Shown: in pieces, positions 1-54,027 of the stretch | Layout: every line of letters starts with the position of its first letter | How positions within the stretch are numbered: position 1 is the first letter of the stretch | DNA from: a virus | Length of the DNA stretch: 54,027 nt | Virus record (IMG/VR): IMGVR_UViG_3300027970_000036 | Coordinates: 1-54,027 of that record | Strand: one strand, 5' to 3' | Made by a program: the position numbers and the translations under genes | Notes under the pieces: generated by a model | Told to the model about the DNA's origin: nothing | The model's database searches: none | The model's input: only the letters and a program-made list of their open reading frames with translations

Positions 1-121
1 GGTCCGCTTGTTGTGGTTCATTTTCAGAAGCTGACTGGTCCGCTTGTTGTGGTTCATTTTCAGAAGCTGACTGGTCCGCTTGTTGTGGTTCATTTTCAGA
101 AGCTGACTGGTCCGCTTGTTG
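1..121. repeat. 36-bp tandem repeat inside the left-edge gene
   Basis: Three identical 36-bp copies lie at 1-36, 37-72 and 73-108, with 13 bases of a fourth at 109-121. The period is twelve codons, so copy number can change without breaking the frame. Each unit carries ACTGGTCCGCTTGTTG, which shares a 15-base core with the palindrome at 941-958. The array may extend beyond the window, and short-read assembly may have collapsed it. Confidence 0.95.
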
Positions 122-694
122 GTTAGTTGTATCAGGTTCTTTGCTCGCTTTCATAGCGTCAATTTCTGCTTGCATTTTTTCACGTTCAGCCGTTTGTTCA
201 GCACGAGCTATTTCAAGCATAGCTTGTTCTTTAGCAATACGGATTTGAGCGCGGTCTTTTTCAATCCACGCATCAGAACGCCAGTTTTTACGAACAAGTT
301 TCATACCTTCAACACCTGCGTACTGGGTTAAGCCGTCGCAAGGCAAAAGCATTTTTAACTTGCCAAACGCTTTACGTTCTTTTTCAATTGATTGTGCGAA
401 CTTTTTTACCACCGTTGTGATAATAAATTCATCCGTTGCACCAATCAATTTGAGCTTTCGAATCGCGTCGTCAAGCGCACCCGCTAGCGTTACAAAGCCA
501 GCAGTACGAATTAAATGCGCTTTCACTTCTTCTGCAATAGCTTCACCGTAAAGGATGTTTGCGATTGTTTTACGAGCTGACTGGCCCGCTTCAGTGATTT
601 GTTTTACTGAAAAATCACCTTCCACAAGTGTGTCCGTGTTGTAAGTTACAACGGGGTTTGCAGCAAGTGTTGCGAATGTATTTTTAATGGACAT
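1..694 (-). CDS. Unknown protein with C-terminal 12-residue repeats, cut by the window edge
   Basis: An open frame starts at the ATG complementary to 692-694, with AAAGG eight bases upstream, and runs off the left edge (231 codons visible). The protein begins MSIKNTFATLAANPVVTYNT. Its first ~150 residues look globular and helical, followed by a charged Glu/Lys/Ala stretch that is probably coiled coil (about residues 150-190). It then passes into a tandem repeat of unit QQADQSASENEP. It faces away from all phage genes and has a symmetrical palindromic site in its promoter region, so it is probably controlled separately, perhaps during the plasmid state. I do not recognise the family. If the sequence is circular the frame continues from 54027 down to a stop at 53960-53962. 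Confidence 0.8.
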   Translation of the reverse strand, partial: MSIKNTFATLAANPVVTYNTDTLVEGDFSVKQITEAGQSARKTIANILYGEAIAEEVKAHLIRTAGFVTLAGALDDAIRKLKLIGATDEFIITTVVKKFAQSIEKERKAFGKLKMLLPCDGLTQYAGVEGMKLVRKNWRSDAWIEKDRAQIRIAKEQAMLEIARAEQTAEREKMQAEIDAMKASKEPDTTNQQADQSASENEPQQADQSASENEPQQADQSASENEPQQAD

Positions 695-710
695 GATAAT
701 TACCTTTGTT

Positions 711-759
711 TAGTTGTTATGAAACAACACACGGAATGTGTGCTGTCAGATAACAACTA
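711..759. promoter_or_regulatory. Nested, concentric inverted repeats upstream of the minus-strand gene
   Basis: TAGTTGTTAT at 711-720 and ATAACAACTA at 750-759 form a perfect 10-bp inverted repeat. Exactly centred inside it is CACAC (728-732), five bases, then GTGTG (738-742). Both pairs are centred on 735 with seven-base gaps on each side. The site begins 17 bp before the start codon of the minus-strand gene, in its 5' leader or promoter. It could be a two-dimer operator or a leader hairpin. Confidence 0.6.
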
Positions 760-940
760 ACCAACAAAACGATTTTTTAGATACAGCAAGCCTAAGTAGT
801 TGCGCCTTAAACGCTAACCTGACACCTATAGTGCCTTTCACCCGTGCGGTTGTCCCTGTCATCATTCCATGATTATCGGTTATGCTGTACATTATGCAAT
901 CTAAACTCGCTTGCTAACCCCGCTAGCTGGGGGGATTTAG

Positions 941-958
941 AAGCGGACTGGTCCGCTT
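941..958. promoter_or_regulatory. Perfect 8-bp palindrome, operator candidate
   Basis: AAGCGGACTGGTCCGCTT is an 8+2+8 perfect inverted repeat. It ends nine bases before TTGACA (967-972), a position suited to an operator. Its right half with flank, GACTGGTCCGCTTGT, is identical to 15 bases of the 36-bp coding repeat at 1-121. Confidence 0.55.
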
Positions 959-1187
959 GTAAAACTTTGACACAAAAGAGCTTTATGGCGTTTAGGCGTA
1001 CGGTATATCATACAGGCACGCCACTTCAATTCCAAAAGTCAAGGCATAACTAAAGCATCTAAGCGATACCGCTGCTTGGTTGCTTTGTTGCTGTGCTGCT
1101 TAACTTGTAGCCATTATACCTTGAACCCCACCACAGTTCATACAACCTCACGGCGCATGGGGCTTTATAGGTCTCAAAAACAAATTT

Positions 1188-1215
1188 TTGCAAATTAGGT
1201 TTTTTTGTATATTAT
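1188..1215 (+). promoter_or_regulatory. Sigma70-type promoter for the zinc-ribbon gene
   Basis: TTGCAA at 1188-1193 and TATTAT at 1210-1215 are separated by 16 bp. Transcription would begin about 20 bp before the start codon at 1244. Confidence 0.5.
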
Positions 1216-1243
1216 ACCTACTCCTATACATAAGGTTACTGAG

Positions 1244-1561
1244 ATGAAAAAGTGTTCAACGTGTAATGAGATGAAGCCCCTCGCGGAGTACAGCGTGGTA
1301 AAGCGTAGAGGAAAGCCCTACACGCTAGCTAGATGCCGTGCGTGCAAGCGTGCTTATCAGAAGGAGTACCTGGACAAGAACCCTGCTAAACGTAAAGAGT
1401 TTGGTAATTCTAATGCGGCTGAAATAGCCCGTATGCAGTACAAAGCCAGTGAGAAAGGACGTGAGACAGCTAGGAAGCACCGTGAAGCCAACAAGGACGT
1501 GATAAATGCTAAACGGCGTGAGGCAGAGGCTAAAAAGAGGTTGAAAAGGGCTGAAGGTTAG
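1244..1561 (+). CDS. Small zinc-ribbon protein, function unknown
   Basis: This 105-aa basic protein starts at the ATG at 1244, which has AAGG eight bases upstream. An in-frame codon at 1205 lies in the promoter and is unlikely to be used. Cys4/Cys7 and Cys31/Cys34 form two CxxC knuckles, and the remainder is a Lys/Arg/Glu-rich helix. The same N-terminal ribbon precedes HNH nuclease domains in many phage proteins, but no HNH residues follow here. It may be a stand-alone nucleic-acid-binding protein or a trimmed nuclease. The promoter of the antirepressor lies inside its last codons, so the two genes are closely coupled. Confidence 0.7.
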   Translation: MKKCSTCNEMKPLAEYSVVKRRGKPYTLARCRACKRAYQKEYLDKNPAKRKEFGNSNAAEIARMQYKASEKGRETARKHREANKDVINAKRREAEAKKRLKRAEG

Positions 1562-1570
1562 CTGTATAAT
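1541..1570 (+). promoter_or_regulatory. Strong promoter for the antirepressor leader
   Basis: TTGAAA at 1541-1546, inside the end of the preceding gene, and a perfect TATAAT at 1565-1570 are separated by 18 bp. The start point would be near 1577. That gives a leader of about 120 nt before the antirepressor start codon. Confidence 0.65.
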
Positions 1571-1581
1571 GGTCTTAGAGT

Positions 1582-1678
1582 ATTTAACTAAGGGCGTTCC
1601 AGGTCTATATTAGTTAAATGCTCCTTATCTAACCCTGTTTCCCTGAGTGCTGGAACCACTTTGGAATTCAGGGTTTTT
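1582..1678 (+). ncRNA. Structured leader RNA with terminator-like hairpin before the antirepressor
   Basis: Hairpin 1: ATTTAACTAA (1582-1591) pairs with TTAGTTAAAT (1610-1619). Hairpin 2: AACCCTG plus TTCC (1631-1642) pairs with GGAA and CAGGGTT (1663-1675), followed by a T run, which is an intrinsic-terminator layout. The loop of hairpin 1 holds GTTCCAG (1596-1602), exactly complementary to CTGGAAC (1650-1656) in the loop of hairpin 2. Kissing or alternative pairing is therefore possible. This could be an attenuator, or a processed antisense RNA in the manner of c4 of P1/P7/P22. I do not see the c4 consensus itself. Confidence 0.55.
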
Positions 1679-1697
1679 TATTTTATGGAGATTCAAA

Positions 1698-2504
1698 ATG
1701 CAAGAGTTAGTAAAAGTACAACCCGTAGTAATTGGTGGCGAAGAAGTGAATGCAGTTAATGCTCGTGACTTGCACGCTCGTTTGGAAGTAAAGACAGATT
1801 TTTCTGATTGGATTAAGGGCAGAATCGCAAAATTTGACTTTTTGCAAGGTGTTGATTTTATTGATCCCGAAAAAAAAGGAACGCTAGAATCAATGACTTA
1901 CGGAAAGGGCAAAATTGAGTATTTCATCACATTGGACATGGCAAAAGAATTGTCGATGGTGGAAAACAACGAACAAGGTAAAATCGCTCGGAAGTATTTC
2001 ATCGCAGTGGAGAAAGCATTCAAGAACCAAAAACCTGTCATTCCTGAATTTCCGTTAATCCGTGAAGAATTTTACAAAACGTTGGAAGATTCATTAGCCC
2101 TTGGCTACCCTCGTCACCAAGCATTAGAAACAGCAACAGCCGCGTTTAATGGGTTTTACGGTACGGATGTGGTGAAGTACATGGGTTTCCCGAATGAAAA
2201 GACCAAGTATTACACGTTGCGTGAGATTTGGGAGTCAATTCCGTACCCTGACGACAAGTTTGAAGATGCAAAACACTGGATGATTAACGTTTTGAGATAT
2301 TATGGGTATGTCACAGAAGTATCCATCTCCAAAACAAAGAGATTTTTTGCTTGCACAACGAAGGGAGAGTGGCACTGCACTAACGTTAAAGCCAACTTTT
2401 ACGACATTGGTTGGTGTAGTTGCTTGCGTGAGGAGATTATGAGAACGCATGATGAACGCCGAGAAGAAACGCCAGCGTATGTTTTGAGGTTAGCCCGAAG
2501 ATAG
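1698..2504 (+). CDS. AntA-type antirepressor
   Basis: The start is the ATG at 1698, seven bases after GGAG. An earlier in-frame codon (1647) lies inside the leader terminator. Residues ~15-95 carry the AntA/AntB signature, with VNARDLHARLEVKTDFSDWI then FLQGVDF. That domain occurs in phage antirepressors such as those of the P1 family. The C-terminal ~130 residues are unlike anything I can name and may contact the repressor. The expected role is to inactivate a prophage repressor and switch on lytic growth. No cognate repressor is recognisable in the window. Expression is probably gated by the structured leader just upstream. Confidence 0.75.
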   Translation: MQELVKVQPVVIGGEEVNAVNARDLHARLEVKTDFSDWIKGRIAKFDFLQGVDFIDPEKKGTLESMTYGKGKIEYFITLDMAKELSMVENNEQGKIARKYFIAVEKAFKNQKPVIPEFPLIREEFYKTLEDSLALGYPRHQALETATAAFNGFYGTDVVKYMGFPNEKTKYYTLREIWESIPYPDDKFEDAKHWMINVLRYYGYVTEVSISKTKRFFACTTKGEWHCTNVKANFYDIGWCSCLREEIMRTHDERREETPAYVLRLARR

Positions 2505-2542
2505 AAATGTTGTAAAAAAGCTACTTTTGTTGTAAAAAGTGT

Positions 2543-2571
2543 ACCTCACAAATTCGTTTGTGGGGTATAAT
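2543..2571 (+). promoter_or_regulatory. TTCG hairpin fused to a TATAAT promoter
   Basis: ACCTCACAAA (2543-2552), a TTCG tetraloop and TTTGTGGGGT (2557-2566) form a ten-pair stem with one wobble. The stem's last base is the first T of a perfect TATAAT (2566-2571). No good -35 is visible at the right distance. The ATG of the next gene is only seven bases after the -10, so its mRNA would be nearly leaderless. The hairpin could end the antirepressor transcript or act as an operator. Confidence 0.55.
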
Positions 2572-2578
2572 AGTGTCT

Positions 2579-3010
2579 ATGAACTTTACAATAAAAGAAG
2601 TAGTTGAATACTTAGAGAAGCATTTTAAGTATGCCGAGCATGAGGAGCGAGTTAAGCTGGCGGCTTTACTCAATGTGAGCTATACTGCGCCCCTAGTTTT
2701 GAACCCTGAGGATTTCCGAATTGATTCCACGGTAGACATACTGGAGGAGGTCAAGGCGCAGATGCAGATGGTGAGAATGATGCGGACGCAGATTTTGAAC
2801 CAAGGAATAAATGCGAGTGCGAAGGAGCTTCAGTCATTAGTTGCCACGTCCACTTCCTTGTTTGGGATGTTAACGAAGTATTCAGTAGACATTATCAATC
2901 AGGATAGGATTAAGGCGATAGAGGCAGCGGTGTTAGAGGTAGTAAAGGACTGGGCGAAGGAAGCACAGGATAAGTTTTTTGCGAAGTTAGAAGAGTTATT
3001 AAATGAGTAA
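2579..3010 (+). CDS. Possible terminase small subunit
   Basis: This 143-aa protein begins at the ATG at 2579. There is no ribosome-binding site and the -10 box is seven bases upstream, so translation is probably leaderless. An in-frame TTG at 2558 lies inside the promoter and is rejected. The protein is helical: residues ~50-143 are heptad-rich with many Glu/Lys/Gln, and an acidic tail ends ELLNE. Its size, helical content and place as first gene of the packaging operon fit a small terminase subunit that would recognise phage DNA and feed TerL. No DNA-binding motif is obvious, so this is inferred mainly from context. Its stop overlaps the next gene by eight bases. Confidence 0.5.
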   Translation: MNFTIKEVVEYLEKHFKYAEHEERVKLAALLNVSYTAPLVLNPEDFRIDSTVDILEEVKAQMQMVRMMRTQILNQGINASAKELQSLVATSTSLFGMLTKYSVDIINQDRIKAIEAAVLEVVKDWAKEAQDKFFAKLEELLNE

Positions 3011-3539
3011 TCTAGTTATAAGAGCAGTAACGCCAATATCAATGCTTGTGAAAAGAGTGATGGGTTTGGACTTTACTGTTGTGAAACGGCATATAGATAT
3101 GTTGGAGATGGTAAAATCAACGCAGGGTGAAACTGAGCAGTTGATGGGATATTTACAGCATAGACCAGAAGAGTGGGTGGTACTTGATGAGAAACACCCT
3201 TGGTATTTCGCCGCGACTAATAGCACAGATACATTACTGAGGCACTCGCTAGACCACGCCACTTACCTTGTTCATTTGCGTAGCAGATGGATGATGATTG
3301 GAAATTACGGGGCTACGGGACTGGAAGTAGTCCCTGCCATATTCCTTTTCACCGAACACGCGCGAGATGGGTTAGCTGTCAGTTTTTACCGAGTGTTGGG
3401 TGGAGGGAGTTTGGCACCTTCTTGGATTGAGAAGATGAAAGAACTGGTGCAATATGTGATTACGACTCACCAGGAAGCTGTTTTACCTGTGGAGCGAAGC
3501 ACGCCTTATGATGAAATGTATAAAGTAAACTATGGATGA
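3003..3539 (+). CDS. Unknown protein in the packaging operon
   Basis: This 178-aa protein is translationally coupled to the gene before it (ATGAGTAA overlap) and overlaps the next gene by eight bases. It is mixed alpha/beta with many aromatic and His residues, and the middle reads WMMIGNYGATGLEVVPAIFL. I see no signal peptide, zinc site or nucleotide-binding motif, and do not recognise the family. The tight overlaps on both sides show it belongs to the terminase transcript. Confidence 0.7.
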   Translation: MSNLVIRAVTPISMLVKRVMGLDFTVVKRHIDMLEMVKSTQGETEQLMGYLQHRPEEWVVLDEKHPWYFAATNSTDTLLRHSLDHATYLVHLRSRWMMIGNYGATGLEVVPAIFLFTEHARDGLAVSFYRVLGGGSLAPSWIEKMKELVQYVITTHQEAVLPVERSTPYDEMYKVNYG

Positions 3540-3747
3540 TTTAGATCAAGCGCGAGAAATAAGTGACTTTTACATGGAAGTTGCGTTAAAAAGGCACAGA
3601 AGTTACCAAAGAGTGGTTAAATCTACGGGTTTTTGTGAAGAATGTGGGGTAAATATCCCTCAAGCACGAATAAATGCCATAAATGCGGTAACTTGCTTGA
3701 CTTGTGCAATAGAAGAAGAAGAACAAAGGTTAAAGAAGTATGCTTAA
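3532..3747 (+). CDS. TraR/DksA-like C4 zinc-finger protein
   Basis: The 71-aa protein has Cys35, Cys38, Cys55 and Cys58 in the spacing of the DksA/TraR zinc finger (FCEECG ... TCLTCA), with a helix before and a charged helix after. Its length is close to plasmid and phage TraR (about 73 aa). TraR-family proteins enter the secondary channel of RNA polymerase and change promoter use without ppGpp. Here it sits directly before terL and overlaps it by eight bases, so it would be made with the late genes. Whether it keeps the acidic tip residues needed for activity was not tested; the N-terminal DDLDQA is compatible. Confidence 0.8.
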   Translation: MDDLDQAREISDFYMEVALKRHRSYQRVVKSTGFCEECGVNIPQARINAINAVTCLTCAIEEEEQRLKKYA

Positions 3748-5476
3748 CCCGATTTCCCGCGAATTTGTAAACCGCTTGCGGGATAGTGCTGCAAGAACTT
3801 CGGCATTAGGTCGGTTAAGTGATTGGTTAATGTCAAATACTACTTTGCACGGAAAACCCTACTCATTTAAAGACCATGAGTTCCAAAAAGCCCTCCTCGA
3901 TGAAAAACACCCCAATGTCTGTATCATTAAACCCTCTCAAGTGGGCTTATCTGAGACCATAGCTCGCCTCGTAATTGGCTTCTTAGCCGTCCAGAACAAC
4001 TCCACAGCTATTTACACCCTGCCAACCGTAAACGAGGCTCTGCGCTTCGTTAAAGCCCGAATTGACCCTGTTATCGAAAGCTCTCAGTACATTAAAGGTA
4101 TCATGAGTACAGGGAACGACAGTTCTTCGTTCAAGAAGATTGGTGGTTCTGCTTTTTATGCTGCGGGGACGTTCGGTAAGGATTTAATTTCAATCCCATC
4201 TGACATAATTGCGTGCGATGAAATTGACTTTTCAAACCCATCGGTACTGAAGTCTGCGGAATCTCGTTTGTCACATAGTCGTTTTCTACATGAGGAGTTA
4301 GGCATTCGTGGCATTCGTCGGTGGTTATCTACCCCGTCAGTCACAGGTGTGGGCATTAGTGCTATGTTTGAACGGTCAGATAAGCGTCGAAGACTTGTGA
4401 AGTGTAAGCATTGCGCTGATTGGTTCTTTCCCAACTTTTTAGAAAACGTGGTGGTTCAGGGTTATGACAGACCTTTTTCCAACTTAACCGCAGAAGACGT
4501 TACAGACTTGGATGGTAGAGGGCTGCTCTCCACGGCAAGACTATTATGCCCACATTGTCACGGTGTTATCACACAAGCTAATTTGAGTGACGAGTATCGA
4601 GATTGGGTTGCAGAATTTCCGTCTATCGTTGCTTACCGAGGCTACGCTGTTTCTCCATACGATTTACCTGCTTACCATAGCAGCGAGAGTTTACTCCGCA
4701 AACGTATTGAGTATGGCAATGAAGAATCTCAGTTTTACAACTACTCATTAGGCTTACCTTATGATAGTTCAACCAACAGCATTAGTGCTGATGCCGTAAG
4801 ACAAAACACAACGTTGAGTCCAATTAACCCTGGTAATCCCTTGTCTGGTGCGGTGCTTGGCTTAGACGTTGGCAAAACGTCATGGATAACCATTGCAAAA
4901 CCTGTTCGAGTAAATGGCGTTTCAGAACTTCATGTTCTTTGGGCAGAGCAAGTCAGGGTAGAAGATGACAACCTTTACACTACTGTGGTTGAGCGTATTA
5001 AGCAGTTTGGTGTAACACGCGCGGTAGTCGATTCGGCACCGTACTTTGACACGATAATACGCATACAAGCGGCATTGCCAGAAGGTTTGGTATTGCCCTG
5101 TTCTTACACTCTGACAGACCGTAAGTTGCCGTCATATCTTGTTCAAGAGAACACCTGGACAGTCTCGGCTAACAGAACAAAGTGCTTTGATTTACTTGCT
5201 AAAAACATCAATTCTGGCAAAGTAAAGTTTGCTACGTTTTCAGAAATGGGAACGATGTCGCAACATTTACAAAATATCAAAAGGGTCGAACGACGAGAAG
5301 AAGGCGAGTTAATATCTGCTTCGTGGGTAAAAACGGGTTCAGATCACTACGCCCACTCGTTAGGTTACGCAGCTATGGCTTCCCAAATGGTTGAAGCAGG
5401 TGAATATACTAATTTTTCCCCCAGCGTATCTATTAGACAAGCGGTTGTTGGAAGGGTTCATGAGAAAACATACTAA
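3740..5476 (+). CDS. terL: Terminase large subunit, GpA family
   Basis: At 578 aa this fits the lambda GpA/TerL family, the motor and nuclease that cuts concatemers and pumps DNA into the prohead. The ATPase part has a Walker-A-like KPSQVGLSE at residues 64-72 and Walker B IIACDEIDF with Asp160/Glu161. A zinc-ribbon typical of this family uses Cys222/Cys225 and Cys270/Cys273. The nuclease part contains LGLDVGK (Asp376) and AVVDSAPYF (Asp431). The start overlaps the TraR-like gene, and the portal gene follows after eleven bases. Confidence 0.93.
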   Translation: MLNPISREFVNRLRDSAARTSALGRLSDWLMSNTTLHGKPYSFKDHEFQKALLDEKHPNVCIIKPSQVGLSETIARLVIGFLAVQNNSTAIYTLPTVNEALRFVKARIDPVIESSQYIKGIMSTGNDSSSFKKIGGSAFYAAGTFGKDLISIPSDIIACDEIDFSNPSVLKSAESRLSHSRFLHEELGIRGIRRWLSTPSVTGVGISAMFERSDKRRRLVKCKHCADWFFPNFLENVVVQGYDRPFSNLTAEDVTDLDGRGLLSTARLLCPHCHGVITQANLSDEYRDWVAEFPSIVAYRGYAVSPYDLPAYHSSESLLRKRIEYGNEESQFYNYSLGLPYDSSTNSISADAVRQNTTLSPINPGNPLSGAVLGLDVGKTSWITIAKPVRVNGVSELHVLWAEQVRVEDDNLYTTVVERIKQFGVTRAVVDSAPYFDTIIRIQAALPEGLVLPCSYTLTDRKLPSYLVQENTWTVSANRTKCFDLLAKNINSGKVKFATFSEMGTMSQHLQNIKRVERREEGELISASWVKTGSDHYAHSLGYAAMASQMVEAGEYTNFSPSVSIRQAVVGRVHEKTY

Positions 5477-5487
5477 AAGGATATAAC

Positions 5488-6954
5488 ATGGCACAAACGA
5501 TAGACGCAACCGTAAAATTAAACAAGCTCGTAGTTGGTACTCAGGCACCAGGTGAAACAACGGGCAAGTCCAAAGACACAAAGTTATCCAATACCAATAC
5601 CAGTTACTTCAACCAGAGCGTTGCCCAATTACGTCAGGCAGGGAACGAACTAGCAGCTATTCGGCAGCTTGCACGAGTAAACCCAGACGTATCGGCAACG
5701 GTAGCGGCATTAGTAAGAACAGCAAACACCAAAGTGAATTATCGAGTGTATGACTCGGCTCACCAGCTTTCACCTGACGGTTCTACCCTGTTAAGGTCAA
5801 TTCTCAACCGTTTAGCTTACCAGTTCGACTACACAACAGGGTATGACGATAGGTTATCAATGGCGGGGCTAATAGAGTCCTTATTACGCGGTGTTATTCT
5901 AAACGGCAGTGCCGCAGCAGAGTTGGTATTAGATAAAGCACGATTACCTTATGCGTTAAAACCGAATTCAACTGAGAAATTACTGTGGGTAGTATCAGGC
6001 ACAGCGGACGGTATCACACAGAAACTAATCCCAAGATACTCGAGTCAGAAGGGTAACATTGATTTAGACACCCCAACGTTCTTCTATGCTGCGCTGGATT
6101 ATGACCCCACAGCAGCTTATACATACTCCCCAATTGAACCTGCAATTAACTCCGCTATTTATCACTCAGAGGTTGTCGAGGATATTAGACGAGTAGTGAA
6201 CCGTTCAGGGCATAGTCGTTTATCCGTTAAAATCAATTACGAAGACTTAGCCAAAGCAGCACCAATGGAAGTGCGCGGTGATGCGAAGTTACTACACACA
6301 TGGATGGAAGAGATCCGAACCAGTGTGGTGCAAGAAATTGAAAACCTAAAAGCAGAAAGTGCAATTGTAACGTTTTCAAACGTGGAAACAGATTACTTAA
6401 CGTCACAAATTGGTGCTGCGTCAGATTACACGGGACTTATTGCAATTATTGATTCTATTCTTGCCACGTCGTTAAAAGTGCCGCAGTCTGTAATTGGTAA
6501 AGGTACAGGGACACAGAACACGGCATCGACTGAGAGCTTATTGTTCATCCAACAAGCCGCTGGAATGCAACAACCTGTTGAGACTATTCTTTCACGCGCC
6601 TTAACCCTGGCGTGCCGTTTAGTGGGCTTTGATGGGTATGTAGAAGCCAAGTTCAGCCCGATTGCGTTACGACCTGCTGTGGAGCTTGAAAGTTTCTACA
6701 TGATGCAGCAACAGCGAGTTTTAGAACAATTGAGCTATGGGTTCATCTCAGATTCAGAAGCGGCAATGTTGATGGATACGGGTGAATTAAGCCCAACGTT
6801 CAAACCGTTATCAGGTACAGGGTTTTTAACCCAAAGTGCTGATGTGTTATCTACAAATACGGATGCGAACCCAGCCACACGGGCAGCTTCACCGATGCAG
6901 GGTGGTAAATCACCTAAATCTGCGGGTGGTAAAGATAACAAGGCAAAGCCATGA
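5488..6954 (+). CDS. Portal protein
   Basis: This 488-aa protein starts behind AAAGGAT and directly follows terL. It carries portal-like features: a central segment with YTYSPIEPAI, then LKVPQSVIGKGTG followed by NTASTESLLF, and a Gly/Lys/Pro-rich disordered tail. It would form the dodecameric ring at one head vertex through which TerL moves DNA and to which the neck proteins (14930-16449) attach. A promoter begins in the spacer immediately after its stop codon. Confidence 0.85.
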   Translation: MAQTIDATVKLNKLVVGTQAPGETTGKSKDTKLSNTNTSYFNQSVAQLRQAGNELAAIRQLARVNPDVSATVAALVRTANTKVNYRVYDSAHQLSPDGSTLLRSILNRLAYQFDYTTGYDDRLSMAGLIESLLRGVILNGSAAAELVLDKARLPYALKPNSTEKLLWVVSGTADGITQKLIPRYSSQKGNIDLDTPTFFYAALDYDPTAAYTYSPIEPAINSAIYHSEVVEDIRRVVNRSGHSRLSVKINYEDLAKAAPMEVRGDAKLLHTWMEEIRTSVVQEIENLKAESAIVTFSNVETDYLTSQIGAASDYTGLIAIIDSILATSLKVPQSVIGKGTGTQNTASTESLLFIQQAAGMQQPVETILSRALTLACRLVGFDGYVEAKFSPIALRPAVELESFYMMQQQRVLEQLSYGFISDSEAAMLMDTGELSPTFKPLSGTGFLTQSADVLSTNTDANPATRAASPMQGGKSPKSAGGKDNKAKP

Positions 6955-6958
6955 TAAG

Positions 6959-6987
6959 TTGTACAATCCACCAGACTAGAGTATAAT
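6959..6987 (+). promoter_or_regulatory. Near-consensus sigma70 promoter before the lysis-like genes
   Basis: TTGTAC (6959-6964), exactly 17 bp, then TATAAT (6982-6987). A second TATAAT follows at 6994-6999. The M15 peptidase start codon is at 7014, behind AGGAG. This allows transcription of the peptidase group independent of upstream read-through. Confidence 0.7.
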
Positions 6988-7013
6988 TCCCGCTATAATA
7001 TCAGGAGAATACT

Positions 7014-7382
7014 ATGCCTACAGGATTTACAGGTTCAGCACATTTTAAACCCTCCGAATTCGCATGCAGATGTTGTGGAAAAGGTGCAATTAAGATGAAC
7101 CCAAAGTTGATTGAGTTATTAGAAGCTATTCGGATTAAGCTGGATGCCCCGATTCAGATACTCTCTGGGTACCGTTGTGAATCCCACAACCGTGCTTGTG
7201 GGGGCAAAATAAAATCTCAGCACTTGTTAGGAAACGCAGTAGACATCAAAACAACGAAGATGGGTCCGCATGACTTCTATAACTGGTTAGAAGATAACTT
7301 CGTCATTCCAGGTCATGGAAAGTATAACGGGTTCAATCATATTGATGTGCGAAGAAGCGGTCACGTCCGATGGGAGGGTTAA
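7014..7382 (+). CDS. M15-family peptidase, probable endolysin
   Basis: The 122-aa protein matches the short zinc D-Ala-D-Ala carboxypeptidase-like enzymes (Peptidase_M15_3). It has SGYRCESHN, then SQHLLGNAVDI with zinc ligands His70 and Asp77, and His109 in GFNHIDVR. The N-terminal HFKPSEFACRCCG is typical of this family. It would cut peptidoglycan cross-links at lysis. It has no signal peptide, so it would need a holin or other route to the periplasm. It sits between portal and protease, an unusual place for an endolysin, and has its own promoter. Confidence 0.88.
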   Translation: MPTGFTGSAHFKPSEFACRCCGKGAIKMNPKLIELLEAIRIKLDAPIQILSGYRCESHNRACGGKIKSQHLLGNAVDIKTTKMGPHDFYNWLEDNFVIPGHGKYNGFNHIDVRRSGHVRWEG

Positions 7383-7383
7383 G

Positions 7384-7749
7384 ATGTTTCTAACTGACCT
7401 AAACGTAAGAGAGCTTCAAGATGGTAAAAAACAACTAACATTACCCCTAGTTTATTCAAATAATGCTTCCGCATACCACGTCCCAATTGGTTTTGTCACA
7501 GATTATGCAAGCGTACCAAGAACGCCTTTGCTTTACGCTTTGTTTAATGGGGTGGCTAATCGGTCTGCTACTCTTCATGACTTTCTCTATTCTAGCCGTG
7601 CTATTCCTCGCCATGTCGCGGATTCTGTGTTCTTAGAAGCCATGTGTAGTGAAGGTACTACGAGTTGGAAGGCTTACGCGATGTATTATGCCGTAAGATT
7701 ATTTGGTAAATCAGTTAGATTTAAAGCCTACGGAATTAACAATGAATGA
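7384..7749 (+). CDS. DUF1353 family protein
   Basis: The start is the ATG at 7384 behind GGGAGGG; an earlier in-frame codon at 7315 lies within the M15 gene. The 121-aa protein has the DUF1353 features: FVTDYASVPRTP, then LHDFLYSS, then HVADSVFLEAM. The family is common in tailed phages, often beside M15 peptidases. Its biochemical role is not established, and the conserved His/Asp residues suggest a possible enzyme. It overlaps the next gene by eight bases. Confidence 0.85.
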   Translation: MFLTDLNVRELQDGKKQLTLPLVYSNNASAYHVPIGFVTDYASVPRTPLLYALFNGVANRSATLHDFLYSSRAIPRHVADSVFLEAMCSEGTTSWKAYAMYYAVRLFGKSVRFKAYGINNE

Positions 7750-8101
7750 ACTTAGTCAATATGCTGTGCCGATTGTTGCGGGTATTTTAGGTTGGTGTAT
7801 CAATATCGTAAAGAATATGGCAACAAAGCGGTTAGTCGATTTAGAAAGACTCCATGTAGATAATTACAAAGCAATTTTGGGCTTGGACAAGCGTATCGCG
7901 AAAGTGGAAACTACGTTCGTAACCCAGTGTGATTTACGAGAACTTTTAGATATTTTACGCGAAGATATAAACAATGATGTCAATAAGAGTTTTAACAGAC
8001 TACATGAAAGAATGGATGAAGTTGCAACTAGAGCAAGCAATTGTACAAAATATCAAGCAATCATCAGTCCAGCTTTGGCTGTTAAAAAAGGGGATAACTA
8101 A
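7742..8101 (+). CDS. Single-TM coiled-coil protein, holin or spanin candidate
   Basis: The start is the ATG at 7742, overlapping the DUF1353 stop; the earlier codon at 7703 is inside that gene. The 119-aa protein has one hydrophobic segment near the N-terminus (YAVPIVAGILGWCINIV). After that comes a long charged coiled coil and two Cys residues in the C-terminal half. Position after the M15 peptidase suggests a lysis role. A single TM with a long soluble tail would be an unusual holin, so it could instead be an anchoring or regulatory protein. Confidence 0.6.
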   Translation: MNELSQYAVPIVAGILGWCINIVKNMATKRLVDLERLHVDNYKAILGLDKRIAKVETTFVTQCDLRELLDILREDINNDVNKSFNRLHERMDEVATRASNCTKYQAIISPALAVKKGDN

Positions 8102-8295
8102 TGTCTAAGTTCAGTGACGTAAGTTTCAACCTCGCTTCGGGTCTTACCGTTGAGCGAGAAGCCTGGCACGGTATGAAATACTTGTACAAGGCAACAGACG
8201 GTGTGTTCTTGGTTGGTGTAGATGTTCCTGCCAACACGGTATGGGAAATGCCGAAAGAAGACCTTGAAGCAAATGATTGGGTGGCAAATGAGTGA
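8101..8295 (+). CDS. Small DUF2829/Tad2-like protein
   Basis: This 64-aa protein shares its first base with the previous stop (TAATG) and overlaps the protease gene. It has an N-terminal block SGLTVEREAWHG, resembling the V-x-R-x-x-W of DUF2829. The C-terminal block reads PKEDLEANDW, like the family's D-L-x-A-x-D-W ending. DUF2829 includes Tad2, the phage protein that sequesters the signal molecule of Thoeris defence. The resemblance is by eye, and this protein is shorter than typical members. An anti-defence role is therefore inference. Confidence 0.55.
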   Translation: MSKFSDVSFNLASGLTVEREAWHGMKYLYKATDGVFLVGVDVPANTVWEMPKEDLEANDWVANE

Positions 8296-9661
8296 TTTTC
8301 AAGTATGGATGGGGTCAGAAGCCTCATATAAAACCGCAGCAGAAGTTATAGCCAATTCTCAGGTCAGCTTGTCTGACCATGCGGACGGCTTTAACCCAGC
8401 AGATTACGGGTTACTCTCGATTCACGAAGGTGTCGGCGTAGTCAACATTGTAGGTTCTTTGGTCACTAACGCGCACCCTGGCTATGCCATGTATGGAGTT
8501 GTGGGTTATAACGCAATCAAAGATACATTAACGGTTGCCGCACAAGACCCTGAAATCAAACACATCTTGCTCAACATTGACTCTCCTGGCGGTAGCGCAG
8601 CAGGGGTCGATTCGGTATCAACGTTAATCTCTAAAATATCCAGCGAGTATAAGCCTGTCACAGCCTTTTCTGAGGGTCAAATGGCATCTGCGGCATACTG
8701 GATTGGTGCAAGTGCAGACAGTATTAGTACGACAAGATTAGCTGACGTTGGTTCGATAGGTGTGATAGCGATCAGCCAAGAATACACTAAGGCTATGGAA
8801 CAAAGCGGCGTAACACCCACAGTTTTCCGAGCAGGTGAATTTAAAGCGTTGGGCAGTCCTTACGAGGTCATGTCGAAAGATGCTGCAAAGGTTATTCAAG
8901 GTAAGTTAGACACACTTTACTCCGAGTTCACCAGCCACATCGCAGCGTCTCGTGGTCAACTGTCTGCTGACACAACAAAGTGGGCAGAAGGTAAAACATT
9001 CCTTGGGTTTGAAGGGCTTAAAGCTGGGCTAATAGATCAAATCACAACGTTTGAAGATTTAACAACAAGTTTAGTAAAAAAGGTGTCTGGGGCTAAAGAT
9101 TCTGGGCGAATGAAGTTATCAGCAGAAGGAGAGCCAGATATGGCTAGAAAACAATTACTGGGTGAAAAGGAAGTTGCTATTTTAGCAGCAGGTGGTGAAC
9201 TACCAGTACAGATGGGTGTTTTAGATACCGTTGAGACGGTTGCTAAAATTGTAGAAGAAGTAGCTGAAGAAGTCATTGAAGACATCCAAGATGAACCAGA
9301 AGTAGCGGTTAAGTCTGATATGCTAAGTTATTTTAAAGCAGAGTTGTCAGCAGCACATGAGAAGGTTTTAACCTTGTCAATGGACAACCGTGAAATGAAA
9401 ACAAAGTTGGAGCAAATTGATGTTACGCACACACAGTTACGCGCAATTGCAACAGATGCAGTCAATCTACGCAACGTGGGTCTTGGGCGTGGTCGTATTG
9501 AACTTAGCACCGCAAGTGACGAAGTAATTTTGTCAACTTACAACACCATCAGTAAAGAGTTTAACAATACTTTCCACGTTGGTGGCATCATAGAAGTAGC
9601 CTCAACTGAGAAAGAAACCACACAAGTAAGTTCCGCAGCCCTACGCGCTGCGACTATTTAA
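8288..9661 (+). CDS. S49 head maturation protease with C-terminal scaffold (lambda C/Nu3-like)
   Basis: The start is the ATG at 8288 overlapping the previous stop. The protein is 457 aa. Residues ~45-265 form an SppA/GpC-type S49 protease: NIDSPGGSAAG (97-106), nucleophile Ser134 in QMASAAYW and general base Lys186 in GEFKALG. Residues ~285-457 are Glu-rich and coiled coil, as expected for the scaffold domain. It would help assemble and then process the prohead. A good internal ribosome-binding site separates the two parts (see 9140-9661). Confidence 0.9.
   Translation: MSDFQVWMGSEASYKTAAEVIANSQVSLSDHADGFNPADYGLLSIHEGVGVVNIVGSLVTNAHPGYAMYGVVGYNAIKDTLTVAAQDPEIKHILLNIDSPGGSAAGVDSVSTLISKISSEYKPVTAFSEGQMASAAYWIGASADSISTTRLADVGSIGVIAISQEYTKAMEQSGVTPTVFRAGEFKALGSPYEVMSKDAAKVIQGKLDTLYSEFTSHIAASRGQLSADTTKWAEGKTFLGFEGLKAGLIDQITTFEDLTTSLVKKVSGAKDSGRMKLSAEGEPDMARKQLLGEKEVAILAAGGELPVQMGVLDTVETVAKIVEEVAEEVIEDIQDEPEVAVKSDMLSYFKAELSAAHEKVLTLSMDNREMKTKLEQIDVTHTQLRAIATDAVNLRNVGLGRGRIELSTASDEVILSTYNTISKEFNNTFHVGGIIEVASTEKETTQVSSAALRAATI
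9140..9661 (+). CDS. Nested in-frame scaffold protein (Nu3-like internal start)
   Basis: Inside the protease gene, AGAAGGAG at 9124-9131 lies eight bases before an in-frame ATG at 9140. It would make a 173-aa protein, MARKQLLGEKEVAILAAGGE onward, consisting only of the scaffold part. Lambda Nu3 is made the same way from within C. The acidic run and heptads (AELSAAHEKVLTLSMDNREM) fit a capsid scaffold. Seen: the ribosome site and frame. Inferred: its use. Confidence 0.65.
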   Translation: MARKQLLGEKEVAILAAGGELPVQMGVLDTVETVAKIVEEVAEEVIEDIQDEPEVAVKSDMLSYFKAELSAAHEKVLTLSMDNREMKTKLEQIDVTHTQLRAIATDAVNLRNVGLGRGRIELSTASDEVILSTYNTISKEFNNTFHVGGIIEVASTEKETTQVSSAALRAATI

Positions 9662-9676
9662 ACCAGGAGAAAAGTT

Positions 9677-10174
9677 ATGACAGATTTTGTATTTCCAGAC
9701 CCAATTGAAACCGAAGCGTGGGAATCAGCCGCTTTAGGTACCGCTAACGGCGTTACCGCAGGTAACTGGTCATCCGCTGATTTAGGTCGTGCATTAAAAT
9801 TAGGCGCAGTTCAAAGCTACACAGAGTGTGCATCAAGCGACGAGATTGATGCGTTCTTGATGGCAGTGGAGCCGATTACGGTGAACGGTGGACAGTCTTT
9901 CGGGTCTGTAAAGCGTGAAGGACGTGTTTCAGTGAAAGCAGGCGGTGCGATTGCCTACGGTGCTTATGTGGTTGCAGGTTCCCCTGCGGTTCGCCCAACA
10001 ACGGCTACTCCCGAGCCTGGTACTCCTGCGGTAGTTATTTCAGGCGCACCGACTAAATGCTTATGGCGTTACATCCGCTTGATTAAAACTGCGGCAGGTA
10101 CAGCGGTTAAAACAGGCTCTGCGGCATCAGTAGCTGCGGCAGCTGGTGACACTATTTTAATTGAACGGATTTAA
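9677..10174 (+). CDS. Putative head decoration protein
   Basis: This 165-aa protein starts behind AGGAG and lies between scaffold and major capsid, the place of lambda gpD. It is rich in Ala, Gly, Thr and Val, with SVKAGGAIAYGAYVVAG, a turn-rich beta pattern of the kind found in DUF2190-like capsid accessory proteins. A Pro/Thr segment and an Ala-rich C-terminal stretch follow. No catalytic motif is present. The role in stabilising the expanded shell is inferred from position. Confidence 0.6.
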   Translation: MTDFVFPDPIETEAWESAALGTANGVTAGNWSSADLGRALKLGAVQSYTECASSDEIDAFLMAVEPITVNGGQSFGSVKREGRVSVKAGGAIAYGAYVVAGSPAVRPTTATPEPGTPAVVISGAPTKCLWRYIRLIKTAAGTAVKTGSAASVAAAAGDTILIERI

Positions 10175-10186
10175 GGAGCGCACGGA

Positions 10187-11392
10187 ATGGCAAGAATTAT
10201 TGGTAAAGACGGTACGTCACAAGAAGTAGAGTTATCCTTGGAGGACTATGCCCAGGCATACGCTGATGGGAAATCGTTTGCTCAACACATCAACACAAAA
10301 TTCTCAACTGACGAGAGCAAATACGGAAAAGCGTTTGACCAAGTTTTAGCGTCATCTGACATTTTCGTTAGAGAAGATAGAACTACAGGTTTGAAACCAC
10401 CTACAATGGCAGAATTATTTGCTACGGGCGGCACACAAATTAACTTATCAACTATGACAAGAAATGAAGGCAACGCCAGAGACACCGTTTTGGGTCGCCT
10501 GTTGTTCCCGAGTATTGTTTTAGAAATGATGAACGCATATCTTGTGGAAGATAACACTTCTTATGAGGGTATGTTCCAACGCTTAGTTGCTAAAACAACA
10601 TCAGTTGATAGCCAACGCTGGACGCAGCCGTTAATAGACGTAACGGCACCGAGAGCTGAGGACTCAAATCCAGCGTCTCAGAACACCGAGCCGCGTGCAT
10701 TGGTAAGTATCAGTTTATCTGAAAAATCGTACAGAATCCCATCTTTTAACATTGGTTTATCAATTACCGACGAAGCGATGAAAGCTACAACTCTTGATTT
10801 AGTTGGTATCGCGTTGCGTGAACAAGCAATCGGTGCTAGAGGTCGAATCATTGATGCGGGTTTGAAAAAATGTATTCTTGGCGATACAGACTTGGGCATT
10901 ACCGCCTTGAGTTCATTTACATCTACCAGTCTTGATTCTGCGTGTGCTGTTGGTAACAACTTCATAACACACAAGGCATGGCTCAAATTCCTTCGAAAAG
11001 ATTGGAAAAAGTTAAATGTCAATTGGTGTATTACGGATTTAGACACTTATCTTATGATTGAGGGTCGTGTAAACAAACCTATCTGGACGGGTAACGAAGG
11101 CACTGATGGACGCTTGAACAGTATGGTTGTTGCGGCAAACCCGAACATTCAAGACAGTATGAACTTCTTCATCATTGATGATCCAAGTCTCATTGGCGGT
11201 ACGGGTCGTATCGTTGGTTTAGATAGCACCCGCGCACTTCAAAAAGTGATTTATAGCGGCGCAGCTTATTCCGCTGTTGAGAACTTTGTATTGCGTAAGT
11301 CAAGTGCGATGAGATTTGATTGGTCAGAATCGTACTTCAGATTGTTGCCAGGCGCAGATGACGGCTGGCGTGTAATGACATTAAGTGCCTAA
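10187..11392 (+). CDS. Major capsid protein
   Basis: At 401 aa, behind AAGGAG, this is the only protein of suitable size after the protease/scaffold and decoration genes. The N-terminus (residues 1-60) is acidic and Gln/Lys-rich and may be the segment trimmed on maturation. The rest is mixed alpha/beta, with an F-R-L-L-P-G-A-D-D near the C-terminus. I identify it by gene order and size rather than by a sharp motif. It is longer than lambda gpE (341 aa). Confidence 0.78.
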   Translation: MARIIGKDGTSQEVELSLEDYAQAYADGKSFAQHINTKFSTDESKYGKAFDQVLASSDIFVREDRTTGLKPPTMAELFATGGTQINLSTMTRNEGNARDTVLGRLLFPSIVLEMMNAYLVEDNTSYEGMFQRLVAKTTSVDSQRWTQPLIDVTAPRAEDSNPASQNTEPRALVSISLSEKSYRIPSFNIGLSITDEAMKATTLDLVGIALREQAIGARGRIIDAGLKKCILGDTDLGITALSSFTSTSLDSACAVGNNFITHKAWLKFLRKDWKKLNVNWCITDLDTYLMIEGRVNKPIWTGNEGTDGRLNSMVVAANPNIQDSMNFFIIDDPSLIGGTGRIVGLDSTRALQKVIYSGAAYSAVENFVLRKSSAMRFDWSESYFRLLPGADDGWRVMTLSA

Positions 11393-11404
11393 TAGGAGAA
11401 TACT

Positions 11405-11644
11405 ATGGCGGATGCAACAGAAGTAAAAGCAGGAAAAACTTTAGCAAGTAAAACATTACAAGCAGAGTTTGATTTAGTAGACATGACTACAGGAAAAACT
11501 TTAGCAAGTAAAACATTACAAGCAGAGTTTGATTTAGTAGACATGACTACAGGAACAACTTACAAGTCTGGTCATGTGTTTGAAGGCGTTATTCCTGCCT
11601 TCATTGAAGCCCAAGTTCACTTTGGTGCTGCAAAGTTAGTTTAA
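11405..11644 (+). CDS. Small protein after the capsid gene, with perfect internal duplication
   Basis: This 79-aa protein begins behind AGGAG. Residues 10-29 (GKTLASKTLQAEFDLVDMTT) are repeated exactly as residues 30-49, from a perfect 60-bp tandem duplication. Without the extra copy it would be 59 aa. The position matches lambda FI-type accessory genes, but I do not recognise the sequence. A strong terminator follows 13 bases after the stop. Confidence 0.7.
   Translation: MADATEVKAGKTLASKTLQAEFDLVDMTTGKTLASKTLQAEFDLVDMTTGTTYKSGHVFEGVIPAFIEAQVHFGAAKLV
11431..11550. repeat. Perfect 60-bp tandem duplication
   Basis: 11431-11490 and 11491-11550 are identical base for base. A third, diverging start (AGGAACAACT) follows at 11551. 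The lack of any silent change points to a recent event or ongoing copy-number change. Confidence 0.97.
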
Positions 11645-11657
11645 ACTAACAAACTTC

Positions 11658-11684
11658 GGAAGCCCCTTAATTGGGGTTTCTTTT
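11658..11684 (+). terminator. Intrinsic terminator ending the capsid operon
   Basis: GAAGCCCC (11658-11665), loop TTAATT, GGGGTTTC (11672-11679), then five T. It closes the head operon before the endonuclease unit. Confidence 0.85.
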
Positions 11685-11712
11685 TGCCTGAAATAAATAC
11701 CTATGTAGTATG

Positions 11713-11741
11713 TTGCTATCTTATAAGATTTTTCTTATAAT
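11713..11741 (+). promoter_or_regulatory. Promoter of the endonuclease gene
   Basis: TTGCTA (11713-11718), 17 bp, TATAAT (11736-11741). The palindrome CTTATAAG (11720-11727) lies in the spacer. The start codon at 11768 follows GGAGG. Confidence 0.65.
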
Positions 11742-11767
11742 AGTACATTACTAATTGGAGGTACAAA

Positions 11768-13690
11768 ATGGCTAAGAAAGAACCAGATAAGTATTACTTT
11801 GTAGAGAAAGCAAAAGTAAAGTTTGACAACAAATATACATACGACATGGAGTCATGGGTAAGTAATAAAGAAAAATTAAGAATCTTTTGCCCACAGCATG
11901 GGGAGTTCTTCCAGACACCTACAGCCCACGCAACAGGTAATGGGTGTCCAAACTGTTACTATGCAAGCAGACACCAGAAGGGTGAAGTAAAGTTTTTTAA
12001 AGATGCTCAAAGAGTTCATGGGGCTTTGTATGACTACTCCAAAACCCTGTTTGTTAATAAAACAACCAAGATGATAATTATCTGCAAATTACATGGTGAG
12101 TTTGTACAGGATGCTGCCTGTCACATAAACCAAAAACAAGGCTGCCCAACCTGTGGGGCTGAGAAGTGTGTACAGACGAGAAAATTAACATACAATCAGG
12201 AGTGGTTTTTACAAGAGGCAAAAGGGGTGCATGGTGATTATTACAGATATGAAAAAGTAAGGTATGAAAACGCACACAAAAGTGTAATCATTACTTGCCC
12301 AGAACATGGGGATTTCAAGCAGAAACCTTCAGTACATCTAAACGGCTCAGGCTGTAGAGTTTGTGGGATAACCAGGAGGGCAAAAGCAAGTCAGAAAGGA
12401 TTGGAGCAGTGGGTTAAAGAGGCATTAGATGTGCATGGAGATAAGTATGATTATTCAAAATCCGTGTACTTAGGGAACAACCACAAAATAACTGTTACTT
12501 GCCTAGAACACGGTGACTTTAGTATGCGCCCTATAGAACACCTTACGCACAGAGGGGGTGGAAGAGGTTGCCCCAAATGTAGCGATGCCAGAAGTGCGAA
12601 GCTACGGTCTGGAAATACAGAAGACTTTGTTAAAAAAGCCCAAGCCATACACGGTGCGAAATACGAGTATGTCGGGAATTACTTAACATCAAAAGATAAG
12701 TTTGAAATCATTTGCCCTTTACACGGCTCTTTCATGCAAAACCCCAATGACCACCTTGGCGGTCACGGTTGCGTGAAATGTTCTAATCAGATTTCTCAGT
12801 TTGAAACAAAGATTGAGGGATACTTGAAGAGCTTAAACGTAGTATTTAAAAAGGGGGATAGAACAGGTGTTGCAGGTTATGGGAAGAAGCATCCCTTAGA
12901 GCTTGATTTTTACCTCCCAGAACACAACCTTGGCATTGAGATAAACGGGGAGTGGTGGCACTCCTCTCAGGCGAAAGATAAGACTTGGGATTGGGTTAAA
13001 AATCACCAAAAAATTAAGGCTGATAACTGTGAGTCTAACGGGGTGCAGTTACTTCATTTTTATACAGAAGAAATAGAGAATCGGTTTGAACAGGTAAAGG
13101 GGATTATCTCTGCGAAACTGGGCGTACTTTCAGACGCTATTGCAGCTAGAAAAACATTAGTAAAAGATTTAGATTGGGGTGAGGCTAAAGACTTTCAAAA
13201 TACCTATCACTTACAGGGGGCTTCAACTGCAACTAAATCTAAGGGTTTATTCTTCAATGGTGGGTTAGTTGCTATGATGGTATTCGGTAGGTTAAAAACA
13301 CACAGGGGAAATACTGACCAATCAAAATATGAGTTGATTCGTTACTGTTCTTCCACAAGAGTTATCGGGGGGTGTTCTAAATTGATGAAAGCATTTATCA
13401 AGGAAACACCCGATTGCAAGACCGTTGTGTCTTATTCTGATAACCGACACAGCAATGGGAAAATGTACGGAGCAATGGGATTTGAACTTGTGAAAGAATC
13501 TCCGCCTGACTATGCGTATATCACAGATGAAACTAGAGTTAGAAAACACAAATCAAACTTCCGCAGAGCCGCCCTTGCGAAGATGTTACCTAACTTCGAC
13601 CCAAATCTGACAGAGCGTGAGAACTGCCACCTCGCTGGGTATTATCAGTTGTTTGACGCTGGTAAAAAACGTTGGGAGTTAATGGTGTAA
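11768..13690 (+). CDS. Vsr-like homing endonuclease with five zinc repeats and a C-terminal GNAT-like domain
   Basis: The 640-aa protein has three parts. Residues ~1-340 hold five DUF723-like units, each with Y-x-Y, C-x-x-H-G-(E/D/S)-F and a terminal C-x-x-C, probably zinc-binding DNA readers. Residues ~345-460 resemble Vsr/EDxHD endonucleases: Glu378/Asp380 in ELDFYLP, then GIEINGEWWH (Glu391, His398), followed by NHQKIKADNC and LLHFYTEE. Residues ~465-640 match a domain often attached to phage homing enzymes (VIGGCSKL-like block, VSYSDNRHSNGKMYGAMGFE), with a GNAT-like look. With its own promoter and terminators on both sides, it is a self-contained insertion between head and neck genes. 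Confidence 0.8.
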   Translation: MAKKEPDKYYFVEKAKVKFDNKYTYDMESWVSNKEKLRIFCPQHGEFFQTPTAHATGNGCPNCYYASRHQKGEVKFFKDAQRVHGALYDYSKTLFVNKTTKMIIICKLHGEFVQDAACHINQKQGCPTCGAEKCVQTRKLTYNQEWFLQEAKGVHGDYYRYEKVRYENAHKSVIITCPEHGDFKQKPSVHLNGSGCRVCGITRRAKASQKGLEQWVKEALDVHGDKYDYSKSVYLGNNHKITVTCLEHGDFSMRPIEHLTHRGGGRGCPKCSDARSAKLRSGNTEDFVKKAQAIHGAKYEYVGNYLTSKDKFEIICPLHGSFMQNPNDHLGGHGCVKCSNQISQFETKIEGYLKSLNVVFKKGDRTGVAGYGKKHPLELDFYLPEHNLGIEINGEWWHSSQAKDKTWDWVKNHQKIKADNCESNGVQLLHFYTEEIENRFEQVKGIISAKLGVLSDAIAARKTLVKDLDWGEAKDFQNTYHLQGASTATKSKGLFFNGGLVAMMVFGRLKTHRGNTDQSKYELIRYCSSTRVIGGCSKLMKAFIKETPDCKTVVSYSDNRHSNGKMYGAMGFELVKESPPDYAYITDETRVRKHKSNFRRAALAKMLPNFDPNLTERENCHLAGYYQLFDAGKKRWELMV

Positions 13691-13715
13691 ACTAGCCCTC
13701 CCCGCGTAAGAACCA

Positions 13716-13740
13716 GAAGCCCACAAGTATGTGGGCTTTT
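13716..13740 (+). terminator. Strong intrinsic terminator after the endonuclease gene
   Basis: AAGCCCACA (13716-13724), loop AGTA, TGTGGGCTT (13729-13737) and a T run. Confidence 0.9.
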
Positions 13741-13950
13741 TCACCTCGGCACTCTGACCCCTTTAAAACCACGCTTACGCCTCTTAAAACAACTGCTTAC
13801 ACATCGGCAAAGGGAATCGGCACTAATTTCTTTACTGTGTTATTACTTGTTAACTATTTCAGTAACCTAGAGAGCATAAAGAGCGGCAATGAACCCTGCA
13901 ATTATTTTGTCTAAAATTCACTGAATTGAGCTATAAAGAAAGGCTTACTT

Positions 13951-13973
13951 TGTCTAAACGTTCATCGTAGACA
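13951..13973. promoter_or_regulatory. Inverted repeat upstream of the promoter, operator candidate
   Basis: TGTCTA (13951-13956) and TAGACA (13968-13973) are perfect six-base arms 11 bp apart, ending 27 bp before the -35. An extra TTTGTCTAAA half-site lies 43 bp upstream at 13906. Confidence 0.35.
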
Positions 13974-14000
13974 GGCGAAGTTTCATAAAAAAAAAAATGT

Positions 14001-14029
14001 TTGCACTAAGTTATTTTTATGTGTTATAA
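14001..14029 (+). promoter_or_regulatory. Promoter of the isolated 253-aa gene
   Basis: TTGCAC (14001-14006), 17 bp, TTATAA (14024-14029). An A-tract lies directly upstream, as in strong promoters. GGAGGAG precedes the start codon at 14064. Confidence 0.65.
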
Positions 14030-14063
14030 CTTAACCGTAAATTAACTTGGAGGAGTATTAAAA

Positions 14064-14825
14064 ATGTCTATTAAAACAAACACAAAGGAAGTAGCCGTAA
14101 CTGGTACACTTGTCGAAAACACGATGCCAGCCTTGGTGCGGAGCGAGAAAGAACGTCGTATAGAGCTTAGTATTTTGGCGGGTTCTGAGAATCTTGACGT
14201 GTACGACAAGGACGAATTGGTAGAAATGTTCAGGAACGTGGGCAAGCGCACAGTCATTGCCAGGGGTCAAATCTTGAATGCAATTCGTGCAAAATGGCCA
14301 GTAGACGTAAGAGGGGGTGGGCATAAGTACGACAGGGCATTTGGGGATTACCTAAAAAGTAAAGGGTTAAACGAGTGTTCACAACAAGCCCGTAATCGGT
14401 GGATGCACCTTGCACGCCATTTCGTCAACAAGAACACTGTTGGGATGTCTGTTTCTGTCTGCACGGAGATCGCATTACTCATGAGTTCGGACAGACAAAA
14501 AGGGAACAAAGCCTATGATTATGCTATGCACAGAGGCTTAACCATTGACCAAATAAAGTTGTACATTTGGGAACTGAAGGGCGACCTGAGTAAGCCCAAA
14601 CCCAAGGTCAAAGACAAAATTAAAAATAAAGAGTATGTCCCAGTGCCTGAACCAGAAATGGCAACAGTAACCCCACAAACGACACAGTGGGATAATATCC
14701 CTGTTGTGAACCTGAAACCTGAAGAGCGTGTGTGGGAGTTCTTGAAAGAACAGCCACTTGAAACCCGCATTCAGATATTGCAGGCCTGCCTTGCGAAGTG
14801 CCACGAGGCATACATTACGCCATAG
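14064..14825 (+). CDS. Unknown single-gene transcription unit (moron-like), DUF3102-like helices
   Basis: This 253-aa protein has a strong ribosome site (GGAGGAG) and its own promoter. Residues ~45-125 are helical and contain FRNVGKRTVIARGQILNAI and CSQQARNRWMHLARHF. They loosely resemble the DUF3102 pattern, in which a helix with a small-residue turn precedes a basic helix. Residues ~175-215 are a Lys/Pro linker, and the end is a short helical domain. Nothing marks it as structural. Flanking terminator and promoter make it a moron. It might be a DNA-binding regulator, even the missing repressor, but that is speculation. Confidence 0.65.
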   Translation: MSIKTNTKEVAVTGTLVENTMPALVRSEKERRIELSILAGSENLDVYDKDELVEMFRNVGKRTVIARGQILNAIRAKWPVDVRGGGHKYDRAFGDYLKSKGLNECSQQARNRWMHLARHFVNKNTVGMSVSVCTEIALLMSSDRQKGNKAYDYAMHRGLTIDQIKLYIWELKGDLSKPKPKVKDKIKNKEYVPVPEPEMATVTPQTTQWDNIPVVNLKPEERVWEFLKEQPLETRIQILQACLAKCHEAYITP

Positions 14826-14870
14826 TTTAAGGGGAGAGGGGTCTATCCCAGGACTCCTTACAATTAAAAG

Positions 14871-14899
14871 TATTAAACCCAGCCCGAATAGCGTATAAT
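14871..14899 (+). promoter_or_regulatory. Weak promoter before the neck genes
   Basis: A perfect TATAAT (14894-14899) with a poor -35 (TATTAA at 14871-14876) at 17 bp. It would restart transcription for the neck and tail genes after the moron. Confidence 0.45.
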
Positions 14900-14929
14900 T
14901 GTCGCATTATACTTACTTATGGGCAGAAA

Positions 14930-15406
14930 ATGGCTACTATTCTCTACGCAGAACTTGATGGTATTAGGTCTGTATTAGGTGTTTCTTCAAAAGAGATGTC
15001 AGACGAGCAGTTATCCACACGGATGTTAGAGCAAGAACTGAGATTAGACTTAGCTAATTGGGTGGGAAACCACGTTACACTTGCTGATGCGGTAAACTCA
15101 GGCACAGCCACCACCGTAGAAATAGATACCTTCGACGCGCTTGGCTTGTACTCCACTTACTTCTGCGCCAAACTCATAGTAACTTCCCTACAACTCGCTG
15201 CAATCCAATCGGTGTCAGATGGTAAAAATGCCATGAACCGATTTACCACTATTGATTACGAACAACTCTACTCCCGCCTATCCGAACGAGTGTCTTTTTA
15301 TAAGAAGTTTGTGACTGACAATAACTCCGTTACAACAACCGCAGCCACGGTTGCATTCAAACCATTCTCCATTGTTGGTAGCAGTTATGACCCTGTTACA
15401 GGTTAA
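14930..15406 (+). CDS. Head-tail connector (adaptor-position) protein
   Basis: This 158-aa, largely helical protein is the first gene after the accessory units. Size and place fit the adaptor that docks under the portal (gp6/gpW class). It has long amphipathic helices (residues ~20-50 and 65-110) and a Thr/Val-rich C-terminal tail. The ribosome site is poor (GGGCAG). There is no decisive motif, so the call rests on order. Confidence 0.5.
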   Translation: MATILYAELDGIRSVLGVSSKEMSDEQLSTRMLEQELRLDLANWVGNHVTLADAVNSGTATTVEIDTFDALGLYSTYFCAKLIVTSLQLAAIQSVSDGKNAMNRFTTIDYEQLYSRLSERVSFYKKFVTDNNSVTTTAATVAFKPFSIVGSSYDPVTG

Positions 15407-15409
15407 AGC

Positions 15410-16000
15410 ATGAATCTATCTATTGCAGCGTCTTATTTTGCAAACACCCCAGTAAGCGGTTGGAATGGTACGAAGTGGATTCCAAATGTTGCGTTGATAT
15501 GTATTCTGCCTTCGGACAGATTTATCTCGGTGCATGAGTTCGACACGAACTGCCAATACGCTTTAACAGACATAGCTACGACGGCTTTAGATACTTACCC
15601 TGTCATAAAAATTCAAACAACAAATCAGGTGTATTTAACGGGCTTCAAAACCAACGATGTGAATGGCGACCAATACAGTAAGTTCTATTTACTTCGTCGA
15701 GCAGATGCTCAAGGTGATTTAATCACGTTTGCCAAAACGTATGCAGCATCAGGTACAGCCAAGAGTGTTACACGCGAAGTGGTGGGTACTTATTTCTGTG
15801 ATGTGGAACACGTTACCTCGTCAGGTTCACGGGTATTCAAGTCAAGTAAGTTCTCAGATTGTTTAGTTTTCCTGCCCTCAGATTGCCCACTTGAGACACA
15901 GCATGAAATCAAAGTTGGCAACGTTTATTACGAGGTGCATGACGTGTTTGAAAATTCAGGTTTTAAAATGTGCCGAGCAATCGGTAAGAGGTCAGCATGA
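15410..16000 (+). CDS. Head-completion (stopper-position) protein
   Basis: At 196 aa and mostly beta, this follows the adaptor-position gene after three bases and overlaps the next gene by four (ATGA). It resembles head-closure proteins in placement: the second neck ring that plugs the portal channel. The text YYEVHDVFENSGFKMCRAIG near the C-terminus is the beta-strand pattern seen in this class. Identification is by order. Confidence 0.45.
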   Translation: MNLSIAASYFANTPVSGWNGTKWIPNVALICILPSDRFISVHEFDTNCQYALTDIATTALDTYPVIKIQTTNQVYLTGFKTNDVNGDQYSKFYLLRRADAQGDLITFAKTYAASGTAKSVTREVVGTYFCDVEHVTSSGSRVFKSSKFSDCLVFLPSDCPLETQHEIKVGNVYYEVHDVFENSGFKMCRAIGKRSA

Positions 16001-16449
16001 GTTATGCTACATTTTCTGTTGCACTTAAATCTACGATTGATTATTTGGCTAAACAAATTGCAGACGCAAAGGGATTACCCTTCATGGATTTGGCTTCTTC
16101 TGAATTTGACACTGCTATTGTAGAATCAGACCAGCCTGCCATTTGTTGGGATTTGACCAGCATAGACGAAACGCCGTTTGACCCGATGTACACTGCGAGT
16201 TTTAACATTGGTGCAATGACGATGTTAGACCCTTCGCAGTATATATCCCTTGATCTTGTTGGGGAAATCTCCAGTGTTTTCAGGGTCAATGAAAGCCACG
16301 ATATAAAAGACTACAGCGGTGAAGTAAGTTCAACAGAACTTGTTGGCAAGTTTTATGTTGTAACCTGCGGACTGGCTCCTGCACAACAAGATTTAGCGAC
16401 TAATGTTCGGTTTGTTGCAGTTACTGTTCGGGCGGTGAGATATGTCTGA
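15997..16449 (+). CDS. Tail-terminator-position protein
   Basis: The 150-aa mixed alpha/beta protein overlaps its neighbours on both sides (four and eight bases). It is the third small neck gene, where lambda-like phages encode the tail terminator (gpU class), which caps the tail tube and joins it to the head. No motif proves this. Confidence 0.45.
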   Translation: MSYATFSVALKSTIDYLAKQIADAKGLPFMDLASSEFDTAIVESDQPAICWDLTSIDETPFDPMYTASFNIGAMTMLDPSQYISLDLVGEISSVFRVNESHDIKDYSGEVSSTELVGKFYVVTCGLAPAQQDLATNVRFVAVTVRAVRYV

Positions 16450-18100
16450 TTGGGATGATGATTACGGGAGTAGTGATGACTACTCAGGGTCAAGTTTTTC
16501 TAAACATGACTCGGAGTACGCAGAGCTAGACCGAATTGAGCGGTTAACTAAAGGTATTGACGTATCTACAAAAACATCCGCGAAACAAAGCCTACTTGCT
16601 GATAGAGATTTGGGAGGGAGTGGAGCATTATCTAAAGACGCGCAGGCAGAGAGTAATGCGGGGTGGAAAGCTAACAAAGCAGCATTGAACGCAGTATCTG
16701 TTACATCTGATGAAGATAAACTAAAAGCAGCACAAAGAATACTCAGTAAGTCGCAACAAGGTACAAAAAGGTTTCAGCGAGCCGCAGACGTAATTGAACA
16801 GATTAAGCGTAACCAAGCCGCAGCAAATCCCCTACGACCTGACGGTAGAATGTCCTCCGTTGAGTTCCAGTACGTTCACGGGGCTTCCCCTGTAAACTTA
16901 ACTACAGGTGGGGACGCTTCACACGGCAAACTTACAGTAAAAAGAAGTAACGGATATACTTCAAAAGCCCCTGCTGGAGCAATGCTTAAAGGTGTGCAGT
17001 TCAACATGCCTGATTTTAGGCAAAATCTTGAGAAGCAAATACGTCGAGAAGTTGACCTAAGAACAGTTATATCGTCCGCCTATTTCAACGGTGAGTTTAA
17101 ACCTGGATCAGGTAAGTCTATAATTGCCGCAGGAAAAAGCCAGTTGTTTGAGAAGGCGATGCGTGCAGTTGAAGTACATAAAAAGATGTATGTGTCGTAC
17201 TTGGCGGGTTTAGGTGGAGTTTTAGAAACGCCTGAAATGCCTATGAGTGGTAATGGTAAATTTACTGTCTCATCGGGTATGCACAGTGGCGATAAGGATT
17301 ATAAAGCACTTGTCAAAACTAACTGGAAACCGTTGAGTGATATAACACTCAAGCGAAAACAAAAAGAAGGTCGGTCATTAACTTTTTGGAAGAACTCAGG
17401 TCGTTTAGCCTCGGAGTATAAACGTAGTTTAGCTGTTCACATGAGTAAGTTGAAAGGTGATGATAGTGAGTTTTACGACACTAAAAAGTTGCATCAGACA
17501 ATGGATGCTTTCCGTTCACACCCTGACAATCGGGAACGTCGAAGCTCAGTAACTTACACACTTGAATTAGCTATTCCAAAGTGGCAAGCGAGTAACGGGG
17601 CTTTGATGGATGATTTGATTTCTACGCCATTTATACTTGGTGGTCAGTTACAGAAGGTATCGCATCACTTTATGGGTGGCAGTAAATTTGCGGGTAAAGT
17701 TAGCAAGAAAATTTTAGAGGCTAGAAAAGCCTACCGAGAAAAGCATACTACGGATGACCCACGCCACAACCCTCGGCGCACGGCTAGTGCGGTGTTAGAG
17801 GAAAGATTACCACAGAATGGCCGAAGCGGTGTTCGTGGTGCAGCGGCTAATACTCACACAGCTGCACATGCCGAAGCAGATAAACAGTTTAATTCAGAAA
17901 ATAAACCTTACACCATGACAGATGCACGGAATGCGTTTTATACCTTAAACCGTGTAGGCAGTGGGCATGACCGAGGCACAAGACGCTTTATAAACCCTGA
18001 ATTTAGACGACCTTTTGTGGCAGAGCTTTCAAGTGCCGCAGGACGAACAGCTAGACAGGCTTTGATAGCCCTTATTGAAAAGGGTCACGCTAAAGCCTGA
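16442..18100 (+). CDS. Large unknown protein between neck and tail-tube genes
   Basis: This 552-aa protein begins with an acidic Ser-rich segment (MSDWDDDYGSSDDYSGSSF), followed by a long basic region and an Ala/Arg-rich C-terminus. It is much larger than the usual proteins at this position. It may be a tail-completion protein, a minor head protein, or an ejected protein; the charged low-complexity ends would suit the last. I do not recognise it. Confidence 0.6.
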   Translation: MSDWDDDYGSSDDYSGSSFSKHDSEYAELDRIERLTKGIDVSTKTSAKQSLLADRDLGGSGALSKDAQAESNAGWKANKAALNAVSVTSDEDKLKAAQRILSKSQQGTKRFQRAADVIEQIKRNQAAANPLRPDGRMSSVEFQYVHGASPVNLTTGGDASHGKLTVKRSNGYTSKAPAGAMLKGVQFNMPDFRQNLEKQIRREVDLRTVISSAYFNGEFKPGSGKSIIAAGKSQLFEKAMRAVEVHKKMYVSYLAGLGGVLETPEMPMSGNGKFTVSSGMHSGDKDYKALVKTNWKPLSDITLKRKQKEGRSLTFWKNSGRLASEYKRSLAVHMSKLKGDDSEFYDTKKLHQTMDAFRSHPDNRERRSSVTYTLELAIPKWQASNGALMDDLISTPFILGGQLQKVSHHFMGGSKFAGKVSKKILEARKAYREKHTTDDPRHNPRRTASAVLEERLPQNGRSGVRGAAANTHTAAHAEADKQFNSENKPYTMTDARNAFYTLNRVGSGHDRGTRRFINPEFRRPFVAELSSAAGRTARQALIALIEKGHAKA

Positions 18101-18173
18101 TGTTAAAAAATATGGCGTAAGCCACACAACCACGTCGTAAGACGTAACATTTCTATAGAAAGGAGTAGTAAAG

Positions 18174-19202
18174 ATGGCAAATTTAGGTACTGCGATGTCA
18201 AAGAACTTCCAAATTGGTAACGCTGAGTTACGAATTGGTGGTTTAAAAGACGCAAACAGACTTCAACAAAAAGCGCATTCAGTGGGTTTATTGCAATCTG
18301 CGAATGTTAACTTCGCACAAAACGTAGCGGAACTTAAAGGCGGCTTACCCTTACAATTAGTTGACTCGGTAATTACTGAAACGACTGTTACCGTATCCGT
18401 TCAGGCGTATGAGTATACCCGTAAAAACATCCGCGCGATGTTGAACGAAGGGTTCAAAGCTGAAAAGGTGGATGTAGCCGTCTCTGGGAAATTGTCAGTA
18501 GCCACAGGCGCAGCTGATTCCTTTGTGGGTGCTACCTCTGGCATAGTTGATGGCGGTTACGCATCAGATACTGCCACCACGGCTAAGACCGTGTTCAGCA
18601 AAATCTCACCCTCAGCCGCCAGCCTTTCTTTAGTCATTGAAGGGTGCGCGTTTATTAGTGGGTTTTCCCCAGACCTTGGGACTACTTATGACATGGTGGC
18701 TGCATCTGAAAAGACTAAGGTTATTTTAGGTGTGTATGGTAAAGATAACCCAGAAAATTTAAGCATTGTAGAAGCCACAAGAGCTAAATTTACAACAAAC
18801 CCAAGCGCATTCGGAACTGTGTCGCCTGCGGGGAAGCTAGAGCTAGTTCTTTCAGATGACACTCCATTGCTTTTTGACTATGCAGATAATGCTGAAGTTG
18901 TAGTTTATACCATCAACCCTGTTGGTTTAGGTAACTCGGCTTCAACCGAATACTACACCATTGACGTTTTGGGTAAAAACCATAACACCAACTTACCTCA
19001 AGGATTCCGCTTCTGGAAAGCCTCAATCCAAGGTGGTATGGACTATGCCTTCTCTAACGACAGTTTTGCTGTTACTCCAATGACCTTCAAAATCTTGTTG
19101 CCCACCGCAGATGACTTTGATACGGGTAAGGACTTGGCTCACGTCAAGTCTCTAAGTGACGCGGGTAATAAGTTAGGTCTGTTCTGGAACGGTCAATCGT
19201 AA
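18174..19202 (+). CDS. Tail tube protein, first paralogue
   Basis: This 342-aa protein follows AAAGGAG. The N-terminal block NFQIGNAELRIGGLKDANRL and the C-terminal block FRFWKASIQGGMDYAFS are shared with the next gene. The pattern, with an N-terminal strand describing the subunit and a C-terminal strand-turn-strand ending in a short acidic segment, fits a major tail tube protein. A Rho-independent terminator follows directly, separating it from its paralogue. Confidence 0.7.
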   Translation: MANLGTAMSKNFQIGNAELRIGGLKDANRLQQKAHSVGLLQSANVNFAQNVAELKGGLPLQLVDSVITETTVTVSVQAYEYTRKNIRAMLNEGFKAEKVDVAVSGKLSVATGAADSFVGATSGIVDGGYASDTATTAKTVFSKISPSAASLSLVIEGCAFISGFSPDLGTTYDMVAASEKTKVILGVYGKDNPENLSIVEATRAKFTTNPSAFGTVSPAGKLELVLSDDTPLLFDYADNAEVVVYTINPVGLGNSASTEYYTIDVLGKNHNTNLPQGFRFWKASIQGGMDYAFSNDSFAVTPMTFKILLPTADDFDTGKDLAHVKSLSDAGNKLGLFWNGQS

Positions 19203-19213
19203 GCTAGTCAACT

Positions 19214-19243
19214 CCACCCTGCTAGCGTGGGGTGGTTTCTTAT
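19214..19243 (+). terminator. Terminator between the two tail-tube paralogues
   Basis: CCACCC (19214-19219), ten-base loop, GGGTGG (19230-19235), then TTTCTTATTT. It lies between two genes in the same direction, with no new promoter visible after it. It should make the first paralogue more abundant than the second and all genes downstream. Confidence 0.7.
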
Positions 19244-19259
19244 TTAAGGAGAAAAGAAC

Positions 19260-20621
19260 ATGGAAAATATCGGTGGAGCGAAAAGCTCCAATTTCCAGAT
19301 TGGCGTTGCAGAATTGCGAATTGGTAATTTGAATGACGCTGGAAGGTTAACCAGTAACGACTCCGTTGGGCTGGTAAAAAATGCTACCATCAACGTTGCA
19401 AAAACGTATGCGGAATTGCGTGGCGGTAACTTTAACGCCCGTATTCATCAAGCTCTGACAGGGTATGATTTAGAAATCAATGCGGAGTTATATGAATTTA
19501 CAACCCAGAATTTACTTAGAGTTTTAGGGGCTAATCAGGTTGTTACAAGCGGCGAAGTAACCCCAGACGTACAGGTTTCTGTTACTATACCAGGTGCGAC
19601 AACGTATTCTACGGTAAGTACAGTAAAACAATTTACTAGCAAAAGTACCACTAATCCCGCCGTGGCACTTACTGCTGGAGTCACTGCTGCTATCGTATCA
19701 ACCAAGTTGAAGTCAGCTGGCACGCTGGTACCTGCCAATAACTCATATTTCCTTCCAGTAGGCAGTAAAGTGTCTGACGTGGGTATTATTCTCAACGTTT
19801 CTAGCTTAAAAGACATCAGTGACTTAACAGCCTCTTGGAGTAAAGCTGTAACAATCAGCCAGCTAGGTATAACTCAAGCTGCGGTACTGGTACCTGGGTA
19901 TATCCTTCAATCGGCACGAGATATAGGCCTCCTTTACGCTAAAGGTACAGCCTGGACGTTATTTACTACGGGTTCCTCCACCACCACCACTGCAGGTATA
20001 AACTTCGCTAATCCGTTCACGATTACATCCGTAGACACCACAAAGGGTGTAGCCACTACGGGTATTCTGGGTACATTTTCAGTAGGTGCTACAACTGATG
20101 GTTCTCGGACACTCACCCTGCCAACAGGCGTTTATGTTTCCAGTTTAGGCGCCTCTGTTAAGTATAACTCGGCTACAGACGCAGACAATTCGTACATGTT
20201 TAAAATGTATTTTACGTCAGACACTAAAGCAGTGAAAGTCTTAGTTGGTACGCTCATGTCTGATTCAGCAATATCTATAAAAGACGAGGGTCAGTTCCCT
20301 GATAGCGCTGTGGGTAACTACGAATTAAAGTTAACAATATACTCCACAATCTCTTTGGCACCTGCCAAAGGTTCAGAGTTTATGACGGCTCAGTTGGTTA
20401 CAAAAAACTCCTTTACGGGGGGCTACACTTACTTTAATTTGTGGAAGGTTGCGGTGCAAGGTAATTTAGACTTTTCATTTTCGGGGTCAGACTACAACAC
20501 GCTACCATTGAAATTAGTTTCATTTGAACCTCAAGAGGATGATTTCAGCGGCAATACACTCGCAGCGATTAAAGCCGATTATGCTTCAGGTAGTATCTTC
20601 GGTAACATCGTAACGGACTAA
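19260..20621 (+). CDS. Tail tube protein, second and larger paralogue
   Basis: This 453-aa protein starts behind AAGGAG. Its beginning (NFQIGVAELRIGNLNDAGRL) and end (FNLWKVAVQGNLDFSFSG) align with the first paralogue. About 100 extra residues lie in the middle, rich in Ser, Thr, Val and Gly and probably an Ig-like or beta-sandwich insertion that would face outward. It could be a minor tube subunit, a decorated form, or a tail-end ring. Confidence 0.65.
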   Translation: MENIGGAKSSNFQIGVAELRIGNLNDAGRLTSNDSVGLVKNATINVAKTYAELRGGNFNARIHQALTGYDLEINAELYEFTTQNLLRVLGANQVVTSGEVTPDVQVSVTIPGATTYSTVSTVKQFTSKSTTNPAVALTAGVTAAIVSTKLKSAGTLVPANNSYFLPVGSKVSDVGIILNVSSLKDISDLTASWSKAVTISQLGITQAAVLVPGYILQSARDIGLLYAKGTAWTLFTTGSSTTTTAGINFANPFTITSVDTTKGVATTGILGTFSVGATTDGSRTLTLPTGVYVSSLGASVKYNSATDADNSYMFKMYFTSDTKAVKVLVGTLMSDSAISIKDEGQFPDSAVGNYELKLTIYSTISLAPAKGSEFMTAQLVTKNSFTGGYTYFNLWKVAVQGNLDFSFSGSDYNTLPLKLVSFEPQEDDFSGNTLAAIKADYASGSIFGNIVTD

Positions 20622-20623
20622 AG

Positions 20624-21196
20624 ATGAGTTTATTCCAGCAGTACCCCACAAGCTCAAAACGCCTTGGTCTATCATTTGGAATTGAGAAGGCTATTGTTGG
20701 AAACTTGTCTGCGATAGAAGACTTGACGGACGAGTTATTCCGTCAAGTTGTTGCAGATGGTTATGCTTTGATTCATGACAGGGAAGTCGTGGAGGCATAT
20801 TTAGATGGTTTGGTTAACCGAGTATTAGCCAGAATCGCGGAATTACAAATACAAGAAGAAAAAGCAAATAATAGGCGAAATAAAAAAACATTTGGATCGA
20901 GTTATGCGGAGTGGTTATCTACTTTGGATGCGACATCTTCTTGTTTATATTTGGCGGATTATGACATAGCAAAGGCTCTGCGCTGGTATTGGGATGAAGA
21001 TTACTTGTTGGTGCAAGAAGCGATAAATGTAAAGAGTGGGCATGAAAGTCAGATAACATTGACGCGAATGGAAGCCAGCATGTATGGATTTGGTGGCAGA
21101 TACTCGGATGATAAAGGCAATGATGCCAACACAGTGGATTTAGATGAAATGAATGCAGCAGATATAAAAGCTGCAATGTCTGGTTTTGGGTTTTAG
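20624..21196 (+). CDS. Tail assembly chaperone-position protein
   Basis: The 190-aa acidic helical protein lies between tube and tape-measure genes, where tail chaperones (gpG/gpGT type) are found. It begins two bases after the tube stop. An A7C run at about 20887-20894 was examined for a -1 shift, but it is not in heptamer phase and the -1 frame closes after about 25 codons. I therefore see no G-GT fusion. Identification is by position. Confidence 0.5.
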   Translation: MSLFQQYPTSSKRLGLSFGIEKAIVGNLSAIEDLTDELFRQVVADGYALIHDREVVEAYLDGLVNRVLARIAELQIQEEKANNRRNKKTFGSSYAEWLSTLDATSSCLYLADYDIAKALRWYWDEDYLLVQEAINVKSGHESQITLTRMEASMYGFGGRYSDDKGNDANTVDLDEMNAADIKAAMSGFGF

Positions 21197-21205
21197 GGAA
21201 TAGAG

Positions 21206-24200
21206 ATGGCAAATTTAAAAGTAAAACAAGGTGTTGATTTTGAGGCATTTTTAGACAAAATAGACACAAGTTCTTTATCTAACGGGCTTACATCCCGATT
21301 CCTGTCTGAAGTTCAGAGGATCACAGCTATCAAAGCTGTGGCGCACCCCGCCGTTGACATAAAATTAGACAACATAAAAATACACGGGACTAAAATCCCA
21401 GCGGAAAAGATATTACAAAAATTGGATTTGGAAAAACTAACATCTGGAATGAATCATGCTGTTGAGAAGGGTTTTTCCAAGATGGATGACTCAGCAGTTC
21501 TTAGCATGGTGGGGAGCCTAACTAAACTTGGTGCTTCAAGCCACATGGCATCAAAGGAACTCGAGCATAGTGCGAAGAACGCTCAAGCCTTTGCGAATGG
21601 GTTTAAACCCTTATCAGCTTTCAGCAGGGCTGAAGTGTCAGGTCTAAGGGAGTACCTTTCTTTATTGCAGGGGGTGGGTGGGCAAATAAAATCGCTAAGA
21701 AACGATTCAGGAAAACATAATGATTTAATACCCGAACACATTCGTAAAGAATTATTTGAAGCAAGAAAAGACCTTGGGCAGGCAAGATTAGCCAAAGCCA
21801 GTTCTTCCGATGCTTATGAGGGGGCGGGTGCTAAGAAAGCCGCAGCAAAACTTTCTTTAGGAGAACGAGAAGCCCTTAGAGAATCTGCGAGAACTGGGGA
21901 AAATGCCTTAGCAGCCGCCAACAAGCGAGTAACCACCGCTAGAAATGCAGTAGATGTCTCACGCGCTGAACATAGCCCTGCATATAACCATTACATCCAG
22001 CAAATGTTCAACCAGGTTCAACAACTTGAAAAGGCATTGAAACCTGTATTTGATGACAAGATGACCCGTATCGCAGAAGATACGAAAGCAACCGTAGCGG
22101 CGACATCAAAAATCCGCGCAGCTAATGCAAAATCTAAGGATACTCTTGAAGCAAACATGAAGCTGATAGAGAGCAAAATTGGGGAAATTGATTTATTAAG
22201 GAAAAATGCCCATACTTCGGATGTAGCCATACTCGACAAGGAGAAAAAACGGTTACAGGGTGTGCTAAAACAAGATAAGAAGTCATACCAACCTCATGAA
22301 GTTACCGATAGGTTTTATCAAAGTAGCGCAAACGCCCAGATTGTTTCAAAATTACGCCCAGAGGAAAAATTAGCTGCTACGAAAGATAGGCTCCCTGCTG
22401 TTCAAGATTTGGTTAATAAATCTGGGTACACAAGTTTAGCTTCCGACAGCCCTAAGCTAAAAGAATTGCTCGCTGAAGTTAAGTCCTCTACGAGAAGCCA
22501 ACGTCTTAACCCAGAGCAATTAACGCATTTATCCCCCACCTCCCGCACAGAGTATGATAGAAGACAAGATGAGTATTCCAAAATGGTGGAGGGTATTCGC
22601 CACCAAATAGATGCCACTGCGTCAAACCCATTTCAAAAGGGTTTTGATAGCCAGTTGGAAGGCTCTCATCGACGACTCAATGATGATGCACTGGGTGCGA
22701 GAATCCGTGATGCTATCCAAAAGGGGCAATACAATGCTTTATCTTCCGACGACATCAATTTAGCTAAACGTCAGTACGGTAAGCGCGGAACAACCCTTGA
22801 AGGGTTACTAAACAATAAAAGCTATGATGGTATCCCTGGAGTAGCTGCGGTTCCTGGGTTGTTCGCTGAGAATAAAAAGGTATTAGATAACTTAGAAAAA
22901 CAAAAAGTAGCCGCTAAAGAAGCGGAGAAAATTCTAAAACTTGAAAATCAAGCTAATAAAAGAGCTACGGAAATTGGTTCAGACCTTGTTGCTATCCAGA
23001 ATTTACGGAAATCCATTAAAGGCAAAGCCCTAGATGACCTGCTCCAGCTTCGTGAGGACTTGAGGCAGATTAGCCATAAATTAAGTCCGACGGAGAGAAA
23101 AGCCTTAATTAACCCCGCGCTTATTCAGGGGGTTAAAGATGTTCAATTAGAACGGGGACACCTACTGAGTGAACTCCGCGCAGAAATTATTGGTCAAACT
23201 CCAAAAATTGCCCGAGGTAGTGACTCCGCTAAAGTTGCCCAGTTACAACGCGGGAGTGAACTAGCCTCACAGTACAGCCATAATCAATATACATCATTGC
23301 CCAGAGAGGCGATGCCTGACTTACAAGCGCACCATAAGGCTGGAGAAAGGCAAGCACTCAATGACCTGAATAATGCTCAGAGGACAGGTGCGGATACCCG
23401 CTCGATTGAGAAGGATTTGCATAGTCATCGAGCAGGTATGGCAGCTGCTTCAGAAGCAGCAAAGAAGTATCGGACGGAATTAGGCTTAATCGGTCACGCT
23501 TTTGAGACTTTATCCAGATACGGTGCAGTCTCAGCTATTCTTTATGGTACTGCAAGTGCCTTCAAAGCTGTCGTCGCATCTGTCATCGAGTTAGAAGATG
23601 AGATGAAAAACATTCAGGCGATTACGTCATCGTCTGAAACGGATATGGCGGTGATTGGTGCTTCGATTAAAGGGATTGCGACGACTACGGCTTTCTCTAT
23701 TTCTGAGATTGCGGGAGCAGTAAAAACGGTAGCGCAAGCGGGTGTCGAGATGAAAGACATTCCGAAAACGGTACAAGCGATTGCGGATGTGGCAACTGCA
23801 ACAGGTAGTCAATTACAAACTGCTGCGGATATTATCACGACGGTTAAAGAAGTTTGGGACGGGATTGACGTAAGTACGATTGGAGATAGGGTTTCTCAGG
23901 CAGTCAACATATCTAAGCTGCAAATAGAAGACTTAAAAACTATTCTATCTTTGAATGCAGCAGCAGCTAAATCCGCAAACGTATCCCTTGAGCAGTCCTT
24001 ATCGCTCGACGCTTTACTGAGGAACGCGGGTGTAAAAGCAAGCACAATTGCAACAGGTTCAACACAGATGTACCGTGAGTTATTCTCACCTGATAAAAAG
24101 TTCTCTGAGTTCTTGTCTAAACAATACGGACGAGCAGGTGAAAAGGTTTCTTCAGAAGAAGCCGCTAAAAAGTTTTCTGATTTTAGAAGCTCGTCTAACC

Positions 24201-27200
24201 CTATTTTAGAGGCGGTATCCGAGTTAAACCGAATTGGTGTTGGCGACCACCAGTCCATTGTGGAATTAGAACGTTCTATTGACTCAAGAGCTTTGAACGT
24301 ATTCAAACCCCTACTCAACAGTAAAGAAAACCTGACCAGCCTTGAAGCTCAAATGCGTGCTGGGTCAACGGCTGCGGAAGGTGCGGCAACAGCCTCTTTG
24401 ACAGTCTCGAAATCTCTTGGAAACTTGAAAGACCAAATTGAAGTTTTCTCTGAAGCTATGGGGGAACCCCTTCTAAAGCCGTTAAGAGAGTTTATTGACG
24501 GGCTGAAGGAGGGCATCAAAAAAGATGTTGAAGTTATTGATGCTAACGTAACTGATGAAAAAATACGCGAAAGGGACTTAGAGCGTAGGGGTTCAGACGT
24601 TTTAAGCGCAGATGGGTTTACAAGCGGTGCAAGAGTATTAAGTAACAAAGTCGGGAGGCACTTAGCCAATGCCGCAGATTATTTACTATCAGACTCCGAC
24701 CAAGAGGAGCTAAAGGCGGCTTCTGATTGGATTAGTGAAACTTATGATAAAGCCTTTGGTATGGCTAAAATGGATATACCCTACGACAGTGGGGTTAAGC
24801 CTGGAGCGGGTATGGCTTCGCTTGAGGAGCAGTTTAAAAACTCCCAAGTGCAGATTGATAAAGACCGCGAATCATTTAAAAATTATTTGCCTGGTAAGGA
24901 CTCTTCAGCTAACCTGCTTACAATTGCCACTGCGGAATTTGAAGGGATAAGCAAAAAGTTTTCAGATGTTTTTGGTGGGGTAGTTAAACAGGATGACTTA
25001 AACAGTTTGGTAGACTCTGTAGCTAAACTAAAAGGCATGGATGTCCGCAAACCTGAATATACCGCGACTATCCAAGACATCCAAAAGAAAACGGGCGGAA
25101 ACAAAAAGTTTTCAGATACTGATTTAAACTCCGTAGTTACCAGCGCGGACACAATAAAAGGCTACTTGTCGGGGTTGCTTGCTCAAATCAAACAAGACAT
25201 ATCTGTAATAAGTGAAAATACAGACACAGAAACGAAAGTAGGTAAACTTCGCAAAGAGTTTTTGGACAAGCAGTTAGAAAATAAAGACTTTAAAGACGCT
25301 ACGGTACTTGGGAAAGATACACCTGCCTCAAAGCAAATTGAGTTAATATCTGGGTTCACTTCTGCGATGGCAGAAGAAGCTAAGAAGTCTGTTGTATCTA
25401 GTGACACTGTGATGACAGACCATATTAAGAAAATGGCTGTAGAAGTTGCCTTAGCTACTACGGAATTTGAGCGAAATGGGAGCTTAGTAAAACTTCAAAA
25501 ACTTATTAGCGAGGTTACGGAAGACGCGGGAACGGGTGTAGTTCACCAAGCAGGCGAAGCGGCTATTAAGTTAATCAATGATTTAGACTCCGCAGACTTA
25601 TCCCCCCCAGGTAAACTTGAACTGAGTTCAGACATTAGGTCGGCCATTGAATCTGCGCGTGTTTCGATTAGTGATGTAATTGGTAAAGATATTATTGATA
25701 TTTACATGGAGACTAACCGTGTAATTGCAAAAGCAAACGCATCCGACTCGAAAACTGACTTAGATAAAAGTAACATTGCACAAGCTGAGGCGTTACAGGT
25801 TCCTTTAGCTACTAAACTTTCTGCGGGGTCGTACACAGGTGCTGAGGGCGGTGGCGTAGCTAAACATAAGGGTATTATTAACAAACTCTCTGGGGAGTTT
25901 GGGTTTAATCCAAACGATATTGCTGCGTTATTTACCACAGAGAGTCACGGCAACCCCACAGCCGTATCTGAAGACGGCGCAACAGGGTTAGGGCAGTTAA
26001 TGCCAAAAACCTTTAAGGGTTACTTACCTAAAGGTGATATTAACAACCCAGAGGATAATGCTCGCGCAGGGTTAATGCACCTAGATTACTTGCGTAAAAA
26101 CAACCCGACAGCTACTTTTAATGAACTTGCAATGGGGTACAACACAACCCCCCAAAGATTTGCAAAGTACATGAAAGATAATCGGCATGAGTTGATGCCA
26201 GAAACTCAGAATCACGGTAGGTCGGTTGAGGCTAACTTAAAGACTATTCTTGATGCAAACCAAAAAAATTCCGACAAAAATACAAACGGACTACTTAATA
26301 CAGGTAAGTTTGAAAAGGCGCAGGGCGGTGGTTTTCAATACACCAAAGAGAGCAAAGACTTAGTAAAGCAGTTAGATACCAAGTTTACTAAGCTCCAGCC
26401 ATCTAAAGATTTCATTGATTTTGGAAGTGCTGATTTACCTGAAGTTACTGACTTGCAAGACAGAAAGTTGAAACTTGAGGAGGAAGCGAATGGTTTCAAA
26501 TCCGCAGGGAACACACCAGCAGCCCTAGTCAAGATAAAAGAGGCGTATACACTGGGGTCAGAGCTTCTAACACTAAATAAAGAATATCTTGATGAGAATG
26601 TTTACAAAATACCCGAAGCCGCTGAGAAGAAAGGTAAAGTAACCAAGCTCTATAAAGACCTTGAAGCTAAAAAACGCTCAGAGGAAAAGGCATACCAAGC
26701 TAGCGTAGACACTGCACAGCATAAAGGCGAGTCCATCCCGTTTAATACAAATGAGCCTAAGTTTGTCAAAAATGAGGAATACAAACGTCAAATTGACAAA
26801 CTCCTCGATACCCTTGAGTTGCAAAAGAATGAATTTTCAGAAGCGAGAAAAGCCTTAATTGAGCAGGGTTCAAAATTAGACACTGAAAATACTCAGATGC
26901 AGATTGACCATACGAGTGGAAAATATGTCTCGGAGTTAAATAAAGGTCAGCATTATTCAGTAGATGCTGAAGCTCATGGGGATAGAGCCGCTGCACTAAG
27001 ACCTTTGACCCAAAAGCTAAAGGATGACCAGGACAAAGCTGTCAAGGCTGTAGAAGCTACTACCTCCAAAAAACTTATAAACGCCTTCCAATCTGTTGTA
27101 AAAGCCGTTGAGAAAGAGCTTGAGTCTAATGCTTTAGCTCTGGATGAAGCACAGGCGTTGGGAAACTCCGAGGTTGTAAAAACGTTATTACAGGCTCAAG

Positions 27201-29500
27201 GTGAATTAGACTTACGTTTGCATGAAGCCACGATAAAACGCATTGAAGCGGATAAAACCTCAACAACGGAGGACATAGACGCGGCAAATACATCATACAA
27301 AAATAAGTTACATACACGGGAGAAAGAGAGGGTTTCCGCAAATATAGGTACTCGTGAGAGCCGCCTTCAAGCTATTATAGGCGACCCTGTTGAAGGTTTT
27401 ACAAGAAGTGGTAGACAAGAAGCATTGGGTCATTCTCAATACCTACCTGACCAAAAAGCTGAAAACGCAAGAAATACCGCAGCTTATCAAGATCGCCTAA
27501 TAAACGCACAGTCCGATTTAAACTCGGCGAAAAACCCCGAGTCAATTAAAAAGTTTGAAGACGAAGTTAATGCAGCAACACAAGAACTTGCCAAACTTAA
27601 TACAGTCGCAGAAGACCTAGCCCCCACGCTTTCAAACCAACTTGACCAGATTTCAACAGAAAACATCGTTGCAGAAATTGATAACTTACAGGGTTCGTTG
27701 AAGAATCTTGATAAGAATATCACAAGCCGTGTGGTACAGTTTGCCGATAAGTTCTCAACAGATGTGGCGGATTCTGCTGTCACGGCTGCGGAAGGCTTGT
27801 TAGGGTTTAATACGGCGACGAAAGAAGCCACAGATTCCCTGATAAATCTTGCCCAAAAACAAGGTGATTTAGCGTTAGTCAAAACGGATAGAGTTCAGTT
27901 AGCCCAGAACATTCAGTCTATTCGGATGAATGAAGCTGACCCTGTGCGTCAAGAAATGTTGATTAAATCTGCGGAAGCCTCACAAAAACAGGCAGAGGAT
28001 ATAGCGGCATTCCAAGTGGAGGAAGCACAGAAGGCAGCAGACAAAGTTGCGTTCGATAATAGTTTAGCGGGTAAGTTACAAGGCGGCGTAAAAGATCTTG
28101 CGGAGGGCGTTGCAAAGGACGTTATCAAAAGTGAAGTGTTGGGAATGTTCACTGAGACCCTTGGTGGTTCTGCAACTAAACCTATGTATGTCGAAGTGGT
28201 TAACTCGCCTGCCTTTGGTTTAGACGCGGTATCGAAGAATGACCCAACGTTAACGGGTGGTGGAGCAAACAAAGGATTCTTCAGTGGCTTAGGTGCTAAA
28301 GTCTCAGGCTTGTTTGGTAACAGTACCGAGGCGGTGGATAACACACCAACTTACGCTTACCCCACGGATGCGGGTCAAAGCGTGTTTACCCCTGCACCTG
28401 AAATTGCTGGTGTGTCTACTGTTACGCCGTTAGCGGACACAGGTAGCTATGACCCTGTTATGACCCCCATTGGCGTTAATGGCGAGGCAATGGCATCACA
28501 AGCGCAAGGTGCGGGTGAGATTCCTGTTGCAGTGGAATCAGGTGCAGCGATAGGTGTTGAAACAGGTTTCGGCAATATCTTTGATAGTGCGAAAGGCATA
28601 TTTGATGATTTCTCATCAAGCATGACAGGCAGTTGGACAACCTTTATCGGTTCGTTGAGTGCTACGCTGGGCGTTTTAGGTTCTCAGAAGAAGAAAATGG
28701 GCGGGTTTGAAATTGCTCAAATGGTTGTTGGTGGGATTGGTATGGTTGCAGGTGCGGTAGCGTCGGGAGGGGCTGCGGCAAAGGGCTTGTTTGGAGCCAA
28801 TGGAACCTTCGCGGGTGGTACGGTGTCTCAAACCCTTGGTTACACTCAAGCTGCTGCGCCTGTAGTGACTGATGTACCTGTGTGGACTGCTCCAACGGCG
28901 GCAACAGGGGGAATGATTCAAGACGGTGTAGTTCAACACTTTGCAACGGGTGCAAATGTCCAAAACTATTCAACGGGTGGAAATGTTGAGAGTGCAAATG
29001 TCCAAAACTATTCAACGGGTGGAAATGTTGAGAGTGCAAATGTCCAAAACTATTCAACGGGTGGTACCCCCATCTATGACCCGAAGACAGGCACAACCCA
29101 GCTTTACCCTGACCAAACGCAACACGGTTACATCACAGGACCTGGAACGACCACATCCGATTCCATCCCTGCTAGGTTGTCAAACGGAGAGTATGTTTTA
29201 AATGCGAAGACAACAAAAGCAATTGGTAAGCGTACGTTAGATGCTTGGAACTTTGCCAACAAATTCCCGATTCAACGCGCCACAGGTGGTATTGCAGACC
29301 CCATGAGTTATGCTGCATCACGAGTACAACCTAATGCACCCGTTGTAGCCCCTTCTGCCCCCACAGAACAGTCTATTCGGGTTGTGATGGTGGATGACCA
29401 CAGAAATGTTGGCGACTATATATCTTCTGCGTCGGGCGAGAAAACTTTGGTAGAATTCGTTCGCCGCAACAGTTTATCTATTAAACAAATTTTGAGATAA
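21206..29500 (+). CDS. Tape measure protein with lytic transglycosylase domain
   Basis: At 2764 aa this is the longest gene. Residues 1-760 are long charged coiled coils. Residues ~765-1100 match the TP901-type tape-measure core (IELEDEMKNIQAITSSSETD, then AVKTVAQAGV). Residues ~1550-1680 form an SLT transglycosylase domain with catalytic Glu1579 in TTESHGNPTAVSEDGATGLG, able to open the cell wall during DNA entry. Ala/Gly membrane-like segments lie near 2490-2540. The C-terminus has a 14-residue repeat and the common tape-measure motif SDSIPARLSNGEYVLNA. The length predicts a long tail. Confidence 0.93.
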   Translation: MANLKVKQGVDFEAFLDKIDTSSLSNGLTSRFLSEVQRITAIKAVAHPAVDIKLDNIKIHGTKIPAEKILQKLDLEKLTSGMNHAVEKGFSKMDDSAVLSMVGSLTKLGASSHMASKELEHSAKNAQAFANGFKPLSAFSRAEVSGLREYLSLLQGVGGQIKSLRNDSGKHNDLIPEHIRKELFEARKDLGQARLAKASSSDAYEGAGAKKAAAKLSLGEREALRESARTGENALAAANKRVTTARNAVDVSRAEHSPAYNHYIQQMFNQVQQLEKALKPVFDDKMTRIAEDTKATVAATSKIRAANAKSKDTLEANMKLIESKIGEIDLLRKNAHTSDVAILDKEKKRLQGVLKQDKKSYQPHEVTDRFYQSSANAQIVSKLRPEEKLAATKDRLPAVQDLVNKSGYTSLASDSPKLKELLAEVKSSTRSQRLNPEQLTHLSPTSRTEYDRRQDEYSKMVEGIRHQIDATASNPFQKGFDSQLEGSHRRLNDDALGARIRDAIQKGQYNALSSDDINLAKRQYGKRGTTLEGLLNNKSYDGIPGVAAVPGLFAENKKVLDNLEKQKVAAKEAEKILKLENQANKRATEIGSDLVAIQNLRKSIKGKALDDLLQLREDLRQISHKLSPTERKALINPALIQGVKDVQLERGHLLSELRAEIIGQTPKIARGSDSAKVAQLQRGSELASQYSHNQYTSLPREAMPDLQAHHKAGERQALNDLNNAQRTGADTRSIEKDLHSHRAGMAAASEAAKKYRTELGLIGHAFETLSRYGAVSAILYGTASAFKAVVASVIELEDEMKNIQAITSSSETDMAVIGASIKGIATTTAFSISEIAGAVKTVAQAGVEMKDIPKTVQAIADVATATGSQLQTAADIITTVKEVWDGIDVSTIGDRVSQAVNISKLQIEDLKTILSLNAAAAKSANVSLEQSLSLDALLRNAGVKASTIATGSTQMYRELFSPDKKFSEFLSKQYGRAGEKVSSEEAAKKFSDFRSSSNPILEAVSELNRIGVGDHQSIVELERSIDSRALNVFKPLLNSKENLTSLEAQMRAGSTAAEGAATASLTVSKSLGNLKDQIEVFSEAMGEPLLKPLREFIDGLKEGIKKDVEVIDANVTDEKIRERDLERRGSDVLSADGFTSGARVLSNKVGRHLANAADYLLSDSDQEELKAASDWISETYDKAFGMAKMDIPYDSGVKPGAGMASLEEQFKNSQVQIDKDRESFKNYLPGKDSSANLLTIATAEFEGISKKFSDVFGGVVKQDDLNSLVDSVAKLKGMDVRKPEYTATIQDIQKKTGGNKKFSDTDLNSVVTSADTIKGYLSGLLAQIKQDISVISENTDTETKVGKLRKEFLDKQLENKDFKDATVLGKDTPASKQIELISGFTSAMAEEAKKSVVSSDTVMTDHIKKMAVEVALATTEFERNGSLVKLQKLISEVTEDAGTGVVHQAGEAAIKLINDLDSADLSPPGKLELSSDIRSAIESARVSISDVIGKDIIDIYMETNRVIAKANASDSKTDLDKSNIAQAEALQVPLATKLSAGSYTGAEGGGVAKHKGIINKLSGEFGFNPNDIAALFTTESHGNPTAVSEDGATGLGQLMPKTFKGYLPKGDINNPEDNARAGLMHLDYLRKNNPTATFNELAMGYNTTPQRFAKYMKDNRHELMPETQNHGRSVEANLKTILDANQKNSDKNTNGLLNTGKFEKAQGGGFQYTKESKDLVKQLDTKFTKLQPSKDFIDFGSADLPEVTDLQDRKLKLEEEANGFKSAGNTPAALVKIKEAYTLGSELLTLNKEYLDENVYKIPEAAEKKGKVTKLYKDLEAKKRSEEKAYQASVDTAQHKGESIPFNTNEPKFVKNEEYKRQIDKLLDTLELQKNEFSEARKALIEQGSKLDTENTQMQIDHTSGKYVSELNKGQHYSVDAEAHGDRAAALRPLTQKLKDDQDKAVKAVEATTSKKLINAFQSVVKAVEKELESNALALDEAQALGNSEVVKTLLQAQGELDLRLHEATIKRIEADKTSTTEDIDAANTSYKNKLHTREKERVSANIGTRESRLQAIIGDPVEGFTRSGRQEALGHSQYLPDQKAENARNTAAYQDRLINAQSDLNSAKNPESIKKFEDEVNAATQELAKLNTVAEDLAPTLSNQLDQISTENIVAEIDNLQGSLKNLDKNITSRVVQFADKFSTDVADSAVTAAEGLLGFNTATKEATDSLINLAQKQGDLALVKTDRVQLAQNIQSIRMNEADPVRQEMLIKSAEASQKQAEDIAAFQVEEAQKAADKVAFDNSLAGKLQGGVKDLAEGVAKDVIKSEVLGMFTETLGGSATKPMYVEVVNSPAFGLDAVSKNDPTLTGGGANKGFFSGLGAKVSGLFGNSTEAVDNTPTYAYPTDAGQSVFTPAPEIAGVSTVTPLADTGSYDPVMTPIGVNGEAMASQAQGAGEIPVAVESGAAIGVETGFGNIFDSAKGIFDDFSSSMTGSWTTFIGSLSATLGVLGSQKKKMGGFEIAQMVVGGIGMVAGAVASGGAAAKGLFGANGTFAGGTVSQTLGYTQAAAPVVTDVPVWTAPTAATGGMIQDGVVQHFATGANVQNYSTGGNVESANVQNYSTGGNVESANVQNYSTGGTPIYDPKTGTTQLYPDQTQHGYITGPGTTTSDSIPARLSNGEYVLNAKTTKAIGKRTLDAWNFANKFPIQRATGGIADPMSYAASRVQPNAPVVAPSAPTEQSIRVVMVDDHRNVGDYISSASGEKTLVEFVRRNSLSIKQILR
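28952..29063. repeat. 42-bp tandem repeat in the tape-measure gene
   Basis: Identical copies at 28952-28993 and 28994-29035, with about 28 bases of a third from 29036. The unit encodes ANVQNYSTGGNVES. The period is a whole number of codons, so copy number can change in frame. Confidence 0.95.
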
Positions 29501-29504
29501 GACA

Positions 29505-30929
29505 ATGCTGACAGCACAAGAGATAACTTTAGGGTACCAGATTGTTTTAAGAATAAACCCAACTACCCCACAAATCAATTATTGGGTTGGCGTTACAACA
29601 GGCTTGTCTAGTATCACTGCGACAGATTTCCCTGCAATTCTTGCAGGCATGATTGGCAGCAACCCGTATAACGTGGTGACACCTGATGCCTCTGGGTCGT
29701 ATCAGACGGCTCAAAACCTTGCTGCCAATTATAGGGTCTACGCAGAACAACCTGAAACGTTACCCATGATGGCAAATTGGGTTAAGCCAATTACCGAGCG
29801 TATTAGTTTTCATACGGATACCCTGGTAGGTCGTGATGGGAGTGAACAGAGGATTAAACTGTACATTTTGCCAAGGGTTATGTACGAGTATGAGTTTCTC
29901 GTTACGTTTACACGTTTTCAGGCGTTTCAAAACCTTATTTATGGTGTGCAAGGCAGAAAGATATTAGTTCCTATTTGGGCGGAGATGAAATCTTTTACCA
30001 AAACAAATAATTTACAGAACTTAGCTACAGCGCAATACCTGTTTTACAACGGTGAGTCGAGTTATGAAGTGGTGAGTTTACTCAAAGTGAATAATACCGT
30101 GGTGTATGCAAATGACCCAAGCCTTAATGTTAGTAACATGACATGGGTAGTGCCTTTACGGATAGGCAGTACACGGGACAAAGTACAAATAGCCATGTTA
30201 AACAGGTCTGTGGGAACAGGAACGATTCAGTTAATTATGGATGATTTTATTCCTGCTACGCTCCCAAGTGTTAATGCTTTCACCTTGGAGGGTCTACCTG
30301 TCCTCATGTTAGAACCTGAGCGTGTGTCTAATCTTGGGGTGTCCATAACTCGCCCATCAGGCGTAGTCGATTATGGTGGTAAAGTTGCGGCATACGACTT
30401 GTACAATCGGTCTGAAACGTCAAGGTCTATTGATTTCTTTGGCAGAAGAAGTCAGTTTTCTATTCGTGATTTCTTTATTCAAATGTCAGGAAAGTTTAAG
30501 TCATTTTATATGCCCACGTTTCAAAATGATTTGGATATTGTTGGGGGTACTGAAGCAGGCTCAAAACGGCTGTTTGTAACGGATGTGGGCTTTGCCAAGT
30601 ATATGGTACGACCTACAATAAAAGTACCTTATTTGTTAGTCGCATTTAAGAATAAACCTGCTATAATAGTTAAGATTACCTCACTATGTTACACCTCTAG
30701 TCAGCGAACAATAGACGCAAACGGAAATATAACCTCCGAGGAATACACAGGAACAGAAGAAATTGGGATAGAAGTTCCCCTTGCTTCTGGTTTTTTAGTT
30801 TCAGATGTTGAGAGGGTTTCTTACATTACTTTAACGCGGTTTAGCTCGGATGCTTTAGAAGTTAGTTGGGTAAACCCTGAATGGTTTAGGGTTAGCGTGT
30901 CGTTCACTGGAATTTTAAATACAAAATAA
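29505..30929 (+). CDS. Distal tail / hub protein
   Basis: This 474-aa, mostly beta protein follows the tape measure after four bases. The sequence includes SIDFFGRRSQFSIRDFFIQM and a series of beta strands. In siphoviruses with a BR0599-like hub gene next, this position encodes the distal tail protein that connects tube and tip. I have no single diagnostic motif; the call rests on size, composition and order. Confidence 0.6.
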   Translation: MLTAQEITLGYQIVLRINPTTPQINYWVGVTTGLSSITATDFPAILAGMIGSNPYNVVTPDASGSYQTAQNLAANYRVYAEQPETLPMMANWVKPITERISFHTDTLVGRDGSEQRIKLYILPRVMYEYEFLVTFTRFQAFQNLIYGVQGRKILVPIWAEMKSFTKTNNLQNLATAQYLFYNGESSYEVVSLLKVNNTVVYANDPSLNVSNMTWVVPLRIGSTRDKVQIAMLNRSVGTGTIQLIMDDFIPATLPSVNAFTLEGLPVLMLEPERVSNLGVSITRPSGVVDYGGKVAAYDLYNRSETSRSIDFFGRRSQFSIRDFFIQMSGKFKSFYMPTFQNDLDIVGGTEAGSKRLFVTDVGFAKYMVRPTIKVPYLLVAFKNKPAIIVKITSLCYTSSQRTIDANGNITSEEYTGTEEIGIEVPLASGFLVSDVERVSYITLTRFSSDALEVSWVNPEWFRVSVSFTGILNTK

Positions 30930-30931
30930 TT

Positions 30932-32272
30932 ATGTCTATTATCACCTTTACACCTTTAGCAGCTATTAACACCGATTCAGATATATCGTATAAGTCTATT
31001 GCAACGTTAAGTAGCGTTGATGCTACGTTATTGGATACGTTGAATAAATTATCCCTTGGTTTGTGGGCGGACGATATTGCAGCCCTGGGCTTTGCAGTAT
31101 TGCCTAACCAGCCTGTTGAGTCTGATGGATTCCAGTACACTATTGCTGTTACCCCTGGAAACCCGCAGCAAGCAATCTTTACCTTTTTTGAGCTAAGAAA
31201 TAATCTAACGGAAATCACGCTTACGCTACAAAAGGCTATGTTTGTTTCCGCCAGTAAGCCCTCAAAGGCATTCAGTGTTACTTTCCCAATCCCCTCCACA
31301 TCTGTTGTATCTGTTGATACAACCACCGTGACACCTGGATCTACCGTACCCCCCGCTATAGAGATTCTTGCAGCATTTTTAGCTGAGGAACGCAAAGCAG
31401 AATTAGAGCCTTGTGAACTCTTTCAGTTCTCTTGGAGCAATGGGGCTGTGGAAAAACGGGAATGTTTCACCTCTGGAAATGATACATACCAGGTGGGGGT
31501 AGACCAGTACAGACCCCGCACGATTAAGCGTGGTGAAACAGAGATGACAATGGAAATCAATCGTTCTATGATGACTATTACTGTCGATAAGAATAACGAA
31601 GTTGCTCAAATGTTTATTTCTGGCGCACCCTCATTTCAGATACTTATCAAAGTGTTTAGAGTAAACGTTGCGGCTGTGAATGCCCCCCAGGTATGTATTT
31701 TTCAAGGCCGTATTGTCACCTGTAGCTTTTCAGGGGTGGAAGCGACTATCAACTGTGAGCCTATTTACTCCCATGTTCAGAAGGCGGGTTTAAAAAGAAT
31801 GTATGAACCCATGTGTTCCCACAGCCTATACGATATAAATACCTGTGGGGTGGTTAAAGCGGGGGATGAGATATTTCCAGTAGGGTTTACAATTGAACCA
31901 GGTAAAAAAGTTATCACGATAAGCAATTCTGACTTCCTACAAAAATCAGTAGATGTTCCCGCCACTGCATCGTCTTCAAACAAAGCAGGCTATTACACAG
32001 GTGGAATGGTACAGATATTGCCTGAAGGTGCGTTCTACTGGATAACAGAACATACCCAAGGTAAAATAGGCTTGGCGAGAGCAATACCAACCCGAACAGT
32101 TGAAGCACCTGTAACGTCCATAAAACTGTTCCGTGGATGTGACCACACACTTACTACTTGTGCTTCGTTTGGCGAGGGGGCTACTGGCGGCAATGCGGTT
32201 AATTTTGGAGGCTTTCCGTACATGGTATCTGCAAACCCCTTCGCTGGGTCTCACGTTTCTACTGGCGGATAA
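30932..32272 (+). CDS. Tail hub protein, DUF2163/BR0599-like
   Basis: In this 446-aa protein, residues ~165-446 match the BR0599-like pattern. A strand-rich part contains CIFQGRIVTCSFSG, and Cys-containing YEPMCSHSLYDINTCGV follows. The ending is CDHTLTTCASFGEGA and NFGGFPYMVSANPF. The first ~160 residues are an added N-terminal domain. The paired Cys residues in this family may form disulfides or a metal site. It would form part of the tail hub. Confidence 0.78.
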   Translation: MSIITFTPLAAINTDSDISYKSIATLSSVDATLLDTLNKLSLGLWADDIAALGFAVLPNQPVESDGFQYTIAVTPGNPQQAIFTFFELRNNLTEITLTLQKAMFVSASKPSKAFSVTFPIPSTSVVSVDTTTVTPGSTVPPAIEILAAFLAEERKAELEPCELFQFSWSNGAVEKRECFTSGNDTYQVGVDQYRPRTIKRGETEMTMEINRSMMTITVDKNNEVAQMFISGAPSFQILIKVFRVNVAAVNAPQVCIFQGRIVTCSFSGVEATINCEPIYSHVQKAGLKRMYEPMCSHSLYDINTCGVVKAGDEIFPVGFTIEPGKKVITISNSDFLQKSVDVPATASSSNKAGYYTGGMVQILPEGAFYWITEHTQGKIGLARAIPTRTVEAPVTSIKLFRGCDHTLTTCASFGEGATGGNAVNFGGFPYMVSANPFAGSHVSTGG

Positions 32273-32273
32273 T

Positions 32274-32744
32274 ATGAAAAATAAAGGACTTTCTCTGCAA
32301 GTAAAAGAGTTGGCAACTCAACTTTCGCTTGCAGGTACAATGCCGCATATTCTGGCTGTGGAAGATTATCTATTTGAGAAAGCGGGTGACAACCCTATTG
32401 AGTTGCCTGTTAATCACCACCATTTGGATGGGGTGTATATTAGAGAACTATTTATGCCTGCTGGGACTTTACTGACAGGAAAGATACACCATAAAGAGCA
32501 TATATCAATTCTCGCTCAAGGCGAGATTCGGTTATCAAACGGAAAAGAATTCATGCAGATAAAAGCTCCGCATATCATGAAAGACCCACCAGGGACAAAA
32601 CGGCTTATTTACGCTTTGCGGGACAGTACATTTATAAACGTTATCCCTACGGATAAAGAAACACTAGAAGACATAGAAGAAGAAGTTGTTTCAGACACTT
32701 TTGAACAGTTCGCAATGAAAACGCTTGTGCGTTTAGGGGTCTAA
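32274..32744 (+). CDS. Cupin-fold protein in the tail-tip operon
   Basis: The start is the ATG at 32274, immediately after the hub stop; an earlier in-frame codon (32133) lies inside the hub gene. The 156-aa protein shows a cupin core with FMPAGTLLTGKIHHKEHISILAQGEI and a second motif PGTKRLIYALRDSTFINVIP. The His-His-x-x-His cluster could bind metal. Cupins occur in phage tail-tip operons, but their role is not established. Confidence 0.7.
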   Translation: MKNKGLSLQVKELATQLSLAGTMPHILAVEDYLFEKAGDNPIELPVNHHHLDGVYIRELFMPAGTLLTGKIHHKEHISILAQGEIRLSNGKEFMQIKAPHIMKDPPGTKRLIYALRDSTFINVIPTDKETLEDIEEEVVSDTFEQFAMKTLVRLGV

Positions 32745-32745
32745 C

Positions 32746-33018
32746 ATGTCATGGTTAGTCGTAGCTGCGGTAGTTGCCGCAGTCTGTTCGGTAATCTCTC
32801 TTGGCATGAGTATTTACGCCATGCTGACGGCTAAGAACCCCGAACCGCCTGTTCCTGCCCCAAACGCAGTAAATAATATCCCTACTGCTGAACAAGGTAA
32901 AGCTATTCCAATTGTTTTTGGTACGCGGTTTGTAACCCAACCTAATGTGGTTTGGTGGGGAAATACTCATAATGTCTCAAATAAAGTAGACCCTAGCGTG
33001 TTACAATCCAGAGCTTAA
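32746..33018 (+). CDS. Membrane-anchored N-terminal piece of a tail-tip protein
   Basis: This 90-aa protein has an N-terminal hydrophobic helix (residues ~3-28) and then the motif PIVFGTRFVTQPNVVWWGN. In many phages this motif is the first part of the J-like tip protein. Here it ends after 90 residues, and the expected continuation (VTVGYNYYMSMHMVLCQG) appears in the large gene at 33231, after one small intervening gene. Confidence 0.65.
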   Translation: MSWLVVAAVVAAVCSVISLGMSIYAMLTAKNPEPPVPAPNAVNNIPTAEQGKAIPIVFGTRFVTQPNVVWWGNTHNVSNKVDPSVLQSRA

Positions 33019-33019
33019 C

Positions 33020-33241
33020 ATGACATCGGAACAATTAGATTACCCTGTGAATTTAACCCTGATTCGGGAGAAGGGGTTTTGTGTAAAAGGTACACGAAAT
33101 TACTGGAAAGCCTTGGGGTTAGATTTCAATCAACTAATAAAAAAAGACCTTGTACTCCGAGACCTTGAAGCGTTTCAGGAAGACCTATTTGTAAAACAGC
33201 TCATCGAAGCCGTAATAAAGGAAAAAGAAAATGGGAAGTAA
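33020..33241 (+). CDS. Small conserved-type protein between the tip-protein parts
   Basis: The 73-aa protein starts just after the previous stop and overlaps the next gene by eleven bases. The text LIREKGFCVKGTRNYWKALGLDFNQLI resembles small proteins found at this place in Mu-like siphoviruses, as far as I can recall. There is no named function. It probably helps tail-tip assembly. Confidence 0.6.
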   Translation: MTSEQLDYPVNLTLIREKGFCVKGTRNYWKALGLDFNQLIKKDLVLRDLEAFQEDLFVKQLIEAVIKEKENGK

Positions 33242-36200
33242 AGAAGCAGGCGGTCCCGTCACCGTCGGATATAACTACTATATGAGTATGCACATGGTAC
33301 TCTGTCAAGGTACTATTGATGCTATCCACGAAATACGGACTTACGATGACGTTGTAATTAACCAAAGCGCGTTGAATGTAAACCAAAGGGTAAAAATCAA
33401 TCAACCTAACCTATACGGCGGAATTTTAAAAGAAGGCGGGGTACTCGGACATATCATAGTCTTGAAAAACGGGTTGGAATCGGGCGACCTGGTTCTGCGT
33501 GACCACATTGTTTCTATGTTTCAGGGTGCTAACACGTCAGAAGGTATGTCAAAATTTGTCACGTCCTTTGCCCAAAACCAAATTGCAACCTCGTCAGATT
33601 TCCAAAAGGACAAAATGCCCTCGTTTAGAGGCGTAACAAGTGTATTTTGGGATAACTTGCTTTACCAAGCCAACTCTTCAAGACCTAAAGCATGGAAATT
33701 CAAAGTCACGCGAGTCCCTTATCGAGACGACAGTTATTTTGGAGCCTACGCGGTTATTCTGAATAAGGATGACCAGGTTGTTTCCAGCCCTTATGGCGTG
33801 TCCGATAACTCCTTGAAGCTAGTTAAACTCTCAAGAACAGGCTTTGGTACACAAATATCCTTAATGTTGTCTGGGCGGGAGCTACAAAGTTTAGGCGTGG
33901 TGGGGGGGAAACTTACATACTATGTAGCACCTGGGGCTACCACGGCTTCCTTTTACTCAGATGCGTACCCCAATTTGGCTACAGTTGCAGCAGCGCAAGG
34001 GGTGGGGTACTACAAAGCCCAGTATGATGGACAAGGTGGAGCCTTGTGGGTGAAAGAATTATACCCTCCAGCGTTACACCTAGCCCTTTACAATTCACCC
34101 TCTAGTGCTGATGGTGTAGTTTATCCTGTAGCTAAAGCAGCACCTGTAACAACTGTAACACCCGCCACTACCGCTACTGTTGGCACGCCTGCAACGCCTG
34201 CGACAGTCACGACTCCTGGAGTTGCGGAAGTACCTAGTACCACTGCGACACCCGTAGTAACCACCACCACCGATGGGGTAGATACTGTTAAGACTTCGGG
34301 TTCGGTAACTATTACTTCTACCCCAATTAAAACAATAACGAGTATTTCAAGAGAAGAGGCAAACCCTGCGTATATCATTTTAGAATGCTTGACGAACTCA
34401 GTTTGGGGCATGGGTTATACAGATTCATATATTGATAGAGAGGGTTTTAAAAAGGCTGCTGAAACACTCCACACAGAAAACTTTGGTATCTCAGCGGTTT
34501 GGGAAAATACGTCTACTGTGGAAGAGTTTTTGGGTTTAATTCTCCAAACAATCAATGCAGTATTGTACATTGAGCCTGTAACAGGCAAGTTCACTCTGAA
34601 GTTATTGCGGAGAGAAGATGAAGGGCAACTACCGTTAAACACTACAAATGTTATTGAAGCGAGAAACTTTACCCGATCAGGTGTTTCAGAATTAGTAAAC
34701 CAGTTAACAGTACAGTGGATAGATTCTGTTTTGGGTACACCTAAATCTATGACGGTGCATAACCCAGCGGCGAGAGAAATCCAAGGTAATACTGTAGCAG
34801 TTACTCGGGTTTATCAGATGGTGACAAGCAATGCGTTAGCAGCAACTCTTGCTAACCGTGACCTTGCTTTAATGAGTCAGAGTTTAGCGTCTGTCGAATT
34901 GGTGGTCAACCGCTCTGCAAGTGCTTTGCGAATTGGTGATGTTGTTGACTGGACTTGGGAGGATTTTGGCATCATAAATATGTCCCTCCGCGTGGTTAGT
35001 ATTGGTTTTGGTTTGCTTGAAGACGGTCGTATCACGTTAAAATGCGTTGAGAATATCTTTAAAACAGACCAGGTTAGCTACGGCCCTCCGTCAATGGAGG
35101 AGTTCATAAACCCAACAGCTTATCCAGCAGACCCGCCTGTACCTTTAGCAGGCAAACTGTTTAACTTGCATTACTGGGATATTCAACGTTTAAAACTCAG
35201 CCCTGGCAACAACGTTGACGTTAGCAATGTGGATTCAGAGAGCGGTGTACTTGCCTTCTTTGCGAAATCACCTGGCGTGCGTTACAACCAATTTGAAGTT
35301 CATGTTAGTTTAACAGGCGACAATTATCGGTATATGGGGACGTTAGATTTTACCCCAACAGGTAACACAGACGCGGCATTGCACCCAGAAGTGACAACAA
35401 CTATACCCTTGGTGTCTGTTGTTGGACTAAATAAAGTTTCAGCAGGCTCTTACCTTGTTTGTTCTGGTTGGAACGGTAAAGATGTCGTAGAAGAAATGAT
35501 GCAGGTAGTTAGCTTTGGAGTTGGCTATACTACTGTGACAGTTACTCGCGGTATTTTCCACACAGTGCCTAAAGAGTTCTATAAAGGGGCTACACTTTGG
35601 TTTTATGGTGATACGCTTAACAGATGTGTGATTGACGCTGAGTTTCCTGATTACACTAACCTTAATTTCATGATACGCACAGTAAGTAAAACTCGTACAA
35701 CACAGGAGCTTACTGGGACTGTTTTCAATAAAATAGTAGAAAGTGTTTGGGCGGAACCTTACCCTGTGGCGGGTTTAAAGGCAGTTACTGATAATATAGG
35801 TCAGGTAATTATCACCTGGAACCACCGTGATGCGTTCTTGCAACAAGACAAAATTGTTCCACAAAACGCTCCGCTTTTAGGTCGCACTTCGGGTATCTAC
35901 TATGCGGTTAGGGTGTATAGCCAAGCAGGCGAAGAGGTCTTACGCATTGACCAATATGCAGGGGATTTAACAGCAGTAGTTGGTACGCTTACTAACCGTT
36001 TTATCTACCACCCAGGTAACACAGATACTGTGCTTCATGTCGCGGTTAAGGCAGTCTTGGGGTTGAAGGCTAGTGAGTGGGCAACTACTCAAATCAGTTT
36101 AGCTGGTGCAACGATAGGCACATTCCCTGCACTTGAACTTTATGTTCCTGAAGCAATCAGTGTTGCCCAGTTCTTGACACCTACAGCTAAAGTTGTTAAT

Positions 36201-39200
36201 GGTTACGCAGCTACATACTGGACAGAGTTTGATGGCTCTTCGTTCAAACTTCGGTTAAGCACAGATATTGATAAAGTTCTAAAAGAGAAAAATACCTTCT
36301 TCTCGGACACAGAAAAGTCTGCGTGGTTCAAACACTACAAAATTGAACTTGTACATTTTTCCTCGAATGAACCACTAACAAAACTCAATGCGTTAAACGA
36401 GACAGTTCCGATTGTTTATCACTGCCCGACGGATACTTTCGAGTATTCAATGGATTTAAACGCAGAGGACTTTGGCACGCCCCAACGGTTCTTAAAGTTC
36501 AAAGTAAGTGTGATTGACATTGCAGAAAATAACAGTGCCTTCACTTATGTAAAAGCCGCAAACCCTGCTCCGCTTATCAAATCTTTGATTCCAAAGTACA
36601 CACAAGGCTTAGAATTAGACGTTGAGTTCAAATATACTTTAGCTCGTTTAGACCGCACTAAAGCAGAGATTTCAGGTGTAATTAACCCTGCGTATAAACC
36701 AGAAGAAGTTTTGGTGTATGGTGTAGCAGAAAGTTTGTTAGGGGCTGCCACTACTTTTACCCCCGCAGATGCTAACCTGCTTGTTAGGGCTTCTGAACGT
36801 ACTTTGAAGTTCAAACTGCCTACCTCTGAAGCCTATTACTTTATTGTTCAGGCAGTAGACTCATTTGGAACAATTGGTTGCGAGTTCTCGGATGCCTTTC
36901 GACTTGACCCCACCGACGCAGTAACAGGTTGGTCAACAGAAATGTTGTTAAAATTAGGCTTGGACTCCACTACGTTAGGCGGGGCAGGAACTTTCCAAGC
37001 AGTTGTAGCGAGCATTTATGACAACTCGCAACCCACAAACCCACCTGTGGGGTGGAATTACTTTGTTACTTCAACTACAGGTAGTCTCACCACTTTCCCT
37101 TTATGGACAAAAACAGGTGGAGTTACAACTAGCCGAGCTGTTAATGTCACAGGGTTAAGTATATTAAACCCAACGACACTTAAACTGTGGCAGTTTGACT
37201 CAACAAGTGCGTATCACGGCTTTGAGAAAAACCCAAAAGAGGGTGACTTAATTTATGACCCTATCACAGCTAAAACTTGGGTGGCTAAAAAGAATGCTAG
37301 TAATGTCTTAGCTTTAACCGTATTTGGCACAAACGATATGGTGGCAGGTTCTACCGTGATGGGTATTCCTGTAGAAAGTATCGCTAGCATGAAGTATGAC
37401 TATGACACTAACAATAACAAGAAGTTCGGTACCGTCGCCCCTGTAACAAGCGTTACATACAGCCCACAGATTCAAGCGGTGGGTCTTGGTACGGCGCACG
37501 TTGTAATTGAATGGGACTATGTTGGTACAGGCGATAGTTACGACATTGATGGTTTCTTGGTTGAAGTTCGTGCAGTGGAAACGAATGCAGTACAAACCTT
37601 CTCAACGTCAAAGGGGACGGGGACAATTATAAAATTCAATGATGGGGATGCTAAACAGACGCATTACAAGCACGGTTTTACCGATACCTCCACCAAATTC
37701 TTCTCCTTCGCTATTTGGGCTTATCGTAATGTAACTGCCTCGTTGAACCCCACAAAGGCATCTACAATTTATTCCACACCTGTAACTCAAGATCCTTTCC
37801 AACCAGCTACTGTCTTGCTTCAAAGTGGTGTGAATATCGCATTGCTCAAGAACACAGTAGATAATACCCTCGCGGTCATCGAAGACATTGCTAAAGACTC
37901 TGTGATTACTGCGATGGAAAAAGGTCTCACGTTCCAGAAATGGATTGATAACCTAAGCGATAACGCGAATTCGGAGTATAAATTAGCGTATAACCTTGCA
38001 ACAACCCCAAAAACGCTTGCATCCGCGACTGCGGCGAATGCTGCTCTAAAGTCAGCAAGAGACGCAGTTATTACGCTGTTGACTGGAACGTATTTCCCGA
38101 TTACGGGGACTATCTACGAATCACCTTTGTTTGACACAGGTTTAACTAAACGAGAAGTTGCAAGCCCTACTGTTGTTGTAGCTAGCTCAAACCACAAGTC
38201 TTACACGCATAACCTGACCAACAAGTCTGTTTTCGAGGCTGCTTTTGCGACGTATAACGAAAAATTAGCTGCAAGAAGAAACTTGTCTGTTGTGGATCAC
38301 CCTGCATTAGTCGGTGCCGTTGCAATAGCCCCTCACACAACGGCTGTTTTAGACGCGGTTGCAACCATTGCAGCAAAATACAGTAGCACTGCGGGAGTTC
38401 CAGCTGCTACAGGTATCCCTGTCATTACTTATGATAATGATGCAAACGATGATGGAAGAACGAATGCTACCGTTTCATGGGAATGGGGTGGGCTTCCAGC
38501 AGAATATACCAATTTTGTGACTTGTGTTGTAACCAATAAAATAGATAGTTTTTCTGCTACACTCGCGCATACAGCCGTCTACGGCGCGGGTGTGAGAAGG
38601 GTCAGCACTAATAAAAGTGCTGAGTTTAGCAATCTAGGAACTACGTCGTTCAACAAAGCATATACTTTTGTGTATAAAGAGGTTTCAAAAGCAGTTTACG
38701 ACGCAGCCCCCGCAGCCTCACGGATGCCCGACAAACTCTGGCTTGTTTCGCCTGTTTCAGTAAGTGGGGTGTACAAATACAACACAGGTACTTTAGTAAT
38801 AAAAGCAGACTTGAAAGGCAGTGATGGCGTGATTGTAAAGGCTACTGAAATTAAGCCAATGATTACTGATTTTAACTCCGTCAACGATAGTACCTTGACG
38901 GATGTCACGTTGGTTCCAACTGCTGGCTACCCTGTTCCGCACCATATTACGTTCTCTGGAAACGTTAGCGGTTCTCTTGACGTAACGTGCAACTGGGTTC
39001 TGTCCACCTATAACGAAAGTAAAATAGACGGGTTTTTAGTTTACCTTGTGGCATTGGAATCTCTCACTGTGGTTCCAGCCTTGCCCACTATTACGACTTT
39101 TTCTGGGACTAAGCTGGTGTCCAACACAGCTAGAAGTGTTGAATTCCCCAATATGGGTGCAAACCATACTTATAATTTTATCGTCGTCCCCTATCGAATT

Positions 39201-39956
39201 ATAAACGATGCAACATACCTAAAACCCACGGTGGCCAACAAAGCAAAGTTCTATGGCACGCCTGTAGTGTACAACACGAGTTATGCTTGGGCTGCGACTT
39301 ACAATAGGATTTACTCTGCGATGTATACTAAGTCAGAGACAGCACCCGTAGAGCCTGTAAAGGGGGATTACTGGATAAACACGGTAACTTACCAAACGAA
39401 GAGATTTAACGGAACGGTTTGGAATGCGCTCACGGTTTCTGAATGGGCAGGTTTTAGAGCGAAGAAATTCAATAACACGTTTGATTCGCTTACGGAACTT
39501 CCAAACGTTGCAGGGTTTTACTGGAAGAACACTTCGACTAAAACCGTTAGTGGCGTTCCGTCCAAGGCTATTGTTACTTGGAATGACGAAGATTATTTGT
39601 GGGAAGGTAAGAATAAAACCATAGTTGAGAAAAGACGGGGTACTAACATTACAGCTGCAACTATCGAGATAGCCCCTTACGAAGGTAGCATTTACATTGG
39701 GGAAAAAACTGTAGATGGTAAGGCCTACTGTTATTTGTTCGCTGCACAAAACGGGTCGTGGAAATTGCGGTCTCAGCTTCTTACTGCAAACACAGGACTC
39801 GTAACGCCTGCGAAGGCATTAACTATCTTAAAGTACCTCGATAAAAGTGCCTTTGTGTACTACACCCGTAAAACAATATGGGATAATTGGGTTACATTTA
39901 ACCTGTTCACTAAAACAAGTTTTGGTGGTGCCGCTGCCCCAAAAATCTCTAAATAA
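33231..39956 (+). CDS. Tail tip / host-specificity protein, J-like
   Basis: The start at 33231 follows AAAGGA. At 2241 aa this is the main tail-tip protein. The N-terminus VTVGYNYYMSMHMVLCQG continues the motif of the 90-aa gene at 32746. Residues ~300-365 are a Thr/Val/Pro low-complexity insert. Residues ~375-480 resemble the Phage-tail_3 domain (YIILECLTNSVWGMG). After that come repeated fibronectin-III-like beta domains, several ending in a Y-x-F-x-V-x-A/P-Y-R strand. The C-terminal region (from residue ~2020) has a YWINTVTYQTKRFNGTVW carbohydrate-module-like motif. It would bind the host surface. Confidence 0.85.
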   Translation: MGSKEAGGPVTVGYNYYMSMHMVLCQGTIDAIHEIRTYDDVVINQSALNVNQRVKINQPNLYGGILKEGGVLGHIIVLKNGLESGDLVLRDHIVSMFQGANTSEGMSKFVTSFAQNQIATSSDFQKDKMPSFRGVTSVFWDNLLYQANSSRPKAWKFKVTRVPYRDDSYFGAYAVILNKDDQVVSSPYGVSDNSLKLVKLSRTGFGTQISLMLSGRELQSLGVVGGKLTYYVAPGATTASFYSDAYPNLATVAAAQGVGYYKAQYDGQGGALWVKELYPPALHLALYNSPSSADGVVYPVAKAAPVTTVTPATTATVGTPATPATVTTPGVAEVPSTTATPVVTTTTDGVDTVKTSGSVTITSTPIKTITSISREEANPAYIILECLTNSVWGMGYTDSYIDREGFKKAAETLHTENFGISAVWENTSTVEEFLGLILQTINAVLYIEPVTGKFTLKLLRREDEGQLPLNTTNVIEARNFTRSGVSELVNQLTVQWIDSVLGTPKSMTVHNPAAREIQGNTVAVTRVYQMVTSNALAATLANRDLALMSQSLASVELVVNRSASALRIGDVVDWTWEDFGIINMSLRVVSIGFGLLEDGRITLKCVENIFKTDQVSYGPPSMEEFINPTAYPADPPVPLAGKLFNLHYWDIQRLKLSPGNNVDVSNVDSESGVLAFFAKSPGVRYNQFEVHVSLTGDNYRYMGTLDFTPTGNTDAALHPEVTTTIPLVSVVGLNKVSAGSYLVCSGWNGKDVVEEMMQVVSFGVGYTTVTVTRGIFHTVPKEFYKGATLWFYGDTLNRCVIDAEFPDYTNLNFMIRTVSKTRTTQELTGTVFNKIVESVWAEPYPVAGLKAVTDNIGQVIITWNHRDAFLQQDKIVPQNAPLLGRTSGIYYAVRVYSQAGEEVLRIDQYAGDLTAVVGTLTNRFIYHPGNTDTVLHVAVKAVLGLKASEWATTQISLAGATIGTFPALELYVPEAISVAQFLTPTAKVVNGYAATYWTEFDGSSFKLRLSTDIDKVLKEKNTFFSDTEKSAWFKHYKIELVHFSSNEPLTKLNALNETVPIVYHCPTDTFEYSMDLNAEDFGTPQRFLKFKVSVIDIAENNSAFTYVKAANPAPLIKSLIPKYTQGLELDVEFKYTLARLDRTKAEISGVINPAYKPEEVLVYGVAESLLGAATTFTPADANLLVRASERTLKFKLPTSEAYYFIVQAVDSFGTIGCEFSDAFRLDPTDAVTGWSTEMLLKLGLDSTTLGGAGTFQAVVASIYDNSQPTNPPVGWNYFVTSTTGSLTTFPLWTKTGGVTTSRAVNVTGLSILNPTTLKLWQFDSTSAYHGFEKNPKEGDLIYDPITAKTWVAKKNASNVLALTVFGTNDMVAGSTVMGIPVESIASMKYDYDTNNNKKFGTVAPVTSVTYSPQIQAVGLGTAHVVIEWDYVGTGDSYDIDGFLVEVRAVETNAVQTFSTSKGTGTIIKFNDGDAKQTHYKHGFTDTSTKFFSFAIWAYRNVTASLNPTKASTIYSTPVTQDPFQPATVLLQSGVNIALLKNTVDNTLAVIEDIAKDSVITAMEKGLTFQKWIDNLSDNANSEYKLAYNLATTPKTLASATAANAALKSARDAVITLLTGTYFPITGTIYESPLFDTGLTKREVASPTVVVASSNHKSYTHNLTNKSVFEAAFATYNEKLAARRNLSVVDHPALVGAVAIAPHTTAVLDAVATIAAKYSSTAGVPAATGIPVITYDNDANDDGRTNATVSWEWGGLPAEYTNFVTCVVTNKIDSFSATLAHTAVYGAGVRRVSTNKSAEFSNLGTTSFNKAYTFVYKEVSKAVYDAAPAASRMPDKLWLVSPVSVSGVYKYNTGTLVIKADLKGSDGVIVKATEIKPMITDFNSVNDSTLTDVTLVPTAGYPVPHHITFSGNVSGSLDVTCNWVLSTYNESKIDGFLVYLVALESLTVVPALPTITTFSGTKLVSNTARSVEFPNMGANHTYNFIVVPYRIINDATYLKPTVANKAKFYGTPVVYNTSYAWAATYNRIYSAMYTKSETAPVEPVKGDYWINTVTYQTKRFNGTVWNALTVSEWAGFRAKKFNNTFDSLTELPNVAGFYWKNTSTKTVSGVPSKAIVTWNDEDYLWEGKNKTIVEKRRGTNITAATIEIAPYEGSIYIGEKTVDGKAYCYLFAAQNGSWKLRSQLLTANTGLVTPAKALTILKYLDKSAFVYYTRKTIWDNWVTFNLFTKTSFGGAAAPKISK

Positions 39957-39968
39957 GAAGGGACTAAC

Positions 39969-42371
39969 ATGACAGATATAGTAACGATTGATTACGACCA
40001 CAATGGAGACGGGGCAGATGACTACGTTGCAGCTGGTGACGAATGGACAAATACAAGCGCGGTAGGGGTGTATTGCACAGAGACAGGAACATACCTCCTG
40101 CCAGGGTTCACTTATCGCTGGACAGGCGAATCTTGGTCTCTTGTTACCGTTGACTTCGCAACGGGGGTTTCTGGTGACGGAAAACCAGAGCCTTATTCAA
40201 CAAAAAATGAACCAAAAGGGGTTTGGGACGCTTTTGGGGTATACACTAAAGGGGATATGGTTGAGACAGGTGGTAGCTCGTATATAGCTTTGTACAACGG
40301 TGTTACAGCCCCAACAACTGATACCAACGCATGGGGGGTGCTGGCAAAAGCTGGGTCTAGCGCAACTGTAGCTATGCTAAGTAATGACTCGCAGACTTTT
40401 CCTTGCGATAGCAATGGAACTACCACGAGCCTGGCTGGCGGAATTTCTACAATGTCTGTGTTTGATGGATTTACAGACGATACAGCAAACTGGGGCTTTT
40501 CTACATTTGTATCAGGATGCACTATTACAGGCACCAATACAAACTCCGTTACGATTGCCACTATGGCTTCGCCCACAGGTTATGTCGATATTACCGCATC
40601 AAGGGTTGGGTATTCTCCAATTACGAAAAGATTTTCTGTGTCTAAAGTGTTGGCGGGGGCGGACGGTTCAAATGGTGCAAACGGTACTAATGGTGCAGAT
40701 GGTACGTCTCCCGCTGTCTATAACATCAAATTCTCTAATTCGGTTATTGTTAAGTTAAGCACGGGGGTGATTGCTCCAACAAGCCTGATTGTGAGTAGTT
40801 TTAGAACTCAGGGTGCGATTATCAACGAAGAAACGGCAGTTTGCTGGGGAGTTAAAATAGACTCGGGTTCTGAAGTGATTACCGCTTCAGCCACAACCAA
40901 ATCTATTGACACCTCGACGGTAACAAGTGCAATAAAAATCACTGCCTATCAGGACATGGCGGGTAATTTCCCCTTAGACACTCAAACAATAATGCTTGTT
41001 TCTGATGGTGGTAAAGGTGCCTCAGGCGTTTCAGCTACTAGAGCTTACGCTAATTATCCATCAAGCACAGTTGACCCAACATTTACCCCTGATAGCGGAA
41101 AAACTACAAAGTCCATTGTGGGCAATACTACCTACCCAACTATGGTGACTGGCTCAACACCTACGGGTACTTGGCAAAGCACGCCGTTTGCTAGTGCAAC
41201 AAAGCAATTCCAGATGGACGGACTGTATGACGGCACTAATACATTGTGGAACCAACCTTATCTTTCTCTGTTTAAAGTGGATACTCTTGAAGCATTCACG
41301 TCAAACGTAGGTCATTTACACTCAGTGTCTGCTGGGTCACGCTTGACAATCAACGACACTTTTAATCCTGGCACAGGTGATGTAGACAGCCATGAGTTTA
41401 GGGCGTACTCAGAGTATGGTTTAATCGCTTCGATGGGCGACATGGGGAAGAACTCGCCAAACGAAACTAACATTTTAAACTATGACCCTGTATTCCTTGC
41501 AAACACTTTCAACGCCTACTATGGAAGAAACAAGCGCACACGGGCAGGTTCTGAAAGTTCATATTCCAACACTTCTGGGTTTCACTCAAATGTCCCCTCT
41601 CCTGAGATTGCGGGTGCAATCCCCAGTCAAACCTCCATTTCTGGTATGTCAGTCACAACTAGCGCGCTTGGTGGCTCTGCCACGGCGAAATTAGCAGTTT
41701 ACCTTGGCAGAGTGGCTAATGTCAGTAGTGTCGCAGGTACTGCGAGTTACTCTTACTGCGGTTTCTTTAACAATACAGGAATTAAGGCGGGTTCAGAGGG
41801 CATTACGGGGATTTCAACACAGACCAGCCTAAACGTTTCCTTTGCTTCCACAACAGAAGAAACGGGATACTGTGCTAATTTTCAGGACACTTTTAGAGGT
41901 ACGACTAGAAACGTTTGGATGTGCAACGGGGTGTATGCTATTGATGCCGTTGGGAGAGCAAGAGTGACTAGCGGAGCGCAGATGGTGGATATGTGCAATG
42001 GGACGGAAAGTCTAAAGGTTCAAGGCTCTATCACTTGTAGCGGGAACGTCACGGCTTATGATGGTTCGGATAAGCGTCTAAAGGAAAACATAACGCCAAT
42101 CTCAAATCCAATCGAAAAACTAATGAGCTTGTCGGGAAACAACTTCAGATGGGTTGATGACTATTATGAAAAACAAAATCAGGAGTTTTTTAAACAAAAT
42201 GATGTAGGTGTGATCGCTCAAGAAGTCTTAGCGGTTTTACCCGAAGCGATTCACGAAAGAGAAACAGGCTTTCTTGCAGTTGATTACAAAAAGTTAATCC
42301 CACTGCTTATCGAGTGCGTTAAGGCACAGCAGGCGCAAATAGAGGGGTTACAAAATGACCTTGCAAAGTAG
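39969..42371 (+). CDS. Tail fibre with collagen-like stretch and C-terminal S74 autoprocessing chaperone
   Basis: This 800-aa protein starts behind AAGGGA. Residues ~229-248 form a short collagen-like run (GSNGANGTNGADG) used for trimerisation. The middle is beta-rich. The C-terminal ~101 residues match the peptidase S74 intramolecular chaperone: SDKRLKENI with nucleophile Ser700 and the conserved Lys, then VGVIAQEVLAVLPEAI and VDYKKLIPLLIECVKAQ. That part would trimerise, fold the fibre, and cut itself off. The next gene starts inside its final codons. Confidence 0.88.
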   Translation: MTDIVTIDYDHNGDGADDYVAAGDEWTNTSAVGVYCTETGTYLLPGFTYRWTGESWSLVTVDFATGVSGDGKPEPYSTKNEPKGVWDAFGVYTKGDMVETGGSSYIALYNGVTAPTTDTNAWGVLAKAGSSATVAMLSNDSQTFPCDSNGTTTSLAGGISTMSVFDGFTDDTANWGFSTFVSGCTITGTNTNSVTIATMASPTGYVDITASRVGYSPITKRFSVSKVLAGADGSNGANGTNGADGTSPAVYNIKFSNSVIVKLSTGVIAPTSLIVSSFRTQGAIINEETAVCWGVKIDSGSEVITASATTKSIDTSTVTSAIKITAYQDMAGNFPLDTQTIMLVSDGGKGASGVSATRAYANYPSSTVDPTFTPDSGKTTKSIVGNTTYPTMVTGSTPTGTWQSTPFASATKQFQMDGLYDGTNTLWNQPYLSLFKVDTLEAFTSNVGHLHSVSAGSRLTINDTFNPGTGDVDSHEFRAYSEYGLIASMGDMGKNSPNETNILNYDPVFLANTFNAYYGRNKRTRAGSESSYSNTSGFHSNVPSPEIAGAIPSQTSISGMSVTTSALGGSATAKLAVYLGRVANVSSVAGTASYSYCGFFNNTGIKAGSEGITGISTQTSLNVSFASTTEETGYCANFQDTFRGTTRNVWMCNGVYAIDAVGRARVTSGAQMVDMCNGTESLKVQGSITCSGNVTAYDGSDKRLKENITPISNPIEKLMSLSGNNFRWVDDYYEKQNQEFFKQNDVGVIAQEVLAVLPEAIHERETGFLAVDYKKLIPLLIECVKAQQAQIEGLQNDLAK

Positions 42372-45300
42372 CGGTAAAATAGCGTTATCGGATGTGAATG
42401 TTGAGTTGGGTTTGGCATCCAGTGCTGAGATTGGTCTGGACTATCCCGCAGTTAAAAGTTTGTTTAATTGGGTTTCTGGGGCTATCAGTCTTAGTCAAGG
42501 GTACAGTACATCTTCGTTAATATCCCTGGCTACTCCAGTGTTGTCTGGGGTGGGGTATAGTAATTATGTTACATACGCTTGGGGGGTTGTTCCCGTCGCA
42601 ACGTCTTATGATGTATCGTTTAATGGTGGAACTGCTACCAATCAGACGACAAGGACTTTTACAAGCCCTACGAATTTAGATCCAGGCACAAATTACGACA
42701 TTTTGGTCACGGCTAAAACAACTACGTCAGGGTACCGAAACTCGCTACCCTCTATATTTGGGGCTACGACCTGGTTTAAAGTCCCTACACCCGCCATTAC
42801 CTTCGTTAGTGGGAAGGATTTTGTCAACTTTATAATTCATAACAACAACTCTTTTAGCATAATAGCAAAACACTCGATAGATAATGTCACTTGGACAAGC
42901 GTAACGATTGGCGCAAACTCCACGGCTACTGCTACACGTCCTGCGGTAGGTAGTGCCGCAAAAGTTACTTTATTTGTGTACAGCACGGCAACAGGTCGAG
43001 TTAATTCCTCTACAGCTTTTCTTGAGGGTACGTCGTTGGCTATATTGCAAAGCCCAACGATAGCTTTTGTCAAGAAAGTAAATTCTATTGATTTTACAAT
43101 ACATAATCCAAACTCTATTACGGTTGGAGCAAGGTACGGATATGACGGTGTTACTTGGACAAACATCAACATCTCTCCGAATTCTAATTCTGTAGTAATT
43201 TCTAAGGCGGTAAGTGGTGATGCTGTATCAGCAACGATGTATGCTTACTTTACGCAGACAGGCAATGCGGATTCAGCGACAATCAATCAATCTGGGTTAT
43301 CTTTGCCTGCACTGCCTGCTGTAGTAACACCTGCCCCGTATATTATCTCTGCAACAGCAACAAGCATTACTGTTTCATGGGGAGCTTCGGCTGGTGCAAC
43401 AACTTATAATCTAAAACGTGACAATGTAATAATTTCTGGACTTACAGGGCAATACACAGACACAGGGCTTACCCAAGCAAAAAGTTACGTCTATTCTGTT
43501 CAGGCTGTCAATGAACGAGGTGAGGCGGCTTATTCGAGTACCGTTACGGGGTGGACTTCTCCGTCACAGATTTCTAATTTCTGGTTGTCTAATTTTACGC
43601 AGACGACGGTGGATTTAAATTTCTCAAGATTGCCAGAAGCTACACATTATTTTGTCAAAAAAGATGGCGTTGTGTCTACTGCCATACCCGCCTCACCTGC
43701 GTCAGAAACTACAATAAGTATGTCTGGTTGGGCGTTAATTAACCGTGTTGGCACAGCAGACCCTAAAGTAGTTACCATGACAGGGCTAACAGCTGATACC
43801 AAATATCAACTTACTATAGCAGCCGCAAAAGAAACTACTGTTGGTGTCTACGCCCTATCAAGTTATTTCATTCTTAGAGAAGCGTGGACGCTTTATCCTG
43901 CATTTACGATAACCGTAGCAAAGGCAGCTAACAGCATTACTGCCAACTATACAGGTGTTGCGTCTAACACGTTTAAGCTCTATGTTGGCGGCGTTTATGA
44001 TTCTTCAGTCACTTCAACTGGCAGCATATCCAAGTATGGGTTGTCGGCTGCAACGAGTTATGATGTTAAAGTTTCGCGCTCTCACGATAATGGGGAAACG
44101 TTCTCGAATGTGGTGACGGTTGTGCTAGCCCCTTCGCCAGCAGCTAATGTATCTTCATCGGCGATTGATAAAACAACATTTACACTTTCTTGGAACACTT
44201 TTGGGACTGTCACTACCAGGGTATTTATCAACAATGTAGACAAAGGGCTACAAACAAGTCCTTATGCTGTTACGGGGTATGCCCAAAGCACGGAAATAAA
44301 TTACTATGTGCGAAGCTATAATTCCATTTCGGAGTATGCAGACTCTAACGGGACGAAGTTTTTCACCAAGAGCGATGCTCCTGCCAAACCTGTTATATCC
44401 TTAGTCTCGAAAGCTATCGACGTTATTGCGATAAGCTGTTCAAATGTACAAACTGCTGGAACGGGTGCGGTAACTTATGACTTCTATATCAGTTGGGCTT
44501 TGTATTACTCGGCAGGAACTGCAAGAACATGTGATTTTAGCTCTTTAGCTGCGAGTACCGAATACTGCATATACGTTGTGGCAAAGGCTTTAGACGGCAC
44601 GTCAACTCAGTCGGATAACTATTACCAAACGACTGCTTTGGCGGCTGTCAACTTGAGAAGCTACTTAGCCAGCAAAAATCAGGTTGGATTATGGTGGGAC
44701 TGTGCTTATAGCGGTGCCGTATTCAAAGTAATCTTCGACGGCACGGTAGTATCAACAACAAGCCCAACCACGGGCTATACTGACTCCGCTCAAAACCTGA
44801 CCGCAGGTACGTCTCACACTTACGGCATCACTGCTGGTAGGTATGACCCTTCTGTTTCGTCGTTTGTTTATGACAGTGCGGGGGCTGCATCGCTGGTGGT
44901 GTACACTGACCCCCCTAAGCCTACTATGGGAACCTCCAATTCAACTGGATTGTCTTCCATTTATGTTAGTTGGAGTGCGAATGGTAGTGCGGTTGGAACA
45001 CAGACTTATGAGTTGTACCGAGATGGTTCTTTAATTTATACAGCACTTGTGACGAATTATAGTGATGCACTCCCTCTAAGCACTCATGAGTATAAAGTTA
45101 GAGCTATAGGAAAAAATGGAAACTATTCAGATTCCGAGGCTATAACCCTAACCAGTCTTGACCCAAAATTAAATAATTTACGTCAATGGATGTGTTCAGA
45201 TACGCGCTTAGGTGCATTCTGGGATACTGTGATTACAGGCTCTTTTTATAAAGTATATTTTGATGGCACTCTGGTATCTCAGGATTCCTCTAATACAAAC

Positions 45301-45981
45301 CATTTAACTCCCGTTACAGCCTTTGCGGTGGGTTCAGGTCACACCATTTCGGTTACGACAGGCAAATATAACTCGCAAACTTCAAGTTATATTTATGATT
45401 CTGCCACTTCCGTGTCGATAACGGTTTATACTGACCCGTCAAACACCGTAATAGCTACTACGCTTTATCCTGGTCGTACATATATAGTCGTTGCATGGTC
45501 AAACCAAGCAAACGCGGCGGGAACCGACCACTATGAAATATATAGCGATGGCAGTCTGATATACACAACAGTTGGTCATGGTGGTTACTCCTACAACCAT
45601 GATGGGGCTAATGCAACTCACAGCTATATGGTTAGAGCGATAGGAAAAAATGGACACACGGCTGATTCTGCGCCCGTAACGTTAAGCAATCTAAGTGCGC
45701 CTGGCACACCCACGGGCATATCCGCGTTTTATATTGGGTCGAGTTTTGCCTTTATCCAATTTAGCGCGTCTACTTCTGGAGGACCTGTTGCGGATTATCA
45801 CATCACCATCACTGACACATCGGATGCTACACGGACATGGACAGACTCTCAGACTTCGGTATCCTCATTTTATAGAGGATCGCTCTCCAGTAACCAGCAA
45901 CATAAGGTTGTAATGTGGGCAACCAATGCGGCAGGTTCAAGCCCTACCTCAACCGCCGTTTATTTCACCACAACAAGTTAA
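42355..45981 (+). CDS. Fibronectin-III-rich tail protein
   Basis: This 1208-aa protein has a common phage structural N-terminus (SSGKIALSDVNVELGL, then GAISLSQGY). About ten FN3-like domains follow. Two blocks are clearly duplicated. Residues ~145-230 and ~230-320 share FVxxxxxxxFxIHNxNS. Residues ~770-935 and ~935-1105 share FDGTxVS, YDSA, VYTDP, DGSLIYT and VRAIGKNG. FN3 repeats in phage tails decorate the virion and may bind carbohydrate weakly. The start overlaps the S74 gene by 17 bases, with GAGGGG as ribosome site. Confidence 0.85.
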   Translation: MTLQSSGKIALSDVNVELGLASSAEIGLDYPAVKSLFNWVSGAISLSQGYSTSSLISLATPVLSGVGYSNYVTYAWGVVPVATSYDVSFNGGTATNQTTRTFTSPTNLDPGTNYDILVTAKTTTSGYRNSLPSIFGATTWFKVPTPAITFVSGKDFVNFIIHNNNSFSIIAKHSIDNVTWTSVTIGANSTATATRPAVGSAAKVTLFVYSTATGRVNSSTAFLEGTSLAILQSPTIAFVKKVNSIDFTIHNPNSITVGARYGYDGVTWTNINISPNSNSVVISKAVSGDAVSATMYAYFTQTGNADSATINQSGLSLPALPAVVTPAPYIISATATSITVSWGASAGATTYNLKRDNVIISGLTGQYTDTGLTQAKSYVYSVQAVNERGEAAYSSTVTGWTSPSQISNFWLSNFTQTTVDLNFSRLPEATHYFVKKDGVVSTAIPASPASETTISMSGWALINRVGTADPKVVTMTGLTADTKYQLTIAAAKETTVGVYALSSYFILREAWTLYPAFTITVAKAANSITANYTGVASNTFKLYVGGVYDSSVTSTGSISKYGLSAATSYDVKVSRSHDNGETFSNVVTVVLAPSPAANVSSSAIDKTTFTLSWNTFGTVTTRVFINNVDKGLQTSPYAVTGYAQSTEINYYVRSYNSISEYADSNGTKFFTKSDAPAKPVISLVSKAIDVIAISCSNVQTAGTGAVTYDFYISWALYYSAGTARTCDFSSLAASTEYCIYVVAKALDGTSTQSDNYYQTTALAAVNLRSYLASKNQVGLWWDCAYSGAVFKVIFDGTVVSTTSPTTGYTDSAQNLTAGTSHTYGITAGRYDPSVSSFVYDSAGAASLVVYTDPPKPTMGTSNSTGLSSIYVSWSANGSAVGTQTYELYRDGSLIYTALVTNYSDALPLSTHEYKVRAIGKNGNYSDSEAITLTSLDPKLNNLRQWMCSDTRLGAFWDTVITGSFYKVYFDGTLVSQDSSNTNHLTPVTAFAVGSGHTISVTTGKYNSQTSSYIYDSATSVSITVYTDPSNTVIATTLYPGRTYIVVAWSNQANAAGTDHYEIYSDGSLIYTTVGHGGYSYNHDGANATHSYMVRAIGKNGHTADSAPVTLSNLSAPGTPTGISAFYIGSSFAFIQFSASTSGGPVADYHITITDTSDATRTWTDSQTSVSSFYRGSLSSNQQHKVVMWATNAAGSSPTSTAVYFTTTS

Positions 45982-46018
45982 GGGCAGTTTGTCAACTACC
46001 CTGTAAGTCTGGTATAAT
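45981..46018 (+). promoter_or_regulatory. Hairpin plus near-consensus promoter before the distal adhesin genes
   Basis: AGGGcAGTT (45981-45989), loop TGTC, AACTaCCCT (45994-46002) overlaps the promoter TTGTCA (45989-45994), 18 bp, TATAAT (46013-46018). The hairpin may slow upstream transcription, and the promoter restarts it for the genes from 46041 onwards. Confidence 0.65.
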
Positions 46019-46040
46019 GGGCTAAATTTTAGGAGTCACG

Positions 46041-46445
46041 ATGCAAGTATTAGACCTTAGACCACCCGCTATCACTGTAAAGTTTAGTAAGGGTTCAACA
46101 CTGAACCCCATCTTCTTTTACCTCGGAAAAGACAATTCTGTTATTGATATGACAGGGTTCACTGCCCACGCACAAGCAAGATTGTCACCCTTGAGTGAGG
46201 ACGTGCTTCCTGGCTGGGACTTGACAACAGGCAATGGTGGTTTAACCATTGTCACTGCCAATGCAGAAACACCTGACGGAATTGTTGTTGGAGCGCAAGG
46301 CGTACAGCTAAACGTTCCAAAAGAAGTTACCTCAACTCTTACCTGCAAAACAGCTGTGTTTGGCGTTGAAGTCACTTCACCCTCGGGTATCACCACTACT
46401 TTGGTGACAGGCATTTTAGAACCTGTTGTTGAGATCGTTCGATGA
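46041..46445 (+). CDS. Small beta-sandwich tail protein
   Basis: This 134-aa protein behind TAGGAG begins with MQVLDLRPPAITVKFSKGST and has a run of beta strands ending TSPSGITTTLVTGILEPVVE. The layout recalls small Ig-like baseplate or fibre-linker proteins, whose N-terminal strand fixes them to the virion. No catalytic motif is seen. It overlaps the next gene by four bases (ATGA). Confidence 0.6.
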   Translation: MQVLDLRPPAITVKFSKGSTLNPIFFYLGKDNSVIDMTGFTAHAQARLSPLSEDVLPGWDLTTGNGGLTIVTANAETPDGIVVGAQGVQLNVPKEVTSTLTCKTAVFGVEVTSPSGITTTLVTGILEPVVEIVR

Positions 46446-46903
46446 ACTCTCAAAACTTCATTATTTCTGCACAGCCTAATCAGGCTACTTTTCCTGTTGT
46501 TAACATACATGAAGTCATAGTAGCCTCAGGTATTCAAGGCCCTCCAGGGGTTTTTATTCCTGGCAATCTTTCTCTGCTTGCAGATGTAGATATAGGAAGC
46601 CAACGGGTAGTGAAAGTGACTTCAACAGGGTGTAACTATGCTGATAGCTCTAATACTTTGGATTCTGGGAAGGTGGTAGGATTTACATTCCAATCAGCCA
46701 CTTTGGGTAGCCTAATAAAAATTATTTCTGAAGGTACTTTAAATGGTTTCTACGCCCTACTACCTGGACTACCCATTTACCTTGGGCTGAACGGGCTTAT
46801 AACCCAAGTACCTGTCACGTCTGGCGTGCATCAACAACTTGGTGTGGCTTCTTCGACAGACTCAATAATCATTTCAATTTCTCAACCAATAACTTTGGAG
46901 TAA
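46442..46903 (+). CDS. Small fibre or linker protein
   Basis: The 153-aa protein contains VIVASGIQGPPGVFIPGN, a motif common at fibre attachment points. A compact beta domain with SNTLDSGKVVGFT and GLPIYLGLNGLITQVP follows. The same domain type occurs in other distal tail genes of phages. It is probably one layer of the adhesin assembly. Confidence 0.6.
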   Translation: MNSQNFIISAQPNQATFPVVNIHEVIVASGIQGPPGVFIPGNLSLLADVDIGSQRVVKVTSTGCNYADSSNTLDSGKVVGFTFQSATLGSLIKIISEGTLNGFYALLPGLPIYLGLNGLITQVPVTSGVHQQLGVASSTDSIIISISQPITLE

Positions 46904-46905
46904 TC

Positions 46906-47412
46906 ATGCAACAATTCGTAACGTTGGTGGGCGGCGTATTCAAATCTGTCGCGGCAGGTATTCAGGCTTCATTGGGGGCTTCCGACTCAGGCAAGGTGGT
47001 AGTGACGGACGCTTCTGGTAGGGTTGACCAATCTTTTATGCCTGTCGGTATCGGTGCAGATATTAAGTCTGTTTTGGCAAGTGAAAACCTGTCTGCTGGC
47101 AACTTTGTAAACGTCTGGAACAATGCAGGAACTGCAAATGTAAGAAAGGCTGATGCAACTACAGCTGGAAAAGAAGCGCACGGTTTTGTCTTGTCGGCAT
47201 TTTCTTCGGGTACTTCTGCTTTGGTTTATTTTGAAGGTAACAATACTGCTGTATCAGGCGCAACTGTTGGGAACCTATTTCTGTCTACAACTGCTGGTGG
47301 GTTTACTTCAACACCACCAAGCTCGACGGGAAACATAGTTCAGCGTATTGGCGTTTCTACTGACGCAACAAGTGTCAATGTGGAGTTCAAAGACCCTATT
47401 GAGCTGGCGTAA
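46906..47412 (+). CDS. Fibre/decoration beta-domain protein
   Basis: This 168-aa protein has the frequently seen pattern VVTDASGRVDQSFMPVGIG, then LSAGNFVNVWNNAGTANVRK, GFVLSAFSSGTSALVYFEG and VSGATVGNLFLSTTAGGFT. It is a repeated beta-roll-like domain found at the ends of phage fibres and in capsid accessory proteins. The ribosome site is GGAG. Its last base is shared with the next start (TAATG). Confidence 0.7.
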   Translation: MQQFVTLVGGVFKSVAAGIQASLGASDSGKVVVTDASGRVDQSFMPVGIGADIKSVLASENLSAGNFVNVWNNAGTANVRKADATTAGKEAHGFVLSAFSSGTSALVYFEGNNTAVSGATVGNLFLSTTAGGFTSTPPSSTGNIVQRIGVSTDATSVNVEFKDPIELA

Positions 47413-47633
47413 TGGCAGTTAGAAGGCCGTTAGTTCAGATAAATGGGCAAATAAAAGAACTCTCCGACACAGATACAATTATCGGAGCGTCGGAAGGTTC
47501 GGGTTCAGGAACGACAGTCGCCATGGTGGCAAATTTTAGTCTGAATGACGGCGAACTTGTTGTGTCCCACTTGTCTTCCATGACCCCCTCTCTAGTGGAT
47601 GGAGAATTTATAGTGAGTTTCGAGACAATATGA
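47412..47633 (+). CDS. Small adhesin-operon protein, unknown
   Basis: At 73 aa, this is coupled to both neighbours by overlapping start/stop codons. It begins MAVRRPLVQINGQIKELSDT, a linker motif typical of fibre N-termini, and has a Gly/Ser turn and two beta strands. It may be an attachment piece for the following fibre proteins. Confidence 0.6.
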   Translation: MAVRRPLVQINGQIKELSDTDTIIGASEGSGSGTTVAMVANFSLNDGELVVSHLSSMTPSLVDGEFIVSFETI

Positions 47634-48145
47634 CAATAACAAATCTAGGCAGAATAAGACCTGTGCCGAAGGGCGTGTGGGCTTCAAACACAAGCTATAA
47701 AGAACTCGATATAGTCAGCCACAACGGCTCTAGTTATATCCGCACAATCTCAGGCGTAGGGACAACCGTACCGAGTCTTGATTTGGCTCATTGGGAGTTA
47801 CTGGCAGAGAAAGGGCTGAAAGGCGATACTGGGACAACCTACAGAATAAAAACATTTAACTGGATTGGAAAGTTAAATTCAAAACCAGGAAAGGTTAAAT
47901 GGTACCCAGAGGCAAACGTAATAATAACATCGCTACACTGTCAAGTAAGCAACGTATCGACATCCCCCATAAGCGTTAAAGTTAATTCTAATGGAATTTT
48001 TTTAGCCTCAATTACTTTGGAACCTAATAATTTCACAAGCTACTTGGGGGATTTATCTTTTGCTGTATCTACTTCTGATTATCTAACCGTAGATGTTGAT
48101 GCGATTAGCGGGTCAGACCTATCCTTAGTTCTTAACTATCAATGA
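47630..48145 (+). CDS. Fibre protein with carbohydrate-binding-like module
   Basis: In this 171-aa protein, residues ~12-60 carry GVWASNTSYKELDIVSHNGSSY and end HWELLAEKG. This is the ChiA/carbohydrate-binding-module-like pattern often fused to phage fibres. It is followed by the beginning of a collagen-like run (GLKGDTG) and a beta-sandwich of ~100 residues. It starts in an ATGA overlap. Confidence 0.7.
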   Translation: MTITNLGRIRPVPKGVWASNTSYKELDIVSHNGSSYIRTISGVGTTVPSLDLAHWELLAEKGLKGDTGTTYRIKTFNWIGKLNSKPGKVKWYPEANVIITSLHCQVSNVSTSPISVKVNSNGIFLASITLEPNNFTSYLGDLSFAVSTSDYLTVDVDAISGSDLSLVLNYQ

Positions 48146-48152
48146 GAAAAAT

Positions 48153-50198
48153 ATGACTATTTCGGTTACAAAAATTGCTGACAACACTGTTCAGATTACC
48201 ACGAGTGGCTTAGGCAACACGCTAATAAATCTCACCAATGCCGTTGCTGCCGCAATGCTAGGCCTCAATCCTGTAATTAGCACAGGTTGGCTACTACATG
48301 ATTCTTTTAAATCTGGCATGGTGTTTACGCAGGTTTTTAAAGCCTTGAATGTTGATGCCATCACATATAAATATGCAATCTTGCGTTGGGACACGGCGCA
48401 TCAAGAGTTAAACACTTCTTGTTGCGAAGATTGGAATGCCACAACACACACACCAACAAATGAGTGCTACACATTCTTTAATTGTGCGCCGATTGGATAC
48501 AACCTCTCCGCCTGCGATTTGATTATTATGGTACATCCGCGCTGGGTAAACTTCACCACCTTCTTAAACGGTGAGCCTTCAATGTGGGCGGGTGTTTTTG
48601 AAATGCAGCGCGAAGACCCTGTTGATACAGGTGCTGCTGGATTCCCTTGTTTTGGTTGGATTAGTTCCAATTTGTGGATGATTGGCGCATCTTCCAATGC
48701 TACGAAACCATTGGCTGGCTACGACCATACTTTAATTTCTATTCCCAGAACAAGAGTAGGACTTACTGGAGTAAACGCAGCCAAAGGCATGGCTGGCGAC
48801 TATGGCGTTACTCAGATTCCACATTGGCTCGCCACCTCCGCTGTGTCTATGCCCTATTATTTGTCCAATGTTTCAAATAAGTTTGCTTACTCCAACTGGG
48901 ACACAAGTAGACGACTTGTGCTTCCAATTAAACCAGTTATTGATTACGTTGGGACTGTGACGAACTATGGTCAAATTTATGGCTTAAAAATGTTAGCCCC
49001 ATCTGGTGGCAACATGAACAAGATTAAACTTTCGGTGGATTCGGATGGAAACTTTTCAAATGCAGGTACATTGAAAGACCATTGGTTATTGAACGTTCAT
49101 CACAAGCCCCAAGCAAATACGATTTCATCCATGTTTGCCAATACTTCATGGATAAAAATAGACGTGGTTGCAAGCAATGGTTTGCGTCCAGAACAGTTGG
49201 TAATTGCTGGTGCAAACTATTATCTTATTACTCAAGGTGGCTCAAAACTTGTAAAGATTAGTGCCTTCACGACAGCGAGTACAGATATTGCGCTACAAGG
49301 TTCGCCAACTCTGTATGACTTGAAATATGACGGCGAAGAGTATGTGTATATCACAACTTCTTTGGGCTTAACAAGATTAAACGTTGTAGATGATAGTCTA
49401 ACCAGTTTGGCTATATCTGGCGGCTTGCAAACACTATCTCTATCTACAGATACGATAGTTTGTGCCTCTTATGGCGCAAGTGCCACACAAACATTGTATC
49501 GCATCGTTAAATCTCCTTTTGCGCTTGAATCTGGCATTGAAGGCGATTTCACGGACGGTGTTGCTATTTTGTCAACCTTTACAGAAGCGACGGCTAGAAT
49601 CATTGAGTCCGTGGTAGACGACAAAGGTAATGTTTATTTTGCTCCTGTGGTAGCAACAGCAGCAAACTTCAAGTTAATTAAAATATCTGCATCAGGCACT
49701 ATTAGTTACCTTGCATTAGCGTATGTAACATGGCAAGTAGGCTTGAGTTTGATTGATAACTCCACTCTTATTGTTTCTCAACTGCAATCAGCAACTAGCG
49801 TGCAGAACACACAAGTCAATTTGCCCTATTTTACCGCTCAAGCAACTTTTGCTTTGAATGTAACATCCCCTGGTTCAATAGGTATAGTTCCATACAAGAT
49901 GACTTCTATTGAGATAAATGGCGTAATGTTCACGCTTCTTAGAAATACTGCTGCCAACGCATTTTCTTGCTTCGCTGTTTCACTCGGAAATACCGTAACA
50001 GGCTCGCTGAACACAGGCACAACGTGGGCTGATTTAACTGGGGGGAATATGGGAAACAGTAATTCAGCTTGTGCATTCTGGTCTGATGGTGCAAAAATTA
50101 TTTCTAGTATGGATTCTGGTATTAGAATTTGGACGAAGATTAACGGTGAATGGAATTTACCAACCGTTCAATTAGGACAGGCGACGCTAGTAGCATGA
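48153..50198 (+). CDS. Large distal adhesin or receptor-binding candidate
   Basis: In this 681-aa protein, residues 1-60 are an Ala/Leu-rich attachment helix. Residues ~60-310 are a Cys- and Trp-rich beta domain (SCCEDWNATTHTPTNECYTF). Residues ~340-680 show repeated strands of a propeller-like pattern (ITQGGSKLVKISAF, VYITTSLGLTRLNVVDDSLT, TLYRIVKSPF). Its size, position at the end of the tail cluster and binding-type folds make it a receptor-binding candidate. I cannot name the family. Confidence 0.6.
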   Translation: MTISVTKIADNTVQITTSGLGNTLINLTNAVAAAMLGLNPVISTGWLLHDSFKSGMVFTQVFKALNVDAITYKYAILRWDTAHQELNTSCCEDWNATTHTPTNECYTFFNCAPIGYNLSACDLIIMVHPRWVNFTTFLNGEPSMWAGVFEMQREDPVDTGAAGFPCFGWISSNLWMIGASSNATKPLAGYDHTLISIPRTRVGLTGVNAAKGMAGDYGVTQIPHWLATSAVSMPYYLSNVSNKFAYSNWDTSRRLVLPIKPVIDYVGTVTNYGQIYGLKMLAPSGGNMNKIKLSVDSDGNFSNAGTLKDHWLLNVHHKPQANTISSMFANTSWIKIDVVASNGLRPEQLVIAGANYYLITQGGSKLVKISAFTTASTDIALQGSPTLYDLKYDGEEYVYITTSLGLTRLNVVDDSLTSLAISGGLQTLSLSTDTIVCASYGASATQTLYRIVKSPFALESGIEGDFTDGVAILSTFTEATARIIESVVDDKGNVYFAPVVATAANFKLIKISASGTISYLALAYVTWQVGLSLIDNSTLIVSQLQSATSVQNTQVNLPYFTAQATFALNVTSPGSIGIVPYKMTSIEINGVMFTLLRNTAANAFSCFAVSLGNTVTGSLNTGTTWADLTGGNMGNSNSACAFWSDGAKIISSMDSGIRIWTKINGEWNLPTVQLGQATLVA

Positions 50199-50731
50199 TA
50201 GCTCTAATATACATTGAATTATCTTGTTCTGGTCTGGGCGCAACAAGACTTAGTTCTGTACCTTCTACAAAGAACGGGGGAAACGGCTACTTAGGAGTTA
50301 AAGCTGTTCGATCAAGGACATTTTTAGGGGTTTCGGCCCCTAAAATCGGCTATACCCCTTCCACAAAGAACGGGGGAAATAACTATTCAGGAGTTAAAGC
50401 TGTCAGAATTAGCTCTTCCGTAAGAATAGCCAGAGTGCCTTATTTTTGTGGTGTCAAGACTGTCGGACTTAGTTCTTATCGGTATTCATTTAACGGTGGG
50501 AATGAGTATTCAGGAACCAAGACTGTCAAACTTAGTTCTTATCGGTATTCATTTAACGGTGGGAATGAGTATTCTAGTGTTAGATTTCCCAGTTTAGGTT
50601 TTACGAAAAATATGCTGGGTTCTCCAGTATTTAAAAACTTCTCAGGTCTCCTGGGTTCTCCAGGATTTAAAAACTTCTCAGGTCTCCTGGGTAATTATGC
50701 GTCAAATGACGCTTTTCAATTTTGGAATTAG
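50195..50731 (+). CDS. Repeat-built small protein at the end of the tail cluster
   Basis: The start is the ATG at 50195 (ATGA overlap with the previous stop); the earlier codon at 50150 lies inside that gene. The 178-aa protein is almost wholly made of repeats: STKNGGNxYxGVKAVR twice, LSSYRYSFNGGNEYS twice, and LGSPxFKNFSGL twice. It is basic, aromatic and Gly/Ser rich. It could be a variable adhesin tip or a non-functional frame through a repeat array, but it keeps tight coupling and an open frame. I do not recognise it. Confidence 0.6.
   Translation: MIALIYIELSCSGLGATRLSSVPSTKNGGNGYLGVKAVRSRTFLGVSAPKIGYTPSTKNGGNNYSGVKAVRISSSVRIARVPYFCGVKTVGLSSYRYSFNGGNEYSGTKTVKLSSYRYSFNGGNEYSSVRFPSLGFTKNMLGSPVFKNFSGLLGSPGFKNFSGLLGNYASNDAFQFWN
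50267..50690. repeat. Three families of direct repeats inside the 178-aa gene
   Basis: ACAAAGAACGGGGGAAA starts at 50267 and again at 50363 (96 bp apart). A 44-base identical block occurs at 50468-50511 and 50531-50574 (63 bp apart). A block beginning CTGGGTTCTCCAG starts at about 50615 and 50651 (36 bp apart). All periods are multiples of three. A perfect hairpin TTTTAGGGG/CCCCTAAAA lies at 50322-50345. Confidence 0.9.
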
Positions 50732-50732
50732 T

Positions 50733-50927
50733 ATGAAATATGTTGATGTAAAAAACTTGTTACCTAATGCAAACTTTATCTACATTGATGTAGACGAAGA
50801 TGAAATTAGCGCAGTAGAATCGGCACATTATGTTACCGAGTTTGATGGAAAAAAGGTATTAGGGACTGTGATGGCGATTGAAGAGTTGAAAGACAAAGAG
50901 CTGAAAGAAGGCTCGGTTCGATTCTGA
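50733..50927 (+). CDS. Small acidic protein closing the late operon
   Basis: The start is taken at the ATG at 50733, just after the previous stop and behind TTTGGAAT; upstream in-frame ATGs (50697, 50706) overlap the previous gene. The 64-aa acidic protein includes FIYIDVDEDEISAVESAHYV and an ELKDKELKEG helix. The family is unknown. The position before the operon terminator resembles small fibre-assembly chaperones, but this is inference. Confidence 0.6.
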   Translation: MKYVDVKNLLPNANFIYIDVDEDEISAVESAHYVTEFDGKKVLGTVMAIEELKDKELKEGSVRF

Positions 50928-50971
50928 TGCGCGTAATGGTCATTATGTAAAATTGATGTTTTTGTGAAGCG

Positions 50972-51007
50972 AAGGGAAGTGTTTGATAGTTAAACACTTC
51001 CCTTTTT
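50972..51007. terminator. Strong bidirectional terminator ending the late genes
   Basis: AAGGGAAGTGTTT (50972-50984), seven-base loop, AAACACTTCCCTT (50992-51004) and a T run. The 13-bp perfect stem separates the late operon from the minus-strand partition genes that end at 51041. Confidence 0.92.
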
Positions 51008-51040
51008 GTTGTCTACCGTTTCGAATGATATGGTATCAAT

Positions 51041-51286
51041 CTATCTGAAACGACCTGATGTTAGTTCGTAAATCTTTTCCTCTATTGCCTTATCCAAAAC
51101 ATCCAAACAGAACTGCTGCATACTGGGCGGCGTATTTTCCGCAATGAACTTTAACTTCATTCTTTGTGGTTCGGAAAGTCTAAGATTGAACGGTCTTTGA
51201 ACATCCTCTCTAACATTCGGACTAAGCCAGGGGTATTTTATGGCTGGCGACGGAATAAAATCATTTGGGTTTCGTTTCTTTTGCAT
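51041..51286 (-). CDS. Small ribbon-helix-helix-like protein downstream of parA
   Basis: The start is set at the ATG complementary to 51284-51286, six bases after GGAG; an earlier in-frame TTG (51307) has no ribosome site. The 81-aa protein has FNLRLSEPQRMKLKFIAENT, a strand then helix, followed by a second helix SMQQFCLDVLDKAIEEKI. This layout resembles Arc/MetJ-type DNA-binding proteins. Placed after parA, it could be the centromere-binding partner or an autoregulator. It is separated from parA by about 380 bp that include a large inverted repeat. Confidence 0.6.
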   Translation of the reverse strand: MQKKRNPNDFIPSPAIKYPWLSPNVREDVQRPFNLRLSEPQRMKLKFIAENTPPSMQQFCLDVLDKAIEEKIYELTSGRFR

Positions 51287-51372
51287 AACATTCTCCGATT
51301 GCTTCAAATTAGCAGTTCAATTCTATTTCAAAAACTCAACTTAGTGAAGCAGGTGTAGCATGAGATACTCCG

Positions 51373-51469
51373 AGAAATAAGTTTAAGATAAATGGTCTTT
51401 GAAAACAACGAAAAGTAGTTGCGCCTGTCATTACTGGGGAGGCAAACCATTTACCCTAAACTTATTTCT
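51373..51469. repeat. 24-bp imperfect inverted repeat between parA and the small partition gene
   Basis: The arms 51373-51396 and 51446-51469 match at 22 of 24 positions when one is reverse-complemented. They begin with AGAAATAAGTTTA and end with TAAATGGT. The loop is 49 bases. It is too long and has too large a loop for a usual terminator. Possible roles are centromere site, regulatory RNA fold or a recombination remnant. Confidence 0.8.
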
Positions 51470-51549
51470 GGGTAAAAGAATTTCCACTAACTAACGGGGT
51501 GGATTCCGCTTTTCGAGCTTTTCAAGACTCAAGAAGAACTATACTCGCT

Positions 51550-51606
51550 TTACCCAAAAACTTCAGCATGCCTGGAAGATATTTCTTCTGAGGCTTTCTG
51601 CCTCCG
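51550..51606 (-). pseudogene. Remnant of a second parA 3' end
   Basis: Read on the minus strand this stretch gives RRQKASEEISSRHAEVFG and a stop. The true ParA ends DKKASEEISAMYVEVFG, so the fragment keeps KASEEIS and EVFG in the same spacing and frame. A stop codon (51607-51609) lies immediately upstream in frame, so nothing more survives. It looks like the tail of a displaced or duplicated parA allele. Confidence 0.7.
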
Positions 51607-51647
51607 TTAGGTCTGTACATCACTAGAATCAGTGGTTACGTCAGTTT

Positions 51648-51663
51648 GGCGCAAAATTGCGCC
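51648..51663. promoter_or_regulatory. Palindrome directly after the parA stop codon
   Basis: GGCGCAA-AA-TTGCGCC is a perfect seven-base inverted repeat touching the parA stop (51664-51666). It could be a weak terminator (no T run follows on the minus strand) or a protein-binding site. Confidence 0.5.
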
Positions 51664-52299
51664 CTAACCAAAAACTTCAACGTACATCGCGCTTATCTCT
51701 TCTGACGCTTTCTTATCCTCAGGTAAAAGCTCAGTCACAACTTTTCCAAATTTGGCAGCTTTACGAAAAGCCACACGATCTCGAATAATAGTACGAAGCA
51801 ATGTTAATTCAGGAAACTCAACAAGGAGTGAACGCATCTCCATCAGCTCCTGTTGCCCTGTATTAGTTACTGACCGACTAGCTATAACGTAAGAACGCAT
51901 GGCAGGGTTTAGCAGTTTGGGTATTTTAACTAACTCATTGACCGTTGAGAGCGACCAAATGTCAAACTGTGATGGTTGGATAGGTGTGATGAAAACATCG
52001 GCTACAACGAGCGCAGAACGCAGTTCTTCCGAGTTCCTTCCACCTGTGTCGATAAAAATATCGCCATAGCGTGTTTTCAGGTCTGCAATATCGGCTTTGA
52101 TGTTGCCAAGTTTTTGGAGACAGGGGATTGGGTTGAGGTCGGTGTTCAAACGGAACTGTGACCAATTGTTCGCACTTCCTTGTGGGTCTGCATCAAGAAG
52201 TAATACATCGTGACCTGCATCTCTACGAAGTACCGCCAAGTTCGTAGCTAACGTTGTTTTCCCTGTACCACCCTTTTCCCCGCCGACAACAATAATCAT
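51664..52299 (-). CDS. parA: ParA-family partition ATPase
   Basis: The 211-aa protein has the deviant Walker A GGEKGGTGKTT at its N-terminus and LLDADPQGS (A' motif) at about residues 35-43. FIDTGGR (B motif) and a PIQPSQFDIWS block typical of short plasmid ParA proteins follow. It lacks the N-terminal HTH of the long (type Ia) ParA. It would form ATP-dependent patterns on the nucleoid that segregate plasmid copies. The ribosome site is AGGAG. It is divergent from the rep region. Confidence 0.93.
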   Translation of the reverse strand: MIIVVGGEKGGTGKTTLATNLAVLRRDAGHDVLLLDADPQGSANNWSQFRLNTDLNPIPCLQKLGNIKADIADLKTRYGDIFIDTGGRNSEELRSALVVADVFITPIQPSQFDIWSLSTVNELVKIPKLLNPAMRSYVIASRSVTNTGQQELMEMRSLLVEFPELTLLRTIIRDRVAFRKAAKFGKVVTELLPEDKKASEEISAMYVEVFG

Positions 52300-52454
52300 A
52301 AAAGTCTCCTGTTAATTGAGGGTAGATATTAGCACACATTTTATGGCTGTTTTTACTTTTTGGATTTTTCTTCTTTGCTTTTTTAAATTTTTCTGTTTTT
52401 TGTTTTTAAGCGCACCGCTCGCCTTTGATTTTGTTGAAGTTTTTCTGTTATAAC
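52300..52454. other. T-rich stretch between parA and the iterons
   Basis: From about 52350 to 52418 the plus strand is almost all T with short interruptions, a likely easily melted region of the origin. The parA promoter should also lie here on the minus strand. I see no clear DnaA box. Confidence 0.55.
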
Positions 52455-52560
52455 CCTACATTTTATCGGTTTCATTCCTACATTTTATCGGTTTCATTCC
52501 TACATTTTATCGGTTTCATTCCTACATTTTATCGGTTTCATTCCTACATTTTATCGGTTT
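52455..52560. repeat. Replication-origin iterons, five 22-bp copies
   Basis: Direct copies start at 52455, 52477, 52499, 52521 and 52543. The first four are full; the last diverges after 52560. The unit begins CCTACATTTTATCGGTTTC. Adjacent placement upstream of a Rep_3 gene, with a T-rich neighbour, is the standard layout of an iteron plasmid origin. Rep monomers would bind here. Confidence 0.93.
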
Positions 52561-52580
52561 GGTACTACTGGAAAATTTAT

Positions 52581-52622
52581 ATGTAGGAGTAATAATTACT
52601 ACATAAAATAAAAACTGTAGTA
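52581..52622. promoter_or_regulatory. Inverted half-iteron and palindrome in the rep promoter region
   Basis: ATGTAGGA (52581-52588) is the reverse complement of TCCTACAT at the iteron junction. TACTACA (52597-52603) and TGTAGTA (52616-52622) form a perfect seven-base inverted repeat 12 bp apart. Rep_3 dimers commonly repress their own gene through inverted half-iterons. Confidence 0.55.
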
Positions 52623-52652
52623 CACTCGCGCTTTACCACTGGGAGTGACGTA

Positions 52653-53723
52653 ATGGACGTTTCAAAAGAAAAGTTAGTAGTCGTAAAACACAACGACTTG
52701 ATTAAATCCGCATACAAGCTGTCGTTAGTTGAAAGCCGCATTGTTTTAGCCTGCATAGCGCAGGTGAACTCAAAAGGTACCCTATCCCACTTGGACAAGT
52801 TCTCGGTGTCGGTAGAAGGCCTCAGGGACTTATTGGATACCGACAGCGATGCTGATATGTACGCTAATCTAAAGTCTGCCCTCGTTAGACTGTCGGAACG
52901 TTGGGTAACGTTTGTTGAACCCTCAAGCCGATCAGGCGAAAGAAATACCCGATGGGTGCATTCTGTGGATTATATCCCTCAAACAGGCAGTGTTGACCTG
53001 TTCTTCGCTCCGTTTATCATTCCGTTTCTAAGCGAAATAAAAAGTAATTTTACGCAGTACAAACTTGAAAACGTTCTGAACCTACGCTCGTCTTATGGGA
53101 TACGCCTGTATGAGATTTTAAAAAGCTCGATGAGCAGCGAGGTAACGTTGACGGTAGCTTGGCTCAGGGAAACACTTGAGTTACCCGAATCGTATTCGAG
53201 GATTGATAATTTGAAAGCAAGGGTTTTGGATGTGGCTGTCGCGGAGATAAACCAGTACACCGACATGACCACGGCGTACACACAGATTAAGAAAGGTAAG
53301 AAAGTTGTGAGTTTTAAATTTGTGTTCACAATGGCTCAGAAAGTGCAACGTGCCAAACCCGTATTCAAGAAAAAGAAAGCGCAGGAGGAAAATGAAGTTG
53401 GCGGGGTTGACATGGAGGAAATCAAGAAAGCGGCACGTCCAGGTGAAACGGCATCACAGGTAGCTCAGAGGCTGGCTGAACAAGAAGTACCTGTTGCTAC
53501 GGCTATGGAAAAAATACAGTTGGGGTTAGCCAAGTACCTTGCACAAACAAAAACAACTATTGAAAAGGTGGAAGTACCTCCCGAACCGATACAAGAGCCA
53601 CGCGAGATAAAACAAAGCAAAGTGGATTACTACATAGATTTGAGAAAACAGTACGGGGAGGAGATAGATAAATCTATCCCAAAAGAGTACATAGAACATA
53701 TAAAAATGTTGGGGCTGTGGTAG
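52653..53723 (+). CDS. repB: Plasmid replication initiator, Rep_3 family
   Basis: The 356-aa protein starts behind GGGAG. Residues ~10-130 form the first winged-helix domain, with KHNDLIKSAYKLSLVESRIVL split as in Rep_3 initiators, and LACIAQVNSKG. Residues ~130-230 form the second winged helix (LENVLNLRSSYGIRLYEIL, then LRETLELPESYSRIDNLKAR). The C-terminal ~120 residues are a charged, partly disordered extension. It would bind the iterons just upstream to open the origin and recruit host replication proteins. Its dimer probably represses its own promoter. Confidence 0.93.
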   Translation: MDVSKEKLVVVKHNDLIKSAYKLSLVESRIVLACIAQVNSKGTLSHLDKFSVSVEGLRDLLDTDSDADMYANLKSALVRLSERWVTFVEPSSRSGERNTRWVHSVDYIPQTGSVDLFFAPFIIPFLSEIKSNFTQYKLENVLNLRSSYGIRLYEILKSSMSSEVTLTVAWLRETLELPESYSRIDNLKARVLDVAVAEINQYTDMTTAYTQIKKGKKVVSFKFVFTMAQKVQRAKPVFKKKKAQEENEVGGVDMEEIKKAARPGETASQVAQRLAEQEVPVATAMEKIQLGLAKYLAQTKTTIEKVEVPPEPIQEPREIKQSKVDYYIDLRKQYGEEIDKSIPKEYIEHIKMLGLW

Positions 53724-53760
53724 GTCAGGAAATTAACCGAACCGAGGGGTCTCAAATATG

Positions 53761-53797
53761 GGTGCGGTTGTTGCAATTTGACCACACCCTGTCTTTT
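53761..53797 (+). terminator. Probable rep terminator
   Basis: GGTGcGGT (53761-53768) pairs with ACCaCACC (53781-53788), leaving a 12-base loop, and CTGTCTTTTT follows. One mismatch interrupts the stem. Confidence 0.6.
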
Positions 53798-54027
53798 TAA
53801 TTACAAATTCAGAAAAACAGGAATCCAATTTGTCTCGCGGGGCTGGGATAGGCAACAGGGGAATGCGGGTTACAGAGGAAGTAAAACGAGGCAAGCGTCT
53901 GTCTATTATATATAATTATTATATTATATATATTATATATTAAAGAGGTGGGGAGTGTATCAATCTTGCAACAAGTTGTTTGTATTGCCCAACATAATCT
54001 CCTGCCACCCTCTCACGTCCTTACCTG
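53798..54027. other. Right-end region without an identified gene
   Basis: Apart from the A/T tract I see no gene on the plus strand. On the minus strand, from 54027 to a stop at 53960-53962, a frame stays open that would continue the left-edge gene if the ends are joined. Confidence 0.5.
53904..53944. other. 41-bp tract of only A and T
   Basis: Every base from 53904 to 53944 is A or T, mostly TATAT and ATTAT runs. Flanking sequence is GC-normal. It would melt easily and may be an unwinding element or simply spacer between convergent genes if the sequence is circular. Confidence 0.7.

Follow-up and report, generated by a model that had tools for sequence, protein, structure and literature searches.

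A predicted transcription attenuator with complementary hairpin loops ahead of an AntA-family antirepressor gene

Antirepressors determine the waking of dormant phages, and two kinds of RNA control over them are well described: the C4/Sar antisense RNAs and IsrK. Here we ask what kind of control may be exerted by the leader of ant, an antirepressor gene of the AntA family, in a virus record of 54,027 bases. The whole of this record was analysed and is referred to below as the window. The virus is probably a phage-plasmid, since its record encodes ParA for partition and also has a replication initiator of plasmid type, the latter being closest to those of methanotroph plasmids, among others. 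The preliminary description of the leader had pictured it as an attenuator or C4-like RNA with a kissing-loop switch, and these suggestions fared differently in our analysis.

Anatomy of the ant leader

The leader begins with a sigma-70-type promoter (Table 1). When both strands of the 54 kb were scanned, only two promoters agreed with the consensus at 11 of 12 positions, the second lying at 45989-46018, just 5' of the gene at 46041. The leader promoter overlaps the 3' end of an upstream ORF (1244-1561), and transcription is expected, from the position of the promoter, to start at about 1577. The 109 nt from 1577 to 1685 fold with a z of -5.8 against shuffled sequences. Hairpin 1 has a predicted stability of -15.4 to -18.9 kcal/mol (z about -4), and its apical stem is weak and contains two G-U pairs. 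Hairpin 2 (-18.5 kcal/mol, z -3.0) runs directly into a stretch of six T residues and is among the strongest terminators of the window in a fold-based scan; a simple terminator scan missed it owing to its interior loops. Thus the strong promoter and the terminator-like hairpin of the preliminary description both stand. So does the existence of hairpin 1, whose extent, initially given as 1582-1619, proved slightly longer.

Table 1. Coordinates and supporting evidence for the ant leader, the ant gene and the plasmid-type genes of the window
Feature	Position	Strand	Evidence or description
Sigma-70-type promoter TTGAAA-18-TATAAT	1541-1570	+	TTGAAA 1541-1546, 18-nt spacer, TATAAT 1565-1570; 11/12 consensus positions
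Predicted terminated leader RNA, ~103 nt	1577-1680	+	promoter and terminator positions; ends predicted
Hairpin 1	1578-1623	+	18 pairs, 3-nt bulge 1607-1609; z about -4.2
Loop 1, GUUCCAG	1596-1602	+	fold
Linker between hairpins, 7 nt	1624-1630	+	fold
Intrinsic terminator	1631-1679	+	fold, terminator scan; hairpin 2 (1631-1675; 16 pairs, small interior loops) and U-run (TTTTTT, 1674-1679)
Terminator loop, CUGGAAC	1650-1656	+	fold; exact complement of loop 1
ant ribosome-binding site TGGAG	1686-1690	+	sequence
ant, AntA-family antirepressor, 268 aa	1698-2504	+	Pfam AntA 3.7e-23; PHROG anti-repressor Ant 1.4e-40; start codon ATG at 1698
ParA partition gene	51664-52299	minus
Plasmid-type replication initiator	52653-53723

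Because only 18 nt separate the U-run from the ant start codon, there is no space for another promoter between them. As in an attenuator, the promoter is separated from the start codon by an intrinsic terminator, and transcription of ant from this promoter needs read-through unless the terminator fails. Given this requirement, the leader would be a transcription attenuator and should release an RNA of about 103 nt. Of the earlier suggestions, attenuation is thus the one that the anatomy supports. The prefix folds of the leader contained no competing antiterminator that would exclude the terminator hairpin, so that any loop-loop contact would be expected to affect the formation or stability of the hairpins rather than to install an alternative fold.

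Complementary loops and a proposed switch

Each apical loop measures exactly 7 nt and, as the preliminary description had stated, the two are complementary throughout (7 of 7 positions, GUUCCAG and CUGGAAC). As a free duplex, the loop pair would amount to 7 bp and about -8.9 kcal/mol. Apical loops that complement each other over all of their 6-7 nt are a mark of kissing regulators, and natural examples carry interior loops or bulges just beneath the loop (PMC4878617), as do both hairpins of the leader. When the leader was shuffled 4000 times with its dinucleotide composition kept, no shuffle yielded a loop pair complementary over 7 nt, and five yielded one complementary over 6 nt. The phage itself, scanned in 7190 windows of 110 nt over its two strands, has a 7-nt loop match nowhere but in the leader. 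Since the complementarity is both exact and rare, a kissing contact between the loops is likely, and a kissing-loop switch, which is statistically unusual, is a plausible and credible reading of the sequence. Complementarities of 11-12 nt between the leader and the rest of the window are present in a number that we judge compatible with chance.

We propose, at a probability of roughly 0.45, that the leader is an attenuator of ant in which polymerase mostly terminates, an RNA of about 103 nt is freed, the loops kiss between molecules and ant is held off. Polymerase would start at the promoter and make first hairpin 1 and then the terminator hairpin, most of it halting at the U-run and releasing the two-hairpin RNA. 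Only transcripts that continue past the U-run would yield AntA; the order of the parts here is that of the anatomy, and a high termination efficiency is presumed. The complementary loops would then make a loop-loop contact. By a geometric estimate, kissing of the two loops of a single molecule as a straight 7-bp helix would be strained as long as hairpin 1 keeps its weak apical stem closed. Because the 7-nt linker joins stems of about 16-18 pairs, contact between molecules would be favoured, or at least as likely. RNA set free by a resident prophage could dock on the leaders of other copies, whether nascent or incoming, and the docked RNA would keep termination high, so that ant would stay silent both in the lysogen and upon superinfection. 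That the kiss would raise termination rather than lower it is a guess as to direction. Judged from its sequence, the leader looks like a real, well-built and unusual attenuator that serves as an off-switch for ant. An ant gene blocked by termination, with an RNA that has its own same-strand complementary partner, would represent a third RNA control of antirepressors. It would also be a very compact one, with promoter, switch and sensor within about 160 bp.

For loop-loop control of a terminator, the nearest known mechanism is, by analogy, that of the pT181 attenuator (PMC4878617). Attenuators of this type resemble the leader in having a 5' hairpin and an intrinsic terminator, with interior loops below the loop and a proposed loop-loop contact. 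Unlike in pT181, the kissing partner of the leader would be its own same-strand RNA and not an antisense RNA, and the leader has no antiterminator in its prefix folds.

Relatives, chance and independent loci

Two viral contigs, L002 and L003, were the only ones found with the same ant gene and leader. Both carry a leader identical to that of the window, so these true relatives offer no covariation to judge. L067 and L068, cousins by a 51% identical terminase, were considered as divergent relatives and rejected, as they have neither ant nor the leader. The leader arrangement was absent from about 85 other AntA leaders and from 11 annotated antirepressor loci, and comparison of the leader DNA with annotated phages gave short chance matches only. 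All collected loci were also searched for terminators preceded by a hairpin loop that complements their own, and no additional match over the full 7 nt emerged. Without the loop sequences being fixed in advance, the arrangement is therefore not general among the leaders sampled.

The leader could instead be an ordinary terminator with a stable 5' hairpin that insulates a moron-like ant, read-through being leaky and the loop match coincidental. Terminators are common between phage genes, and others were found in the window; furthermore, among about 1800 terminators (1.9 Mb), several match an upstream loop over 6 nt by chance, and the identical leaders of the only two true relatives leave no variation to compare. 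Against coincidence stands the full 7-nt match, with its absence from the shuffles and from every other window of the phage. In addition, a strong promoter precedes the terminator, which is thus not merely the end of the preceding gene, and the identical loop pair occurs in two other control regions, L059 and L276. With this evidence on its two sides, insulation is possible, if doubtful.

L059 and L276 come from searches for the loop pair itself. The pattern GTTCCAG...CTGGAAC...GGTTTTT gave 24 matches, most of them evidently due to chance. L059, a phage unrelated to this one, has a terminator of the form AAAACCUCUC-UUUAGUGU-CUGGAAC-CACUAUC-GAGAGGUUUU, with GUUCCAG upstream and a P22_AR_N antirepressor gene that begins about 20 nt beyond the terminator. 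The antirepressor of this phage is related to those of Bacteroidota phages. An AGUG/CACU closing stem is common to L059 and the window, and the search pattern specified neither this stem nor the gene. Hairpin 1 of L059 is not significant (z -0.5). Two further candidates were set aside: L074, with an antirepressor that is a 77% relative of that of L059, has a different upstream region, and the pattern match in L072 falls, in our judgement, inside coding sequence of the opposite strand.

A wider search for the loop pair, in which about 95 of the matches listed were analysed, added a single terminator case. In this locus, L276, a clear terminator carries a 7-nt CUGGAAC loop, and upstream of it GUUCCAG can, as we judge it, form a 7-nt apical loop closed by what may be a 5-bp stem; the two loop sequences can alternatively pair as one long helix. 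The L276 terminator is directly followed by a C4-shaped RNA (2180-2310, minus strand), in which an outer stem of 18 bp surrounds further hairpins (z -5.2) and for which Rfam gave no match. Among the matches listed, both with real terminators are located in phage control regions. The loop-pattern matches as such occur at an estimated density of about chance, and approximately one terminator of this kind could be due to chance, as estimated from an assumed collection size; the weight of L059 and L276 thus rests on their genomic context. Their loops, being imposed by the search pattern, are uninformative on loop variation. A broader proposal would place these loci in a class of their own, with self-complementary attenuator RNAs of the kissing kind controlling antirepressors in unrelated phages (AntA here, a P22-type Ant in L059 and the region of the C4-shaped RNA in L276). 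In such a class, the terminated RNA would sense its own concentration via the loops and set read-through into ant. We put this proposal forward tentatively and think it unlikely.

Known RNA regulators and other features of the record

By analogy of anatomy, the nearest known architecture is that of IsrK of Gifsy-1 (RF01394), in which a short terminated RNA and a read-through mRNA control a prophage antirepressor (PMC4825925). In IsrK, as in the leader, a short structured RNA ends in a Rho-independent terminator and the antirepressor operon is reached by read-through (PMC4825925). The leader thus has the promoter, the predicted terminated short RNA and the predicted read-through into an antirepressor gene that characterize IsrK, a likeness of anatomy only. 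An IsrK-like RNA would imply that the short RNA, once terminated, turns on ant translation by acting in trans on the longer transcript made by read-through. The order of parts equals that of isrK-orf45-anrP, and the antA leader of a methanotroph plasmid (Methylomagnum; L174, 1248-1436) contains the Rfam isrK and then C4 in tandem. However, the terminator of IsrK is distinct from its two hairpins and the RNA pairs with orf45, whereas in the leader hairpin 2 is itself the terminator, no orf45 or other orf intervenes, the loops are mutually complementary and the match to the ribosome-binding site is at most 5 nt. Moreover, the window has no sequence or covariance match to isrK at E up to 10; the positive control L174 was detected. 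An IsrK-like action on translation is quite unlikely. A kiss between the two hairpins of IsrK, hinted at by L174, failed across 26 isrK-like loci.

Decidedly improbable is a site of processive antitermination, either a put-like RNA or the target of a Q/N-type protein, at which polymerase would pass the terminator in lytic growth, as at the lambda late promoter. The put RNAs are about 70 nt long with two stem-loops, and putL lies directly 3' of its own promoter (PMC9378689). The leader is similar to putL of HK022 as a promoter-proximal phage RNA with two stem-loops (PMC9378689), and ant, the terminase and the structural block, with the genes between them, are all encoded on one strand. Yet put suppresses termination and is no terminator, whereas the second hairpin of the leader is one. 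Rfam gave no match of this kind, no antiterminator gene was recognised, and the loop match would be left unexplained. In addition, the TATAAT at 2566 points to a separate start for the late genes.

It is very improbable that the inverted repeats are DNA operators rather than RNA parts. AGTG-N7-CACT and GTTCCAG-N47-CTGGAAC do form dyads downstream of the promoter, but no second copy exists in the window at up to 2 mismatches, and the AGTG/CACT spacing is off by one in L059, which an operator would rarely tolerate and an RNA loop would.

Hardly credible, finally, is silencing by an antisense RNA of the C4 type that would mask the ribosome-binding site of ant: the leader sits ahead of an antirepressor and many sister antA genes carry C4 or int-alpA RNAs, but it has no C4 covariance match, no outer stem around its two hairpins, which the predicted fold places in tandem, and no antisense stretch to the ribosome-binding site region above 5 nt, as compared with 7-9 nt in C4-type antA leaders. 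We rejected it on these three counts, and the C4-like mechanism of the preliminary description is not supported. The remark made there that no C4 consensus is visible was correct. Rfam gave no match in the whole window, and the covariance search of the leader returned nothing even at the permissive threshold of E up to 10, for C4 and isrK alike; as positive controls, C4 was found in the sister AntA leaders L119, L128 and L174. C4 of P1/P7 (RF01695) and int-alpA (RF02996) share with the leader an origin in the ant leader on the same strand and a proposed role in immunity. On the differences given above, the leader is probably of another kind than the known C4 silencer RNA.

Other antA leaders contain further RNAs. 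Rfam found int-alpA in Acinetobacter antA loci, and several of these (L004, L013, L032 and similar) have, besides the int-alpA/C4-like RNA, a second terminator-like hairpin about 30 nt 5' of antA, with a loop (CTCGTTACC) exactly antisense to the ant ribosome-binding site region (GGTAACGAG). Rfam also placed sRNA-Xcc1 at 670-760 of L108 and 520-606 of L172, upstream of AntA-type antirepressor genes in both.

Three other features of the window were observed. A 36-bp tandem repeat at 1-121, inside a minus-strand ORF (1-694), differs in copy number from that of contig L002/L039, which extends upstream of the window start. Downstream of ant, the dyad CCTCACAAATTCGTTTGTGGGG (2544-2571) lies immediately 5' of the TATAAT at 2566-2571, and the next gene starts at 2579; the dyad and TATAAT are possibly the operator and promoter of the late genes. 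Lastly, translation of 52425-52586 gives a repeated peptide, FYRFHSYILS, which suggests iterons upstream of the replication initiator.
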